Part shown: positions 1-64,000 of the stretch, in pieces
Position numbering within the stretch: position 1 is the stretch's first letter
Layout of the letters: each line of letters begins with the position of its first letter
NCBI RefSeq assembly: GCF_002251755.1
Contig: NZ_NOXT01000108.1
Span: forward strand, 1 to 64,000
Direction of reading: 5' to 3'
DNA from: Sandarakinorhabdus cyanobacteriorum
Lineage (GTDB): Bacteria; Pseudomonadota; Alphaproteobacteria; Sphingomonadales; Sphingomonadaceae
DNA length: 64,000 bases
Made by a program: the position numbers and the translations under genes
The notes under the pieces: model-generated
What the model was told of the DNA's origin: nothing
Seen by the model: only the letters and a program-made list of their open reading frames with translations
Database searches by the model: none

Positions 1-153
1 AACGCCCTGACAGGAAGGCTCATGAATAAGGCGGGCTAGGCCCGGTTGGCAGCCACGACCACTCCCAGATTTCGCCATGCCGGCCCGGCCGCGACCATCA
101 CAACCATCGCTGTCCGCTTGGCAGCGCCCGCGCCAGCCGGTAGGGCTGGCTGC

Positions 154-435
154 GTGCTGCGTGACCGCCCCTCCTCCACAGATCCGGCCGTGCTGGCGCT
201 GCAGGCGCTGGCCCATGTCGCCGGTGACGAGGCGATGGGCCCGCGCTTCCTGGCCTTGACCGGCATGGACGTGGCGGAACTGCGCGCGCACGCCGGCGAA
301 CCCGCCACGCTGATGGCGCTGATGGATTATCTGATGGCCAACGAGCATGACCTGCTCGCCACGGCCGAGGCGCTGGGCGTGAAGCCCGAAACCCTCGCCG
401 GCGCCGCCCGCCAGCTGGGAGGGACAGACTGGTGA
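154..435 (+). CDS. DUF3572 family protein
   Basis: Small helical protein of about 93 residues matching the alphaproteobacterial DUF3572 family, whose function is unknown. The recognisable core runs from DPAVLALQALAHV to the C-terminus. It includes the run LMDYLMANEHDLLATAEALGV, which looks like a small helical bundle. I place the start at GTG 154 because this gives the usual family length. An upstream TTG at 46 would add 36 low-complexity Ala/Pro/Arg residues. The gene overlaps the HAD gene by four bases (GTGA), which implies translational coupling. Bases 1-153 hold no gene I can support. Family assignment is firm; the role is unknown. Confidence 0.8.
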   Translation: MLRDRPSSTDPAVLALQALAHVAGDEAMGPRFLALTGMDVAELRAHAGEPATLMALMDYLMANEHDLLATAEALGVKPETLAGAARQLGGTDW

Positions 436-1043
436 AACAACGGCCGCTGATCGTTTCCGATTGCGATGGCGTGCTGCTGCACTTCATCGCGCCGTTCATC
501 GATTATCTGCGCGCCGTGCACGGCCTCACCCTCAGCCTCGACACCTTCGCGCTGACCGGCAATGTGAAGCGCCCCGACGGCACCGCCGTGCCGGCGCAGG
601 ACTTCCCGCCGCTCCTGAACGGCTTCTTTGCCGACTGGATGCACAATCAGCATCCGATCGTCGGCGCCGCTGATGCGCTGGGGCAGCTGGCCAAGGATTG
701 CGACGTGGTGGTGCTCACCAACATTGCCGATCATCACGCCGCCCGCCGCACCACCGAACTGGCCCGGCTCGGCATGCCCTATCGCGTCATCGGCAACCAG
801 GGCGGCAAGGGCGCGCCGCTGAAGAAGCTGCTCGACGAATTTCAGCCGACCGAGACCATCTTCATCGATGATCTGCCGCCCAACCACACATCGGTGAAGG
901 CGCATGTGCCCCATGTCCACCGCCTGCACATGGTGGCCGAACCGGAAGTGCGCCACCTCATCCCGATGAGCCCCGATGCCCATGCCCGCCATGATGATTG
1001 GCCGGCGATGCTGTCCCACATCGAAACCATCCTGAAAGGCTGA
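432..1043 (+). CDS. HAD-superfamily hydrolase
   Basis: A 203-residue soluble hydrolase of the HAD superfamily, probably a phosphatase. Motif I is the DxD-like SDCDGVLL at residues 8-15. The Thr of motif II sits in VVLTNIAD, and the acidic motif IV is FIDDLPPN near residue 145. The substrate cannot be read from sequence. It starts with GTG inside the stop of the DUF3572 gene, and RidA follows four bases after its end, so the three genes probably share a transcript. Nothing looks truncated. Confidence 0.85.
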   Translation: MKQRPLIVSDCDGVLLHFIAPFIDYLRAVHGLTLSLDTFALTGNVKRPDGTAVPAQDFPPLLNGFFADWMHNQHPIVGAADALGQLAKDCDVVVLTNIADHHAARRTTELARLGMPYRVIGNQGGKGAPLKKLLDEFQPTETIFIDDLPPNHTSVKAHVPHVHRLHMVAEPEVRHLIPMSPDAHARHDDWPAMLSHIETILKG

Positions 1044-1047
1044 TCCC

Positions 1048-1506
1048 ATGACCCCGGAACAAAAGCTCGCCGAACTCGGCATCACCCTGCCCAACGCCGC
1101 CGCCCCGGCCGCCAATTATGTGCCCACCGTCACCACTGGCCAGCTGATGCACATCAGCGGCCAGATCCCCTTTGCCGAGGATGGCAGCCTGATGAAAGGC
1201 CGGCTGGGTGACACGGTGGATGTCGCCTATGGCCAGGCCGCCGCCCGCCGCTGCGCCGTGGGCCTGATTGCCCAGATGAAGGCGGCGCTCGGTGATCTGG
1301 CGCGCGTCAAGCGCATCGTGAAGCTGGGCGTGTTCGTCGCCAGCCACCCCGATTTCACCGATCAGCCCGAGGTGGGCAACGGCGCGTCCAACCTGATGGT
1401 AGAGGTGTTTGGCGATGCCGGCCGCCACGCCCGCTCGGCCGTGGGCGTCGCCGTGCTGCCGCGCGGCGTTGCCGTGGAAGTGGATGCGGTGATCGAGATC
1501 GCCTGA
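1048..1506 (+). CDS. RidA/YjgF family protein
   Basis: A 152-residue member of the RidA (YjgF/YER057c/UK114) family. Archetypal RidA hydrolyses reactive enamine/imine intermediates made by PLP enzymes. This protein is about 20 residues longer than E. coli RidA and belongs to the longer COG0251 type. The C-terminal signature ARSAVGVAVLPRGVAVEVDA contains the Arg that in RidA binds the substrate carboxylate. The start ATG at 1048 follows the HAD stop directly. The stop TGA shares its last base with the ATG of the next gene. Family call is firm; the substrate is unknown. Confidence 0.88.
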   Translation: MTPEQKLAELGITLPNAAAPAANYVPTVTTGQLMHISGQIPFAEDGSLMKGRLGDTVDVAYGQAAARRCAVGLIAQMKAALGDLARVKRIVKLGVFVASHPDFTDQPEVGNGASNLMVEVFGDAGRHARSAVGVAVLPRGVAVEVDAVIEIA

Positions 1507-2657
1507 TGGCCGAATGGCAGGTGCGTGTGGTGGGCAAGGCCAGCGAGATCGCGCTGGCCGATTGGAACATCTGCGCCGGCAATGGCCATCCCTTTGCGCA
1601 AGGTGAATTTTTCCGCGCGCTGGAGGATTCGGGCAGCGCCACGGCGCGCACCGGCTGGCAACCCGTGCATCTGGTTGCTGACGGTGAGGATGGCCGCCCG
1701 GCCGGCATCCTGCCCTGTTACCTCAAAACCCACAGCCAGGGCGAATATGTCTTCGATCATGCCTGGGCCGATGCGCTGGAACGCGCCGGCGGCCGTTATT
1801 ATCCCAAGCTGCAGGCGGCCTTTCCGTTCACGCCGGCCACCGGGCCACGGTTGCTGCTGCGCGACGCGGCGTGCGCCCCCGCCCTGATCGCGGCGGCCGA
1901 ACAGATCACGACGTCGAACAATTTCTCCAGCGCCCACGCCACCTTCATCACACCCGAACAACAGCCGCTGTTCCGCGATGCCGGCTGGCTGATCCGCATG
2001 GGTGAACAATTCCACTGGCAGAACGACAATTACCGCGATTTCGGCGATTTTCTGGCCGCCCTCTCCTCCTCCCGCCGCAAGATGATCCGCAAGGAGCGCG
2101 AACGCGCGGTCGCCGGCCTCGACATCATCCACCTGACCGGCGCCGAGATCACGGAAAGCCATTGGGACGCGTTCTGGACCTTCTATCAGGACACGGGTGC
2201 GCGCAAATGGGGCCAGCCCTATCTCACCCGCCGCTTTTTCAGCCAGATCGGCGAGACGATGGGGGATCGCATCCTGCTGATGTTCGCGGCCCGCGCCGGC
2301 CAGCCGATTGCCGGCGCCCTCAACTTCATCGGCGATGAATGCCTCTATGGCCGCTATTGGGGCTGCACCCAGGATGTGCCCTTCCTGCATTTCGAGCTAT
2401 GCTATTACCAGGCCATCGAATGGGCCATCGCCAATGGCCGCGCCCGCGTAGAAGCCGGCGCGCAAGGCCAGCACAAGCTGGCGCGCGGTTATCGCCCCAC
2501 CCCGGTGATCTCGGCGCATTTCATCGCCAACGCCGGCTTCCGCCAGGCCGTTGCCGATTATCTCGGCCGCGAAACCCGGGCGATGATCGAGGAAATTGAA
2601 TATCTCGATGCCCACGGCCCGTTCAGGCAACGGCAAGCAAGCGAGGCGCAAAACTGA
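1506..2657 (+). CDS. DUF482/FemAB-like GNAT N-acyltransferase
   Basis: A 383-residue protein of the DUF482 (COG3146) group, a double GNAT fold related to FemAB peptidoglycan-bridge enzymes. Recognisable stretches are SSSRRKMIRKERERA near residue 190, the FWTFYQDTGARKWGQPYLTR segment, and the C-terminal EAGAQGQHKLARGYRP, which is typical of the family. No signal peptide is seen, so it is probably cytoplasmic. Family members are often annotated as peptidoglycan biosynthesis proteins, but that role is inferred only. It overlaps the RidA stop by one base (TGATG), and the next gene starts immediately after its stop, so it lies in an operon. Confidence 0.8.
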   Translation: MAEWQVRVVGKASEIALADWNICAGNGHPFAQGEFFRALEDSGSATARTGWQPVHLVADGEDGRPAGILPCYLKTHSQGEYVFDHAWADALERAGGRYYPKLQAAFPFTPATGPRLLLRDAACAPALIAAAEQITTSNNFSSAHATFITPEQQPLFRDAGWLIRMGEQFHWQNDNYRDFGDFLAALSSSRRKMIRKERERAVAGLDIIHLTGAEITESHWDAFWTFYQDTGARKWGQPYLTRRFFSQIGETMGDRILLMFAARAGQPIAGALNFIGDECLYGRYWGCTQDVPFLHFELCYYQAIEWAIANGRARVEAGAQGQHKLARGYRPTPVISAHFIANAGFRQAVADYLGRETRAMIEEIEYLDAHGPFRQRQASEAQN

Positions 2658-3152
2658 ATGATGCGCTATGCCCTGATCCTGGCCTTGATCGCCGCGCCGG
2701 CCGCCGCCACGGAGGTGATCCGCCTGTCAGACGCCCAGCGCGACGCCGTCATCACGGCGGCAGCCAACGGCCCCGAAAAGGCGCCGGTGCTCACCCCGGT
2801 GCAAACCCCACGCCCGTCTGTGCTCGACCGGCCGCTCTACCCCGAATTCTTCGCCGCCGATGGCCCGCCCATCAACGACCGCAAGGTCCACGGTGAAATG
2901 ACCATGTTTGCCGGCAGCGGCGGCACCTTCGGCATCTCCGGCACCGCCATCGTGCCGGTGGGCGAAACCGGCATGGCTGCCGTTTCGGTCACCCAGGGCC
3001 GCAGCCGCTTTGGCAACATCAGCGGCTTTGGCTTTGGCTTCACCAGCGGCGATGCCCGCCGCAGCTTCAACGCCGATATCAGCAACCCCGGCCTGTTCGG
3101 GCCCGGCATCTCCGCCTTCGATCCCGGCTTCCCCCTGCGCGGCCGGCGTTAG
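2658..3152 (+). CDS. Small secreted protein of unknown function
   Basis: A 164-residue protein with a Sec signal peptide (MMRYALILALIAAPAAA, cleavage after about residue 17). The mature part is rich in Gly, Phe and Ser with blocks such as GISGTAIVPVGETG and ISGFGFGFTSGDARRSF. It is probably periplasmic or surface exposed. I recognise no domain. It is the last gene of the forward run that begins at 154. Its TAG stop (3150-3152) lies inside the left terminal repeat of the short element at 3149-3340, so the extreme C-terminus may have been set by insertion of that element. Confidence 0.65.
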   Translation: MMRYALILALIAAPAAATEVIRLSDAQRDAVITAAANGPEKAPVLTPVQTPRPSVLDRPLYPEFFAADGPPINDRKVHGEMTMFAGSGGTFGISGTAIVPVGETGMAAVSVTQGRSRFGNISGFGFGFTSGDARRSFNADISNPGLFGPGISAFDPGFPLRGRR

Positions 3153-3340
3153 AGCGGTTTCGGACCAATAGGGATCACTGGCACGGAGGTGATTTTGGTA
3201 CTGGGCAAGGAGTGAGACGGGGGCGATGCTTGGCCATCGCAACCGACGAATGACGCCGCCCTGCGCCAAAAGCGCCCCGCCCCGAAGGGGTCGCCCAAAG
3301 GGCGATGACGGTGGTTCAGATTGGTCGGAAACCGCTCTAA
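3149..3340. mobile_element. MITE-like element with 21-bp terminal inverted repeats
   Basis: A 192-bp non-coding element between two convergent genes. The left end (3149-3169, TTAGAGCGG...ACCAAT) and the reverse complement of the right end (3320-3340) match at 20 of 21 positions. The outer TTAG on each side supplies the TAG stop of the secreted-protein gene on the plus strand and of panC on the minus strand. The interior has smaller palindromes (around 3285-3310) and no coding capacity of its own. No target-site duplication is obvious. It fits a miniature inverted-repeat element or a large extragenic palindrome that could also act as a convergent terminator. Confidence 0.6.
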
Positions 3341-4185
3341 AGCGCGATATTGTCGATCAGCCGCGTCGTGCCAATCACCCCGGCCCCCATCAGCCGCGCG
3401 CCGGGCTGGGCCACGCCAAGGCTGTGCAGGCTCTCGCCGTCGACCAGCTCCAGATAATCCAGCCGCACGAACCCGGCGGCCTTGATCCTCCGTTCCCCAG
3501 CCGCCAGCGCGGCGGCCACCGGCATGCCGGCCAATATCGCATCGCGCGTCGCCACCAGCGCCCGCGGCAGCGCCAGCGCGCGGGCGCGTTCATCGGCCGA
3601 CAGATAGGCATTGCGGCTCGAAAGCGCCAACCCGTCCGCATCGCGCACGATGGCACAACCGATGATCCGCGTCGCAATGTCGAGATCGGCCGCCATGCGC
3701 CGGATGATCGCCAGCTGCTGCCAATCCTTCTCGCCAAACACCGCCACATCGGCGCCAGCGGCACTCAGCAGCTTGGCCACCACGGTCGCCACACCATCGA
3801 AATGCCCCGGCCGCACCCGCCCGCACAACAGATCGGGCAAGCCCGACACCCGCACGAAACTGGCAAAGCCCGGCGGATACATGGTCGCCACATCCGGCGC
3901 ATACAAAAGGCTGCACCCCGCCCCGGCCAGCTTGGCGGCATCGCCGGCCTCGTCACGCGGATAACGGTCCAGATCCTCGCCGGGGCCAAACTGCTTGGGG
4001 TTCACGAAAATCGACGCGGCCACCACATCGGCCTGTTCCAGCCCCTTGCCCACCAGCGCCAGATGGCCGGCATGCAGCGCGCCCATGGTCGGCACAAACG
4101 CCACACGCTTGCCCGCCAGCTGCCAGGCCCGCACCTGGGCGCGGAGCGCGGCTGGGGTTCGCACGATGGGCAGCGGGCTGGTCAT
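3337..4185 (-). CDS. panC: Pantothenate synthetase
   Basis: Condenses D-pantoate with beta-alanine using ATP, the last step of pantothenate (CoA precursor) synthesis in the cytoplasm. From ATG 4185 the protein is 282 residues, the usual family size. An upstream in-frame extension of 20 residues is rejected. The HIGH-type nucleotide motif is PTMGALHAGHL and the KMSKS-like loop is SSRNAYLS. PKQFGPGEDLDRYPR is the typical pantoate-site stretch. The gene is divergent from mipZ with about 80 bp between them. Its stop codon lies in the right repeat of the element at 3149-3340. Confidence 0.95.
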   Translation of the reverse strand: MTSPLPIVRTPAALRAQVRAWQLAGKRVAFVPTMGALHAGHLALVGKGLEQADVVAASIFVNPKQFGPGEDLDRYPRDEAGDAAKLAGAGCSLLYAPDVATMYPPGFASFVRVSGLPDLLCGRVRPGHFDGVATVVAKLLSAAGADVAVFGEKDWQQLAIIRRMAADLDIATRIIGCAIVRDADGLALSSRNAYLSADERARALALPRALVATRDAILAGMPVAAALAAGERRIKAAGFVRLDYLELVDGESLHSLGVAQPGARLMGAGVIGTTRLIDNIAL

Positions 4186-4200
4186 AAGCACTTCACGCGG

Positions 4201-4231
4201 TTGACTTGCGCGCCCGGCTGTGGGCGATACG
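4201..4231 (+). promoter_or_regulatory. Candidate promoter for mipZ
   Basis: In the short panC/mipZ divergent gap there is a TTGACT hexamer at 4201-4206 and a GATACG/CGATAC hexamer 18-19 bases downstream, about 36 bases before the mipZ start. The -35 is good and the -10 is poor. This is assignment by eye only. Confidence 0.3.
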
Positions 4232-4266
4232 GGCGCCAGTTGCAAGCCTCAAGGCTGCCAGTCGGG

Positions 4267-5058
4267 ATGGGGATAATCGTGACCGCACATGTGATCGTGC
4301 TCGCCAATGAAAAGGGCGGCACCGGCAAATCCACCACCGCCGTCCATATCGGCGTCGCCCTGGCGCTGGCCGGCCACCGCACCGCGCTGATCGATCTCGA
4401 CAGCCGGCAGCGCACGTCCACCCGCTATCTCGAAAACCGCTGGCACCATGCCCAGCGTCACGGCCTCACCCTGCCCGTCCCCGATGTTGCCGTGGTTGCC
4501 GATGGGGATGGCGCCGTCGATGAACTTGCCCTGCGCTTTTCCCAGGCCAGCGTGCTCGATTTCATCGTGGTCGATTCCCCCGGCCGCGATTCGGCCCTGG
4601 CCCGCGCCGCCATGGCCCGCGCCGACACGCTGGTCACCCCGATCAATGACAGTTTCGTCGATTTCGACCTGATCGGCGAAGTCGATGGCGAGACCTTCGC
4701 GGTCAACAAGCCCAGCTTCTACGCCGAACTCGTCTGGGAAGCCCGCACGGCCCGCGCCCGCGAACAGGGCAAGCAGATGGATTGGGTGGTCTTGCGCAAC
4801 CGCCTCTCCGCCCTTGATGCCCGCAACAAGCAGCGCGTGGGCGCCGCGCTTGATGGCCTGGCCAAGCGCATCGGCTTCCGCGTGCTGCCCGGCCTGTCCG
4901 AACGCGTCATCTACCGCGAATTCTTCCCGCGCGGCCTCACCCTGCTGGATCGCGCCGCCCTCACCGATTTCTCGCTGTCCCACGTCGCCGCCCGCAACGA
5001 ACTGCGCGCGCTCATCGCCGGCCTCAACCTGCCCGGCGGCGTCGATCTGGCCGCCTGA
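4267..5058 (+). CDS. mipZ: Division-plane positioning ATPase MipZ
   Basis: A 263-residue deviant-Walker P-loop ATPase of the MinD/ParA class. In Caulobacter MipZ forms a bipolar gradient with ParB and inhibits FtsZ away from midcell. The N-terminal VIVLANEKGGTGKSTTAVH carries the deviant Walker A (KGGTGKST). IDLDSRQRTSTRYLENR follows and is characteristic of MipZ rather than plasmid ParA, and VDSPGRDS is the Walker B region. I use ATG 4267; GTG 4279 is an alternative. A much longer frame reading in from 3226 runs antisense to panC and is not real. The J-domain gene overlaps its stop by one base. Confidence 0.9.
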   Translation: MGIIVTAHVIVLANEKGGTGKSTTAVHIGVALALAGHRTALIDLDSRQRTSTRYLENRWHHAQRHGLTLPVPDVAVVADGDGAVDELALRFSQASVLDFIVVDSPGRDSALARAAMARADTLVTPINDSFVDFDLIGEVDGETFAVNKPSFYAELVWEARTARAREQGKQMDWVVLRNRLSALDARNKQRVGAALDGLAKRIGFRVLPGLSERVIYREFFPRGLTLLDRAALTDFSLSHVAARNELRALIAGLNLPGGVDLAA

Positions 5059-5468
5059 TGCTGCTGGCGATCCTTGCCGTCGCCGCGCTGGCTTGGTGGC
5101 TGCACCGCGAAGGCCTGCTGCTGCCCAATCTCATCCGGTTGGGTGGCACCGCGGCGGCCGGCCTGCTCGCCGTGCGCTTCCTCACCAGCGGCCGCATCCT
5201 GATGGCCGCCCTGGCCGCCGCCATCGCCTTTGGCTGGTGGGTCTGGAACAGCAACGGCTCCAGCGGCAACCGCCGCCTCACGTCCGCCGCCCGCCTGCTC
5301 GGCGTACCCGAAGACGCGCCGGCCGAGGTGATCTGGCAGGCCTGGCGGCAGAAAATGGCCAGCGCCCACCCCGATGCCGGCGGCAGCGATGATCAGGCCC
5401 AGGCCCTCACCGCCGCGCGCGACCTGCTGATCAGCGCCGCCGAAAAGCGCCGCGACAGCCGGGATTGA
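5058..5468 (+). CDS. Membrane-anchored J-domain protein
   Basis: A 136-residue protein with an N-terminal hydrophobic half (residues 1-20 and about 32-58, two probable membrane segments) and a C-terminal J-domain-like half. The J-domain hallmark is the HPD tripeptide in SAHPDAGGSD, with ARLLGVPEDAPAEVIWQAWRQ as the preceding helix. J domains stimulate DnaK ATPase activity, so this should recruit Hsp70 to the inner membrane. The start overlaps the mipZ stop (TGATG) and pgmG follows within about 10 bases, giving a three-gene operon. Its client is unknown. Confidence 0.82.
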   Translation: MLLAILAVAALAWWLHREGLLLPNLIRLGGTAAAGLLAVRFLTSGRILMAALAAAIAFGWWVWNSNGSSGNRRLTSAARLLGVPEDAPAEVIWQAWRQKMASAHPDAGGSDDQAQALTAARDLLISAAEKRRDSRD

Positions 5469-5476
5469 ACCCCAGC

Positions 5477-6844
5477 ATGGCCCACCGCCTGAACCCCGTC
5501 GCTTTGCGCGAATATGATATCCGTGGCGTCGTCGGCACCGATCTCGATGCCGCTGATGTCGAAGCCGCCGCCCGCAGTTTCGGCACCATGGTCAGGCGCG
5601 ATGGCGGCAGCCGCGTCATGCTGGGCCGGGATGGCCGTCTCACCTCGCCCGAACTCGCCGCTGCAGCCACCAGGGGCCTCCTGGCCAGCGGCTGCGATGT
5701 CACCGACATCGGCCTTGCCCCGTCACCCATGCTCTACTTCAGCGTGTTCGACACCGGCGCCGATGCCGGGCTGATGATCACCGCCAGCCACAACCCACCG
5801 GAATGGAATGGCATCAAGCTTATCCTGCGCCACCGTCCATTCTATGGCGCGGATATCGCGGAACTGGGCGCGATCTCGGCCGCCGGCAATTGGGAAAGCG
5901 ACGCCGGCAGGCTCAGCCATGCCCCCATGATCGATCGCTATGTCGCCCGGCTGGCCGGCGATTATCAGGGCGGTGCCTTCACCATCGCCTGGGATTGCAG
6001 CAACGGCGCCGCCGGCCCGGTGGTGGAGCGGCTGATCCGCCTGCTGCCCGGCACGCACCATCTGGTGCACAGCGAAGTTGACGGCCGCTTCCCCAATCAC
6101 GAACCTGATCCCACCATCGAAGCCAATCTGGCCGATCTGAAACGGGTGGTGATCGACCGCGGCTGCGATTTTGGAGTCGCCTTCGATGGCGACGCCGATC
6201 GCATCGGCGCAGTCGATGGCCAGGGGCGCATGTTGGGGGGCGATGAACTGCTGGCCATCCTGGCCGAACCGGTGCTCAAGGCCCAGCCAGGCGCTGCCAT
6301 CATCGCTGATGTGAAGGCCAGCCAGGCCCTGTTCGATCGCATCGCCGCCCTGGGCGGCCGGCCCGACATGTGGAAATCCGGCCACAGCCTGGTCAAGGCC
6401 CGGTTGCAGGCGCTGGATGCGCCGCTGGCCGGCGAAATGGGCGGCCACATCATCTTTGGCCACCGCTGGTACGGTGTGGATGACGGCATTTTGGCCGCGC
6501 TGCGCCTGATGGAGGCCGTCAGCGCCGCCGGCACCAGCCTCACCGCGCTGAAATCCGCCATGCCGGTGATGGTCAACACGCCCGAACTGCGCATCCCCTG
6601 CCCCGAGAATCGCAAATTCGCCGTGGTCGCCGAGGTGCTGGCCCGTTTGCGCGCCACCAACGCGCGCATCAATGAAACCGACGGCGCCCGCGTCATGCGC
6701 GACGACGGCTGGTGGCTGCTGCGCGCCTCCAACACCCAAGCAGCCGTAACCGCCCGCGTCGAAGCCCGCGACGCCGCCGCGCTGGCCCGGATGCAGGCGG
6801 AGCTGGCGGAGCAGCTGAGGCTGTCCGGCGTGGATTGGGGCTGA
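5477..6844 (+). CDS. pgmG: Phosphoglucomutase/phosphomannomutase PgmG
   Basis: A 455-residue alpha-D-phosphohexomutase interconverting hexose 1- and 6-phosphates, which feeds nucleotide-sugar and exopolysaccharide synthesis. The phosphoserine loop is ITASHNPPEWNGIKL, the metal loop DGDADRIGAVDG, the sugar-binding loop GEMGGHIIF, and the C-terminal phosphate-binding domain contains ASNTQAAVTARVEA. I take ATG 5477 rather than TTG 5465. In sphingomonads this enzyme supplies glucose 1-phosphate and mannose 1-phosphate. The rmlA product encoded at 43950 would use glucose 1-phosphate. It is the last gene of the mipZ operon and is followed by a repeat block and a terminator. Confidence 0.9.
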   Translation: MAHRLNPVALREYDIRGVVGTDLDAADVEAAARSFGTMVRRDGGSRVMLGRDGRLTSPELAAAATRGLLASGCDVTDIGLAPSPMLYFSVFDTGADAGLMITASHNPPEWNGIKLILRHRPFYGADIAELGAISAAGNWESDAGRLSHAPMIDRYVARLAGDYQGGAFTIAWDCSNGAAGPVVERLIRLLPGTHHLVHSEVDGRFPNHEPDPTIEANLADLKRVVIDRGCDFGVAFDGDADRIGAVDGQGRMLGGDELLAILAEPVLKAQPGAAIIADVKASQALFDRIAALGGRPDMWKSGHSLVKARLQALDAPLAGEMGGHIIFGHRWYGVDDGILAALRLMEAVSAAGTSLTALKSAMPVMVNTPELRIPCPENRKFAVVAEVLARLRATNARINETDGARVMRDDGWWLLRASNTQAAVTARVEARDAAALARMQAELAEQLRLSGVDWG

Positions 6845-6849
6845 ATGGC

Positions 6850-7070
6850 AAATCAGGTCCTCCCCAAACTTGTTTGGGGCGGTGCCGAGCGGAGCGCGGC
6901 GGAGGGGCTGCGCCCATACCAGCGGGCTTGCCGCCCCGATCCTCCCCAAACTTGTTTGGGGAGGTGGCGCCGCAGGCGACGGAGGGGCAGCGCCCATACC
7001 ACCGGGATCGCCACTCAGATCCTCCCCCTCTGGGGGAGGTGCCCGCAGGGCGGAGGGGGCCGCGCCTTTG
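6850..7070. repeat. Three tandem palindromic repeats, about 80 bp apart
   Basis: Three copies of a unit begin with a palindrome: CCTCCCCAAACTTGTTTGGGG at about 6859-6879, the fuller version at 6941-6964, and a shortened one at 7021-7039. Spacing is about 80-82 bp. Each palindrome is followed by a related GC-rich tail (GCGGAGGGGC...CGCCCATACCA in copies 1 and 2). Together with the following 150 bases this fills the roughly 440-bp gap between pgmG and the TonB receptor. No gene is supported there. It resembles REP/BIME-type extragenic repeats and is not a CRISPR. Confidence 0.7.
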
Positions 7071-7184
7071 CCATATGGCCTCGCCCAAAGGCCGCGCGGC
7101 CGGCGGAAAAGCCGCCGAGTCCGCTGAACAGGGGGAGGAAAGGCAGAAAAAGCGCGGCAGAGCCGCGCCGTCGGACGACTCACG

Positions 7185-7213
7185 AAAAGGGCGGCCTGAG
7201 GGCCGCCCTTTTT
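7185..7213. terminator. Bidirectional rho-independent terminator
   Basis: The hairpin GGGCGGCC-TGAG-GGCCGCCC (7189-7208) is preceded by AAAA and followed by TTTTT. It can therefore end transcripts both from pgmG on the plus strand and from the TonB receptor gene on the minus strand. Confidence 0.85.
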
Positions 7214-7240
7214 GGTCGCCGGCCGAGCTTGCCGGAGTCG

Positions 7241-7265
7241 GTGGATAGTGCTGTGCACTATCCAC
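7241..7265. repeat. Perfect 11-bp inverted repeat
   Basis: GTGGATAGTGC and GCACTATCCAC are separated by three bases. The repeat lies just beyond the stop of the TonB receptor gene (minus strand). It has no T-run, so it is a weak terminator at best. It could instead be an mRNA 3' stabiliser or a protein site. Confidence 0.5.
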
Positions 7266-7284
7266 TCGCCCGGCAGCGCTGCGC

Positions 7285-9612
7285 TCAGAACCGCACGCCC
7301 ACCATCACGCTGAACGTGCGCGGGTCACCATAATAAACCGTCTGGATATTCCCCACCGAACTGAACTCCTGCCCGTCCGTCCGGTACAGCCGGTCAAACA
7401 GATTCTTCACGCCCGCCTGGCCATACCAGCGGCCACCGGCCGCATCATAACGCACCAGCGCGTTGGCCAGCCAATAGCCCGGCTCGGTCAGGCCGGGGCG
7501 GTTGTCCACGCTCAGGAAATGCTTGCCAACATGGCGGGCATCCACGCCCAGCGTGATGCTGCCCTCGCCCACCGGGATGCGATAATCGGTGGCCAGGTTC
7601 AGCGTGATCGGCGGCGCAAAGGCCGGCTCGCAGGTCACGGCATTGCCGGTCGGGTTGCAGCTGAAGCTTTGCGGCGGCACCCGGCGCCCGTCGTTGAACA
7701 CATCATATTTGGCATCGAGATAGCCAAGGCTGCCGCGCAGGGTCCAATATTTGGTCGGCTTGGCCGTGGCCTCCAGTTCAAAGCCCCAGATGGACATCTT
7801 GCCGGCGTTCAGCACCGGGAACACCCCCGTCGACCCCACGGTGCCGCCGCCCACACGCGCCTGGAAATCGCGGAAATCGCTGTAGAACAGGCTGGCCGCG
7901 ACAAACAGCTTGGCATCGGCAAAGCTGCCCTTGGCGCCGGTTTCATAGGTCCACACGGTTTCCGGGTTGAAGCGCGTCACCAGCGTCGGCGCGCCGTTCA
8001 CCACCAGCGTCAGATCATTCACACTGTTGGCACGGCCGTTGAACCCGCCCGACTTGAAGCCACGGGCAGCCGAGACATAAAGCAGGCTGTCATCGCCCGG
8101 CTTGTACGACAGGGTGAAACTGGGCGTCCACGCGCCAAATTCGGCCTTGTTGTCGAGGTTCAGCGGCGCCGGCAGATTGTCCGGGAAGCGGAACGCGACA
8201 TTGTTCAGAAACGCCTGGTTCGAGGCCGTGGTGGTGAAGCGATTGTAGGTCCGCTCCTCCCAGGTGTAACGCAGGCCGGCCGTGAAGCTCAGCGCCTCGG
8301 TGAACTTGTAGCTTGCCTGGCCAAAGGCGGCATAGCTCTTGGTGCGCTGGGCATCATCGATCAGCCGCGTGAAGGTCACCGGGCCGCCCAGGAAGGTGAA
8401 CAGGTCATCGGCATAGGCTTCCTGGTGCGACCGCACCCGCTCGTTCAGGTAAAACAGCCCGAACACGCCGGAGAATTTCTCCGTGTTCCACTTCAGCTGC
8501 ATTTCCTGGCTGAACTGGCGCTGGTCGATCCCCACGAACACATCGCCCATCTCGGTTTCGGCGGCATCGATGTCGATGAACAGGTCCGGGTCCAGCTTGC
8601 GCCAGCTGGTGATGCTGGTCAGGGTGATGGCGTCGTTCACCGTCCAGTTGGCGGTGATATTGGCGCCCCAATGGTCAAGCTTCTGGCCTTCATTGCCGCG
8701 GAAGCTGGTTGAGGCGCGGAAATCATAACGGCCATAGGGCTCGGCCGGCACCGCCGTGCGCACGCCAGCCGGGAACAGGCTGGTCTGGATCAGCGGCGCG
8801 GTGGGATAGCCCAGGGTCAGGGCATTGCGCTGCCGGTTGTAATCGCCCGACATCAGGATTTCGAGATTGTCGGTCGCCTGTGCACGCAGGATGGACCGGA
8901 AGGTCAGGCTGTCCCGGTCGTTGTACTTGCGGCCCGTGCGCGGATCGGTCACCAGGCCATCGCGCTTGTCCCACTGGCCCGCCAGGCTCAGCGCCAGCCG
9001 GTCGCCACCCAGCGGTGCAGATACATAGCCGTTCAGCACCCACTGGTTGTAGCTGCCATATTGCACCGAGGCTTCGGCGCGCGTGTCGGTGAAGCTGGGC
9101 TTGCGGCTGACGATGGACAGGGCGCCGCCCGTGGTGTTCTTGCCATAAAGCGTGCCCTGCGGCCCGCGCAGCACCTCGATCCGCTCGACATCGAACAGAT
9201 TGAGCAGCGCGCCCTGGATGCGGGACAGATAGACACCATCGACATAGATGCCGACGGCCGGATCGAACGTCTGCAGCGCATCGGGCTGGCCCAGGCCGCG
9301 GATGAAGATATTGGCACTCGCCGCCGAACCACGCCCCTGCACCAGGTTGAGGTTGGGCGCCGTGCCTTGCAGGCCCGACAGGTCAACCGCCTGGAATTTC
9401 TGCAGATCGGCCTGCGAAAAGGCGGTGACGGCCACCGGTACGTCGATCAGCTTTTCCTCACGCCGGCGGGCCGACACCACAATCTCGGCGGATTCAACGC
9501 TGTCGTCCGCCGCCACGGCCGCGGCCGCCTGATCGGCCTGCGCCGCCACCGGCAGCGCACCCAGCAGCCCCACACCGGCCAACAGCATCATGCGCACACG
9601 CATTGTCATCAT
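7285..9612 (-). CDS. TonB-dependent outer-membrane receptor
   Basis: A 775-residue outer-membrane receptor with a signal peptide (cleavage after ALPVAAQA). A TonB-box-like stretch EIVVSARRREEKLIDVPVAV leads into the plug domain, which contains IFIRGLGQPDALQTFDPAVGIYVDGVYLSR and VEVLRGPQGTLYGKNTTGGAL. A 22-strand barrel follows and ends in the typical C-terminal Phe (FSVMVGVRF). This is the pesticin/Caulobacter-type receptor common in sphingomonads. The substrate is unknown, and no siderophore or polysaccharide gene is next to it. The start at 9612 has a GGGGAG Shine-Dalgarno. It is divergent from a TetR gene with about 150 bp between, so that regulator may control it. Confidence 0.92.
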   Translation of the reverse strand: MMTMRVRMMLLAGVGLLGALPVAAQADQAAAAVAADDSVESAEIVVSARRREEKLIDVPVAVTAFSQADLQKFQAVDLSGLQGTAPNLNLVQGRGSAASANIFIRGLGQPDALQTFDPAVGIYVDGVYLSRIQGALLNLFDVERIEVLRGPQGTLYGKNTTGGALSIVSRKPSFTDTRAEASVQYGSYNQWVLNGYVSAPLGGDRLALSLAGQWDKRDGLVTDPRTGRKYNDRDSLTFRSILRAQATDNLEILMSGDYNRQRNALTLGYPTAPLIQTSLFPAGVRTAVPAEPYGRYDFRASTSFRGNEGQKLDHWGANITANWTVNDAITLTSITSWRKLDPDLFIDIDAAETEMGDVFVGIDQRQFSQEMQLKWNTEKFSGVFGLFYLNERVRSHQEAYADDLFTFLGGPVTFTRLIDDAQRTKSYAAFGQASYKFTEALSFTAGLRYTWEERTYNRFTTTASNQAFLNNVAFRFPDNLPAPLNLDNKAEFGAWTPSFTLSYKPGDDSLLYVSAARGFKSGGFNGRANSVNDLTLVVNGAPTLVTRFNPETVWTYETGAKGSFADAKLFVAASLFYSDFRDFQARVGGGTVGSTGVFPVLNAGKMSIWGFELEATAKPTKYWTLRGSLGYLDAKYDVFNDGRRVPPQSFSCNPTGNAVTCEPAFAPPITLNLATDYRIPVGEGSITLGVDARHVGKHFLSVDNRPGLTEPGYWLANALVRYDAAGGRWYGQAGVKNLFDRLYRTDGQEFSSVGNIQTVYYGDPRTFSVMVGVRF

Positions 9613-9759
9613 CGCTCTCCCCACCAGGGCCGGGCCGCTTCCGATGGCCGGGCTTGTTTCTGCTTGGGCAATGGAATACTGAAACCTGAACCAGGATTCA
9701 ACTCTGGAACAAGACAGGCCGGCAATTTGTGGCTATTGGGGGCGGGATTGGCTGAGGAT

Positions 9760-10392
9760 GTGACTTTGCAGCAACAAGCGCCCCCCTTGCCGGTGGCCGC
9801 CGCCGACAAGACCCCGCGCACCGCCCGCGGGCAGCGCACCGTGCGCATCATCCTGGATGCCGCCGCCGCCGAATTTGGCGAGCGCGGCTATCACGACGGC
9901 AGCATCGCGCGCATCGCCCAGCGCGCCGGCGTCGCCATCGGCAGCTTCTACACCTGGTTCGATTCGAAAGAGGCGGTGTTCCGCGCGCTCGTGGCCGACA
10001 TGAGCCGCCAGGTGCGCGAGCATGTCGTGCCGCACATATTGGCGGCGCCCGATCGCCTGTCCGGCGAACGCGCCGGCCTCGCCGCCTTTCTCGATTTCGT
10101 CCGCACCCACAAGGCGCTCTATCGCATCATCGATGAAAGCGCCTTCGTCGCCGAAGACGCCTATCGCGCCCATTATGTCAGCGTCGCCGAAGGCTATGCC
10201 ACCTCATTGGCCCAAGCCTTCGGCAAGGGTGAGGTTTCGGATGGCGACTGGCAGGTGCGCGCCTGGGCCATCATGGGCATGAACGTGTTCCTGGGCCTGA
10301 AGTTCGGCGTTTGGGATGAAACGCGCAGCACGGCCGACATTGCTGCGGCTGCCCACGCCCTGATCAGCGACGGTCTGGCGCCGCGCCGCTGA
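9760..10392 (+). CDS. TetR/AcrR family transcriptional regulator
   Basis: A 210-residue regulator. The N-terminal helix-turn-helix is at about residues 20-65: RTVRIILDAAAAEFGERGYHD, then IARIAQRAGVAIGSFYTWFDSKEAVFRALV. The C-terminal ligand-binding half includes FLDFVRTHKALYRIIDE. I chose GTG 9760, which is preceded by GAGG. It is divergently arranged with the TonB receptor gene. TetR regulators commonly repress a divergent neighbour, so the 147-bp gap 9613-9759 probably holds both promoters and the operator. The ligand is unknown. Confidence 0.88.
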   Translation: MTLQQQAPPLPVAAADKTPRTARGQRTVRIILDAAAAEFGERGYHDGSIARIAQRAGVAIGSFYTWFDSKEAVFRALVADMSRQVREHVVPHILAAPDRLSGERAGLAAFLDFVRTHKALYRIIDESAFVAEDAYRAHYVSVAEGYATSLAQAFGKGEVSDGDWQVRAWAIMGMNVFLGLKFGVWDETRSTADIAAAAHALISDGLAPRR

Positions 10393-10544
10393 CCCGCACG
10401 GGCCGGATTTCGGCCTTGCACATTACAGTCATGTAACTATTGTGAAGGCAGCCGGCACCGGCTCGGCCGTTCCCCCCTGTTATGGCCCAGCCGGGTCGCG
10501 GGGGCACTGGCCCACCCAGACACCCCCGCGACAGCCGGCACCCG

Positions 10545-11186
10545 TCAGGTTCGCCGGTCGGCGCGGTCAACCAGCCAACCCAACCCGATCGCCAGCCCAA
10601 AGCCCAGCAGCGCCAGCGCCGCCATGCCGGCCGGGCTTGGCGGCTCGCCCGGCACGGCATTGACCGCGCCCAGCACCAGCAAACCGAAAAACCAGCCCAG
10701 CGCCGGCCGGGCCGCCTGCCCCGCCGCCACGCGCCGGCCCACCCACCAGGCCACCGCCAGGCCGAGCAGACCCGCTACCACCAGCATCTCCAGCACCGGC
10801 AAATTCCACAGCCCCAGGCCCAGTTTCAGCGTGCCGCCCGGCCACAGCAGCAGATCAGGCCGGTGCACGACGAAATCGGCCACCCAGTGCGAGAAAACCG
10901 CCACGCCCAGCCACAAAGCGGTCACGCCATACCAGCGTGCGGCCACCGCAGCCGCCGCCAGCGACCACAATATCGCCGCCAAAAGACTGTGCGTATAAGG
11001 CATGTGATACAAATCGAGCGGCGATCCGGGCAGGCCGGGCACCACCCGCAGCTTCTCCACCCCCGCCCAGATCAGCCCGGCCCAGCCAATGTCCATCAGC
11101 TGCGCCGCCCCCACACAGGCCCAGAACGGCAGCTGCGGCCGCACCGTCTTCACCGCCACCGATGCCGCGAAATGCCCGATGAACAT
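10545..11186 (-). CDS. Multi-pass membrane protein, metal-dependent-hydrolase-like
   Basis: A 213-residue protein with about six hydrophobic segments. The N-terminal part carries polar residues typical of the YdjM/DUF457-like membrane hydrolase group: MFIGHFAASV, AQLMDIGWAG, HMPYTHSLLAA and FSHWVADFVVHRPDL. The spaced His and Asp residues could bind metal. The substrate is unknown. I use ATG 11186, which overlaps the stop of the DoxX-like gene by one base; an extension to 11477 would lie over that gene. It is the last gene of the recN operon. Confidence 0.65.
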   Translation of the reverse strand: MFIGHFAASVAVKTVRPQLPFWACVGAAQLMDIGWAGLIWAGVEKLRVVPGLPGSPLDLYHMPYTHSLLAAILWSLAAAAVAARWYGVTALWLGVAVFSHWVADFVVHRPDLLLWPGGTLKLGLGLWNLPVLEMLVVAGLLGLAVAWWVGRRVAAGQAARPALGWFFGLLVLGAVNAVPGEPPSPAGMAALALLGFGLAIGLGWLVDRADRRT

Positions 11187-11599
11187 CAGCGCCTCCCCCC
11201 GAATGGCCAATGGGTGACGCCGCCAGCCCACAGCGCCCACCACACGATCACGGGCTGCGCCAGCAACCGCGGCCCATGATAACCCCAGCCCAGGATTTGC
11301 CCATTGATCGCAATGCCTTCCACGGCATGCTTGATATTCGCCGGGAACACGCACACCGCATAGGCCGCCAAACCCCAGGCCGCCGCCACCCGCAGGCGCG
11401 GGATCATCAGGCCAATCGCGCCGGCAATTTCCGCCACCCCCGTCGCCAGCACCACATCGCGCGGAAACGGTACCCAATCCGGCACGATGGGCAGAAAACC
11501 ATCCGGGCTTTTCAGATGGATAACACCAACCGCCGCATAGGCGATGGCCAGCATGGCCCGTGCAACCCTGCGGGCAGGCGCCTCAGCGCCCATCCGCAT
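11186..11599 (-). CDS. DoxX-like membrane protein
   Basis: A 137-residue protein with four predicted membrane helices. It resembles the DoxX/DoxD-like family: AMLAIAYAAVGVIHLKSPDGFL, ATGVAEIAGAIGLMIPRLRVAAAWGLAAYAVCVFPANIKHA, and a final helix ending in WPFGGRR. The start overlaps the 3' end of the serine hydrolase gene by 17 bases if ATG 11599 is used; ATG 11593 is equally possible. It is coupled to the downstream membrane gene. No catalytic role is evident; DoxX relatives are linked to redox or quinone processes, but that is only family context. Confidence 0.72.
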   Translation of the reverse strand: MRMGAEAPARRVARAMLAIAYAAVGVIHLKSPDGFLPIVPDWVPFPRDVVLATGVAEIAGAIGLMIPRLRVAAAWGLAAYAVCVFPANIKHAVEGIAINGQILGWGYHGPRLLAQPVIVWWALWAGGVTHWPFGGRR

Positions 11600-12911
11600 C
11601 CCGCGCCAGCGCCGCAGCCAGATCCCTGTCGCGCGGCAAGGTCGAATCGCCCATGGTCTGCAGCATCAGCACCACGCCGAACTGCCGGACCCGGTCGGCC
11701 ATGAACAAGGTGCCGGCAGCCCCGCCCCAGCCATAGGCATCAGCGGTGCCGCCACCCCAGGTCGATGTCGCCGCCTGGCCCGTGCCCCGGGTGTCGAACA
11801 GGGTGACCCGCCCGCCAGCGCCATAGCCATGGCTGCCATCGAAAAACACGCCCGGCGGCAGCAAATTGCTGGTCGCCAACCGCGCCACACCGCGCGGCAA
11901 AATGGTGCGGCCTTCAAATTGCCCTTCGTTCAGAACCATTTGCGCAAACCTGGCATAATCGCGCGCCGAACTCACCAACCCGCCACCGCCCGAAAGCAGC
12001 TTGGGCCGGGTGGTGAATCCATCCTTTTCCAGCAGCGAAATCGGGATCGGCTTGTCCAGCCGCTTGGTGGTGCCGGGCGCCGTCCACAGATAATTGGCCG
12101 CCAGCCGCGCCTTGTCCTGCGCCCAGAAACCGGTGTCCCGCATCCCCAGCGGCCCCAGGATCTGCTGCTCCAGCACCGTGTCGAACGTCTTGCTGGTCAG
12201 GCGTTCCAGCAGGGCGCCGGCCACGTCGAGGCCCACCGAATATTTCCACGCCGTTCCCGGATCCAGCACCAGCGGCAGCCCGGCCAGCGCCGTGGCCATC
12301 ACCTGCAGATCGGGCAGCGGCCCCTCGCCCGGTTGCAGGAAGGCCGGCACGCTGCCCGGCTGGATGCCGATCCGCCTATATTCCTTCTCCAGCGGGCCGT
12401 TGCCATTGATGGAATAGGAAAAACCGGCCGTGTGGGTCAGCAGGTGGCGCACCGTGATCGGCCGCGCCGCCGGCCGCGATTCCAGCCCCTTGGCCGGATC
12501 GATCAGCACAGTCATCTGCCGGAACTCCGGCATGATGTCGGCGATCGGCTGGTCCAGCTTCAATTCGCCGGTGGCCACCCGCTGCATGATCGCCATGGCG
12601 GTAATCGGCTTCGACATGGAATAGACCCGCCACAGCGTGTCGGGCGTCACCTTGGTGCTGCCGCCAAAGGCCGTGACACCGGCCGAAACAAACACCGGCT
12701 TGTGCTTGCCGGGTTCCACCAGCGCCACCACCGCCCCTGGTACCCGCCCTTGCGCCACATATTCATCAATCAACGACTGCACCGCATCATGGCGCAACGG
12801 CGCCAACGGCGGCAGCGGCAGTTGCGCACCGGCCCGGCCTGCCGCACCCGCCCCGGCCGCCGCCATGGCAATGGCCTGCAACATCTGGCGCCGATCAACC
12901 GCGTGCATCAT
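11583..12911 (-). CDS. Beta-lactamase-family serine hydrolase
   Basis: A 442-residue protein of the class C beta-lactamase/esterase (EstB, PBP4*) fold, exported by a Tat-like leader (DRRQMLQAIAMAAAGAGAAG). The SxxK nucleophile motif is SMSK (in WRVYSMSKPITAMA). The second motif is Y-S-V in WKYSVGLDVAGALLERL, and WGGGTADAYGWGGAAGT is the probable third motif region. Family members act as esterases, D-aminopeptidases or beta-lactamases, and sequence alone does not discriminate. The gene starts immediately after recN and overlaps the next gene, so it sits in the recN operon. Confidence 0.85.
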   Translation of the reverse strand: MMHAVDRRQMLQAIAMAAAGAGAAGRAGAQLPLPPLAPLRHDAVQSLIDEYVAQGRVPGAVVALVEPGKHKPVFVSAGVTAFGGSTKVTPDTLWRVYSMSKPITAMAIMQRVATGELKLDQPIADIMPEFRQMTVLIDPAKGLESRPAARPITVRHLLTHTAGFSYSINGNGPLEKEYRRIGIQPGSVPAFLQPGEGPLPDLQVMATALAGLPLVLDPGTAWKYSVGLDVAGALLERLTSKTFDTVLEQQILGPLGMRDTGFWAQDKARLAANYLWTAPGTTKRLDKPIPISLLEKDGFTTRPKLLSGGGGLVSSARDYARFAQMVLNEGQFEGRTILPRGVARLATSNLLPPGVFFDGSHGYGAGGRVTLFDTRGTGQAATSTWGGGTADAYGWGGAAGTLFMADRVRQFGVVLMLQTMGDSTLPRDRDLAAALARDADGR

Positions 12912-14564
12912 TCAATCCCCTTCCAGCAGGCGCCGGGCCTGGGCCCGGGCTTCGGGCGTCACGTCCGCCCCCGACAACATGCGGGCAATCTCTTCCTGCC
13001 GGGCCGCGGCGTCAAGCAACGCCAGATTGGTGCGCGCCATGCTGCCGTCGCTGGCCTTTTCGATGCGCCAATGGCTGTGGCCACGCGCCGCCACCTGCGG
13101 GCTGTGGGTCACCACCAGCACCTGGGCCTGGCCTGCCAGCCGCGCCAGCCGCTCGCCAATGGCAGAGGCCACGGCACCACCCACCCCGCGGTCAATCTCG
13201 TCAAAGATCATCGTGCCGGCGCTGCCCGTGCTGGCCAGCGCCACCTTCAACGCCAGGATGAAGCGCGACAATTCCCCGCCCGACGCGATTTTCATCAGCG
13301 GCGCGAAATCGGCGCCCGGATTGGTGGCAATCTCGAACTCCACCCGTTCCTGCCCCTCCGGCCCCCAGTCGCTCACTGGCAGCGCTGCCAACGCGGTGCG
13401 GAACCGGGCGGTATCCAGCTTCAGCGGGGCCAGTTCGCCGGCCACCGCTGAATCCAGCCGGGCTGCGGCTGCCGTGCGCGCGGCCGACAGCTGCGCCGCT
13501 GCCCGGCCATAGGCTGCTTCGGCCGCCGCCACCGCTGCATCCAGCGCCACCAGCCCACCCTCGCCTGCCACCAATGCGGCCGCACGGGCCTGCAGCGTTT
13601 CGGCCAACGCCGGCAGCGCATCGGCCTCCACCTTGTGCTTGCGCGCCATCGCCCGCAGCTCGAACAGCCGCGCCTCCACCTGTTCCAGCCGGGCCGGGTC
13701 GGCGTCCAGTGCCTGCGTCGCCTCGATCAGGCGGGTTTCAGCCTCGCCAGCCTCCACCAGCGCCCGGTCCAGCGCGGCCAGCGCCTCGGCCAGCAGATCA
13801 TGCTCTCCGCTGATCCGGTCAAGCCGGCGGGCGGCCTGGGCCAGCGTGGCGCTGCCCGTGGTCAATTGTCCGGCCACGGCCGCCAGATCATCGGCAATGC
13901 GCGCGCCCTTCTGCATGGCGGCACGGGCAAGGGCTAGTTCGCCCTCTTCCCCCACTTGGGCCGCGAGAGCCTGCAATTCGGCCACGGCATGATCCAGCCA
14001 CTCGCGGTCGCGCTGGTCCTCAGCCAACCGGGCCCTGGCGGCCTGTGCCTCGGCTTCGGCCGCCTTCCACGCCGTCCAGGCCGTCCTGCAGTCCGCAACG
14101 GCTCCGCCCAGCCCGCCAAACTGGTCCAGCAGCGCGCGATGGCCCTTGGGGCTCAACAGGCCGCGCTCGTCATGCTGGCCATGGATTTCAACCAGCGCGC
14201 CGCCCAGTTCGCGCAGCAACGCCGCCGAGACCGGCTGGTCGTTCACAAAGGCCCGGCTGCCGCCATCGGCCTTCAACTGGCGGCGCAGGATGATCGGGCC
14301 ATCACCATCCAGCTCATGCTCGGCCAGCAGCGCCCGCACCGGGTGGTCCGCCGCAACCTCGAATTCGGCCACCACCCGCGCCGCTTCGCAGCCCGCGCGC
14401 ACCAGCCCGGCATCGGCACGATTGCCCAGCACGAGCCCCAGCGCATCCAGCAAGATGGACTTGCCGGCCCCGGTTTCTCCGGTCAGCACAACCAGCCCCG
14501 GCGCCAGATCCAGCGCCAGCGCCTCGATCAGCACGATATTCTGTATGGCAAGCCCGGTCAGCAC
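12912..14564 (-). CDS. recN: DNA repair protein RecN
   Basis: A 550-residue SMC-like ATPase acting in double-strand-break repair. Walker A is TGETGAGKSILLDALGLVLG at residues 28-47. Two long Ala/Glu-rich coiled-coil arms span about 150-360. The signature and Walker B regions are SGGELSRFILALKVAL and TMIFDEIDRGVGGAVA, followed by VLVVTHSPQVAARGH. Length is normal. It is the first gene of the reverse operon that continues into the serine hydrolase. No LexA box is obvious in the 249 bases upstream (14565-14813). Confidence 0.95.
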   Translation of the reverse strand: MLTGLAIQNIVLIEALALDLAPGLVVLTGETGAGKSILLDALGLVLGNRADAGLVRAGCEAARVVAEFEVAADHPVRALLAEHELDGDGPIILRRQLKADGGSRAFVNDQPVSAALLRELGGALVEIHGQHDERGLLSPKGHRALLDQFGGLGGAVADCRTAWTAWKAAEAEAQAARARLAEDQRDREWLDHAVAELQALAAQVGEEGELALARAAMQKGARIADDLAAVAGQLTTGSATLAQAARRLDRISGEHDLLAEALAALDRALVEAGEAETRLIEATQALDADPARLEQVEARLFELRAMARKHKVEADALPALAETLQARAAALVAGEGGLVALDAAVAAAEAAYGRAAAQLSAARTAAAARLDSAVAGELAPLKLDTARFRTALAALPVSDWGPEGQERVEFEIATNPGADFAPLMKIASGGELSRFILALKVALASTGSAGTMIFDEIDRGVGGAVASAIGERLARLAGQAQVLVVTHSPQVAARGHSHWRIEKASDGSMARTNLALLDAAARQEEIARMLSGADVTPEARAQARRLLEGD

Positions 14565-14813
14565 CTCGCCCTGTTAGCCGATTGCCCGCTCCCCAAGCGA
14601 GAGGCATTTTCAGCGCCTGCCCCGCCGCCTCGCAACCTAGGTCCACGCCATTCCCGCTTGCATGCCGGCGAAAATCGAATATAGGCGCGTGCTTCTTCCG
14701 TTGTTCCGGGATGAACCGGCCCGGCCATGTCGCATGGCCGCTGCGCAAGCTGGCCATGGTTCGCATCGGTTCCCGGAAATTCGCCGAACCAGATTGATTG
14801 ATACAGGTGCCCC
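14565..14813. promoter_or_regulatory. recN/rpmF divergent intergenic region
   Basis: A 249-bp gap between the recN start (reverse) and the rpmF start (forward). It should carry both promoters. I see a moderately AT-richer stretch around 14680-14700 but no convincing -35/-10 pair, operator or RNA gene. Confidence 0.4.
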
Positions 14814-14993
14814 ATGGCCGTTCCCAAGCGCAAGACCTCGCCTTCCCGCCGCAACATGCGTCGCAGCCATCATGCGCTCACCGCCACCCAGTTTCAGGAA
14901 TGCCCGAACTGCGGTGAACTGAAGCTGCCCCACAATGTGTGCGGTGCTTGCGGTTTCTACAACGGCCGCGAAGTCGTCGCCGTCGAAGCCTGA
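14814..14993 (+). CDS. rpmF: 50S ribosomal protein L32
   Basis: A 59-residue L32. The N-terminus is [22 protein letters not shown] zinc-ribbon cysteine set follows: CPNCGE at residues 30-35 and CGACGF at 43-48, so it is of the four-cysteine, zinc-binding type. ATG 14814 is the only sensible start. The order rpmF-plsX-fabH is conserved widely in bacteria and links ribosome and membrane-lipid synthesis. plsX begins about 30 bases downstream. Confidence 0.95.
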
Positions 14994-15025
14994 TTGCTGG
15001 CCAACGCCGGTTTGGCCCGCGCATC

Positions 15026-16096
15026 ATGACCGCCACGCCGCCTGCGGGCCCGATCATCGCCCTCGATGTGATGAGCGGCGAATCCGGTGTGGCCGAAGCC
15101 GTTGCCGCCGCTGATATTGCGGCGGAACGCTACCCGCGCCTGTCGTTCCTGCTGTTCGGGCAGGAAGCCGCCATCGCCCCCGAGCTGGCGCGCCACCCGC
15201 GCCTGGCCGGCCGCGCCCGCATCATCAACAGCGATGATGTGGTGTCCATGCGCGACAAGCCCAGCCAAGTGCTGCGCCGCGCCAGCACCACCTCCATGGG
15301 CATGGCCATTGATGCAGTGAAGCAGGGTGAGGCGCATGCCGCCGTGTCGGCCGGCAACACCGGTGCCCTGATGGCCATCGCGCTGTTTGCCCTGCGCACC
15401 ATGAAGGGCATTGATCGCCCGGCACTCGCCGCGATCCTGCCCACGCTGAAATCCGAATCGGTGATGCTCGATCTCGGCGCCAACACCGAATGCGATGCCA
15501 CCAACCTGGTGCAGTTCGCCGTGATGGGCGCGGCCTTTGCGCGCACCGTGCTCGGCCTCGAACGCCCGCGCCTCGGCCTGCTCAACATCGGCGAGGAAGA
15601 GCTGAAGGGCACCGAGGAACTGCGCACCGCCGCCACCATCCTCAAATCCGCCCAGCTGCCGATGGATTTCGTCGGCTTTGTCGAGGGGGACAAGATTGGC
15701 ACCGGCGATGTCGATGTCGTCGTCACCGATGGCTTCTCCGGCAACATCGCGCTGAAAACCGCCGAAGGCACCAGCCGGCTCGTCACCGGCCTGCTCGGCA
15801 ACGCCTTTCGCGCCTCCATCTGGGGCAAGCTCGGCTATTTCATCGCCCGCAGCGCGCTGCAGTCGCTGCGCAACCATCTCGATCCCAACGCCCACAACGG
15901 TGCGGTGTTCCTTGGACTCAATGGCCTTGTGGTGAAAAGCCATGGCAGCGCCAACGCACGCGGGCTGGCCAATGCCATCGGGGTGGCGCATGATCTGGTT
16001 CGCGATGATGTGGGCCGCCGCATCAGCGCCGATCTGGCCGGCATCAGAATGGGCCCGACCATTGGCGACTCCACGACGGAACCCAACGCCGCATGA
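15026..16096 (+). CDS. plsX: Phosphate acyltransferase PlsX
   Basis: A 356-residue enzyme that makes acyl-phosphate from acyl-ACP, the first step of phosphatidic acid synthesis by PlsX/PlsY. Typical segments are [12 protein letters not shown] (in place of the usual ALDAMGGD), [66 protein letters not shown] and [16 protein letters not shown] start at ATG 15026, giving normal length; a frame open from 14939 lies over rpmF. It overlaps fabH by four bases (ATGA). Confidence 0.94.
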
Positions 16097-17082
16097 CCAG
16101 CCCCACCGCCCGACGCCGCTCGGTCATCACCGGCACCGGCAGCTATCTGCCGCAAACCATTCTCACCAACGATGATCTCGCCGCCCGGCTCGACACGTCG
16201 GATGAATGGATCATCGAACGCACCGGCATCCGCCGCCGCCATATCGCCGCCGAAGGCGAATTCACCTCCGATCTTGGCGCCGAAGCCGCCCGCCGCGCCT
16301 TGGCGGCTGCCGGCTGCACCCCCGATGACATCGATCTGATCGTCGTCGCCACCGCCACGCCCGATCAAACCTTTCCGGCCGTGGCCACCGTGATCCAGCA
16401 CAAGCTGGGGATGACGCACGGGGTCGCCTTCGATGTCGCCGCTGTCTGCTCCGGCTTTCTCTATGCCCTCACCGTGGCCGACGCCCTGCTCACCACCGGC
16501 GCACACAATCGGGCGCTGGTGATTGGCGCCGAAACCTTCTCCCGCCTGCTCGATTGGGAAGACCGCACCACCGCCGTGCTGTTTGGCGATGGGGCTGGCG
16601 CCATCGTGCTTGAAGCCCAGGCCCAGGCGGGCACCACCGATGATCGCGGCGTGCTGGCCAGCCGTCTGCACAGCGATGGCCGCTACAATGATCTCCTCTA
16701 TGTCGATGGCGGCCCCGGCTCCACCGGCAGCACCGGCCATCTGCGCATGAAGGGCAAGGAAGTCTTCCGCCATGCTGTCACCAACCTGTCCAGCGTGATG
16801 GGCGAGGTGCTGGATGCGGCCGGCCTTGCCCCCGCCGATGTCGCCTGGGTGGTGCCACACCAGGCCAATCTGCGCATATTGGAGGCCACTGCAAAGAAGC
16901 TCGGCCTTGATCCAGGCCAGGTGGTGGTCACGGTCGATTCCCACGCCAACACCTCCGCCGCCTCGGTGCCGCTGGCGCTCGACACGGCGGTGCGCGATGG
17001 CCGCATCCAGCCTGGCGACCTGCTCCTGCTCGAAGCGATGGGCGGCGGTTTCACCTGGGGCGCTGCCGCCGTTCGGTGGTGA
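16093..17082 (+). CDS. fabH: 3-oxoacyl-ACP synthase III
   Basis: A 329-residue KAS III that condenses acetyl-CoA with malonyl-ACP to start fatty-acid synthesis. The Cys-His-Asn triad is visible: Cys in [13 protein letters not shown], His in [11 protein letters not shown] and Asn in [12 protein letters not shown]. The C-terminal [22 protein letters not shown] is typical. It is coupled to plsX by an ATGA overlap. The stop lies within a duplicated GTGAAACTTT motif (about 17080-17099) in the gap before ihfA. Confidence 0.95.
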
Positions 17083-17194
17083 AACTTTCGTGAAACTTTT
17101 CAGTGGCGAATCGCCCAAAGCTGCGTAGAATCAGCGCAGCCAGCCAAGACCATAATCCACACAGGCTGGCGCGCGCAGGGTGGGGGGAGAACAG

Positions 17195-17500
17195 ATGGCA
17201 AGCAAGGCAAGCGCCGGCAGTGTCACCAGGGCCGATCTGGCAGACGCCGTGCATCGCGAAATCGGTCTCTCGCGCACCGAATCGGCCCAACTGGTCGAAG
17301 CCGTGCTTGATCGCATCTGCGATGCGCTGATCGCCGGCTCCAACGTCAAGATTTCCAGTTTCGGCAGCTTCGTCCTGCGCAACAAGGGCCTGCGCGTCGG
17401 CCGCAACCCGAAAACCGGCGTCGAAGTGCCGATCGAACCGCGCACCGTGCTCACCTTCCGGCCCAGCCAGCTGCTGCGCGAAGCCATCAACCGCGGTTGA
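17195..17500 (+). CDS. ihfA: Integration host factor subunit alpha
   Basis: A 101-residue HU/IHF-fold DNA-bending protein. [24 protein letters not shown] is the start of the beta arm, and [20 protein letters not shown] is the C-terminal IHF-alpha signature. ATG 17195 is preceded by GGGGGAGA, a strong Shine-Dalgarno, so a frame open from 17180 is ignored. The gap after fabH (17083-17194) probably carries its own promoter. The merR gene starts within or just after its stop. Confidence 0.93.
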
Positions 17501-17502
17501 TC

Positions 17503-17862
17503 GTGGCGGAATCCGTCTCTGGGAAGGCCGAAGGCGCATTCCGCACAATTTCCGAAGCCGCTGATGAAATCAGCGTGCCCGCGCATGTGCTGCGCTTCTG
17601 GGAAACCCGCTTTTCCCAATTGCAACCGCTGAAGCGCGCCGGCGGCCGCCGCTATTACCGCCCGGCCGACATGGCGCTGCTGCGCCGGATCAAGGCGCTG
17701 CTGCAGGATCAGGGCATGACCATCCGCGGCGCGCAGCTGGCGTTGGGGGCCAAGCCCGCCCCGCCGCCAGCCGCCGAAACCGTGGCCCCGGCCGGGCCCG
17801 GCATTGACCGCTCTGCCCTGCTCGCCATCCGCAACCGGCTGGCCGCCGCACTGCTGGCCTGA
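17503..17862 (+). CDS. MerR-family transcriptional regulator
   Basis: About 119 residues with an N-terminal MerR winged helix-turn-helix: [32 protein letters not shown], then [32 protein letters not shown]. An Ala/Pro-rich tail follows and there is no metal-binding Cys cluster, so the effector is unlikely to be a metal. It follows ihfA, as in many alphaproteobacteria. I prefer GTG 17503; TTG 17497 would overlap the ihfA stop (TTGA). Its target is unknown. Confidence 0.85.
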
Positions 17863-17868
17863 CCGGCC

Positions 17869-18582
17869 ATGAAGGTCGTCGCCCTGTTCAGCGCGAAGGG
17901 CGGCGTCGGCAAATCCTCGCTGGCAGCCAGCCTTGCTCATGGCGCTGCCACCCGCAGCGGCCGCCGCACCCTGCTCTGGGATCTGGACCCACAGGGCGCT
18001 TCCGGCTGGTTGCTGGGTGTTGAGCCCAAGGCCGGCGCCAAGGCGCGCAAGGGCCTCGCCGCCGCCAGCCTCGCCGATCTCATCCAGCCATCGGCCTTTG
18101 CCAATCTTGATGTGCTGGCGGCTGACCGGTCGCTGCGCCGGCTGGAGGCTGACCTTGCCGGCGAAGACAGCGAAAAGCGCCTGAAAAAGGCCCTGAAGCC
18201 GCTGGAAGACCGTTATGACCGGGTCATCCTCGATTGCCCGCCCGGCCTCACCGAACTGGCCGATCAGATGTTCCGCGCCGCCGATCTCATCGTCGTGCCG
18301 GCCATCCCCTCGCCCTTGTCCGGCCGGGCGCTGGATCAATTGACGGGGCATCTTTCCGCCGAAATGAAAACACCGCCACCGCTGCTGCCGGTGTTTTCCA
18401 TGGCCGATCGCCGCAAGGCGCTGCACAAGGCCGCACTGGCCGCCCACCCGGACTGGCTGGTGATCCCCTATGCCAGCGCGGTCGAAGCCATGGCGGCCAC
18501 GCGCCAGCCGGTCGCCAGCGGGCCGGCCGCAACCGCCATCAACGCGCTATGGGCAGCGGTGGAGCGGCAGCTTTCGGCCTGA
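17869..18582 (+). CDS. Orphan ParA-family ATPase
   Basis: A 237-residue deviant-Walker ATPase. KGGVGKSSLAASLAHG is the Walker A region near residues 11-26, LLWDLDPQGASGWLLGV the switch I/A' region, and VILDCPPGL the Walker B. No parB or centromere-like repeats follow, so this is an orphan ParA-like protein rather than a segregation module. It starts seven bases after merR and probably belongs to the same transcript. It ends 19 bases from the convergent malonyl-CoA reductase gene. The cargo is unknown. Confidence 0.85.
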   Translation: MKVVALFSAKGGVGKSSLAASLAHGAATRSGRRTLLWDLDPQGASGWLLGVEPKAGAKARKGLAAASLADLIQPSAFANLDVLAADRSLRRLEADLAGEDSEKRLKKALKPLEDRYDRVILDCPPGLTELADQMFRAADLIVVPAIPSPLSGRALDQLTGHLSAEMKTPPPLLPVFSMADRRKALHKAALAAHPDWLVIPYASAVEAMAATRQPVASGPAATAINALWAAVERQLSA

Positions 18583-18601
18583 TCGCCCCACCGGCTGCGC
18601 A

Positions 18602-21600
18602 TCACACCGTCAGGCTCATCCCGCGATAGATGCGGCTGCGATAACGGCTGTCTTCCGCATCGGGCAGCGGCGCACCGGCCAGCAGCACGGCGCGGGCAAA
18701 GCGGCGCACCTCTTCCTGATGCTCGGCCTCGCTGCGCGGCTCTTCCGAGCGCACGCGGCGGGTCAGGTTGATCTGGTTCACCGCCACCTCGTGCACCAGC
18801 CGCTCATTCTCCACCGCGATGGTCGCGGTAAAGGCGTGCAGCGTCGTCTTGACGAAATTGGCCAGCGCAAAGGCCCCCTTGGCGCCTTCGCCCATCGGCA
18901 CATCCGGCGACACCAGCACCAGCTGGCAATGATCGAACAGCGACACCTTGCGGGCGATGCGGAAATGGTGGGTCAGGTTGTGCTCCACCACCTCGGCAAA
19001 GCCGGCACCGTCCAGCGGCTCGTCACCATCGAACAGCCGGTCCGGCAACGGCGCCAGCGGTGTTGAAACGATGGTGGTCGGATGGCCCCACTTGGCCAGC
19101 GCCTGGTCCATGGCGGTTTCGATATCGCCATCAATCACCAGCGTTTCGACCCGGTCGGCACCCTGGCCCACATGGCCGCGGATCGCCGCGCCAGCCGCCG
19201 CCGTGCCAGTGATCAGCACCACGCGCGCCACATCGGTGTCCAGGAAGCCCTGGGCCGCCGCGCCGAGATAATCGGCGAGATGCTCACCCACCAGCCACAC
19301 GGTCTTGCCGCCCATCTGGGCCAGCCGCTCCGCCTTGGGGCTGCCGAACAATTCGCGTTCGGTATGGCTGCGCTCCACGTTGAGGCCGCCCGAAGGCATG
19401 AAGGTTTCGCCCGACACGGCGCGATCCGCCAGGAAGAACACCGTCGCCTGCGCCACTTCGGTCTCGGTCGGCATCTTGCCCAGGTGCAGCTGGCTCAGCA
19501 CGCCGCCCCGCACCTTGGCCGCCTCGCGGCCGATCTGGGCCACCGGCAGCCACGGCACATCATCAGGCGGCACGCGCAGCAGCCAGTCATGCTCGTCGCG
19601 GGTCTGCCAATCGGTGCCGATCAGCCAACCACCCAGCCGCAACCGGCGCAGTAGCTTGGCCGCCAGCGGCGGGGTCAGGATGAACCGGTCCCAGCAACAG
19701 CGCTCATCGCCTTCGCGGGCACAGGCCAGCGCCAGGTCGCGCAGCGCCTGCGGGTTGGAGCGGTCGTGGCTCAGCTGCACGCTGTCGTTGCGCGCCAGCT
19801 TCGAGAGCAGCTGCGCCACCGGCGCCCCGCCGCGCACCGCCTTGATCACGGCGGCGTGCACGGCGTTCAGCCGCTTGTTCTCCAGGATCAGGCGGCCGCG
19901 CCGATCAAACAGGCCCGGCTTGCCGCCCAGGCCGGCCAGGCGGTCGCCGTCCACCGGGCCGGGCGCGATGGCGTTGATCTGGATCTGCGGGCCGAGATGC
20001 CGGGCCATGGATTCGACCATGGCGCGCTGGCCCGATTTCGACACCGCATAATCAGTGCGGTTCGGGTACGACACGGCGAGGAACTTCTCCCCACCGAAAT
20101 AGCTGGAAACATTGAGGATATAGCCGCTGCCCTGTTTGCGCATCAGCGGCACTACCATCTGCATCAGGGCATAGTTGGAGATGAGGTTGGCAAACTGGGT
20201 GTGGCGGAACGCGCTCACCTCCATGTCCACCGCCATCTCCTCGGCGCCCGAAATGCCGGCATTGTTGATCAGATAATCGATGCGGCCAAAGGCCTTCAGC
20301 GTTTCGTCCACGGCGCGGCGCAGGGAGGCCATGTCGGCCACGTCCACACCCGCCAGCGTGCGCACCCGGCGCTCGACGCCGGCAAAGCCGATGTCCTGCA
20401 ATTCGCCAACGATGCGCTCGCGCGCGGCGTCCAGCTCGCTCTCGCGGCGGGCGACCATCATCACCTTGGCGCCGGCCAGTGCCAGCAGCCGCGCCAGCGC
20501 GCCGCCAATGCCGGCCGAACCGCCGGTGATCAGCGCCACCTTGCCCAGATGCAGGCCCGTGATGTTTTCCGCCGTGCCCACCAGCGCACGGCGCGCACCG
20601 GTCGCCTTGGCGATGCTCTTGGGCAGATAGAGGTTGATCGGATCCACCTGCCGGTCGGTCAGCAGCAGGCGCGCGGCCTGGCCAGCGGCGAAGTCGCGGT
20701 TTTCCACCTCGCCATTGCCATAGCGCACGATCTGGTTGCCCCAGATCACCCGCGGCGTCTTGCCCTGCGCATGCGCCACCCGGGCCTCGTCGCGCCACAC
20801 GCGGAGCAGCTCCTCGATGGCGGCGCGCTCCACATCGGCCCACAGATTGCCGGCGCCATCATCGCCGTTGGTGATGAACACCACGCGCGGATCGGCGGCC
20901 AGATCGGTGCTGCGCTGCCAGTAACGGTCAAGCGTGCGGGCCAGCGCGATCGCGCCTTCCAGCTCGTCATCCACAAAGCGTTCGACATCGGCATCCGTCG
21001 CCTCGCCCAGCGCACCGGTGAAATAACCGGGGCCGCGGGTGGGCAGGATCACCGCGCCATCGATGGCACCGCCGGCCGAGAATTCCGCCAGCGCTTCATC
21101 CATGGCAACATGGTCATGGCGCGGGAAGCGCACCGCCGTCACGCCAGCCGGTAGCCGGTCCTGCGCATCGTCCAGCGCCGATTGGGCGTGATAGCCCAGC
21201 AGCACGCGCGCGCCCTGCGCAGCAAACAGGCCGGCAATGGCCAGGCCATCGTCCAACTGGTTGCCGGCGGCGACCAGAATGGATCGGCCATCGCCATCAA
21301 TGGCGCGCATGTCGGGCCGGTGCAGGAATTCGCTGCGCGATTCCTGCGGCACCGCCATGCCGTGCGTCACTTCAAAATCATGCGCGGCAAAGGCAGCGCT
21401 TTCATCGCTGCCCATGAACACGCAGGCATTGGCGATATCAGCCGGCGTCGGGAAGGTCTTGGCGCGGGCCTCGCCCTCAACGCTGCGCTCCAGCGCCATC
21501 AGATCAAAGAAATGATTGGCCGTGCTGCCCGGCGCGTCGCCCTTCAGGCCGTCCATCGCGGCAAACACGGTGCGGATGCGTTCGGATGCAATCGGGCCGG

Positions 21601-22242
21601 GATAAAGCGTGTTCACCCGGATACCACGCCCACCCAGTTCGCGCGCCAACCGCTTTGACAGGATGTTCAGCGCCGCCTTGGGCACCGTGTAGGCGGCGCG
21701 GCCGAAATAATCGGTGCGGCTGAAGATGGTGGAAACATTGATGATGCTGCCGCCCTCGCCCATCGCAGGGGCAGCGGCGCGCACCAGGTTCCACGCCACC
21801 ACCATGATGTTGCGGGCGGCATCGCCCACCGTCTCATTGTCGGGCGTGCCTTCCAGTTCGTCGGCCGACAGCGGCAGCGCGCCCAGCACCTGCTTGGGGC
21901 CGGCCGAACCGGCATTGTTGACCAATATGTCGATGCGGCCGTGGCGGGCCACGACCTCGGCAATGCCGGCGCGCACCGATTCGATGTTGGCGCCGTCCAT
22001 CGTCACGATGCTGGCCGATCCGCCGGCATCGGCCACGGCGGCTTCCATCGCGGCGGTGGTGCGGGCGGCATCCCGGCCGCTCATCACCACGGTTGCGCCT
22101 TCGGCCAGATAACGGCGCACGATGCTGCCGCCCAGATTGCCGGCCGCCCCGGTGATCAGCGCCACCTTGCCGGCCAGCCGGCCAGGGCGATCTCCCTGCG
22201 GAGCAGGTACGGGCTCACCGCCCTTGGTCTTCGACATCGCGT

Positions 22243-22246
<4 letters not shown>
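18602..22246 (-). CDS. mcr: Bifunctional malonyl-CoA reductase
   Basis: A 1214-residue, NADPH-dependent cytoplasmic enzyme. By family knowledge it reduces malonyl-CoA to malonate semialdehyde (C-terminal half) and then to 3-hydroxypropionate (N-terminal half). Length matches Chloroflexus MCR (about 1220 aa). The N-half SDR has TGAAGNLGGS at 33-42, NNAGSAG at 110-116 and catalytic Ser172, Tyr186 and Lys190 (YTVPK). The C-half SDR has TGGSAGIGG at 574-582, NNAGISG, Ser714/715 and YAVSK (Tyr733, Lys737). Each half also carries a degenerate SDR-like segment (about 316-560 and 1000-1214). The family landmarks LHLGKVALITGGSAGIG and LTHHFRIARK are present. ATG 22246 overlaps the propionyl-CoA synthase stop (ATGA). 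M4 at 22237 is an alternative start. Confidence 0.93.
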
Positions 22247-27747
<5,501 letters not shown>

Positions 27748-27911
27748 GGCTCTGCCCTTTTGCTGGCCGCGGGAATCGGCAGAGGCCGTCCAGCGGACAG
27801 GAAAATTGAATGAGGGCAGGCCTTAGGGAAAGATTATGTCCCCGCCAAGGAATATTGGGTTCTATTATTGCCGGTGCGACATTCTGCCCTGCCGCACGGC
27901 AATGCCCGGCC
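27748..27911 (-). promoter_or_regulatory. Upstream region of the pcs-mcr operon
   Basis: A 164-bp gap upstream of pcs, also downstream of the sugar-phosphate transferase gene, and AT-richer than its flanks between about 27800 and 27880. On the minus strand it contains a CATAAT box (27833-27838) that could be a -10. No clear -35 or operator is visible, and no regulator gene is adjacent. The pcs-mcr promoter should be here. Confidence 0.45.
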
Positions 27912-29375
27912 TCAAAGGGCGTTCTTGGGCAGCAACACGGCCCCAACCGTGCGGATCAGGATATAGAAATCCAGCAGGATCGACCAGTTGTCGATATAGT
28001 AAAGGTCATGCTCGAAGCGCTTGATCAGCTTCTCTTCGGTGTCGGTCTCGCCGCGCCAGCCGCACACCTGGGCCCAGCCGGTGATGCCCGGCTTCACCTT
28101 GTGCCGCGCGGCATAGCTTTGCACCACATCGGAAAACAGCCGGCCGCCCGCGCGGGTTGATGGCGCATGCGGGCGCGGGCCGACCAGGCTCATGTCCCCC
28201 AGCAGCACGTTGAACAGCTGCGGCAGCTCATCCAGGCTGGTGCGGCGCAGGATACGGCCCACCCGCGTCACCCGCGGATCATCGCGAGTGGCCTGGTTGA
28301 TATTCTTGAATTCCAGCTGGTTGTGATACATCGACCGGAACTTGAAACAATCGAAGGTGCGATTGTTGAAGCCCTCGCGCGGCTGGCGGAACAGGATCGG
28401 CCCGGGCGAATCCAGTTTGATGGCGATCGCCACCGCCAGCAGCACCGGCCAGATGAAGGCCAGGATGATCAGCGTCAGCAGCTTGTCCTCGATATTCTTG
28501 GCCACCGCCGAAAGCCCGCCAATCGGCCGGTCAAACAGGGTCATCACCGGCACATCGCCCAGGATCACCACCGGCCGCCGGGCATAGGTGAAGGCGACCA
28601 GATCGGGCCCGAGCCGCACCTTCACCGGTGTCAGCGCCAGCCGGGTGACAATTTCCTGCAAGCGCCGCTCGGCCGCCCAAGGCAGCGCCACCACCACCTG
28701 ATCCACCAGCCCGTCGCGGATCATCTCGATCAGGGTCGTCAGATTGCCCAGCACCGGCACGCCGGCAACATCGGCCGGCCGCCGTTCGGGCGAACGATCA
28801 TCAAACATGCCGATCAGCGTGATGGTCAGCCGCTCATCCGATTGCACATATTGGGCAAAGCGCAGCCCCTGCTGGCCAGTGCCAAAGATCGCCACCCGTT
28901 CGTTGAACGTGCCGCGGGTTTTCAGCCGGCGCACACAGATGATGTCGATGGCACGCACCGAACAGAGCGACACCGCGCCCAGGGCCAGCCAGCTGACCGC
29001 CCAGCCCCGCGACACCTGATCCGATTCCTTCAAGAGATAGCCCAGGGTGATCAGGAACACCGCCGTCAGCAGCCAGGCCATCACCACCCGGTTCCAGCCC
29101 TTGCGCACCGAAAACTGCGCATCAATGTCGTAGGCGCCCAGGCTTTCGGCCAACAACGCATAGGCCGCCGCGCCCAGCAGCACCACGCGGCTGTGGGTGT
29201 CGAGCGTGCCGCCGAAATCCCACACGCCAATGGCAATCAGGACCAGGCCGCTGCTCGCCGCCGCCAGAAATTCGACAACGCGTCCCAGCGTGATGGCGAT
29301 GCGGAGCGGCACGCCCTTGCGGCTGGCGCCGGGTTCAGTGGCCATTGGCGGCAAAATGGGTCGTTCTGAATTCAT
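27912..29375 (-). CDS. Polyprenyl-phosphate sugar phosphotransferase (EPS initiation)
   Basis: A 487-residue polyisoprenyl-phosphate hexose-1-phosphate transferase of the WcaJ/GumD type. It loads the first sugar onto undecaprenyl phosphate at the inner membrane. Four N-terminal helices (about 25-150) are followed by a nucleotide-binding-like domain ([18 protein letters not shown]) and a membrane re-entrant helix near 310-330. The catalytic domain contains [55 protein letters not shown] and [20 protein letters not shown]. It is part of the exosortase/EPS locus, divergent from the small XrtV accessory gene. The first sugar (probably glucose) is inferred. Confidence 0.92.
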
Positions 29376-29489
29376 TCAGCACTGGAACTTTGCTAAGAAA
29401 AATTTACTGGTTGGCGCGACTGCCGTTTGAATCAGCATGGTCACATCTGGCCGTGTTGGTATAGAGGCAAGTGCGAGGGAGATGATTGG
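29376..29489. promoter_or_regulatory. Divergent promoter region, EPS transferase / XrtV accessory
   Basis: A 114-bp divergent gap containing a short AT-rich run (GCTAAGAAAAATTTACTGG) and a TATAGA box at about 29460 toward the forward gene. It must hold start signals for both genes. No operator is recognisable. Confidence 0.4.
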
Positions 29490-29747
29490 ATGGAAACACC
29501 ATATGATTGGGTGACGGTGATGGCGTTTGCCGTCTTAATCGTCCTGTTCCTGCAACGCAGTCAGGGCGAACCGCGCGACCATCTCTGGCAGTATCTGGTC
29601 GCGTCTGTCGGCTGCGCGGTGACCAACTATCTCGGCAACGAAGCGATGAAGAGCGGGGAAATCACCCTGCATGGCGGGGCGCTGCTGCTGTTCGCTGGCA
29701 CGCTGGGCTTCATCTGGCGCGTGCTCAAACCCTTCGATCACGGCTGA
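29490..29747 (+). CDS. XrtV sorting system accessory protein
   Basis: An 85-residue membrane protein with two to three hydrophobic segments (about 8-21, 34-48 and 60-76). It resembles the small accessory protein found beside exosortase V in sphingomonads. I start at ATG 29490, preceded by GAGGGAG; upstream in-frame starts add an unlikely polar N-terminus. It lies on the opposite strand from the rest of this arm, divergent from the glycosylphosphotransferase and convergent with epsI. The role in sorting is unknown, and the family assignment is from recall of the neighbourhood and sequence. Confidence 0.7.
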   Translation: METPYDWVTVMAFAVLIVLFLQRSQGEPRDHLWQYLVASVGCAVTNYLGNEAMKSGEITLHGGALLLFAGTLGFIWRVLKPFDHG

Positions 29748-29770
29748 GCCGCTGCAAGGGCGGGCGGCCA

Positions 29771-30478
29771 TCACGCGCCACCCGCCGTTCGCGCCAACGT
29801 CCGGCCGATCAGGGCCGGCAGGGCCCGTGGCGCAATTGCCTGCAACATCGTCTGGGAAAACACCCGCATCGTCGCCAACACCTGCGGTGACGGTTCGGCC
29901 GCCACGCTCAACCGCACCAGAATGCCGTCGGCGATATAGCCGTCCCACTGCTGGCGCAGCTTCACCAGCCGCTGTTCGGTGCCGCTGGTCGGCAGATCAT
30001 CGCCAATGCGGGTCCAGTACGTGATGGTTTCCACCCGCGATTCGTTGCGCGCCACCAGATCACGCACCGGCAGGCGCAGCCGGGGCCCGACATCCAGCAC
30101 CGATGTGCGCACATTCTCGATCGAAAAGCCCGCCGCCGAATAACAGACCTCGGGCCGGTGCAACTGCAGCGAATCGCTCTGGATCGGGCCATAGGCCATG
30201 ACCAGGATGATCGGCAGATTGCCCGGTGCCTCATACAGGCGGGCGAGCTGGTCGCCATAAAGCTTGTCCGCCAGCGAGCCTTCGCGCGGCTTTGGCAGCA
30301 CGATGCTGGACGTGGGCACGACTTCCCACTCGCCCAGCCGTTCCGGCACGATGTCGTTCAGCGTCGTGCCATCCGGCATCAGCACCAGCCGGTCACGCGG
30401 CGTCAACGCCACGGCACCGGCAGCCCCGGCCGCCAGCGCACCGCCCACCAGAAAATCCCGGCGCGATGGCCCGCTCAT
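29771..30478 (-). CDS. epsI: Exosortase-associated protein EpsI (V-type)
   Basis: A 235-residue exported protein with a Tat-type leader (SRRDFLVGGALAAGAAGAVAL). It carries the EpsI landmark LHRPEVCYSAAGFSI with its conserved Cys (about residue 116). EpsI proteins always accompany exosortases and are thought to act in polymer or protein processing in the periplasm; the biochemical role is unknown. I start at ATG 30478, which overlaps the exosortase stop by four bases (ATGA), as in many exosortase-EpsI pairs. Confidence 0.85.
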   Translation of the reverse strand: MSGPSRRDFLVGGALAAGAAGAVALTPRDRLVLMPDGTTLNDIVPERLGEWEVVPTSSIVLPKPREGSLADKLYGDQLARLYEAPGNLPIILVMAYGPIQSDSLQLHRPEVCYSAAGFSIENVRTSVLDVGPRLRLPVRDLVARNESRVETITYWTRIGDDLPTSGTEQRLVKLRQQWDGYIADGILVRLSVAAEPSPQVLATMRVFSQTMLQAIAPRALPALIGRTLARTAGGA

Positions 30479-31392
30479 GCCACGACACCCTTCGATTCCA
30501 GCCGATTGCGCAGCGGCGTCAGCACCCAATCCAGCGCAAAGATCAGCAACAGGGCCGAGACAAAGGTCACCATGCCGGCAAAATTGTGCAGATAACCCTG
30601 CGCCCAGGCATTGCCGAGATAATAGGTGATCAGCACCAGGGCCGCGACGCGCACGCCGTTGGCCAGAATGGCAATCGGGATCACCATCGCAAGCAGCAGC
30701 ATCGAATAGGCCGGGTTCGAACCCCGCAGCAGATAGACATAGAACAGGCCAATGGCTGAAAGACTGACCAGCGAATTCAGGCCGGCGCAGGCATCTTCCA
30801 CCAGCAACTGATAGGCGCCGACATAGATGGTCACACCCAGCCGGGCGATCGGATAATCCATCGCGGCCAGCGAATCGGTGACGATCTGCGACACGAATTC
30901 TTTCAGCGGCAAGGTGATCTGGTCCAGGAACCAGCCGGGCAGCGGAATGACAAAGCCCAGATAGAAAATCGGGAACCACAGCATGCGCAGCACTGCCATG
31001 CCCCAATATTGCTGGATCACCGCCACCATCGCGAGCAGCAGTGCCGCCGCCTCGATGCTGATGAACTCAAACGCCCGGCCGCCAATGTAAACCACCATGG
31101 CAACCGCGAGCAGAAGCGCGGTGAGCACCGGATTGCCCGGCCGCTGCAGCCGCACGATATCGTTCCAGCGCCGCATCACCAGCCAGATGCCGGTCACCAG
31201 CACGATCACACCGTGTACGCCGGATTCCTCCTGCCAGGGGCCACGCGCCAGGCTGACAATCGTCGGCAGGGCCAGCACCGCCAGCCCGGCAGCCAATGGC
31301 CACTGGTTGCGCACGAAGGCGCGGACATCGGGTCCAGCCGCTGTCCTGCCTGTCGCTGCGCCAACCGCCTGCGATGCGGCTTCAGAAGTCAT
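30475..31392 (-). CDS. xrtV: Exosortase V (XrtV)
   Basis: A 305-residue inner-membrane cysteine transpeptidase-like enzyme with about eight helices. The exosortase triad is visible: Cys202 in VEDACAGLNSL, Arg248 in ANGVRVAAL and His269 in GYLHNFAG. By family knowledge it cleaves C-terminal sorting tails and passes the protein to a surface glycan. Type V is chosen because a V-type EpsI and the small accessory gene adjoin it; a different exosortase class is possible. Its start overlaps the upstream ATPase gene by 11 bases. No substrate with a sorting tail is found in the window. Confidence 0.88.
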   Translation of the reverse strand: MTSEAASQAVGAATGRTAAGPDVRAFVRNQWPLAAGLAVLALPTIVSLARGPWQEESGVHGVIVLVTGIWLVMRRWNDIVRLQRPGNPVLTALLLAVAMVVYIGGRAFEFISIEAAALLLAMVAVIQQYWGMAVLRMLWFPIFYLGFVIPLPGWFLDQITLPLKEFVSQIVTDSLAAMDYPIARLGVTIYVGAYQLLVEDACAGLNSLVSLSAIGLFYVYLLRGSNPAYSMLLLAMVIPIAILANGVRVAALVLITYYLGNAWAQGYLHNFAGMVTFVSALLLIFALDWVLTPLRNRLESKGVVA

Positions 31393-32302
31393 TCAGCACG
31401 GCTCCCACCACCGCGCAGCGCGCCGCGGCAAGTTGATCCGCCAATACGCTGACATCCTTGTAATAGGTCTGGTTGGTGCGGCCGACCACCAGGGCATAGG
31501 CCGCCGCGCCGGCGATGTTCAGCGCATCGGCGCTGGTGTTGGCCGCCGGCGTGTCAAACAGCACCAGATCATATTCGCGCAGCAGCGTGTTGACACCGTC
31601 GCGGAACCGGTTGCCCGAAAGAAGTTCCTGCGGGCGGCTGGTCGGCGGGCCGGCGGTGATCACGGCCAGACCGGGCAGAACATTGGCATTCACCACGCGT
31701 TCCGGGCGGGCCACCTGCAGGGCCAGGAAGCTGGACAGCCCCGGCGCATTGGGATCAAGCCCGAAGATCTGATCCTGGCGCGGGCTGCGCATGTCGGCAT
31801 CAACCAGCAGGATCTTGTACCCCACCTGCGCCAGCGCAACAGCCAGATTGGCCGCGACATAGGAACAGCCATGGCCATCGGCCGTGGCCACCACCGCGAG
31901 GCCGCGACGGCCATTCTTGATGTGCTGGGCAATCACCTGCGTGCGCAGCATGCGGATGGCTTCGGCCCGCACCGATCCGGGATCGGAAATGACGATCAGC
32001 TCGTCCGACGTCGGACGACGCACGACATTCTGCAACGCCATGGCGTTGATCAGCTGTTCGCGGGCGCGGTCCAGCTCTTCCGATGTGATATAGCCGATTT
32101 CCAGCGCCGCCTGGTCAAAGTCCAGACCACGCTCGGCGGCATGCTGCGCCACATGCGCCGCCTGATCCTGCGACAGATAGCCAAGCCGGGTCAGCACATC
32201 GCGGATCGGCGCATCATAACGTTCGCCGCCGGCGACCCGAACCCGCTCGACAACATTGGCCTCAACGTCCTCGAACGGGACTTCCTGTTCGTTGTTATCC
32301 AT
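31382..32302 (-). CDS. EPS-associated P-loop ATPase, BY-kinase-like with degenerate Walker A
   Basis: A 306-residue cytoplasmic protein related to the EpsG/CpsD bacterial tyrosine-kinase partners of Wzz proteins. An N-terminal domain (about 30-95) resembles the MshEN/GspE N-domain (IRDVLTRLGYLSQDQ, then ALEIGYITSEELDRA). The ATPase part has ADGHGCSYVAANLAVALAQ at 141-159 where Walker A should be. The usual GEGKT/S Lys is replaced by Cys146. Walker A' (LLVDADMRSPRQ, 165-176) and Walker B (VLFDTPA) remain. The protein ends in AVLNDF with no C-terminal tyrosine cluster, so autokinase activity is doubtful. It lies between wzz and xrtV. Confidence 0.8.
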   Translation of the reverse strand: MDNNEQEVPFEDVEANVVERVRVAGGERYDAPIRDVLTRLGYLSQDQAAHVAQHAAERGLDFDQAALEIGYITSEELDRAREQLINAMALQNVVRRPTSDELIVISDPGSVRAEAIRMLRTQVIAQHIKNGRRGLAVVATADGHGCSYVAANLAVALAQVGYKILLVDADMRSPRQDQIFGLDPNAPGLSSFLALQVARPERVVNANVLPGLAVITAGPPTSRPQELLSGNRFRDGVNTLLREYDLVLFDTPAANTSADALNIAGAAAYALVVGRTNQTYYKDVSVLADQLAAARCAVVGAVLNDF

Positions 32303-32346
32303 TCACCTGTCCTTGCGCAGCCACTGCCCGTTGCCCCGTCCGGGTA

Positions 32347-33741
32347 TCATTGGGCCGGCTGAAACTGTTCGTTCCGCCCGTTGCGACGAATCAGCAACCG
32401 CTTGATCAGGCGTTGCCATTCCGGAGTCTGCTGATCGGCAACCACGGCGAACACCGGCACCCGGGCGGCAAAGCCCAGATCCTCGGCGCCGCGCACGCGG
32501 CGATTCAACAACTCGACCAGCAGGGCCATCAGCACGCCCACCGAAAGGCCGATGCCGGCCGCCAGCGGAATGATCAATGACCAGTTCGGGAAGGTCGGGT
32601 CGGGGCTGACGATGGCGTCACCCAGCACGATCAGGCCTGCATCCGCCACATTCGATTCGAGCTGCAGTTCGCTGGTGCGCTTGGCGGCCTGCTCATATTG
32701 CTGGCGCCGCAGCTCAACCTCGCTGGTCAACTGGCCCAGTTTGTCCAGCTTTTCCTTCATGGCGAACACCTTGGCGCGCTGCGCCTCATATTCGGCCTCA
32801 AGCTGGGCCACACCGCCGCGCGACGCGCCCAATTGGGCCGCGCCGGCCTGGCGTGCAGCCACCTGTTCGCGGGCCAGTTGGCGTTCCAGCTGGGTCCGGC
32901 GCGACAGCATGGCCAGATAGGTCGGGTGCTGGTTGCCCAGCCGTTCCGATGCCTGCTCGATCTGGTCATTCAATGTCGCAAGCTGCACCTTCAGCTGATC
33001 AACCACCGAACTGTTGGTCGATTGGCGCACCGCCTCGAAACTCTGCATTCCGGCATTGGATCGGGCCTCGGTAAGGGCAGCCTGCAAGCTGGCCAGCTTT
33101 AACGTCTCGGCCTCGCCGGTGCCGGTCATCACGATGCCGTTATCCTGCTCGAACTTGGTCTTGGCCGCTTCGGCACTCTGCAGCACGCGCAAGGCACGGG
33201 CCGCCTGCTCGCGATACCATTCGGCGGTGCGGCCGGCCGAATCCGTCCGGAACTTCAGACTGTTCTCGATATAGGCATCGCGCAGCGCGTTCACCGTGCG
33301 GCGGGCCACTTCGGGCACCCCGGCCTCATAGGTGATCTCCATGATGTTGGAGCTTTCGATCTGCGACACCTGCACGTTGTTGACGATCCGGTCCGCCAGC
33401 CAGCGCCGGAAATCGCCATAGCCGCCGGTTTCGGCCTGCCAGGTGGCCAGCAGGTTGGCGTTGCTGGTCAGGCCCAGACGGTCGACCGCCTCGCCGGCGA
33501 TGCGGTAATCCTTGATCAGTTCGAGCTGGGTGCGGATGAACATCTTGATGCCCGAGGCGTTCAGCACGGCGCCGGTCACCGGGTCGGGCTTGAAATTGTC
33601 CATCAACACACGGGCGCGCGCCGGATAACGGGCGGGCAGCAGATTGCCGATGGCCACGCCGACCAGCAGGCCCAGGAACACGGCAAAGGCGATCAGCCAG
33701 CGCCGCGCCACCAGGATTCGCACCAACTGGATCAAACTCAT
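32347..33741 (-). CDS. Wzz/GumC-type polysaccharide co-polymerase
   Basis: A 464-residue inner-membrane chain-length determinant. A first helix sits at about 13-33 (RRWLIAFAVFLGLLVGVAIG). A long periplasmic coiled-coil region follows (about 170-370; SAEAAKTKFEQD, QLKVQLATLNDQIEQASERL). The second helix is near 405-430 (PNWSLIIPLAAGIGLSVGVLMALLVELLNRRVRGAEDLG). It controls EPS length and export together with the Wza-type protein. Unlike Gram-positive or fused forms it has no kinase domain; the separate ATPase downstream fills that place, though its Walker A is degenerate. Confidence 0.88.
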   Translation of the reverse strand: MSLIQLVRILVARRWLIAFAVFLGLLVGVAIGNLLPARYPARARVLMDNFKPDPVTGAVLNASGIKMFIRTQLELIKDYRIAGEAVDRLGLTSNANLLATWQAETGGYGDFRRWLADRIVNNVQVSQIESSNIMEITYEAGVPEVARRTVNALRDAYIENSLKFRTDSAGRTAEWYREQAARALRVLQSAEAAKTKFEQDNGIVMTGTGEAETLKLASLQAALTEARSNAGMQSFEAVRQSTNSSVVDQLKVQLATLNDQIEQASERLGNQHPTYLAMLSRRTQLERQLAREQVAARQAGAAQLGASRGGVAQLEAEYEAQRAKVFAMKEKLDKLGQLTSEVELRRQQYEQAAKRTSELQLESNVADAGLIVLGDAIVSPDPTFPNWSLIIPLAAGIGLSVGVLMALLVELLNRRVRGAEDLGFAARVPVFAVVADQQTPEWQRLIKRLLIRRNGRNEQFQPAQ

Positions 33742-33810
33742 AAACGTCTCCCCGGCCAGGCCGGCTCCCTCAAATTCCGCATCCCGCCGGCACCGCCGGC
33801 GGGCACCCGA

Positions 33811-34584
33811 TCAGAACAGGCGTTCCTTGATGACGATTACATCACCATTCTGCACCTTCTGTGACGGATCGGCGTCAATTTCCTTGCCGCTGCCGCGCAC
33901 CAGGCCCACCTTGTCGGCCTTGCCCGATGCCGTCACCCCGCCCGCCAGCGCGATCGCCTGCCGGATGGTCATGCCCGGCAGGATATTCTTCATGCCCGGC
34001 GCGTTGATCTGGCCATAGATGAAGAATGTCTCGGCCGGAGGGACAAACAACGTATCTCCCGGCGCAAGGGCCGGTTCCGTGCTGGCACCCGACGTGCGCA
34101 CCAGTTGCTCGATCTCCAGCCGCTGCTCCGGCTGACCGGCACGACGCAGATACACGAAATTGGCGCCATCTGCCCGCACCCAGCCCGCCTTCAGCAAGAT
34201 TTCCAGCACATGATACGGACGATCGAGCGGAAAGATGCCCGGCGACGTCACATTGCCGGCCACATTCACGGTGCGCGACACGTAAGCGCCGATTTCGACG
34301 TTCACCAGGGGCTGCTTCAGAAATCCGCCTGCCACCAGCTTGTCTGTGATCAGGCGGGCCAGGGTGATGTTGGTTTCGCCCTGGGCCTTCACCGTGCCGA
34401 TCAGCGGCATGACGATGGTGCCATCCGCCTTGACCCGCGTGGTGACATTGAATTCAGACTGGCCGTAGACCACCACCTGCACGCTGTCGTCAGGTCCAAG
34501 CTGATAACCGGCATAGGCCTGTTGGGCAGACACCGGGCCCGCCAGCACAGCGGCGACCACGGCAAAGGGAAGCATCTTGATCAT
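33811..34584 (-). CDS. Wza-type polysaccharide export protein
   Basis: A 257-residue exported protein. The signal peptide is cleaved after VLAGPVSAQ, with no lipobox. The poly_export domain is GYQLGPDDSVQVVVYGQSEFNVTTRVKADGTIVMPLIG. Two SLBB-like beta-grasp segments follow (TVNVAGNVTSPGIFPLDRPYHVLEILLKAGWV and FFIYGQINAPGMKNILPGMTIRQAIALAGGVT). It is shorter than E. coli Wza and lacks the outer-membrane helix, so the adjacent beta-barrel gene probably provides the outer-membrane part. It is coupled to that gene (TAATG overlap). Confidence 0.9.
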   Translation of the reverse strand: MIKMLPFAVVAAVLAGPVSAQQAYAGYQLGPDDSVQVVVYGQSEFNVTTRVKADGTIVMPLIGTVKAQGETNITLARLITDKLVAGGFLKQPLVNVEIGAYVSRTVNVAGNVTSPGIFPLDRPYHVLEILLKAGWVRADGANFVYLRRAGQPEQRLEIEQLVRTSGASTEPALAPGDTLFVPPAETFFIYGQINAPGMKNILPGMTIRQAIALAGGVTASGKADKVGLVRGSGKEIDADPSQKVQNGDVIVIKERLF

Positions 34585-35954
34585 TAGGACCCCTGGTTGC
34601 CAAGTTCAAAGCCGAGGGTGAAGCCAACGGCCGTGGAATCAAAATTGAATACGGACGGATCGGACCGTCTTTGATTGTGCGACACATCCAGCGCGAGATT
34701 GATGCGCCGGCCCAGCTTGCCGCCCAGATGCGCGAAATAGCGATAGAATCGGTCACGGTTCCGCAAGCGGGCCTCCAGCGACGTGATCACCGCCCCGCGA
34801 AAGCGGGAATCGCGATAATTATAGCCGGCAGCCAGCGTCATGCCGTTGGGCAATTCATAGCTGATGCCGCCTTCCACCGTGTCCACCACGATGAACTGGG
34901 CGCCCACAAATCCGTTCGAGCGGATGTTGCGGCTGGCCGAACCGGTCAAGCCAAGCCTGGGTGACAGCCGCACAACAAGCCCCGCATCATAACCAGCCCC
35001 GTTGAAGCTGCTGCGGTCCACCACTTGCGGCAAGCCATCGACAATCACCACGTTCTGCGTCGCCTTCGGCGCAGTGTCGAGATATGAGCCGCCCAGCGTC
35101 AGGGTGATGCGCGAACCGAAATTGCGGCTATAGCCCAGGCGCAGACTGCGCTGCAGCAGACCATCATCCACGAGGCCATCGGGCGTAAGCACCTGCCGGC
35201 CGGTGAGGTTTATGTCCGAAATGGAGCCGTCCAGCGACAGGCGGCCAAAGGCGGGCCGTTCCAGCGCCAAGCCGGCATTATAAGTCCAACGGTTGGAATC
35301 GAGCGCCTGGGTGACCCGGCGCACCACGCCCATGGTGGCCTGCGAAATGCCGCCATTCACCGACAGCGCCGATCCGATCTGGCACGACACGGCCGCCCCG
35401 AACTGGCTGGTACGCTGTTCAAAGGACCCCGCCAGCGCCACATCCGAGGTGAACACCAGATTCTGCTTGAAACTGCCGCCACCATCGATGTTGCAGCGCG
35501 ACAACTGCATTGCAGCGCCGCCACCATAGAAATGCCGGTCTGCCCCCGCGAACAGATTGTTGCCGCGCACTATATCGCGGCCGTAGGTGCCAATGGCATA
35601 GAGCCCGATGCGCCCGGCACCAAGACCATAGCTCAGCGTCGCCTTCGGGCGGATGCGCACGCCGTCATCCTTCACCGGCCGGCGCGACAGATTGTCCTCA
35701 TAACGGGTTGACACCATGGCCTGCAGGTTGAAACCACGGCCCGGATAGCCGGGCAGGCCAGCCACAGACGAGCTTGTGCCATCCAGATCATCACTGTCGG
35801 CAACCGTCGGCAGCACCGGCGTGCTGGCCTGGCCCGGCCGCGCCACCTGCGCCAGCGCCGGCGCTGCCACGATGGCCAGCACCCATGCCAGCGCGTGGGT
35901 AAGCGTTGCGGCTCGCATCCGCCCGGCGCTGCCTGCTTGTTCCGCCCCGTTCAT
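34584..35954 (-). CDS. EPS-locus outer-membrane beta-barrel protein
   Basis: About 456 residues from ATG 35954 (ATG 35918 also possible). A signal peptide ends at APALAQ, an Asp/Ser-rich linker follows, and the rest is amphipathic strands with alternating residues that end near GFTLGFELGNQGS. It matches the outer-membrane beta-barrel (BBP2-like) proteins found with exosortase EPS clusters. It is probably the outer-membrane exit channel or an EPS anchor. First gene of the reverse arm and divergent from the AAA ATPase. Function is inferred from context. Confidence 0.78.
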   Translation of the reverse strand: MNGAEQAGSAGRMRAATLTHALAWVLAIVAAPALAQVARPGQASTPVLPTVADSDDLDGTSSSVAGLPGYPGRGFNLQAMVSTRYEDNLSRRPVKDDGVRIRPKATLSYGLGAGRIGLYAIGTYGRDIVRGNNLFAGADRHFYGGGAAMQLSRCNIDGGGSFKQNLVFTSDVALAGSFEQRTSQFGAAVSCQIGSALSVNGGISQATMGVVRRVTQALDSNRWTYNAGLALERPAFGRLSLDGSISDINLTGRQVLTPDGLVDDGLLQRSLRLGYSRNFGSRITLTLGGSYLDTAPKATQNVVIVDGLPQVVDRSSFNGAGYDAGLVVRLSPRLGLTGSASRNIRSNGFVGAQFIVVDTVEGGISYELPNGMTLAAGYNYRDSRFRGAVITSLEARLRNRDRFYRYFAHLGGKLGRRINLALDVSHNQRRSDPSVFNFDSTAVGFTLGFELGNQGS

Positions 35955-36246
35955 GTTCAGTCCACACCCCCTCGGCACATGCCACGCGCTCTGCACTGGG
36001 CAAGGCAGCCAGATTTCGCCAGCGTTCCATTGGCGCTCCTGCTACACGCAGCACATCTTCCGGGCAACCATCTCGCCGGCCCAAGCGATGGATTTTTGAG
36101 ACATTGTGTGCAAATTGCCCATATTGCCCCTCGCATCTGCAACATTCTCATGGCAGAGGCGAACGCAATTACAGTGCATGTTGTGCCGTAACTGGCCTTG
36201 GCCGCAAACATGCTGGCCGGGCCGTGCTGGCAATGGTGGGGACGGG
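35955..36246. promoter_or_regulatory. Divergent control region of the two EPS arms
   Basis: A 292-bp gap between the outer-membrane barrel gene (reverse) and the AAA ATPase (forward). It is AT-richer than its flanks around 36085-36180, with a run GATGGATTTTTGAGACATTG. It should hold the main promoters of both EPS operons. I could not pick a convincing -35/-10 pair, sigma-54 site or operator by eye. No gene is supported in it. Confidence 0.5.
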
Positions 36247-37650
36247 ATGATCTGGAAACGCAAATCACAGACCAGCATTGATAACGCGGCCAGCGATCTC
36301 AACAACACCGCCGATGAGACGCAGAGCAGCGTCACCCTGGTCGAGGCCTTCCCCACCCAGACCCGCGGCTATGACATGCCGGTTGGCGAAGACAGCCTGT
36401 GGCGGGAACGGCTTGATGTGGAACCGGGCCCGAAGTTGCCGCGTTTCGTCGCCAGCGCCGCCGATGACGTGGAATCCGCCTCGGCTGACCGGATGGCCCG
36501 CCGGCGCCTCGCCTTGCGTGACGCGCTTGCCGCCTCCCAACCGGTGGTGGCGCGCGAATCCTTTGCCGGCCGTCACGATCCGATGTCGCGCCTGATCAAC
36601 GCCATCGAGGAACAGCGTGTCCATGTCGTGATCTATGGCGAGCGCGGGATCGGGAAGACCAGCCTGGCCCATGTGTTCGCCGAAACCGCCCGCGAGGCGC
36701 GCTACCACGTCATCTATGCCAGTTGCGGCACCGCAGCCAATTTCTCCGACATGTTCCGCTCGATCCTGTCCCGGATCCCGCGCATCTTCCATGCCTCGGT
36801 GCTGCCCAACTCGGCCGAGGCCGAAGCCGGTGACAATTTCGACATCATGCTGCCCGAAGGCGAATATGGCGCCCGCGAGCTGGCCGATGTGCTCACCGGC
36901 GTCGTCGGCACCCGCGTGCTGGTCATCCTCGACGAGTATGACCGGGTCATCGATGTGAATTTCCGCCGCGATGTGGCCGAACTCATCAAGAACCTGTCGG
37001 ACCGCGCGGCGCGTGTCCAGCTGATCATCACCGGCGTCGCACTCAACCTCGACGAACTCATCGGTTATGCCCCGTCCATCCGGCGCAACATCACCGGCCT
37101 GCCGATGACCCCGATGACCAAGGCCGAAATGCGCGAACTGCTGCGCATGGGCGAACGCGCCGCCGAACTCTCCATCGGTGACGATGCCGTGGAAACCATC
37201 GGCCAGATGGCCGGCGGCTCGCCCTATCTCGTCCGCCTGCTCGGCCACCAGGCCTGCCTGATCGCGCTGGATGCCGGGCGCGACAAGGTGAACGAGGCCG
37301 ATGCCCGCCGCGCCGTCGATGTCGTCATCCGCGACTGGCAGGCCAGCCTGCCGCGCCGGGTGCAATCCAACCTCTCGCGAGAGGAAACCAAGACGCACTG
37401 GCAACTGCTGGTGTCGGCCGCCAAGGCCGGCAGCTCGGCCGATGGCTGGTTCACCGTCGATGATGTCTATGCCGAAATGGGCGGCACCCTGTCGGCGCTC
37501 GCCATCGAGCGGGATCTTAAGCTGTTCGTCAACACCGTCGATCTGCTGGATCGGCGCGAAGGCCCGGGCGACCCCCACTTCCGCTTCAGCTACCCCGGTG
37601 TGGCCTCGCTGTTGATGATGTCGGCCGCCATGGCGCGTCTGGTGGCCTGA
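36247..37650 (+). CDS. AAA ATPase of the EPS locus
   Basis: A 467-residue cytoplasmic protein. A low-complexity, acidic N-terminus (1-100) precedes a STAND/AAA_16-like ATPase module. Walker A is GERGIGKTSLAH at 131-142 and Walker B is VLVILDEYDRV at 224-234. A sensor-like VQLIITGVALNLDEL follows. The C-terminal third contains a winged-helix-like region (WFTVDDVYAEMGGTLSALAIERDLKLF). No membrane segment is present. The order resembles ExeA/Cdc6-like ATPases. It opens the forward EPS arm, so a role in assembling or regulating the export machine is plausible but unproven. Start ATG 36247 is used; longer upstream frames lie in the promoter region. Confidence 0.72.
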   Translation: MIWKRKSQTSIDNAASDLNNTADETQSSVTLVEAFPTQTRGYDMPVGEDSLWRERLDVEPGPKLPRFVASAADDVESASADRMARRRLALRDALAASQPVVARESFAGRHDPMSRLINAIEEQRVHVVIYGERGIGKTSLAHVFAETAREARYHVIYASCGTAANFSDMFRSILSRIPRIFHASVLPNSAEAEAGDNFDIMLPEGEYGARELADVLTGVVGTRVLVILDEYDRVIDVNFRRDVAELIKNLSDRAARVQLIITGVALNLDELIGYAPSIRRNITGLPMTPMTKAEMRELLRMGERAAELSIGDDAVETIGQMAGGSPYLVRLLGHQACLIALDAGRDKVNEADARRAVDVVIRDWQASLPRRVQSNLSREETKTHWQLLVSAAKAGSSADGWFTVDDVYAEMGGTLSALAIERDLKLFVNTVDLLDRREGPGDPHFRFSYPGVASLLMMSAAMARLVA

Positions 37651-37682
37651 CCGCGATCCTATTGCTGGGCAACGGGGGTTCC

Positions 37683-38294
37683 ATGGCATTTGCGGTCGGC
37701 GACAAGCTGAAGCTCATCTGGCTGCGCCGGAACGAGTATGAAAGCACGGCCCTGCGTGACTGGTTCAGCCGCCGCTGGAAGATCGAGGTTGGCCTCTACA
37801 GTTATGGCTGCTTTGATCCCTGGCGCATTTCAGCCCACACGCGCATCGGCCGCTATTGCTCCTTCGCCCGATCGGCGCGGGTGATTGATCAGAATCACCC
37901 GCTCGATGCGCTCACCACCCACCCCTATCTCTACGAACGCCGCTTTGGCGTGGTGGCGGAAAATCTGCCCGAACCGCCCTGGCTGCAGGTGGAGGATGAT
38001 GTGTGGGTTGGCCACAACGCCACCATCCTGCCCGGCTGCAAGTTCATCGGCCGCGGCGCGGTGATTGCCGCCGGCGCCATCATCAACCAGGATATCCCGC
38101 GCTATGCCATCGCCGCCGGCATGCCGGGCCGGGTGCTGCGCCAGCGCTTTGACGCCGAGACCATCGCCGCTATCGAGGCCAGCCAGTGGTGGCTGCTCGA
38201 CAAGCTGGCCCTGCGCGACCTTATCCGTCAGCACCCGGCAGCGGTGTTCCATCCCGATCCGCGCAATCTGGCCGCCATCGGCCCCACGGCATGA
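37683..38294 (+). CDS. Hexapeptide-repeat O-acetyltransferase
   Basis: A 203-residue left-handed beta-helix acetyltransferase of the CatB/WcaF type, likely to O-acetylate a sugar of the EPS repeat. Hexapeptide repeats run from about residue 50 (RISAHTRIGRYCSFARSARVID) to 150. The typical catalytic and CoA region is VEDDVWVGHNATILPGCKFIGRGAVIAAGAIINQDIP, followed by YAIAAGMPGRVLRQRF. Start ATG 37683 is chosen over 37662. It lies 32 bases after the ATPase gene and seven before the first GT2 gene. Confidence 0.85.
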   Translation: MAFAVGDKLKLIWLRRNEYESTALRDWFSRRWKIEVGLYSYGCFDPWRISAHTRIGRYCSFARSARVIDQNHPLDALTTHPYLYERRFGVVAENLPEPPWLQVEDDVWVGHNATILPGCKFIGRGAVIAAGAIINQDIPRYAIAAGMPGRVLRQRFDAETIAAIEASQWWLLDKLALRDLIRQHPAAVFHPDPRNLAAIGPTA

Positions 38295-38301
38295 TGCAAC
38301 C

Positions 38302-39240
38302 ATGACCGGCACGCAACAGGCCGACAGCGCGGAACCGGTGGTTTCGGTGGTCATCCCTCATTTCAACATGCCCGATGCGCTGGCCCGTTGCCTCGCCTCG
38401 GTCACGGCACAGCAGGTGGACGGCGCGGTCGAAATCATCGTGGTCGACAATGCCTCGCGCATCACGCCCGAAGCGGCGGTGGCGCAGTTCCCTGGCGTCC
38501 GCCTGATCGGTGAGACCACCCCCGGCCCCGGACCGGCCCGCAACGCCGGCATTGCCGCCGCCCGGGCGCCGATCCTGGCCTTCATCGATGCGGATTGCCG
38601 TGCCGGCCCCGGCTGGCTGCAGTCGGCGGTGGACAGCGTGCGCGCTGGCGGCGCGCGCGGTCTCGCCGGCGGCGATGTGCGCATCGATGTGCGCGATCCC
38701 GACCGGCTCACCCCGATGGAAGCCTATGAGGCCGTGTTCGGTTATCGCCAGCGCATGTACATCGAAAAGCAGGGTTTTTCCGCCACGCTCAACCTGGCCA
38801 TGCACCGTGATGTGTTCACCGCGGTTGGCCCCTTTGCAGGCATCGGCATCGCCGAGGATCGCGATTGGGGCCTGCGCGCCACGGCCGCCGGCTTCCGCCA
38901 TGCCTATTGCCAGCCGATGCTGGTCTATCACCCGGCGCGGGGCAGCATGGCGGAATTGTGGCGCAAGTGGCAACGCCACATCGCGCATGATTTGGCAGAA
39001 CACCGCGCCGCCGGCCGGCCGGTGCTATTTTGGCTGGGCAAGGCCGGGCTGATGCCGGTGTCGGTGCTCATCGATGGCCTGCGCCTGCTGGCGTCGCCTC
39101 GCGTGCCGGGGCTGGCCAACAAATGGCGCGGCCTGGCGGTTCTGGCCCGCATCCGCATGATGCGCGCCGCCGAAATGCTGCGCGTGATCGGCGCCGGCAA
39201 CGAAGATGCCGGGACCCATTGGCAGAAGGACAAGGCGTGA
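38302..39240 (+). CDS. Family 2 glycosyltransferase
   Basis: A 312-residue GT-A fold glycosyltransferase. The N-terminal nucleotide site is VVSVVIPHFNMPDALARCLASV, followed by IIVVDNAS. The DxD-like metal motif is AFIDADCRAGPGWL near residue 95, and EDRDWGLRATAAG supplies the acidic acceptor-site motif. The C-terminus has a hydrophobic stretch that may sit at the membrane. It overlaps the next glycosyltransferase by four bases (GTGA). Donor and acceptor sugars cannot be told. Confidence 0.88.
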   Translation: MTGTQQADSAEPVVSVVIPHFNMPDALARCLASVTAQQVDGAVEIIVVDNASRITPEAAVAQFPGVRLIGETTPGPGPARNAGIAAARAPILAFIDADCRAGPGWLQSAVDSVRAGGARGLAGGDVRIDVRDPDRLTPMEAYEAVFGYRQRMYIEKQGFSATLNLAMHRDVFTAVGPFAGIGIAEDRDWGLRATAAGFRHAYCQPMLVYHPARGSMAELWRKWQRHIAHDLAEHRAAGRPVLFWLGKAGLMPVSVLIDGLRLLASPRVPGLANKWRGLAVLARIRMMRAAEMLRVIGAGNEDAGTHWQKDKA

Positions 39241-40337
39241 TCACTCCCCGCCCTGCCGCTGGCCCCAGCCGCCCAGACCGCCGGACTGACCGCCGCACCG
39301 TTGCCGGCCCCGATGCGGCACTCGGCGTTGTGATCGTCAATTTCCGCGGCGCCGATGATACCATCGAATGCCTCGAAAGCCTGATGCGCAGCACTGTGGC
39401 GCTGCGCATCGTCGTGGTGGAGAATGGCTCCGGCGACGATAGCGCCCAGAAACTGCGCGACTGGGCCGCCGGGCGCTACCGGCCGGCGCCAGCGTCAGAC
39501 ACGATGGCGGTTTTTACCGTGCCACCGCTGCCCAAACCGGTCACGATGGTGGAGATGCCGGCCAGCGCCGTCTCTGATGCGCCCGGTGCAGTGGCGCCGC
39601 TGACCCTCATCCTGTCCGACGACAATCTGGGCTTTGCCGGCGGCAACAACCTGGGCCTTCGCCTGCTGGCCAGCGATCGCCGGCTGCGGCATTTCTGGCT
39701 GCTCAACAATGACACGGTGGTCGCCCCCGATGCGCCCGCCGCCCTGCTGCGCCGCATGGATGCCACCCCCGATATCGGCATGTGCGGCACCGTGGTCTGC
39801 CATTATTGGCAGCCCGACCGGCTGCAGGCACTGAATGGCTATGTGTTCAACAAATATACCGGGGCCGGCCGCGCCATCGGCGGCGAGGAGCTTGCCGCCA
39901 TCGCCTACAGCCCGCAGGATGTCGCCGATGCCACCGATTTCGTGCTTGGCGCCAGCCTGGCCGTAAGCCGGCCGTTCCTGAGCGAAGTCGGCCCAATGGC
40001 CGAGGATTATTTCCTGTATTTCGAAGAGATTGACTGGGCGGTGCGCAACCGCCGGCGCGGCACCAATGCCTTTGTCACCGGCTTTGCCCATGGCGCCAAC
40101 GTGTATCACAAGGCCGGCCGTGCCATCGGCTCGCGCAGCCTTACAGCAGCGCGCAGCGCCTTTTCCGAATATTGGCTGGCCCGGTCACGCCTGCGCTTCA
40201 CCGCCCGGTTTTTTCCTTGGCTGTGGCCGCTGCACTGGCTGTTGTGCTGGGCCATGCTGGGCCGCCGGCTGATCCGGCGGCAATTTGCCAATGCCGGCGC
40301 CCTGGCGCGGGCCGCTCTGGGCCGGCCGTTCCGATGA
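39237..40337 (+). CDS. Family 2 glycosyltransferase, rhamnosyltransferase-like
   Basis: A 366-residue GT2 enzyme starting with GTG inside the stop of the preceding gene. LGVVIVNFRGADDTIECLESLM and IVVVENGSGDD form the nucleotide site. DDNLGFAGGNNLGLRLL and FWLLNNDTVV are the pattern common in rhamnosyltransferase-like GT2 proteins. EDYFLYFEEIDWAVRNRRRG is the acidic motif. An unusual 40-residue insert (about 78-120, rich in Pro, Val and Ala) separates the first two motifs. A C-terminal hydrophobic helix (RFFPWLWPLHWLLCWAMLG) suggests membrane attachment. The rmlACDB genes nearby make dTDP-rhamnose, so rhamnose transfer is plausible but inferred. Confidence 0.85.
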   Translation: MITPRPAAGPSRPDRRTDRRTVAGPDAALGVVIVNFRGADDTIECLESLMRSTVALRIVVVENGSGDDSAQKLRDWAAGRYRPAPASDTMAVFTVPPLPKPVTMVEMPASAVSDAPGAVAPLTLILSDDNLGFAGGNNLGLRLLASDRRLRHFWLLNNDTVVAPDAPAALLRRMDATPDIGMCGTVVCHYWQPDRLQALNGYVFNKYTGAGRAIGGEELAAIAYSPQDVADATDFVLGASLAVSRPFLSEVGPMAEDYFLYFEEIDWAVRNRRRGTNAFVTGFAHGANVYHKAGRAIGSRSLTAARSAFSEYWLARSRLRFTARFFPWLWPLHWLLCWAMLGRRLIRRQFANAGALARAALGRPFR

Positions 40338-40376
40338 CCGTCCACCGGCTCCGCCTGTCCGAAACGAGGTGACATC

Positions 40377-41546
40377 ATGCCCGCAGCTGAAATCCGCGTC
40401 GGCCTGCTGTGGCACGCCGCAAATGCCAGCAATCTTGGCATGGGCGCGCTCACCGCCGGCAATCTGGCGCTGGCCCGCCGCGCCGCCACCCAGGCCGGCA
40501 TCAACGCCCGTTTCGTCATCATTTCCGCCCGCGATCCGGGTCCGCTGGCCGAACCGGGCCTCGCACTGGAACAGCGCGACGTCACCGGCCGTTACATGAT
40601 TGATCCGCGTGGCCTGCTGGCTGATGCCCGCGCCTGCGATATCATGCTGGATATCAGCGCCGGCGACAGTTTCACCGACATTTATCCCAACAAGCGCTTT
40701 GCCTATATCACCGGCACCAAGATCGTGCCGATCCTGATGGGCACACCGCTGGTGCTCAGCCCACAGACCATCGGCCCGTTCAGCCGCCAGCCGCACAGCG
40801 CCATCGCCGCCTGGATCTGCCGCAAGGCCAGGGCGGTGTTCCCGCGCGACGGCCTGTCGATGGCTGCGCTGCAGCAATTGGCACCCGATGTGCCGGCCAC
40901 CCAGGTCGTCGATGTCGCCTTCGCCCTGCCCTTCACCCGCCGCGCCAAGACACCGGAACGACTGCAGATCGGTCTCAATGTCTCGGGTCTGCTGATGAAC
41001 GGCGGCTATGCCGGCGGCAACCAATATGGCCTGGGCTATGATTATGCCGCGCTCACCCGGCGCCTGATCGAAACCCTGCTGGCCCGCGGCGATTGCGACA
41101 TCCATCTGGTGCCCCACGTGATTGCCCCGCACATGCCCAATGACGATGATGCCGCCGCCAGTGATCGCCTGAAGGCGCAATATCCGGCTCTTCACCGCCA
41201 CCCGGATTTCCAGTCAGCCAGTGCCGCCAAAAGCTTCATTTCCGGTCTGGATTTCCTGACCGGTGCCCGCATGCACGCCACCATCGGCGCCTTTTCCAGC
41301 GGCGTGCCGGTGGTACCGATCAGCTACAGCCGCAAATTCGAAGGCCTGTTCGGCGGCTTTGGCTATGACTGGCTCGTGCGCCGCGACATGGATGATGAGG
41401 CAGCCCTGGCGCAGATCCTGACCGGGATTGATCGGCGCGCCGAACTTGCCACCGCCATCGCCGCCGCCCAGCCGCGCATCAATGCTGGGCTGAAGACCTA
41501 TGTTGATGCACTGGCCGGGCTGTTTGCGAGCATTGCCCGCCGATGA
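40377..41546 (+). CDS. Polysaccharide pyruvyl transferase family protein
   Basis: A 389-residue WcaK/CsaB-like enzyme that would add a ketal-linked pyruvate from PEP to an EPS sugar. Characteristic stretches are LLWHAANASNLGMGALTAGNLAL at the N-terminus, DISAGDSFTDIY, GTPLVLSPQTIGPFS, the His/Pro-rich HLVPHVIAPHMPNDDD and the C-terminal FLTGARMHATIGAFSSGVPVVPISYSRKFEGLF. Pyruvylation would give the polymer negative charge. It is encoded right after the GT2 pair. Confidence 0.88.
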   Translation: MPAAEIRVGLLWHAANASNLGMGALTAGNLALARRAATQAGINARFVIISARDPGPLAEPGLALEQRDVTGRYMIDPRGLLADARACDIMLDISAGDSFTDIYPNKRFAYITGTKIVPILMGTPLVLSPQTIGPFSRQPHSAIAAWICRKARAVFPRDGLSMAALQQLAPDVPATQVVDVAFALPFTRRAKTPERLQIGLNVSGLLMNGGYAGGNQYGLGYDYAALTRRLIETLLARGDCDIHLVPHVIAPHMPNDDDAAASDRLKAQYPALHRHPDFQSASAAKSFISGLDFLTGARMHATIGAFSSGVPVVPISYSRKFEGLFGGFGYDWLVRRDMDDEAALAQILTGIDRRAELATAIAAAQPRINAGLKTYVDALAGLFASIARR

Positions 41547-41660
41547 TTGGCGCGTCTGCTTGCCCGCCGCCATACGGGCATTGACCATGGCTGGCAGGCG
41601 CGGCAAGAGGAAGCAACTGCGGCATCCCACGGCCGTATCAAACATGAGATGGAGACGATG

Positions 41661-42650
41661 ATGGCCAATTTTCCCAAGCAGTTGCTGCTGCTGTCTGCCA
41701 CTGGCCTGTTGCTGGCCGCCTGCAATGAAAAGGCCGGCAAGCCCGAAGGTCAGGTCGTCGCCACGGTCGATGGTCAGGAAGTGACCATCAACGAAGTCAG
41801 CATGGAAGCCAACGGCATCGCCAACCAGGCCGGCGGCGTGTCCCAAAAGCTGATTGAATCCGTGGGCCTGGCCCGCGTCATCGAACGCAAGATGCTGGCC
41901 GCCGAAGCCCGCAAGCGCAAGCTGGACCAGTCGCCGCAATTCGTGCTGGCCAAGGCCCGCAACGATGAAAATCTGCTGGTGCAGGCCCTGCAGGCCGAAG
42001 TCGCCGGCAAGGTGTCCACCACCCCGCGCGAACAGGCCCAGAAGTTCATTGAGGAAAACCCGATCATCTTCGGTGATCGCCGCATCCTCATCCTCGATCA
42101 GATCCAGTTGCTGCAGACCCCGCTGATGGAAAAGATTCCGCTCGCCGATGCCAAGAACATGGTGGCGGTGGAACGCATGCTGCTGGATGCCAACATCGAA
42201 TTCCGCCGCGCGCCCCAGCAGATCGACACGCTGCTGCTTGATCCGCGGCTCAGCAAGGAAATCGTCCGCCTTGCCCAGGGCCCGAACGGCGAACCCTTCA
42301 TGTTCACCGATCAGCCAGCCGGTGCCCCGGCGCCGATCGTCTACATCAACGTCGTCAGCGAGCAGAAGACCGAGCCGTTCATCGGCGAACGGGCCATTTC
42401 CTATGCCCAGCAGCTGATCCAGCGCCAGGAAATCTCCAAGCGCCTGCAGGCCGAACTCACCCGTCTGCGCGAGCTGAACAACGGCAAGATCATCTATGCC
42501 GCCGGCTATGACACGCCGGAAAAGACCGCCCAGGCCCTCGACAAGGCCACCGCTGCCACCGCCAAGGAAAAGGCTGCACAGGAAGCCCGCGCCAAGGCCG
42601 GGGCTGCCAAGGCCGCTGCTGCCAAACCGGCCGGCAGCGCAGCCAAATAA
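41661..42650 (+). CDS. EpsD-like lipoprotein (SurA/PPIase-related)
   Basis: About 329 residues with a lipoprotein signal peptide (LLLLSATGLLLAAC, lipobox Cys at residue 21). A SurA_N/trigger-factor-like region follows (VVATVDGQEVTINEVSMEANGIANQ, RVIERKMLAAEARKRKLD), as in EpsD proteins of exosortase EPS loci. The parvulin-type catalytic core is poorly recognisable, so a chaperone role is more likely than isomerase activity. The C-terminal 45 residues are Ala/Lys-rich low complexity. I chose ATG 41661, six bases after GGAG; ATG 41649 and 41658 are alternatives. It is followed by a GC hairpin. Confidence 0.75.
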   Translation: MANFPKQLLLLSATGLLLAACNEKAGKPEGQVVATVDGQEVTINEVSMEANGIANQAGGVSQKLIESVGLARVIERKMLAAEARKRKLDQSPQFVLAKARNDENLLVQALQAEVAGKVSTTPREQAQKFIEENPIIFGDRRILILDQIQLLQTPLMEKIPLADAKNMVAVERMLLDANIEFRRAPQQIDTLLLDPRLSKEIVRLAQGPNGEPFMFTDQPAGAPAPIVYINVVSEQKTEPFIGERAISYAQQLIQRQEISKRLQAELTRLRELNNGKIIYAAGYDTPEKTAQALDKATAATAKEKAAQEARAKAGAAKAAAAKPAGSAAK

Positions 42651-42656
42651 TGGCGA

Positions 42657-42679
42657 CCGGGCCGGTGCCGCCGGCCCGG
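42657..42679 (+). terminator. GC-rich hairpin, possible attenuator
   Basis: CCGGGCCGG and CCGGCCCGG are separated by TGCCG, directly after the EpsD-like gene stop. No T-run follows, so it may only slow transcription or stabilise the upstream message rather than terminate. Confidence 0.3.
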
Positions 42680-42741
42680 CCTGACCCGCCCGGTTCCAAT
42701 GGAGCCGCGGCACGAACCTGTTGACCAACGGTGGCAAGGCC

Positions 42742-43953
42742 ATGGCTGCGGACTTTCTGGCAAAGGTAAAACAGGCGGACAGCTGCACCGGCTGCGGTCT
42801 GTGTGCTGCCGTGTCGCCGGGCATCCGCATGGCCAGCGCCGGCCCAGGTTGGGCCCGGCCGGAACAGATCGGTGCAGTCACATCGGCCGAAGATGCCGCC
42901 ATCGCCGCCGCCTGCCCCGGCCTGGTGGTCGACGAGACGGACAATCCGCATGATCCGGCCGAGCCGCTGTGGGGGCCGCAGCGCTTCACCGGCGTGGGCC
43001 ATGCCACCGATGCGGCGATGCGCTACCGCGCCTCGTCGGGTGGCATGATCTCGGCCCTGCTCGCCCATGCACTGGCCAGCGGCCTTGTCGATTTTGTCGT
43101 GCAGGTGCGCGCCGATCCCGCCCGGCCCACCGGCAACATCACCAGCATCTCCACCAGCGTTGACGATATCATGGCCGCTGCGGGCTCCCGCTATGCCCAA
43201 AGTTCGCCGCTGGCTGGCTTGAACGACTGGCTGGCCCGGCCCGGTCGCTTCGCCTTTGTCGGCAAACCCTGCGACGTGGCTGCCCTGCGCGCCCGGGTCA
43301 GGTCCGATCCGGCGCTGGCGGCGCGCGTGCCGCTGATGCTGGCCTTCTTCTGTGCCGGCATCCCGTCTGACCGGGCGGTGGGCCGCATCCTCGATCATCT
43401 TTCTGTTAGGCCCGATGATGTCACCGGTTTCCGCTTTCGCGGCGATGGTTGGCCCGGCTATGCCACCGCCACGCTGGCCGATGGCAGCACGCGGCGGATG
43501 ACCTACAACGACAGCTGGGGTCAGATACTGTCAAAGGAAATCCAGTTCCGCTGCAAGATCTGCGCCGATGCCGTGGGCGCGGCCGCCGATGTTGCCTGCG
43601 CCGACGCCTGGTATGGCGATGATCGCGGCTACCCAAGTTTCGAGGAAACCGATGGTCGCAGCCTGGTGATGGCCCGCACGCCGGCCGGCCTTGCCGTGCT
43701 GGATGCCGCCCGCGCCGCCGGCGCCGTTGCCACCGAAGCGGTGCCGGTGGATCACATCATCCGCATGCAGCCGCACCAGGCCCGACGCAAGCGCCAGGTG
43801 CTGTCGCGCCTGTGGGCGATGCGCGTCGCCGGCCGGCCGGTGCCACGCTATCTGGGCCTGGCTGTCACCGAAGCCGCCCGGCGCGAGCCGCTGCTGCAGC
43901 AATTGAAAAGCTTTGCCGGCCTCCTGCGCCGGTTCATCAAGGGAACGGCATGA
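42742..43953 (+). CDS. FrhB/coenzyme F420 hydrogenase beta-subunit family protein
   Basis: About 403 residues. A ferredoxin-like cysteine set CTGCGLC near residue 18 precedes the FrhB N- and C-terminal domains: [64 protein letters not shown]. The family binds Fe-S and flavin, and members occur in EPS clusters beside pyruvyl transferases in bacteria without F420. There it may be a redox or sugar-modifying enzyme of unknown substrate. ATG 42742 is chosen over TTG 42721. It overlaps rmlA by four bases (ATGA). Confidence 0.8.
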
Positions 43954-44837
43954 TGGGTACCAAACGGCGCGGCATCATCCTAGCCGGCGGCTCTGGCACC
44001 CGGCTCTATCCGCTCACCAAACCAGTCTCGAAACAGCTGATGCCGGTCTATGACAAACCGATGATCTATTACCCGCTGTCGGTGCTGATGCTGGCGGGGA
44101 TCAGCGACGTGCTGATCATCACCACGCCGAAGGATGCACCGGCTTTCCAGGGCCTGCTGGGTGACGGCAGCGATTGGGGCATGAACATCCAATATGCCCA
44201 GCAGCCGCGCCCGGAAGGGCTGGCGCAGGCCTATCACATCGGCGCGGACTTCGTCGGCAACGACCCCAGCGTGCTGATTTTGGGGGACAATATCTTTCAC
44301 GGCCACGGCCTGCCCGAACTGCTGGCCAGCGCCGCCGCCCGCACCGATGGCGCCACCGTCTTTGGCTATTATGTCAAGGATCCGCAGGCCTATGGCGTCG
44401 TCTCCTTCGATGCGCAGGGCCGCGCCGAAACCATCGAGGAAAAGCCGGCGGTCCCCAAGAGCAACTATGCCGTCACCGGCCTCTATTTCTATGATGGCGA
44501 TGCCGTGGCGCTGGCGCGCGACCTGAAGCCCAGCCCACGCGGTGAGCTGGAAATCACCGATCTCAACCGCCGCTACCTCGAGGCCGGCAAGCTCAATGTC
44601 GAACTCATGGGCCGCGGCTTTGCCTGGCTTGATACCGGCACCCACAGCTCTCTGCTCGATGCCGCGCTCTATGTCCGCATTGTCGAGGAACGGCAGGGCC
44701 TCAAGATCTGTTGTCCCGAGGAAATCGCCTGGCGGCGCGGCCTGATCGATGATGCCCAGCTGGCCCGGATCGCCGAACCGCTGCGCAAATCGGGCTATGG
44801 CGAATATCTTCTCGGCCAACTGAAGGCCGGCCGATGA
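43950..44837 (+). CDS. rfbA: Glucose-1-phosphate thymidylyltransferase
   Basis: RmlA, 295 residues: dTTP plus glucose 1-phosphate to dTDP-glucose, the first step of dTDP-L-rhamnose synthesis. The nucleotide-binding motif is [21 protein letters not shown], followed by [18 protein letters not shown] and [34 protein letters not shown] and [16 protein letters not shown] are classic RmlA blocks. First of four tightly overlapping genes, rfbA-rfbC-rfbD-rfbB. It overlaps the FrhB-family gene by four bases; ATG 43953 would make it three residues... one residue shorter with no functional change. Confidence 0.96.
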
Positions 44838-45379
44838 ACGTCGTCGACACCCCACTGCCCGGCGTGAAGCTGATCGAACCGCGCGTGTTCGGCGACGCGC
44901 GCGGATTTTTCATGGAAAGCTGGAACCGCCGCACCTTTGCCGGCCTCGGCCTCGATCTGGATTTCGTGCAGGACAATCACAGCCGCTCGGCCCGGGGCGT
45001 GCTGCGCGGGTTGCACTATCAACTGAACGACCCGCAGGGAAAGCTGGTGCGCGTGACCCAAGGCGCGGTGTTCGATGTGGCGGTGGATATCCGCCGGTCC
45101 TCGCCGCACTTCGGCCAATGGGTCGGCTATGAACTCTCGGCGGAAAACCACCGCATGCTGTGGGTGCCGCCGGGATTTGCCCATGGCTTCATCGTCACCA
45201 GCGACAGCGCGGATTTCATGTACAAGGTGACCAGCTTCTACAATCCGGCCGATGAACGGGCGATCCGCTGGGATGATCCGGCCATCGGCATCGCCTGGCC
45301 CGATGTCGGCACTGTGCCGACCCTTTCGGGCAAGGATGCCATTGCGCCGCTGCTCGCCGATGCGGAGCTGTTCGCATGA
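44834..45379 (+). CDS. rfbC: dTDP-4-dehydrorhamnose 3,5-epimerase
   Basis: RmlC, 181 residues, cupin-fold epimerase acting on dTDP-4-keto-6-deoxyglucose. [21 protein letters not shown] includes the catalytic His. [23 protein letters not shown] and the acid/base Tyr region [26 protein letters not shown] follow. It overlaps rfbA and rfbD by four bases each, so it is translationally coupled. Confidence 0.96.
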
Positions 45380-46227
45380 AGGTGCTGGTTGCCGGCAGCG
45401 GTGGGCAGTTGGGCCGGGCGCTGGCCGCCACGGCGCCGGCCGGCGTCACCCTGATCGCCCCGCCCGAGGCCGAGTTTGACATCACCAACGCCGATGCTGT
45501 CGCCCGGATCGTCGCCGACACCGCGCCCGATCTGCTGGTCAACGCCGCGGCCTGGACGGCGGTTGACAAGGCGGAGGCCGAAGAGGCCACCGCGCTGCTC
45601 GTCAACGCCACCGCTGTCGCCCATCTTGCCACCGCCGCGGCCAGATCGGGCACGCGCTTCGTGCAGATTTCCACCGATTATATCTTCGATGGCCGGGGTC
45701 ACACGCCCTATGCCCCCGCAACCCCGCCCGCTCCCGCCGGCGCCTATGGCCGCACCAAATTGGCCGGCGAACAGGCCGCCCAGGCCCATCACCCGTCGCC
45801 GCTGATCATCCGCACCGCCTGGGTCTATGCCGCGCAAGGCAACAACTTTGTCCGCACCATGCTGCGCCTGATGGCGGAACGGGACGAGGTGCGGGTGGTC
45901 GCCGATCAGATCGGCACGCCCACCCATGCCGCCAGCCTCGCCCGCGCAATCTGGGCGCTCGACGGCCACAGCGGCCTGTTCCACTGGACGGATGCCGGCG
46001 TTGCCAGCTGGTATGATTTTGCCGTGGCCATCCAGGACGAAGCGCTGCAGCTCGGCCTGCTCGCCCGCCAGGTGCCCATCATTCCCATCGCCACCAGCGA
46101 TTATCCCACCCCGGCGCAGCGCCCGGCCTATAGCGTGCTCGACAAGGCCAGCAGCTTTGCCATCACCGGTCCGGCGCGCCACTGGCGGGCCGAACTGATC
46201 GATTGCCTGAAGGACATGCTGGCATGA
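45376..46227 (+). CDS. rfbD: dTDP-4-dehydrorhamnose reductase
   Basis: RmlD, 283 residues, an NAD(P)H-dependent short-chain reductase giving dTDP-L-rhamnose, the last step. The Rossmann motif is VLVAGSGGQLGRALA, NAAAWTAVDKAE is the family signature, STDYIFDG follows, and the catalytic YGRTKLAGE gives the YxxxK pair. It overlaps rfbC and rfbB by four bases each. Confidence 0.95.
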   Translation: MKVLVAGSGGQLGRALAATAPAGVTLIAPPEAEFDITNADAVARIVADTAPDLLVNAAAWTAVDKAEAEEATALLVNATAVAHLATAAARSGTRFVQISTDYIFDGRGHTPYAPATPPAPAGAYGRTKLAGEQAAQAHHPSPLIIRTAWVYAAQGNNFVRTMLRLMAERDEVRVVADQIGTPTHAASLARAIWALDGHSGLFHWTDAGVASWYDFAVAIQDEALQLGLLARQVPIIPIATSDYPTPAQRPAYSVLDKASSFAITGPARHWRAELIDCLKDMLA

Positions 46228-47312
46228 GCCATCTTCTCGTCACCGGCGGCGCCGGCTTCATCGGCGCCAATTTCGTGCATTACTGGCGCCGGCATCACCC
46301 CCATGACACTGTCACCGTGCTCGATGCCCTCACCTACGCCGGCAACCGCGCCAATCTGGAAGGCGCCAACAGCGTCAACTTCGTCCACGGCGACATCCGC
46401 GACACCGCGCTGGTCGAACAACTTCTTCGCGATGGGAACATCGACACCATCGTGCACTTCGCCGCCGAAAGCCATGTCGACCGCTCGATCCACGGCCCGG
46501 CCGCCTTTGTCGATACCAATGTCATCGGCACGCTGTCGCTGCTCACCGCCGCCCGCGCCGTGTGGCTGGCCGACGGCGGCAAGCCCCACCGCTTCCACCA
46601 TGTCTCCACCGACGAGGTCTATGGCACGCTGGGCCCCAATGATCCGGCGTTCAGCGAGACCACGGCCTATGCCCCCAACAGCCCCTATTCGGCCAGCAAG
46701 GCCGCCAGCGACCATCTTGTGCGCGCCTGGCACCACACCTATGGGCTGAATGTCACCACCAGCAATTGTTCAAACAATTACGGGCCTTACCAGTTCCCGG
46801 AAAAGCTGATCCCGCTGTTCCTGATCAACGCGCTGCACGGCCGGCCGCTGCCCATCTATGGCGATGGCATGCAGATCCGCGACTGGCTGCACGTCGAGGA
46901 TCATTGCCGCGGCATCGAGGCTTGCCTGCTGAAGGGCCAGGTGGGTGAGACCTACAACATCGGCGGCGGCGCCGAACTGCCCAACCTCACCGTCATTGAA
47001 ACCCTGTGCGCGGCGGTGGATGCCGCCTTTGCCGCCGATCCCGGCCTGGCTGCCCGCTTCCCGGATGCGCCCGCCGCCAAGGGCCAGCCCACCGCCAGCC
47101 TCAAGACCTTTGTCACCGATCGCCCCGGCCATGATCGCCGCTATGCCATCGATGAAACCAAGGCGCGCGCCGAACTGGGCTATGCCCCGGCCCGCACCTT
47201 CGAACAGGGCTTTGCGGAAACCCTGCACTGGTATCTCGCCAACGAAGCCTGGTGGCGCGCCGTGATCGACGGCAGCTACCGCGACTGGGTCGAAACCAAC
47301 TACACGCGCTGA
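46224..47312 (+). CDS. rfbB: dTDP-glucose 4,6-dehydratase
   Basis: RmlB, 362 residues, NAD-dependent extended SDR that converts dTDP-glucose to dTDP-4-keto-6-deoxyglucose. LLVTGGAGFIGANFVHY is the NAD site, VHFAAESHVDRSIHGP and HVSTDEVYGTLG are family signatures, and YSASKAASDHLVRAW carries the catalytic Tyr and Lys. RDWLHVEDHCRGIE is also typical. Start ATG 46224 overlaps rfbD. The order A-C-D-B differs from the common B-D-A-C. It ends the EPS region. Confidence 0.96.
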   Translation: MSHLLVTGGAGFIGANFVHYWRRHHPHDTVTVLDALTYAGNRANLEGANSVNFVHGDIRDTALVEQLLRDGNIDTIVHFAAESHVDRSIHGPAAFVDTNVIGTLSLLTAARAVWLADGGKPHRFHHVSTDEVYGTLGPNDPAFSETTAYAPNSPYSASKAASDHLVRAWHHTYGLNVTTSNCSNNYGPYQFPEKLIPLFLINALHGRPLPIYGDGMQIRDWLHVEDHCRGIEACLLKGQVGETYNIGGGAELPNLTVIETLCAAVDAAFAADPGLAARFPDAPAAKGQPTASLKTFVTDRPGHDRRYAIDETKARAELGYAPARTFEQGFAETLHWYLANEAWWRAVIDGSYRDWVETNYTR

Positions 47313-47357
47313 CCGGTTTTGATTCCACCTGCGCACCGGGCCTGATAGATCAGGGGC

Positions 47358-48518
47358 ATGCGCCCCGCCCTGCCCCGTTTGCGCTTCACGGTGATCCGCG
47401 AACTGTTGGCCAGCCAGGCCAGCGGCGGCCAGGTGCTGATGATGGCCGCCGCCGCCGCGCTGTTTGCTGCGAACAGCCCCTTGTCCGATCAATATTTCCA
47501 TCTGCTCCACGTGCAGATCGGCCCGATGGGTCTGTTGCACTGGATAAACGATGGCCTGATGGCGATCTTCTTCCTGCTGGTCGGTTGCGAGATCAAGCGC
47601 GAATTTGTCGATGGTGAAATGGCCAGCTGGCCGCGCCGGATCCTGCCCGGCGTGGCCGCCGCAGCCGGCATGGCGGTGCCGGCCTTGGTCTATCTCGCCA
47701 TCAACCGCGCGGCGCCGGGCAATCTGCCGGGCTGGGCCATCCCGACCGCCACCGATATCGCCTTTGCGCTGGGCGTCATGGCGCTGCTGGGCGACCGCGT
47801 GCCCGCCAGCCTGAAACTGCTGCTCACCGCGATTGCCGTCATCGATGATCTGGGCGCCATCGTCGTCATCGCCGCCGTTTACACCACCGGCCTCAACCTC
47901 GCCGCGCTTGCCGCTGCTGCCGCTCTCACTGCGGCGCTCGCCCTTCTGTCATGGCGGCGCGTGCAGGCAATCTGGCCTTATCTGGTGCTCGGTGCCGGCC
48001 TGTGGCTGGCCATCCACATGAGCGGCATCCACGCCACCCTGGCCGGTGTCATCACCGCGCTCGCCCTGCCGATCCGCACCACACCGGGCACGCCGGAAGA
48101 CCGGGAAAGCCCGCTGCTGCGGGTCGAACATGCGCTGGCGCCCATCGTCGGCTTTGTGATCGTGCCGATCTTCGGCTTTGCCAATGCCGGCGTCGATCTG
48201 CGCGGTCTGTCTCTGGCCGCCGCGCTCGATCCGCTGGTGCTGGGCATTGCGCTGGGGCTGCTGCTGGGCAAGCAGATCGGCATCTTCGGCGCCATCATGG
48301 CGCTGGTGCGGCTGAAGATCGTCGACATGCCGGCCCACGCCACCACCCGCCAGCTCTGGGGCCTCAGCCTCCTGTGCGGCATCGGCTTCACCATGAGCCT
48401 GTTCATCGCCGCGCTGGCCTTTGGCAGCGGCAGCGATCAGGAAGCGGCGGCCAAGCTGGGCATCATCGCCGGCAGCCTCGCCGCCGCCCTGCTGGGGCTC
48501 ATGGTGCTGCGCCGTTAA
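47358..48518 (+). CDS. nhaA: Na+/H+ antiporter NhaA
   Basis: A 386-residue inner-membrane antiporter with about twelve helices that exports Na+ in exchange for protons. Family blocks are MGLLHWINDGLMAIFFLLVGCEIKREFVDGE, GWAIPTATDIAFALGVMALLG and KLLLTAIAVIDDLGAIVVIA, the last holding the paired Asp ion-binding site, then HMSGIHATLAGVITAL and LLCGIGFTMSLFIAALAF. Its TAA stop is shared with that of the convergent dps gene through a palindromic TTAA. Confidence 0.95.
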   Translation: MRPALPRLRFTVIRELLASQASGGQVLMMAAAAALFAANSPLSDQYFHLLHVQIGPMGLLHWINDGLMAIFFLLVGCEIKREFVDGEMASWPRRILPGVAAAAGMAVPALVYLAINRAAPGNLPGWAIPTATDIAFALGVMALLGDRVPASLKLLLTAIAVIDDLGAIVVIAAVYTTGLNLAALAAAAALTAALALLSWRRVQAIWPYLVLGAGLWLAIHMSGIHATLAGVITALALPIRTTPGTPEDRESPLLRVEHALAPIVGFVIVPIFGFANAGVDLRGLSLAAALDPLVLGIALGLLLGKQIGIFGAIMALVRLKIVDMPAHATTRQLWGLSLLCGIGFTMSLFIAALAFGSGSDQEAAAKLGIIAGSLAAALLGLMVLRR

Positions 48519-49006
48519 CCCAGGTTGGCGCGCAGCATCCACGCGGTCTTTTCGTGCACCTGCATGCGCTGGGTCAAAAGATCGGCGGTCGGCTCATCAT
48601 GGGCCGCATCGGCCAACGGGAACACCGCGCGGGCGGTGCGCACCACGGCCAGCTGGTCTTCGGCCAGGATGCGCACCATCTCGTCCGCCTTGGGCACGCC
48701 GTCCGCCTCCTTGATGGTCGACAATGTCGCGAAGGCCGAATAACTGCCCGGCGCCGGTTCGCCCAGGGCGCGGATACGCTCGGCGATCAGGTCCACCGCC
48801 AGCGCCAATTCGGTATATTGGGTTTCAAACATCAGGTGCAGCGAATTGAATTGCGGCCCCGTCACGTTCCAGTGAAAATTGTGGGTCTTCAGATACAGGG
48901 TATAGGTGTCGGCCAGCAACCGCGCCAGCCCGTCGGCAATCGCCTTGCGCTGGCCATCGGCCATGCCCAGATCGATTTCATCACCCTTGTGCTTCTTCTT
49001 GGCCAT
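48515..49006 (-). CDS. dps: Dps-family ferritin-like protein
   Basis: A 163-residue mini-ferritin that stores iron and protects DNA. LYLKTHNFHWNVTGPQFNSLHLMFETQYTELALAVDLIAERIRALG holds the inter-subunit ferroxidase His, His, Asp and Glu ligands. The Lys-rich N-terminus (MAKKKHKGDE) could bind DNA. I start at ATG 49006, preceded by AAGGAGAC, which rejects a 17-residue extension. It converges on nhaA with overlapping stops. Confidence 0.9.
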   Translation of the reverse strand: MAKKKHKGDEIDLGMADGQRKAIADGLARLLADTYTLYLKTHNFHWNVTGPQFNSLHLMFETQYTELALAVDLIAERIRALGEPAPGSYSAFATLSTIKEADGVPKADEMVRILAEDQLAVVRTARAVFPLADAAHDEPTADLLTQRMQVHEKTAWMLRANLG

Positions 49007-49092
49007 CGTCCGTCTCCTTTGGCAAAACGATAGGCCAGGGGTGGCGATGGCGTCCAACCGGATTTTCCGATGAACGCCATCGCCGCCAAGGC

Positions 49093-49737
49093 TTATCGGC
49101 AGACCACCCGGCCGCGATCGATGCTGTTGCCGATGGCCGCGCCCGCGGCGCCGCCGATGATGCTGCCCAGCGTCTTCGATCCGCCCGGCGCCAGCACATT
49201 GCCCAGCACACCGCTGGCGATGCCGCCCACGATCAGGCCGGTGGTGCCATCACTGCGCCGGCAGTAATAGCGGTTGTCATACCCGCGCCACACCGGATCG
49301 TTCCATCCCAGCTGATAGGGCCGGTAATTGCCCTGGCGATAAAAATGTTCGGCATGCCAGCCCGGGCGGTTCCAGCCGTCCTGGCGCCAGCTCCAGTCAT
49401 TGCCGGGCCGGCCACCGGGGCCCCAGCCCTGACCATTGCCCCGCCCGTTGCCGGGCCCGCCGCCCCAGCCGGCGCGATACAGATCGCGCCGGTCTTCGCG
49501 GAACTCGCGCTCGGCCCGGCGCAGCTCGCGCCGCTCCTCGCGCACATCGTCCCAATCGCCACGCCACTGGGCGCGGGCCAGGTCGCGGCGTTCATCCTGC
49601 ACACGGTCCCAACTGCGCGCCACTTCGCGCGGGGAGGCGTTGCGGCGGTCACGCCAATCATCGTCATGGGCCAGTGCCGGGGCGGCAAAGGCCAGGCCCG
49701 CCAGGGTGGCCGTCATCATCGCGCTGCGCATCATCAT
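49093..49737 (-). CDS. Exported glycine-zipper protein
   Basis: About 214 residues. A signal peptide ends at FAAPALAHD. A highly charged Arg/Asp/Glu helix follows (about 25-90; RREERRDLARAQW-like). Then comes a Gly/Trp/Asn-rich middle and a C-terminal glycine-zipper segment (TTGLIVGGIASGVLGNVLAPGG...IIGGAAGAAIG) flanked by YYCRRSDG and RGRVVCR. The two cysteines may form a disulfide that closes the zipper hairpin. It resembles Gly-zipper 2TM/RcnB-like envelope proteins. It is a paralogue of the next gene by its C-terminal 60 residues. Function unknown. Confidence 0.75.
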   Translation of the reverse strand: MMMRSAMMTATLAGLAFAAPALAHDDDWRDRRNASPREVARSWDRVQDERRDLARAQWRGDWDDVREERRELRRAEREFREDRRDLYRAGWGGGPGNGRGNGQGWGPGGRPGNDWSWRQDGWNRPGWHAEHFYRQGNYRPYQLGWNDPVWRGYDNRYYCRRSDGTTGLIVGGIASGVLGNVLAPGGSKTLGSIIGGAAGAAIGNSIDRGRVVCR

Positions 49738-49770
49738 GGACCTTACTCCTTCCATCAGAAATTCCGGGGC

Positions 49771-50208
49771 TCAACGGCACACCACGCGGCCGCGATCAAC
49801 GCTGCGGCCCAACAGGCCGCCGGCCACCGCGCCCAGCACGGCGCCCATGGTCTTGTCGCCGCGCCGGGCGACTTCCGAACCGATCACCCCGCCCACGGCG
49901 GCCCCCACCAGCGTGCCGGTGCTGCCATCGCTGCGGCGGCAAAACTGGCCGCCTCGGCCATCGTTCCAGCCGGCCTGCTGGTTCCAGCCGCCGCGATCCC
50001 GGTCGTTCCAGCCGCGGCGATCATTCCAGCCACGCCGGTCATTCCAGCCGCGATCGTCATTCCAGCGGCGGTTGTCATTCCAGCCGCTGTCCTGCCAACC
50101 GGCCTGCGGCTGCTGCCAGCCATCCTGCTGCCATTGGGCGGCGGCCGGGGCGGCCACGGCCAGGCCGGCCAGCATCAGGCCCGCCATCACGCCCGTCTTG
50201 ATCTGCAT
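49771..50208 (-). CDS. Exported glycine-zipper protein with GWND repeats
   Basis: A 145-residue exported protein with a signal peptide ending at VAAPAAAQ. A tandem-repeat middle follows (about 30-75) with units GWNDRR, GWNDNR and RWNDDR. The C-terminal glycine zipper STGTLVGAAVGGVIGSEV...MGAVLGAVAGGLLG lies between FCRRSDG and RGRVVCR, the same tail as the neighbouring gene. The two genes are 33 bases apart on the same strand and probably arose by duplication. Start ATG 50208 gives the signal peptide. It is probably anchored in the envelope; the role is unknown. Confidence 0.75.
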   Translation of the reverse strand: MQIKTGVMAGLMLAGLAVAAPAAAQWQQDGWQQPQAGWQDSGWNDNRRWNDDRGWNDRRGWNDRRGWNDRDRGGWNQQAGWNDGRGGQFCRRSDGSTGTLVGAAVGGVIGSEVARRGDKTMGAVLGAVAGGLLGRSVDRGRVVCR

Positions 50209-50335
50209 CGCTTGATCCTTCGCTCCTGTTGATGCACCGATGATTCGCACATCCGGCATGTGAACAGTCTGAACAGGCTTGTTATCGCCCGTTCAGTTTC
50301 ACGATATTGCAACAGGGGGCGGGCAAGGCAGCATC

Positions 50336-51700
50336 ATGATCATCAACCGCCGTGATTTCGGGGCCGGTCTGGCCGCCACCGCTCTCGCCGGCCTGGCCGC
50401 CCGCGCCCAGGCCGCCACCTCCATGCCGATTGCTGGCCATGGCCCACTGCGGCCCGATCCGGCCGGCCTGCTCGATCTGGCGCCCGGTTTTGCCTATCGC
50501 GTGATCGACGCCGCCGGCACGAAGATGGACGATGGCCTGCCCACGCCCGACCGGTTCGACGGCATGGGCGCCTTCCGCCTCGATCGGGATCGCACCATCC
50601 TGGTGCGCAACCACGAACTCCACACCCGCCACGCCCGGGATGGCGCCTTCCCGGCCGGCGGCGGCACCAATCTTGCCGCCTATGACCGGCTGGATGGCAC
50701 GCCGCTACCCGGCGGCACCACCAGCATCGTCTACAACCACCGCACCGGCCAGGTGGAACGCCGCCATCTCAGCCTCGCCGGCACCATCCGCAATTGTGCC
50801 GGCGGCACCACGCCATGGGGCAGCTGGCTCAGCTGCGAGGAGGATGTCAGCCGCGCCGGCCAGTCCGGCCTCGCCCGCGACCATGGCTGGGTGTTCGAAG
50901 TGCCGGCCCGCGCGCGCGGCCTCGTTGATCCCGTGCCGCTCACCGCGCTGGGCCGCTTCAACCACGAGGCCGCCGCCGTCGATCCCGCCACCGGCATCGT
51001 CTATCTCACCGAAGATCGGGCCGACAGCCTGATCTATCGCCTGCTGCCGGCCCGGCGCGGCGATCTCAGGGCCGGTGGCCGCCTGCAGGCGCTGGCGCTG
51101 GCCAGCGGTCTTGCCGACACGCGCAATTTCAGCGGCGCACAGCTGCCGCTGCAGCGGCCCCAGGCGGTGCGCTGGATCGATCTTGATGGTGTCGATTCGC
51201 GTGAGGATGATCTGCGCCTGCGCGGCGCGGCCAAGGGTGCCGCGCTGTTTGCCCGCGGCGAAGGCATTGTCATCGGCGCCGGCCAGATTTTCATCATGTG
51301 CACCAGCGGCGGCCAGGCAAAGCTGGGCCAGATCATGCGCTATCGCCCCTCCCCCCACGAAGGCACGCCCCGCGAAGCCGACGCGCCCGGCCAGCTCGAT
51401 CTGTTAGTGGAATCGCCCCGCGCCGACGTGATGAACTTTGGCGACAACATCACCGTGGGCCCCGGTGGCCATCTGGTGGTGTGCGAGGATCAATATACCG
51501 AGGTGCAGGACAATCACCTGCGCGGCATCACCCCGGCCGGGCAGATCTATGCCATCGGCCGGCTGCGCGCCCAGACCGAACTGGCCGGCGCCTGCTTCAG
51601 CGCCGATGGCCGCACGCTGTTCGTCAATGTCTATGCCCCCGGCAAGACGCTGGCAATCACCGGCCCCTGGGGCCAGGTCAGCACCGCACCGCTCAGCTGA
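50336..51700 (+). CDS. PhoX-family (DUF839) phosphatase-like protein
   Basis: About 454 residues exported by a Tat leader (INRRDFGAGLAATALAGLAARAQA). It has the DUF839/PhoX beta-propeller pattern: PDRFDGMGAFRLDRDRTILVRNHE, NCAGGTTPWGSWLSCEEDVS, LGRFNHEAAAVDPATGIVYLTEDRADSLIYR, DNITVGPGGHLVVCEDQ, GACFSADGRTLFVNVY. PhoX enzymes are calcium/iron-dependent alkaline phosphatases; many DUF839 members are uncharacterised, so the activity is probable rather than sure. It converges on epmB, with 8-base overlap at the 3' ends. Confidence 0.85.
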   Translation: MIINRRDFGAGLAATALAGLAARAQAATSMPIAGHGPLRPDPAGLLDLAPGFAYRVIDAAGTKMDDGLPTPDRFDGMGAFRLDRDRTILVRNHELHTRHARDGAFPAGGGTNLAAYDRLDGTPLPGGTTSIVYNHRTGQVERRHLSLAGTIRNCAGGTTPWGSWLSCEEDVSRAGQSGLARDHGWVFEVPARARGLVDPVPLTALGRFNHEAAAVDPATGIVYLTEDRADSLIYRLLPARRGDLRAGGRLQALALASGLADTRNFSGAQLPLQRPQAVRWIDLDGVDSREDDLRLRGAAKGAALFARGEGIVIGAGQIFIMCTSGGQAKLGQIMRYRPSPHEGTPREADAPGQLDLLVESPRADVMNFGDNITVGPGGHLVVCEDQYTEVQDNHLRGITPAGQIYAIGRLRAQTELAGACFSADGRTLFVNVYAPGKTLAITGPWGQVSTAPLS

Positions 51701-52703
51701 GGTCGGCCAGCGGGGTCTTGGCCGTCCGCCCCGGCACCTCGCGCACAAAGCGCGGCACCAGATAGCCGGGCAACATCCCGCGCAGTTCGGCCTCGATCAA
51801 CCGCGCCCGGCCCTCGTCCACATCGAAATGCGCCGCGCCGTCCACCGGATCGGTCAAGTGCATGTAATAAGGCAGCATGCCGGCGGCAAAGATCCGCCGG
51901 GCGTGGGCGGCGATGGTGGCGGCATCGTCATTGACCCCGGCCAGCAGCACGGACTGGTTGAGCAGCGTCACCCCCGCCGCCCGCAGCCGGCCGAGCGCGG
52001 CCGCCACATCGGCGGAAATCTCATTGGCATGATTGCTGTGCGCCACGATCACCACGGCCAGCCGCGTGCCGGTCAACAGCCGGATCAGCGCCGGCGTCAC
52101 CCGATCCGGAATGGTCATCAGCGTGCGGCTGTGCAGGCGCAGCGTCCCGACATGCGGCACGGCGGCAATCGCCGTCACCAGCCCGTCCAGCCGCGCATCG
52201 TTCAGCGACAGCGGGTCCCCGCCCGACAGGATCACCTCCTCGATGGCCGGATCGGCGGCGATGGCGGCCAGTGCCTCGGCCTCGCCAGCGCGGGTCAGCA
52301 TCGCGGCGCCATAATCATAATGGCGGCGGAAACAGTAACGGCAATGGATGGCGCAGGCGCCCGATGCGATCATCAGCGCCCGGCTGCGATATTTGCGCAG
52401 CAGGCCCGGTGCCGCACGATAATCAGCCTCTTCCAGCGGGTCGGTCAGCCGGCCAGGCTGCGGCAGCGCCTCCTCTCCGCGTGCCAGCACCTGCCGCAGC
52501 AACGGGTCACCCGGGTCGCCGCGCCGGATCAGGCTGCGGAAATGCGGCGGTGCCGAAACCGGGAAATCGGGCGCAGCCAGCACGCCGGCCGGGAAATCCG
52601 CAGCCGAAAGCCCCACTTCGGCCAACAGATCGGCCGTGCTGATCCGCGCCGCCCGCTGCTGCGCCTGCCAATCGGTCCAGATCTGCTGCGGATGCGCGTT
52701 CAT
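51693..52703 (-). CDS. epmB: EF-P beta-lysylation protein EpmB (lysine 2,3-aminomutase-like)
   Basis: A 336-residue radical SAM enzyme. The [4Fe-4S] motif is CAIHCRYC (CxxxCxxC) in RALMIASGACAIHCRYCFRRHYDYG. SGGDPLSLND is the SAM-binding GGE-like motif. RLHSRTLMTIPDRVT and LLNQSVLLAGVNDD are typical of lysine 2,3-aminomutases. The N-terminal LTDPLEEADYRAAPGLLRKY fits EpmB, which isomerises lysine to (R)-beta-lysine for EF-P. Neither epmA nor efp is adjacent. A terminator and tRNA lie just upstream, so its promoter must overlap them or it is read through from the tRNA. Confidence 0.85.
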   Translation of the reverse strand: MNAHPQQIWTDWQAQQRAARISTADLLAEVGLSAADFPAGVLAAPDFPVSAPPHFRSLIRRGDPGDPLLRQVLARGEEALPQPGRLTDPLEEADYRAAPGLLRKYRSRALMIASGACAIHCRYCFRRHYDYGAAMLTRAGEAEALAAIAADPAIEEVILSGGDPLSLNDARLDGLVTAIAAVPHVGTLRLHSRTLMTIPDRVTPALIRLLTGTRLAVVIVAHSNHANEISADVAAALGRLRAAGVTLLNQSVLLAGVNDDAATIAAHARRIFAAGMLPYYMHLTDPVDGAAHFDVDEGRARLIEAELRGMLPGYLVPRFVREVPGRTAKTPLADLS

Positions 52704-52720
52704 CAGTCGGGCCCTGAAAC

Positions 52721-52749
52721 AAGAAACCCCGCAGCCAGTGCTGCGGGGT
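52721..52749 (-). terminator. Rho-independent terminator after tRNA-Val
   Basis: On the minus strand ACCCCGCAG-CACTGG-CTGCGGGGT (52726-52749) forms a 9-bp stem followed by TTCTTGTTTC. It lies 13 bases beyond the tRNA 3' end and 18 bases upstream of the epmB start. Confidence 0.75.
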
Positions 52750-52761
52750 CTTGGGGGAACA

Positions 52762-52836
52762 TGGTGGGCGCGACAGGGATTGAACCTGTGACCCCTGCCG
52801 TGTGAAAGCAGTGCTCTACCGCTGAGCTACGCGCCC
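52762..52836 (-). tRNA. tRNA-Val (anticodon CAC)
   Basis: A 75-nt cloverleaf on the minus strand. The acceptor GGGCGCG pairs with CGCGCCC, the D arm is GCTCAGCGGTAGAGC, the anticodon arm CTGCT-TTCACAC-GGCAG places CAC at positions 34-36, and the T arm is CAGG-TTCAATC-CCTG. CCA is encoded. It reads the GTG valine codon. It sits between lon and epmB. Confidence 0.93.
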
Positions 52837-52915
52837 GATGTTCCGCGTGCGGAGCGGCCGATTAGGCGAGATGGCGGGCGCTGTAAAGCCCCAGCATCAC
52901 GCCCAATCAACAAAA

Positions 52916-55303
52916 TCAGTGCCGCACCGCCGGTTCGGCCGCCACCGCCGCTGCCGGCTGCACCGCCTTCTCGTCGGCCTCCGTCCATTCGATCGGCACC
53001 AGCGGCTGGGTCAGCGCCAGCGCCAGCACTTCATCGACATGGGCCACGGGCACGATCTTCAGCCCCTGCTTCACATTTTCGGGGATGTCGGCCAGGTCCT
53101 TCTCATTCTCGGCCGGGATCAGCACGGTGGTGATGCCGCCACGCAGCGCCGCCAGCAACTTCTCCTTCAGGCCGCCGATCGGCAGCACCCGGCCGCGCAG
53201 CGTCACCTCGCCGGTCATCGCCACGTCGCGCTTCACCGCCACACCGGTCAGGGTGGAAATGATCGCCGTCACCATGGCGATGCCGGCCGACGGGCCATCC
53301 TTGGGCGTCGCGCCTTCCGGCACGTGCACATGGATGTCCTTCTTCTCGAACAGGCTGGGCTTGATGCCATAATGGGTGGCCCGCGCCCGCACGAAGGACA
53401 GCGCCGCCGAAATCGATTCGGTCATCACGCTGCCCAGCTTGCCGGTCGTCTTGATATTGCCCTTGCCGGGGCTGGTCACCGCCTCGATGGTCAACAAATC
53501 GCCGCCCACCTCGGTCCAGGCCAGGCCGGTCACCGCACCAATCTGATCCTCGCTGTCAGCCAGGCCAAAGCGGAACTTGCGCACCCCGGCAAACTCGGCG
53601 AGGTTTTCGGAGGTCACGGTCACGCTCGTGTCCTTGCCCTCCAGGATGCGGCGCAGCGCCTTCCGCGCCAGCTTGGCAATCTCGCGCTCCAGCTTCCGCA
53701 CCCCGGCCTCGCGCGTGTAATAACGGATGAGGTCGCGAATGGCCTCATCAGCCACGGCAAACTCGTCCTTCTTCAGGCCGTGCGCATCATACTGCTTCTC
53801 GATCAGGTGGCGCTTGGCGATCTCCACCTTCTCATCCTCGGTGTAACCCGAAAGGCTGATGATCTCCATGCGGTCCAGCAGGGGCTGGGGCATGTTGTAA
53901 CTGTTGGCCGTGGTCACGAACATCACGTCCGACAGGTCGTAATCGACCTCCAGATAATGGTCGTTGAACGCCTTGTTCTGTTCCGGATCCAGCACCTCCA
54001 GCAGGGCCGAGGCCGGATCGCCGCGGAAATCCTGGCCCAGCTTGTCAATCTCATCCAGCAGGAACAACGGGTTGGACGTGCCGGCTTTCTTCAGATTCTG
54101 GATCACCTTGCCCGGCATCGAACCGATATAGGTGCGGCGGTGGCCCCGGATCTCGGCCTCGTCGCGCACGCCGCCCAGGCTGTGGCGGATGAACTCGCGC
54201 CCCGTCGCCTTGGCAATGCTGCGCCCCAGGCTGGTCTTGCCCACGCCGGGCGGGCCGACGAGGCACAGGATCGGCCCCTTCAGCTTGTTGGTGCGCGCCT
54301 GCACGGCCAGATATTCGACAATCCGGTCCTTCACCTTTTCCAGGCCATAATGATCGGCGTCCAGCACCGTCTGCGCCGCCACAATGTCCTTCTTGATCTT
54401 CGATTTCTTGCCCCACGGCAGGCCCAGCAGCGTGTCGAGATAATTGCGCACCACCGTGGCTTCCGCCGATTGCGGCGCCATCGCCTTGAACTTCTTCAGC
54501 TCGGCCAGCGCCTTCTCGCGCGCTTCCTTGGAAAGTTTGGTCTTCTTGATCTTCTCCTCGAACTCGGCGGCTTCGTCCTTCTCGTCCTCCTCGCCCAGTT
54601 CGCGCTGAATGGCCTTCATCTGCTCATTCAGATAATATTCGCGCTGCGTCTTCTCCATCTGCTTCTTGACGCGCGTGCGGATCTTCTTCTCCACCTGCAG
54701 CACGCCCAGCTCGCCCTCCATGAAGGCAAAGATCTTCTCCAGCCGCGTGCCCACATCGGGCTCGGCCAGCAGGCTCTGCTTGTCGGCAATCTTCAGGCCC
54801 AGATTGGCCGCCACCGTGTCGGCAAAGCGCGCCGGCTCCTCGATGGCGCTGATCTGGTTGGAAATTTCCGGCGCCACCTTGCGGTTCAGCTTCAAATATT
54901 GCTCGAACTGCTTCTGGGCCGAACGCAGCAGCGCCGAAACCTCGCTCTCGTCGCGCAGCACATCGGCACGCTCCGCCACCTCGGCCACCAGATGGTCGCC
55001 GCTGGCATCCAGCGCCACCAGCCCGGCGCGGCTCTGGCCTTCCACCAGCACCTTCACCGTGCCATCGGGCAGCTTCAGCAGCTGCAGCACCGTGGCGATG
55101 GTGCCCACATCATAGAGCTGGTCGGCACCGGGATCCTCGTCACCCGGGTTCTTCTGGCTCAACAGGAACACCATCTTGCCATCCTGCATGGCGGCTTCCA
55201 GGGCGCTCACCGATTTCTCGCGGCCAACAAACAGCGGCACGATCATTTGCGGAAACACCACGATGTCGCGCAGGGGCAAGACGGGCAGGGTCTGATTGGT
55301 CAT
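52916..55303 (-). CDS. lon: ATP-dependent Lon protease
   Basis: A 795-residue LonA: N-terminal substrate domain ([26 protein letters not shown]), coiled coil with [20 protein letters not shown]+ module with [20 protein letters not shown] and [30 protein letters not shown], and a C-terminal Ser-Lys protease with [11 protein letters not shown] (Ser) and [14 protein letters not shown] (Lys). It degrades misfolded and regulatory proteins. The start MTNQTL at 55303 is standard; a 12-residue extension is rejected. A possible heat-shock promoter lies upstream. Confidence 0.96.
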
Positions 55304-55345
55304 GTTCACTCCACTGGGGCCGCACACGCCGCCCCGCATCGCCTC

Positions 55346-55376
55346 CCGATATGGGAAGGCCGGGGCCCGGCTGCAA
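55346..55376 (-). promoter_or_regulatory. Possible RpoH-type promoter of lon
   Basis: On the minus strand an ATTG box is followed about 17 bases later by CCCATATC, roughly 45 bases upstream of the lon start. This partly fits the alphaproteobacterial sigma-32 pattern (CTTG, then CyTATnT). Match by eye with mismatches; lon is commonly under heat-shock control. Confidence 0.3.
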
Positions 55377-55440
55377 TGGCAGAATCAGCGCAGGCCCGGT
55401 TGTGATGATGCAAGAGCCATGCCGGCCCGGCCAGTGGCAA

Positions 55441-56631
55441 TCAGCCCTTGACGGCGCCCGCCGCCACCAGGGCGGCAATGGCGGCATCATCATAACCCAG
55501 GGCGGCAAGCGTCTGCCGGCTGTGCTGCCCCAGATGTGGGGCCGGGCCCAGCGGGTCCAGCGGCGCCCCAAAACGCGCCGGCGCGCGGGCCTGCCGCACC
55601 CGGCCCACCGCGTCATCATGCGCCACCTCGATGCAGATGCGGTTGTGCCGCACCTGGGCATCATCGGGCACATCCTCCAGCCGCACCACCGGCCCACCCA
55701 CCGCGCCATGGGCGACGAATCCGGCCATCAGCTCGGCCCGGGTGCGCCGGGCAATCTCGGCCGAAACCTGCGGCGCCCATTCGCGCTGGTGCTTGATGCG
55801 GCCGGCGGTGGTGGCAAAGCGCGGGTCTTCGGCCAGATCATCGCGGCCAAGGCTGCGGGTCAGCGCCACGAACTCGGCGGTCTGCAGCGCGCCGATCGCC
55901 ACCTGGCCATCGGCCGCCTTCCACAACCGCATCTGCGCGCCATATTCGGGCCAGCGTTCCGGCGCGTCGTCCAGAAAGGCATTGTTGTACATGCCGTCGG
56001 GCCAGTTGAAGGCGATGGCGGCATCCAGCATCGCCACCTCCACCCGCTCACCCGCAGCGTCCGGCCCGCCGCGCTCCCGCCGCAGCAGCGCCGCGGTGAT
56101 CGCCTGCGCCGCCGTCAACGCCGTCACCTTGTCTGCCACCAGGTGGCGCACCAGGCCGGGCGTGCCCTCCTTGTCGACCTGGCTTGCCGCAATGCCCGAC
56201 ACCGCCTGGATGACAGGATCATAGACGCGCACATTCTGATACGGCCCATCCGGGCCAAAACCGGTGATACTGCAATAGATGATGCGCGGATTGAGCGTGC
56301 GGATATGCGCCCAGCCCAGGCCGAGCCGCTCCATCACGCCGGGCCGGAAATTCTCGATCAGCACATCGGCGGTGGCGATCAACCGTTCCAGCACAGCCAC
56401 CCCATCGGCGGATTTCAGATCGAGGCAAAGGCCCTGCTTGCCGCGGTTGACGGCAATGAACATGCTGGAAAGATCGCCCTTTTTTGGTCCCAGCGTGCGC
56501 ACCGGATCGCCGCCGGGGCTTTCCACCTTGATCACCTCGGCGCCCTGATCGGCCAGCATCGTCGCCGCCATCGGGCCGGAGACAATCTGCGAGCAATCAA
56601 CAATGCGATAGCCTGCCAGCGGTCCGCTCAT
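55441..56631 (-). CDS. CaiB/BaiF (family III) CoA-transferase
   Basis: A 396-residue family III CoA-transferase. The N-terminal Rossmann-like half has YRIVDCSQIVSGPMAATMLADQGAEVIKVESPGGDPVRTLGP, then LCLDLKSADG, ENFRPGVMERLGLGWA and ITGFGPDGPYQNVRVYDPVIQAVSGI, where the Asp in VYDPVIQA is the expected acyl-anhydride nucleophile. It moves CoA between organic acids; the acid is unknown. It lies nine bases downstream of an MHS-type transporter, which suggests uptake followed by CoA activation of the same acid. Confidence 0.88.
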   Translation of the reverse strand: MSGPLAGYRIVDCSQIVSGPMAATMLADQGAEVIKVESPGGDPVRTLGPKKGDLSSMFIAVNRGKQGLCLDLKSADGVAVLERLIATADVLIENFRPGVMERLGLGWAHIRTLNPRIIYCSITGFGPDGPYQNVRVYDPVIQAVSGIAASQVDKEGTPGLVRHLVADKVTALTAAQAITAALLRRERGGPDAAGERVEVAMLDAAIAFNWPDGMYNNAFLDDAPERWPEYGAQMRLWKAADGQVAIGALQTAEFVALTRSLGRDDLAEDPRFATTAGRIKHQREWAPQVSAEIARRTRAELMAGFVAHGAVGGPVVRLEDVPDDAQVRHNRICIEVAHDDAVGRVRQARAPARFGAPLDPLGPAPHLGQHSRQTLAALGYDDAAIAALVAAGAVKG

Positions 56632-56640
56632 CGGTGCACC

Positions 56641-58224
56641 TCAATCGTGGATGTTGATGCCGCGCGTATCCTTCAGGAACAGCAGCATCACGATCAGGCC
56701 CACCACCACCACCGCAATCGTGTACCACAGGCCGGCAAACACATCGCCCGTGGACACGACGATATATTGCGAGACCACCGGCAGAAACCCGCCGAAATAG
56801 CCGGTGCCGATGTGATAGGGCACCGACATCGAGGTATAGCGCACCCGCGCCGGGAACATTTCCACCAACAGCGCCGCAATCGGCGCATAGGTCCAGCCGC
56901 TCAAAAGCCCGATCGCCATCACCGCCAACAGCAATTGCCAGGCCACGATCCGATCGGGATCGGCCTTTTCCGGCCAGCCGGCGGCGTTCAGCGCCGCGCC
57001 CCACCTGTCCTTGTCAAAACCTTCGAGATGCGCGCCGGCCACGTTCAGCGCCAGCACATCGGCATCGCGTTTCTGATAGGAAACGCCGCGCTTGGTCAGC
57101 CATTCCAGCGCCTTGCCGCACTCGGCCTCCTGCTTCAGGAAGATGTTGTATTCGCACGCCGGCAGATCGACCGTCACCGGCGCCGTCGCCATGGCTTCCG
57201 AAAGCGCCGGATTGGCGCCCTTGGCCATCAGGTTGAAGATCGGGAACAGCGCCACCAGCGTCAGCGCAAAGCCCACGCTGAGCACCTGCTTGCGGCCGAA
57301 ACGATCCGAAAGCCCGCCAAACCACACATAGGCCGGCGCTGAGACCGCCACGCCCACCGCCAGATAGAGCAGCGCCTCCGTTTCCGGCAGGCGCGCGGTG
57401 TTCTGCAGGAAATAAAGCGTGCCGAACTGGCTGGTGTAGAAAATCACCGTGAACCCGGCCGACACCGCCAGCGCCACCAGCAGCCGCCCCTTGTTGCCCG
57501 GCGCCTGCAGTGCATCCTTGAACGGGTTGGCCGATGTGGTGCCCGCCGATTTCATCTTCTGAAACACCGGGCTTTCCGACAATTTCATCCGCACCCAGAT
57601 CGAAATGCCAAGCAGCAGCAGCGACACCAGGAACGGCACGCGCCAGCCCCAGGCGGCAAATTCCGCCTCCGGAATGATGGCCTTGGTGGAGAGCACCACC
57701 GCCAGGGTGAGCATGAAGCCGCCGGCCGCCGCCGCCTGGATCCAGCTGGTATAGGCGCCGCGCTTGCCCTTGGGCGCATGCTCCGCCACGTAAATCGCAG
57801 CGCCGCCATATTCGCCGCCCAGCGCCAGGCCCTGCAAGGTGCGCAGGGTGAGCAGCAGGATCGGCGCCATGATCCCGGCCTGTTCAAAGGTCGGCAACAG
57901 GCCGATGCAGGCCGTCGCCCCGCCCATCATGGCAATGGTGATCAGGAAGGTATATTTGCGCCCGACCTTGTCGCCAAACCAGCCGAACACCAGCGCGCCC
58001 AGCGGCCGGAAGAAAAAGCCGATGGCAAAGGCGAACAGGCTGAACAGCAATTCGGTGGTGGGGTTGCCGGTGGCAAAGAAGAGCTTGCCAAGCAGGCTGG
58101 CGAGGATGCCGTAGAGGAAAAAATCATACCATTCGAACACGGTGCCCAGGCTGGATGCCACGATCACCAACCGATCCCGCTTCGGGTCGATCACATCGTC
58201 GATGGTCTCGTCTGAACCGCTCAA
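56641..58224 (-). CDS. MHS-family MFS transporter
   Basis: A 527-residue proton-coupled organic acid or osmolyte transporter of the metabolite:H+ symporter family. TVFEWYDFFLYGILASLLGKLFF is the TM1 signature. GWFGDKVGRKYTFLITI is the loop 2-3 motif and LQGLALGGEYGGAAIYVAEHAPKGKRG the TM4-5 signature. A soluble insert of about 75 residues with Cys, Lys and Glu (CEYNIFLKQEAECGKALEWLTK and onward) splits the second half before the last two helices. The start is TTG 58224; no better start lies inside the conserved region. It is cotranscribed with the CoA-transferase gene. Confidence 0.82.
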   Translation of the reverse strand: MSGSDETIDDVIDPKRDRLVIVASSLGTVFEWYDFFLYGILASLLGKLFFATGNPTTELLFSLFAFAIGFFFRPLGALVFGWFGDKVGRKYTFLITIAMMGGATACIGLLPTFEQAGIMAPILLLTLRTLQGLALGGEYGGAAIYVAEHAPKGKRGAYTSWIQAAAAGGFMLTLAVVLSTKAIIPEAEFAAWGWRVPFLVSLLLLGISIWVRMKLSESPVFQKMKSAGTTSANPFKDALQAPGNKGRLLVALAVSAGFTVIFYTSQFGTLYFLQNTARLPETEALLYLAVGVAVSAPAYVWFGGLSDRFGRKQVLSVGFALTLVALFPIFNLMAKGANPALSEAMATAPVTVDLPACEYNIFLKQEAECGKALEWLTKRGVSYQKRDADVLALNVAGAHLEGFDKDRWGAALNAAGWPEKADPDRIVAWQLLLAVMAIGLLSGWTYAPIAALLVEMFPARVRYTSMSVPYHIGTGYFGGFLPVVSQYIVVSTGDVFAGLWYTIAVVVVGLIVMLLFLKDTRGINIHD

Positions 58225-58329
58225 GCCCCGGCCTCCCCGCCTGTTCCCTTGCCTTTCCGCATAGCGGAAGCGGCGGGCGTTGCAATGGGGTGCGGCGGCG
58301 GGTAAACCCGTCGGGAATTTCACCGATCC

Positions 58330-58698
58330 TCAGGCGTCAGGATCAAATGTCTTTCCGATCTTCACTTCGATAAGCTTGACTTCGGCCAAATCTGCATGCT
58401 CGGTCGGGTTATTGAAATTGATGAACGAAAACTGGCCGTTCACCAGTACAATCTTTCCCTTCAGATTTGACATCGGAGACGTGGCGTGGATCGTGAAACG
58501 GGCGAGCAATACTTCCCCAGGGGCGAGTGTAAGCCGCAACTCGTCAAGATGCACTGATTTGCGCCGCCGCACATGATAACCGATTATCTCTCTTCCGCCA
58601 TCAAGGCGATAAATTCTGTTGATCAAATTGACCCGCTGTTCTAACCTTTGGCGTGTAACCTCGAGCAACTGCGGTAATAATGGCTCTTTCAAAATCAT
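58330..58698 (-). CDS. Hypothetical protein in a low-GC patch
   Basis: A 122-residue soluble protein I do not recognise. The N-terminus is helical (LLPQLLEVTRQRLEQRVNLINRIYRL). The C-terminal part is beta-rich (APGEVLLARFTIHATSPMSNLKGKIVLVNGQFSFINF). By hand count the DNA is about 38-48% G+C, against roughly two thirds for neighbours, with AAA/ATT/TTT codons that neighbours avoid. This points to recent acquisition. It overlaps a short second frame at 58601-58750 that could be its true 5' part if a frameshift occurred. Confidence that it is expressed is moderate. Confidence 0.5.
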   Translation of the reverse strand: MILKEPLLPQLLEVTRQRLEQRVNLINRIYRLDGGREIIGYHVRRRKSVHLDELRLTLAPGEVLLARFTIHATSPMSNLKGKIVLVNGQFSFINFNNPTEHADLAEVKLIEVKIGKTFDPDA

Positions 58699-58750
58699 TA
58701 TATTCCGTTGTGTATCCGCGTATCAAATTCAAAAGCGCCTTGAACATCAT
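58601..58750 (-). CDS. Putative 49-residue small protein overlapping the ORFan
   Basis: Reads MMFKALLNLIRGYTTEYNDF and continues to NLSP. ATG 58750 is preceded by AAGGAACAG, a strong Shine-Dalgarno for this low-GC patch. It overlaps the 122-residue ORF by about 98 bases in another frame. It could be a small translated ORF coupled to the next, or the 5' half of a gene broken by a frameshift. No homology is recognised. Confidence 0.35.
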   Translation of the reverse strand: MMFKALLNLIRGYTTEYNDFERAIITAVARGYTPKVRTAGQFDQQNLSP

Positions 58751-58886
58751 CTGTTCCTTATGAAAGGCTCTCGACAACTGGCAATTTGCTATCATGTCAA
58801 TGAGCCACAGGGCGCACAACCGATTTTGTAGCCGAGATGGCATGGCGATTGACGCGGTTGGAGTCTGCCGTACATTGGAAACGGTT

Positions 58887-60461
58887 ATGCGCTTCGACGC
58901 GATCATCATCGGCGGCGGCCACAACGGGCTGGTGACGGCCTTCTATCTCGCCCGCGCCGGGCTGAAGGTGCATATCTGCGAGGCGCGCGATGTGGTGGGC
59001 GGGGCCTGCGTCACCGAAGAATTCGCAGCCGGTTTCCGCAATTCCACCGCCAGCTACACCGTCTCGCTGCTGCAGGAAAAGGTCGCGGCCGACATGAAGC
59101 TGGCCGATCACGGCCTCCGGGTGGTGCTGCGCCCACTCAACAATTTCCTGCCGCTCGACGGCGATTATCTGAAGGTTGGCGCCGGCCAGACGCAGGCCGA
59201 AGTTGCCCGCTTCTCGGCCAAGGACGCCGCCGCCCTGCCCGCCTATGACGCGCGGCTCGAGGTGCTGGCCGATCAGATGCGCCGCCTCGCCCTGAAAACC
59301 CCGCCGGGGCGCGGGCTGAAGGGCATGGCCGCACTCGCCGCCCAGGGCTGGCCGCTGCTGGGGCTGTCGGCGGACGAACAACGCGACCTGTTCGCCCTGT
59401 TCACCCGCTCGGCGCGCGAATTTCTCGATGGCTGGTTTGAAAGCGATCCGATCAAGGCGGTGCTGGGCTTTGATAGCATCGTCGGCCACTATGCCAGCCC
59501 CGACACGCCAGGCAGTGCCTATGTCCTCCTCCACCATGTCTTCGGCCAGGTGAACGGGGTGAAAGGCGCCTGGGGCCATGCCATCGGCGGCATGGGCGCC
59601 ATCACCCAGGCGATGGCCAGGGCCTGCGCGGGGACCGGCGTCTCCATCGGCCTCGACGAGCGGGTCGCGCGGGTGAACGTGGCCGGCGGCAAAGCGGTTG
59701 GCGTCACCCTGTCCGATGGCCGCACATTGGAAGCCTCCGTCATCGCCAGCAACGCCGGCCCCGCCCTGTTGTTCCGCCAGTTGGTGGACCGGTCCGATCT
59801 GCCGGCCGATTTCGCCCGCGCGATGGATGGCTATGCCGCCGGCTCCGGCACCTTCCGCATGAATGTCGCGCTGTCCGAACTGCCGCGCTTCTCCGTCCTG
59901 CCCGAACCAGGCCCCCACCACGGCGCCGGCATCATCATCGCCCCCAGCCTCGATTATATGGACCGCGCCTTCACCGACGCCAAAACCCACGGCTGGTCGC
60001 GCGCGCCAATTGTCGAAATGCTGATCCCCTCAACATTGGACGACACGCTCGCCCCGCCCGGCCGCCATGTCGCCAGCCTGTTCTGCCAGCAATTCGCCCC
60101 CACCCTCCCCAATGGCCAAAGCTGGGATGATGCGCGCGAAATCGTCGCCGATCTGATCATCGACACCGTCACCGCCCACGCCCCCAATTTCAAATCCAGC
60201 ATCCTCGCCCGCCAGATCCACTCGCCACTGGATCTCGAACGCAAGTTCGGCCTGATCGGCGGAGACATCTTCCACGGCCGCATCAGCCTCGATCAACTCT
60301 GGGCCGCCCGCCCCGTGCTCGGCCACGGCGATCACCGCATGCCGATCAAGGGCCTGTATCTCTGCGGCAGCGGCGCCCACCCCGGCGGCGGCGTCACCGG
60401 CGCGCCCGGCCACAACGCGGCTCGGGAAATTTTGGCCGACCGCCGCTACCGCCGACTGTAG
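58887..60461 (+). CDS. PYROXD2/phytoene-desaturase-like FAD oxidoreductase
   Basis: A 524-residue flavoprotein. FDAIIIGGGHNGLVTAFYLARAGLKVHICEARDVVGGACVTEEF is the FAD dinucleotide-binding motif. GMGAITQAMARACAGTGVSIGLDERV and VIASNAGPALLFRQLV follow, and the C-terminal FAD motif is IKGLYLCGSGAHPGGGVTGAPGHNAA. It belongs to the COG1233 group that includes carotenoid desaturases, but full-length similarity is to the PYROXD2-like branch of unknown substrate. No carotenoid genes adjoin. ATG 58887 is chosen over in-frame upstream starts in the low-GC patch. Its 3' end overlaps the convergent permease gene by 16 bases. Confidence 0.85.
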   Translation: MRFDAIIIGGGHNGLVTAFYLARAGLKVHICEARDVVGGACVTEEFAAGFRNSTASYTVSLLQEKVAADMKLADHGLRVVLRPLNNFLPLDGDYLKVGAGQTQAEVARFSAKDAAALPAYDARLEVLADQMRRLALKTPPGRGLKGMAALAAQGWPLLGLSADEQRDLFALFTRSAREFLDGWFESDPIKAVLGFDSIVGHYASPDTPGSAYVLLHHVFGQVNGVKGAWGHAIGGMGAITQAMARACAGTGVSIGLDERVARVNVAGGKAVGVTLSDGRTLEASVIASNAGPALLFRQLVDRSDLPADFARAMDGYAAGSGTFRMNVALSELPRFSVLPEPGPHHGAGIIIAPSLDYMDRAFTDAKTHGWSRAPIVEMLIPSTLDDTLAPPGRHVASLFCQQFAPTLPNGQSWDDAREIVADLIIDTVTAHAPNFKSSILARQIHSPLDLERKFGLIGGDIFHGRISLDQLWAARPVLGHGDHRMPIKGLYLCGSGAHPGGGVTGAPGHNAAREILADRRYRRL

Positions 60462-61714
60462 AGCAGCACCGGCACCCCGGCGGCCACCAGCGCGATGCAC
60501 CACAAATTGGGCTCCAGCCCGGCAGCATAGAGCGCGAACAGCGAATAGACGACGCCCAGCACCCCCACCAGCCGCAGCCAGCCCTTGAGCAGCTTCACCG
60601 CCGCCACCGCCACCGCCAGATAGCCGATCAGCATGGCCGACGTGGCGACCAGTATGGTGAATTCAAACAGGCCAGCCAGGCTGCGATCGATGTTCAAAAG
60701 CACCAGCCCGGCTGGCAACAGGCCCGACAGGATCAGCCCCGCCGCCGGTGCCCCGGACTTGTTCAGCACGGCAAAGCGCGTCGGAAACTGCCCGGCCAGC
60801 GCCAGCGCGCGCGGCAGTTCCGCCACTGTCAGCGTCAGGCCATTGACCGTGCCCAGCGCCGAAATCGCCGCAAACACCCCGATCAGCGCGGCTGCCTGCC
60901 CACCGATGAACGGCGCGGCAAAATCGGCAAAGGGCGCATTGCTGCCGGCCAGCGCATCGGCCGGCACCAGCGCGATCATCGCCGCCGAAATCGCCTTGTA
61001 CAGCACGCCGGCCAACAGCGGCCCCAGCATGGTCGCCAGCGGCACGGTCACATGCGCCCGCCTGATCTTGTCGGCCGGCACCGTGGCGCTTTCAAACGCC
61101 AGAAACGCCCACATCGTCAGCGTGACCGAGGTGATCACCCCATCGGCGTGCATGGCCTGGGGCGGGTTCACCACCGCCGCCGCGCCCTTCGTGGCCAGCA
61201 GCCAGGCCGCAATCGCCAGCACCGCCAGCAAAGGCAACAGCTTCAACCCCGTCGTCGCCACCTGCACGAAGCTCGCCGCCGGCGCGCCCGCCAGGTTGAT
61301 CAGCGTCACCAGCACCAGCACCAGCACCGCCATCACCGCGCTCAGCAGCGGGTCCTGCCCCAGTGCCGGCCACAAAACGGTGAAGTTGGACACCACCGCC
61401 ACCGCCAGCGCGGCATTGCCCACCCACACGCCAATCCAGTAACTCCACGCCGCGATATAGCTGCTGCGCGGGCCAAAGGCCGTCTCCACATAGGCATGCG
61501 GCCCGCAGGTGCCCGGCATCTGCCGGCTCAGCGCGGCATAGCAGCCGGCCAGCGCCAGCGTGCCTGCCAGCGCGATCATCCAGCCGCCCATCGCCGACCA
61601 GCCGTGCGGCGCCAGCGTGGCGGGCAGCAGGAACACGCCCGATCCCACCATGTTGCCGACCACCAGGGCCAGAGCGGCCATCAGGCCCAGTTCGCGCTTC
61701 GTGTTTGCCATCAT
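60446..61714 (-). CDS. APC-family amino acid permease
   Basis: About 422 residues with twelve hydrophobic segments. TM1 has the substrate-site GNMVGSGVFLLPATLAPHG. TM3 begins GPHAYVETAFGPRSSYIAAWSYWIGVWVGNAALAVAV, and TM6 has MWAFLAFESATVPADKIRRAHVTVPLA. The FESAT-P pattern suggests the basic amino acid/polyamine antiporter (AdiC/PotE-like) branch. The substrate is not determined. Starts at ATG 61714 or 61711; an 11-residue extension exists. It is divergent from edd across about 95 bases. Confidence 0.82.
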   Translation of the reverse strand: MMANTKRELGLMAALALVVGNMVGSGVFLLPATLAPHGWSAMGGWMIALAGTLALAGCYAALSRQMPGTCGPHAYVETAFGPRSSYIAAWSYWIGVWVGNAALAVAVVSNFTVLWPALGQDPLLSAVMAVLVLVLVTLINLAGAPAASFVQVATTGLKLLPLLAVLAIAAWLLATKGAAAVVNPPQAMHADGVITSVTLTMWAFLAFESATVPADKIRRAHVTVPLATMLGPLLAGVLYKAISAAMIALVPADALAGSNAPFADFAAPFIGGQAAALIGVFAAISALGTVNGLTLTVAELPRALALAGQFPTRFAVLNKSGAPAAGLILSGLLPAGLVLLNIDRSLAGLFEFTILVATSAMLIGYLAVAVAAVKLLKGWLRLVGVLGVVYSLFALYAAGLEPNLWCIALVAAGVPVLLYSRR

Positions 61715-61808
61715 TCCCCCACGGCTTTGCTGCCCGCTGGCGGTCAAAGCGTCAATGCATAGCTATTCACCTCTGCCCATTTGGCTTTTTCGCGCCTAAG
61801 TTGCACCC

Positions 61809-63629
61809 ATGACGACTCTGCACCCCACCCTCGCCCGCGTGACCGACCGCATCATCGAAAAAAGCCGCAGCAACCGCCGCCGCTATCTCGATCTCATTGC
61901 CGCCGAACGCGATGCTGGCATGGGCCGGCCGCGCCTGTCCTGCTCCAACCTCGCCCACGGCTTTGCCGCCGCTCTGGAGGATCAGGCCACGATCAAGGCC
62001 GGCGCCCGCGTCAACATCGGCATCGTCACCGCCTTCAACGACATGCTGTCCGCCCACCAGCCCTACGGCCAATATCCGCCCCAGCTGAAGCTGTTCGCGC
62101 GCGAGGTTGGCGCCACCGCCCAGGTTGCCGGCGGCGTGCCGGCGATGTGCGATGGCGTCACGCAAGGCCAGGTCGGCATGGAACTCTCGCTGTTCAGCCG
62201 CGATGCCATTGCGCTCGGCACCGCCGTCGCCCTCTCCCACGGCATGTTCGAGGCCGTGGCCCTGCTTGGCATCTGCGATAAGATCGTGCCCGGCATGCTG
62301 ATCGGCGCCCTGCGCTTCGGCCATCTGCCCACGCTGTTCGTGCCCGCCGGGCCGATGCCATCGGGCCTGCCCAACAAGGAAAAGCAGCGCATCCGGCAGC
62401 TGGCGGCCGAGGGCAAGGCCAGCCGCCAGGAACTGCTCGACGCCGAAAGCGCCTCCTATCACAGCCCCGGCACCTGCACCTTCTATGGCACCGCCAATTC
62501 CAACCAGATGATGATGGAGGTGATGGGCCTGCACATCCCCGGTGCCGCCTTCGCCAACCCCGGCAGCGGCCTCAGGAACGCGCTGAACCGCGCCGCCATG
62601 CACCGGCTGGCCGCCATCGCCATCGGCCAGCCCGAGGAACGCCCGCTCGGCCAGTGCGTGGATGAACGCGCCATCGTCAACGCCGCGGTCGGCCTGCTCG
62701 CCACCGGTGGTTCCACCAACCATGCCATCCACCTGCCCGCCATTGCGCGGGCCGCCGGCATCCATATCGATTGGCAGGATTTCGATGAACTCTCCGCAGC
62801 GGTGCCGCTGATCGCCCGTGTCTATCCGGGCGGCGCCGCCGATGTGAACCAGTTCCACGCCGCCGGCGGCATGGCCTTCACCATCCGCACCCTGCTCGAT
62901 GCCGGGCTGCTGCACGGCGATATCCCGACCGTCGGCGGCACCAGCCTCGCCGATTATGCCCGCGATCCGCAGATGGTGGATGGTGAGCTGACCTGGGTCG
63001 ACGTGCCGGCCAGCCGTGACGAAACCATCCTGCGCCCCGTCGCCAACCCGTTCCGCGCCGATGGCGGCATGCGTCTCGTCACCGGCAACCTTGGCCGCGC
63101 CATCTTCAAGACCAGCGCCGTCGATGAAGAACGCTGGACGATCGAGGCCCCCGCCCGCGTGTTCGAGGATCAGGAGGCGGTGCAGGCCGCGTTCAAGGCG
63201 GGCGAGCTCAACCGCGATGTCGTGGTGGTGGTGCGCGGGCAAGGGCCGCAGGCCAATGGCATGCCCGAACTGCACAAGCTGACCCCGCCGCTGGGCGTGC
63301 TACAGGATCGCGGCTTCAAGGTTGCCCTCGTCACCGATGGCCGCATGTCGGGCGCATCGGGCAAGGTGCCGGCCGCCATCCACCTCTGCCCCGAAGCCAA
63401 CGGCGGCGGGCCGATTTCCCGCCTGCGCGATGGCGACATCATCCGCCTGTGCGCCCATCGCGGCCAGCTGGAAGCATTGGTGGACGCCGCCGAATTCGCC
63501 GCCCGCCCGGTCCACGCCGTGCCCGCCTCACCCGCCGGCACCGCGCGCGAGCTGTTCGCCTTCTTCCGCACCGGCAGCGACGATGCCGAGGCTGGTGGTT
63601 CAGCCATGCTGAAGGCGGCGGGGCTGTAA
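61809..63629 (+). CDS. edd: Phosphogluconate dehydratase
   Basis: A 606-residue [4Fe-4S] dehydratase making KDPG from 6-phosphogluconate in the Entner-Doudoroff pathway, the usual glycolytic route in sphingomonads. Cluster-region cysteines are in [32 protein letters not shown] and [44 protein letters not shown] and [19 protein letters not shown] are family signatures. zwf, pgl and eda are not adjacent. An inverted repeat follows its stop. Confidence 0.95.
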
Positions 63630-63654
63630 CCCGGCCCTGCGGCGCAGCGGGCGC

Positions 63655-63736
63655 GTGCCTCGACAAGCTCGGCATGAGCGGCTTTGGGCTTGAATCAGAG
63701 GCACCAACCCCGCTCATGCCGAGCTTGTCGAGGCAC
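63655..63736. repeat. Perfect 27-bp inverted repeat with 28-base loop
   Basis: Arms at 63655-63681 and 63710-63736 are exact reverse complements. The core reads CTCGACAAGCTCGGCATGAG. The TCGACAAGCTC...ATGAGCGG motif is, from general knowledge, a common intergenic repeat in sphingomonads. It would form a very stable stem after the edd stop and may act as an mRNA 3' protector or terminator. Confidence 0.8.
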
Positions 63737-63768
63737 CCCACCAACGCAAAACAACCCGAAAAACGAAA

Positions 63769-63796
63769 ACGGCCGGGGTGTCGCCACCCCGGCCGT
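63769..63796 (-). terminator. Rho-independent terminator of the pseudoazurin gene
   Basis: On the minus strand ACGGCCGGGGTG-GCGA-CACCCCGGCCGT forms a 12-bp stem, followed by TTTCGTTTTTC, about 20 bases past the pseudoazurin stop. Confidence 0.85.
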
Positions 63797-63817
63797 CGTT
63801 CAGCGGAAACTGAAAAC

Positions 63818-64000
63818 TTACTTGGCCTGGGCCAGATAGGCGGTCATGCGCTTGGTGGCCAGCGGCGACAGCTTCACGGCCTTGGCGGCAGCGAGGTTCG
63901 ACGACGGGCCGTTGCCGACCTGCACCAGCGCAACCATGCCCATGGAGAAGTGCGGCAGGCACTTGATGCCATACAGGCCGGGCTTGCCAACCTTCAGCAC
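63818..64000 (-). CDS. Pseudoazurin (cupredoxin), 3' part
   Basis: C-terminal 60 residues of a periplasmic blue copper protein; the 5' part lies beyond the right edge. The type 1 copper ligands are visible in [13 protein letters not shown] (Cys, His, Met with CxxPHxxxGM spacing). The tail after [19 protein letters not shown] is a short helix, as in pseudoazurins. It would carry electrons in the periplasm, for example to a terminal or nitrite reductase. The N-terminal His ligand and signal peptide are outside the window. Confidence 0.85.

What the first reader, a model, noticed from the sequence alone, without database searches (positions are those of the whole stretch)
18602..27747. Complete malonyl-CoA reductase and propionyl-CoA synthase pair in a sphingomonad
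Two intact giant genes, coupled by an ATGA overlap, encode a 1214-aa bifunctional MCR and an 1834-aa trifunctional PCS with all visible catalytic motifs. These are the diagnostic enzymes of the 3-hydroxypropionate bicycle of Chloroflexus, and homologues are known in Erythrobacter-type Sphingomonadales. Inference: with acetyl-CoA carboxylase, propionyl-CoA carboxylase and methylmalonyl-CoA mutase elsewhere, the organism can turn acetyl-CoA and two bicarbonates into succinyl-CoA. That would be a CO2-fixing anaplerotic route replacing or supplementing the glyoxylate shunt, or one for using 3-hydroxypropionate.
Basis: partly seen in the sequence, partly recalled or inferred. Interest (0 to 1): 0.9.

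Follow-up and report, generated by a model that had tools for sequence, protein, structure and literature searches.

The report
CO2-adding carbon route in phototrophic sphingomonad
Two very large neighbouring genes in a light-harvesting bacterium encode known enzymes that, together with others in its genome, should add carbon dioxide to acetate-derived carbon; in the genomes of its order that were examined, this gene pair was found only in species that also carry light-harvesting reaction centres, which suggests a link to life in the light.

Summary
Observation confirmed. Window 18602-22246(-) encodes a 1214-aa bifunctional malonyl-CoA reductase (MCR) and 22243-27747(-) an 1834-aa propionyl-CoA synthase (PCS), overlapping by ATGA. 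All 14 MCR residues named for the Roseiflexus enzyme are present. The genome (genus of Sandarakinorhabdus sp. AAP62) also encodes AccA, AccD, a PccA/PccB-like pair and methylmalonyl-CoA mutase, so acetyl-CoA + 2 HCO3- -> succinyl-CoA is plausible (epimerase untested). "Replacing the glyoxylate shunt" fails: isocitrate lyase and malate synthase A are present.

Of 396 Sphingomonadales genomes 34 have MCR, all among the 79 with reaction-centre genes; PCS adjoins MCR in all 34. On a reaction-centre tree the pair changed state 11 times (at least 9 by well-supported branches); one genus holds it from two sources; in a genome of another alphaproteobacterial family it lies one gene from pufM. In 21 of 35 loci accA directly follows mcr. 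Against a strict need, 45 of the 79 lack MCR.

Enzymes and CO2 co-assimilation idea are published for close relatives (Erythrobacter NAP1, Porphyrobacter): a new member of a known kind, with a quantified restriction to phototrophs as the added value.

The parts
22243..27747 (-). pcs: propionyl-CoA synthase, 1834 aa (ligase + hydratase + reductase)
18602..22246 (-). mcr: bifunctional malonyl-CoA reductase, 1214 aa
22243..22246 (-). ATGA overlap of pcs stop and mcr start
   Evidence: ORF ends and starts; same -4 gap in 8 of 35 loci
25192..27747 (-). PCS acyl-CoA ligase part (about residues 1-852); K817 kept in 35 of 35
   Evidence: boundary approximate
24208..25110 (-). PCS enoyl-CoA hydratase part (about residues 880-1180); E987 and E1007 kept in 35 of 35
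   Evidence: boundary approximate
22273..23973 (-). PCS enoyl-CoA reductase part (about residues 1259-1825), related to crotonyl-CoA carboxylase/reductase
   Evidence: boundary approximate
20615..22246 (-). MCR N-terminal half (malonate semialdehyde reductase side; T173, Y180, R183, Y186, K190)
   Evidence: boundary approximate
18602..20614 (-). MCR C-terminal half (malonyl-CoA reducing side; S715, Y727, R730, Y733, K737, R769, L779, R783, R1149)
   Evidence: boundary approximate
27748..27911 (-). Intergenic region upstream of pcs (presumed promoter); no sigma-70-like or TGTN12ACA site found

Best explanation
The two genes form an operon for the reductive part of the 3-hydroxypropionate route. 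Acetyl-CoA carboxylase makes malonyl-CoA; MCR reduces it with 2 NADPH via malonate semialdehyde to 3-hydroxypropionate; PCS activates (ATP), dehydrates and reduces (NADPH) this to propionyl-CoA; propionyl-CoA carboxylase and methylmalonyl-CoA mutase then give succinyl-CoA. Net: acetyl-CoA + 2 HCO3- -> succinyl-CoA without carbon loss, for about 3 NADPH and 3 ATP-consuming steps (stoichiometry recalled). Shown here: enzyme families, active-site residues, gene order, flanking enzymes (Pcc by inference, epimerase not searched), a separate glyoxylate shunt, no RuBisCO large-subunit match, puf/bch genes. Inferred: that it runs in this direction in the cell, and that it pays when the photosynthetic apparatus supplies ATP and spares reductant, so that this phototroph co-assimilates CO2 with acetate-yielding substrates in the light, alongside the glyoxylate shunt.
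For: Full-length matches to solved MCR and PCS and 14 of 14 named MCR residues. pcs precedes mcr in 35 of 35 loci. accA directly after mcr in 21 of 35 (two checked as AccA), which ties the pair to malonyl-CoA formation. AccA, AccD, Mcm, Pcc-like pair in the genome. Of 396 genomes of the order, 34 MCR+, all within the 79 reaction-centre genomes (overlap also seen in the script); PCS in the same 34 of 80 searched; Fisher p 1.5e-27, within-genus product 9.4e-8. RuBisCO in 0 of 34 and Ccr over cut-off in 0 of 35. Purifying selection. Published: 3-HP genes up by day in a Porphyrobacter and CO2 co-assimilation proposed (PMC10674011, passages).
Against: No activity, flux or expression was measured. 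45 of the 79 reaction-centre genomes lack the pair. The glyoxylate shunt is present, so there is no obvious need for a second acetate route. accA is not linked in this genus. No shared PpsR-type site upstream of pcs (1 of 35, none in this genus). Propionyl-CoA carboxylase is assigned by domain and neighbourhood, not by a passed cut-off; epimerase, AccB and AccC were not searched.
Confidence: 0.75

Rival explanations
1. The operon mainly assimilates external 3-hydroxypropionate (for example from algal DMSP or acrylate breakdown): PCS makes propionyl-CoA from 3-HP and MCR is accessory.
For: PCS alone would suffice to turn 3-HP into propionyl-CoA (family knowledge), and PccA/B-like proteins and Mcm are present.
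Against: PCS never occurred without MCR in the 80 genomes searched for it, and accA follows mcr in 21 of 35 loci, which points to malonyl-CoA as the entry. No 3-HP transporter or DMSP gene was looked for. The confinement to phototrophs is not explained.
Confidence: 0.1
2. The restriction to phototrophs is mere shared ancestry or hitch-hiking with photosynthesis genes, not function.
For: In G517 the pair sits one gene from pufM; MCR and PufLM distances correlate (r 0.43, none of 2000 permutations as high).
Against: In other genomes the two lie far apart or on different contigs (nearest seen on one contig about 75-130 kb: G202, G280, G065, G206). The MCR label needs 11 changes on the PufLM tree, at least 9 forced by well-supported branches. 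Genus g3 holds the pair from two sources (AU p 1.6e-7, group named after the tree was seen). MCR follows PCS (r 0.96) far more than puf. Limits: the PufLM tree is not a species tree.
Confidence: 0.15
3. A complete autotrophic 3-hydroxypropionate bicycle as in Chloroflexus.
For: First part of the first loop is present; two CitE/RipC-like proteins of the lyase superfamily (L045, L047) remain unassigned.
Against: No lyase passes a named cut-off; mesaconyl-CoA enzymes and malate-CoA transferase were not searched. A review states that no true aerobic anoxygenic phototroph grows autotrophically (PMC12654162, passages); a Porphyrobacter with the same key enzymes is said to lack a full pathway (PMC10674011).
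Confidence: 0.05
4. A supply line of propionyl-CoA or methylmalonyl-CoA for lipids (the pair lies near fabH and plsX in the window), or an NADPH sink under excess reductant without net anaplerosis.
For: Neighbouring fabH and plsX in the window; the route consumes 3 NADPH.
Against: fabH/plsX cluster members were seen in 4 of 35 loci only, all of this genus; Mcm is present to take propionyl-CoA onward. The redox-sink version is compatible with the main reading.
Confidence: 0.1

Closest known systems
Propionyl-CoA synthase of Erythrobacter sp. NAP1 (PDB 6EQO; organism recalled and per PMC11599936)
   Same: Same fused ligase-hydratase-reductase architecture, aligned over residues 21-1825.
   Different: Ordinary sequence divergence; different genus.
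Malonyl-CoA reductase of Porphyrobacter dokdonensis (6K8S, 6K8V) and Roseiflexus castenholzii (8HI4)
   Same: Both halves, all 14 named active-site residues.
   Different: Ordinary sequence divergence.
Partial 3-HP route in Porphyrobacter sp. ULC335 and Erythrobacter NAP1 (PMC10674011, passages)
   Same: Aerobic anoxygenic phototrophs of the same order; key 3-HP enzymes, proposed CO2 co-assimilation, 3-HP genes up by day.
   Different: No expression data for this genus here.
Autotrophic 3-hydroxypropionate bicycle of Chloroflexus aurantiacus
   Same: Acetyl-CoA carboxylase, MCR, PCS, Pcc-like pair, Mcm.
   Different: Second loop not shown; purple-type reaction centre; pcs and mcr adjacent here, apart in Chloroflexus (Caur_0613 and Caur_2614 in PMC3150298, passages).

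Membership tests
Bifunctional (Chloroflexus-type) malonyl-CoA reductase | About 1200-aa protein of two SDR-based halves, full-length match to solved members | tested here: met
[quoted passage not shown]
   14 of 14 residues of PMC10470521
Bifunctional (Chloroflexus-type) malonyl-CoA reductase | NADPH-dependent malonyl-CoA reduction to 3-HP | not testable with these tools
   needs an enzyme assay
Propionyl-CoA synthase | Fused ligase, hydratase and reductase with full-length match to a solved member | tested here: met
   K431, K817, E987, E1007 kept in 35 of 35 (positions chosen from recalled motifs)
Propionyl-CoA synthase | 3-HP + CoA + ATP + NADPH -> propionyl-CoA | not testable with these tools
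   needs an enzyme assay
Anaplerotic (partial) 3-HP route | Acetyl-CoA carboxylase, propionyl-CoA carboxylase and methylmalonyl-CoA mutase in the same genome | tested here: inconclusive
   AccA, AccD, Mcm over cut-off; Pcc inferred from domains and neighbourhood; epimerase, AccB, AccC not searched
Complete autotrophic 3-HP bicycle | Malyl-CoA/citramalyl-CoA lyase | tested here: inconclusive
   three HpcH-family proteins, none over a named cut-off
Complete autotrophic 3-HP bicycle | Mesaconyl-CoA hydratase and transferases, malate-CoA transferase | not tested
Replacement of the glyoxylate shunt | No isocitrate lyase / malate synthase | tested here: not met
   both present over cut-off
Aerobic anoxygenic phototroph (host) | Type II reaction centre and bacteriochlorophyll genes without RuBisCO | tested here: met
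   PufL, PufM, BchY, BchZ over cut-off; no PF00016 match. Aerobic life style not testable here

The most novel reading that the evidence does not exclude
pcs-mcr(-accA) is a light-tied carboxylation module of aerobic anoxygenic phototrophs. Phototrophic lineages have gained it repeatedly, in one case within one gene of the puf operon, and none of the genomes examined keeps it without a reaction centre. It turns photosynthetic ATP and spared reductant into CO2-derived carbon alongside, not instead of, the glyoxylate shunt.
Probability: 0.5. Interest if true: 0.7.

Novelty: new member of a known kind. Interest (0 to 1): 0.45.

Why it matters
[quoted passage not shown] which reactions turn light into carbon is not settled. 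The comparison here offers a clear, testable candidate: an operon found only in reaction-centre genomes of its order (34 of 34), gained or lost many times, often with accA attached. If right, part of their CO2 uptake is a dedicated two-carboxylation route, which bears on growth yield and CO2 uptake estimates. The gene pair itself only adds one more genus to a known enzyme set.

Tried and rejected
PpsR/CrtJ control: TGTN12ACA within 400 nt upstream of pcs in 1 of 35 loci, none in this genus; not supported as a shared mechanism.

Plasmid carriage: no MCR match in 72,556 plasmid records at E 1e-80.

RuBisCO or ethylmalonyl-CoA pathway as hidden alternatives: RuBisCO large subunit in 0 of 34 MCR+ genomes of the order, in 3 of 45 reaction-centre genomes without MCR, and a weak match in G517; Ccr over cut-off in 0 of 35 (the search scores pieces, the best was 157 bits against 378.55).

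Sigma-70-like promoters in 17000-29500: none found, 1.5 expected by shuffling; uninformative. The one genome-contig scan used six short peptides of this protein and so could find close relatives only.

PCS was searched in 80 of the 396 genomes only, so PCS without MCR in non-phototrophs is not excluded. ICL in the 34 MCR+ genomes was read by eye and verified in one. Five look-ups of papers by id were not held. What I say about print rests on ten paper searches in an open-licence library that lacks most subscription journals; papers were seen as listings or passages, plus one discussion section. I do not claim that the phototroph restriction is unpublished.

Full report
WHAT IS THERE. The window holds two intact genes on the minus strand: pcs at 22243-27747 (1834 aa) and, downstream, mcr at 18602-22246 (1214 aa), overlapping by ATGA. 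Pfam finds the ligase, hydratase and reductase domains of PCS and two short-chain-dehydrogenase stretches in MCR. MCR matches 8hi4 from residue 23 to the end and, in two halves, 6k8v and 6k8s; PCS matches 6eqo over residues 21-1825. PMC10470521 (passages; discussion section) names residues needed for catalysis or substrate binding in Roseiflexus MCR. The 14 that I checked are present, as T173, Y180, R183, Y186, K190, S715, Y727, R730, Y733, K737, R769, L779, R783 and R1149, and in 35 of 35 loci. Four PCS residues chosen from recalled family motifs (K431, K817, E987, E1007) are also kept in 35 of 35. dN/dS against four congeners is 0.15-0.27 for mcr and 0.12-0.19 for pcs: purifying selection.

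THE HOST. The nearest named MCR genes are from Sandarakinorhabdus (S. rubra 92%, strain AAP62 88%) and three metagenome-assembled genomes at 94-96%. G244, coded 'same genus' as the window's genome, has a contig of the same length (304,969) as AAP62's, which places the window in that genus. The genome has 3.53 Mb and is 99.95% complete; the window is on contig 97. It encodes methylmalonyl-CoA mutase (NF006944, 1204 bits, cut-off 876) and AccA and AccD over cut-off. In L057 a carboxyltransferase (PF01039, 670 bits; TIGR01117 782 bits, below its cut-off of 999) lies about 1.2 kb from a biotin carboxylase with a C-terminal biotinyl motif (NF006367, 602 bits, cut-off 597); I read these as PccB and PccA, by inference. 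In L059 isocitrate lyase (NF005074, 1067, cut-off 446), a RamB-like regulator (339, below its cut-off of 700) and malate synthase A (TIGR01344, 746, cut-off 594) lie together, so the glyoxylate shunt is encoded and 'replacing' does not hold. Three HpcH-family proteins match CitE, RipC or aldolase models, all below cut-off; whether one is a malyl-CoA lyase is open. Epimerase, AccB/AccC and mesaconyl-CoA enzymes were not searched. PufL, PufM, BchY and BchZ are over cut-off in L061 and RuBisCO large subunit is absent: the host is an anoxygenic phototroph.

DISTRIBUTION. In an even draw of 396 genomes of the order, MCR (E <= 1e-100) occurs in 34 and the reaction-centre family PF00124 in 79. All 34 lie within the 79 (lists compared by eye; the script also finds every one of them among the reaction-centre loci). 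None of the 317 other genomes has MCR at that threshold; Fisher p 1.5e-27. PCS was searched in 80 genomes, the 79 plus G338, a congener with neither trait; it was found in the same 34, each time beside MCR. To lessen the effect of kinship I took the four genera in which MCR varies among listed genomes (6, 45, 41 and 32 genomes, counted by eye; 49 of 396 genomes are not listed there). The chance that all their MCR+ genomes fall on reaction-centre genomes is 9.4e-8. A draw of 289 genomes of the class, which shares at least four genomes with the first (G000, G005, G012, G019), has MCR (E <= 1e-80) in 2, G000 and G517, and reaction centres in 20, both included; its one new case is G517. All 34 MCR+ genomes have a Pfam ICL match (by eye; verified only here). 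RuBisCO occurs in 0 of the 34 against 3 of the 45 reaction-centre genomes without MCR; Ccr over cut-off in 0 of 35. Against a need for the pair: 45 of the 79 phototrophs lack MCR.

GENE ORDER. I fetched 18.5-20 kb around the pair in the 34 genomes and G517. pcs precedes mcr in 35 of 35, with gaps of about -4 to 163 nt (20 loci, 15; starts chosen by rule). Directly after mcr (about -1 to 31 nt) 21 of 35 carry accA; two were checked and pass the accA cut-offs. One more has accA 2 kb on. In the window's genus accA is elsewhere. The next most shared neighbours occur in 13 of 35, mainly within one genus. The link to the enzyme that makes malonyl-CoA argues for the acetyl-CoA to succinyl-CoA direction. 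In G517 the order is pcs, mcr, a DUF3422 gene, then pufM, pufL and bchZ on the other strand. In the others the pair is not beside puf: the nearest seen on one contig are about 75-130 kb apart (coordinates).

HISTORY. On a PufL+PufM tree of 79 rows (78 of the 79 order genomes, the fragmentary G002 dropped, plus G517) MCR presence needs 11 changes. In a careful tree of 77 rows (long rows G173 and G029 dropped) it again needs 11, at least 9 forced by well-supported branches. This is a reaction-centre tree, not a species tree. MCR and PCS tree distances agree (r 0.96); MCR and PufLM less (r 0.43), with 0 of 2000 permutations as high in either case. In the joint PCS+MCR tree the 18 genomes of genus g3 fall in two places: 15 together, and G204, G283 and G206 with G517 (100/99). 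Holding g3 together is rejected (AU p 1.6e-7; group named after the first tree was seen). So phototrophs of one genus hold the pair from two sources.

MECHANISM. Best reading: acetyl-CoA carboxylase, MCR, PCS, propionyl-CoA carboxylase and methylmalonyl-CoA mutase turn acetyl-CoA and two bicarbonates into succinyl-CoA, paid in NADPH and ATP, which is most affordable in the light. Alongside a glyoxylate shunt this fits a role in yield or redox balance in the light rather than in making growth on acetate possible. The steps follow from family membership and conserved residues; flux, direction and light dependence are inferred. Published support: in a Porphyrobacter, 3-HP genes are higher by day and CO2 co-assimilation is proposed (PMC10674011, passages). 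Bloom metagenomes show an incomplete 3-HP signal in aerobic phototrophs, without propionyl-CoA carboxylase (PMC11089705, passages). A glacial-lake study reports an association of anoxygenic photosynthesis with non-Calvin fixation including the 3-HP cycle, and names a Sandarakinorhabdus MAG as potentially mixotrophic (PMC10239486, passages). PpsR-type sites upstream of pcs: 1 of 35, so a shared photosynthesis regulator is not supported.

NOVELTY. The enzymes, solved structures and the co-assimilation idea are known in close relatives: a new member of a known kind. Ten paper searches listed no paper that I saw state these, but the library is partial.

Noticed in passing
window 27912-34584 (-): Exopolysaccharide/exosortase genes directly upstream of pcs: sugar transferase (PF02397) at 27912-29375 and exosortase EpsH (PF09721) at 30475-31392. 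The sugar transferase is shared upstream in 4 of 35 loci, all of this genus.
   Followed up: partly
L097:10259-19524 (G517): mcr is followed by a DUF3422 gene and then pufM, pufL and bchZ on the opposite strand.
   Followed up: partly
L068-L073, L075-L088, L092 downstream of mcr: accA sits directly after mcr in 21 of 35 loci; whether it is a second copy in those genomes is unknown.
   Followed up: partly
L059:140-5483: Isocitrate lyase, RamB-like regulator and malate synthase A gene cluster in the window's genome.
   Followed up: yes
genomes G013, G294, G310: Three reaction-centre Sphingomonadales without MCR carry a strong RuBisCO large-subunit match (E under 1e-130).
   Followed up: no
genome G352: Four PF00124 matches, i.e. 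apparently two pufLM sets on two contigs.
   Followed up: no
window 42721-43953 (+): FrhB/FdhB-type (coenzyme F420 hydrogenase beta subunit) protein beside glycosyltransferase genes.
   Followed up: no
upstream of pcs in 13 genus g3 loci: An element like GTAATTTTGCTGCAT is shared by many of the 13 loci aligned, of unknown meaning; not seen in this genus.
   Followed up: no
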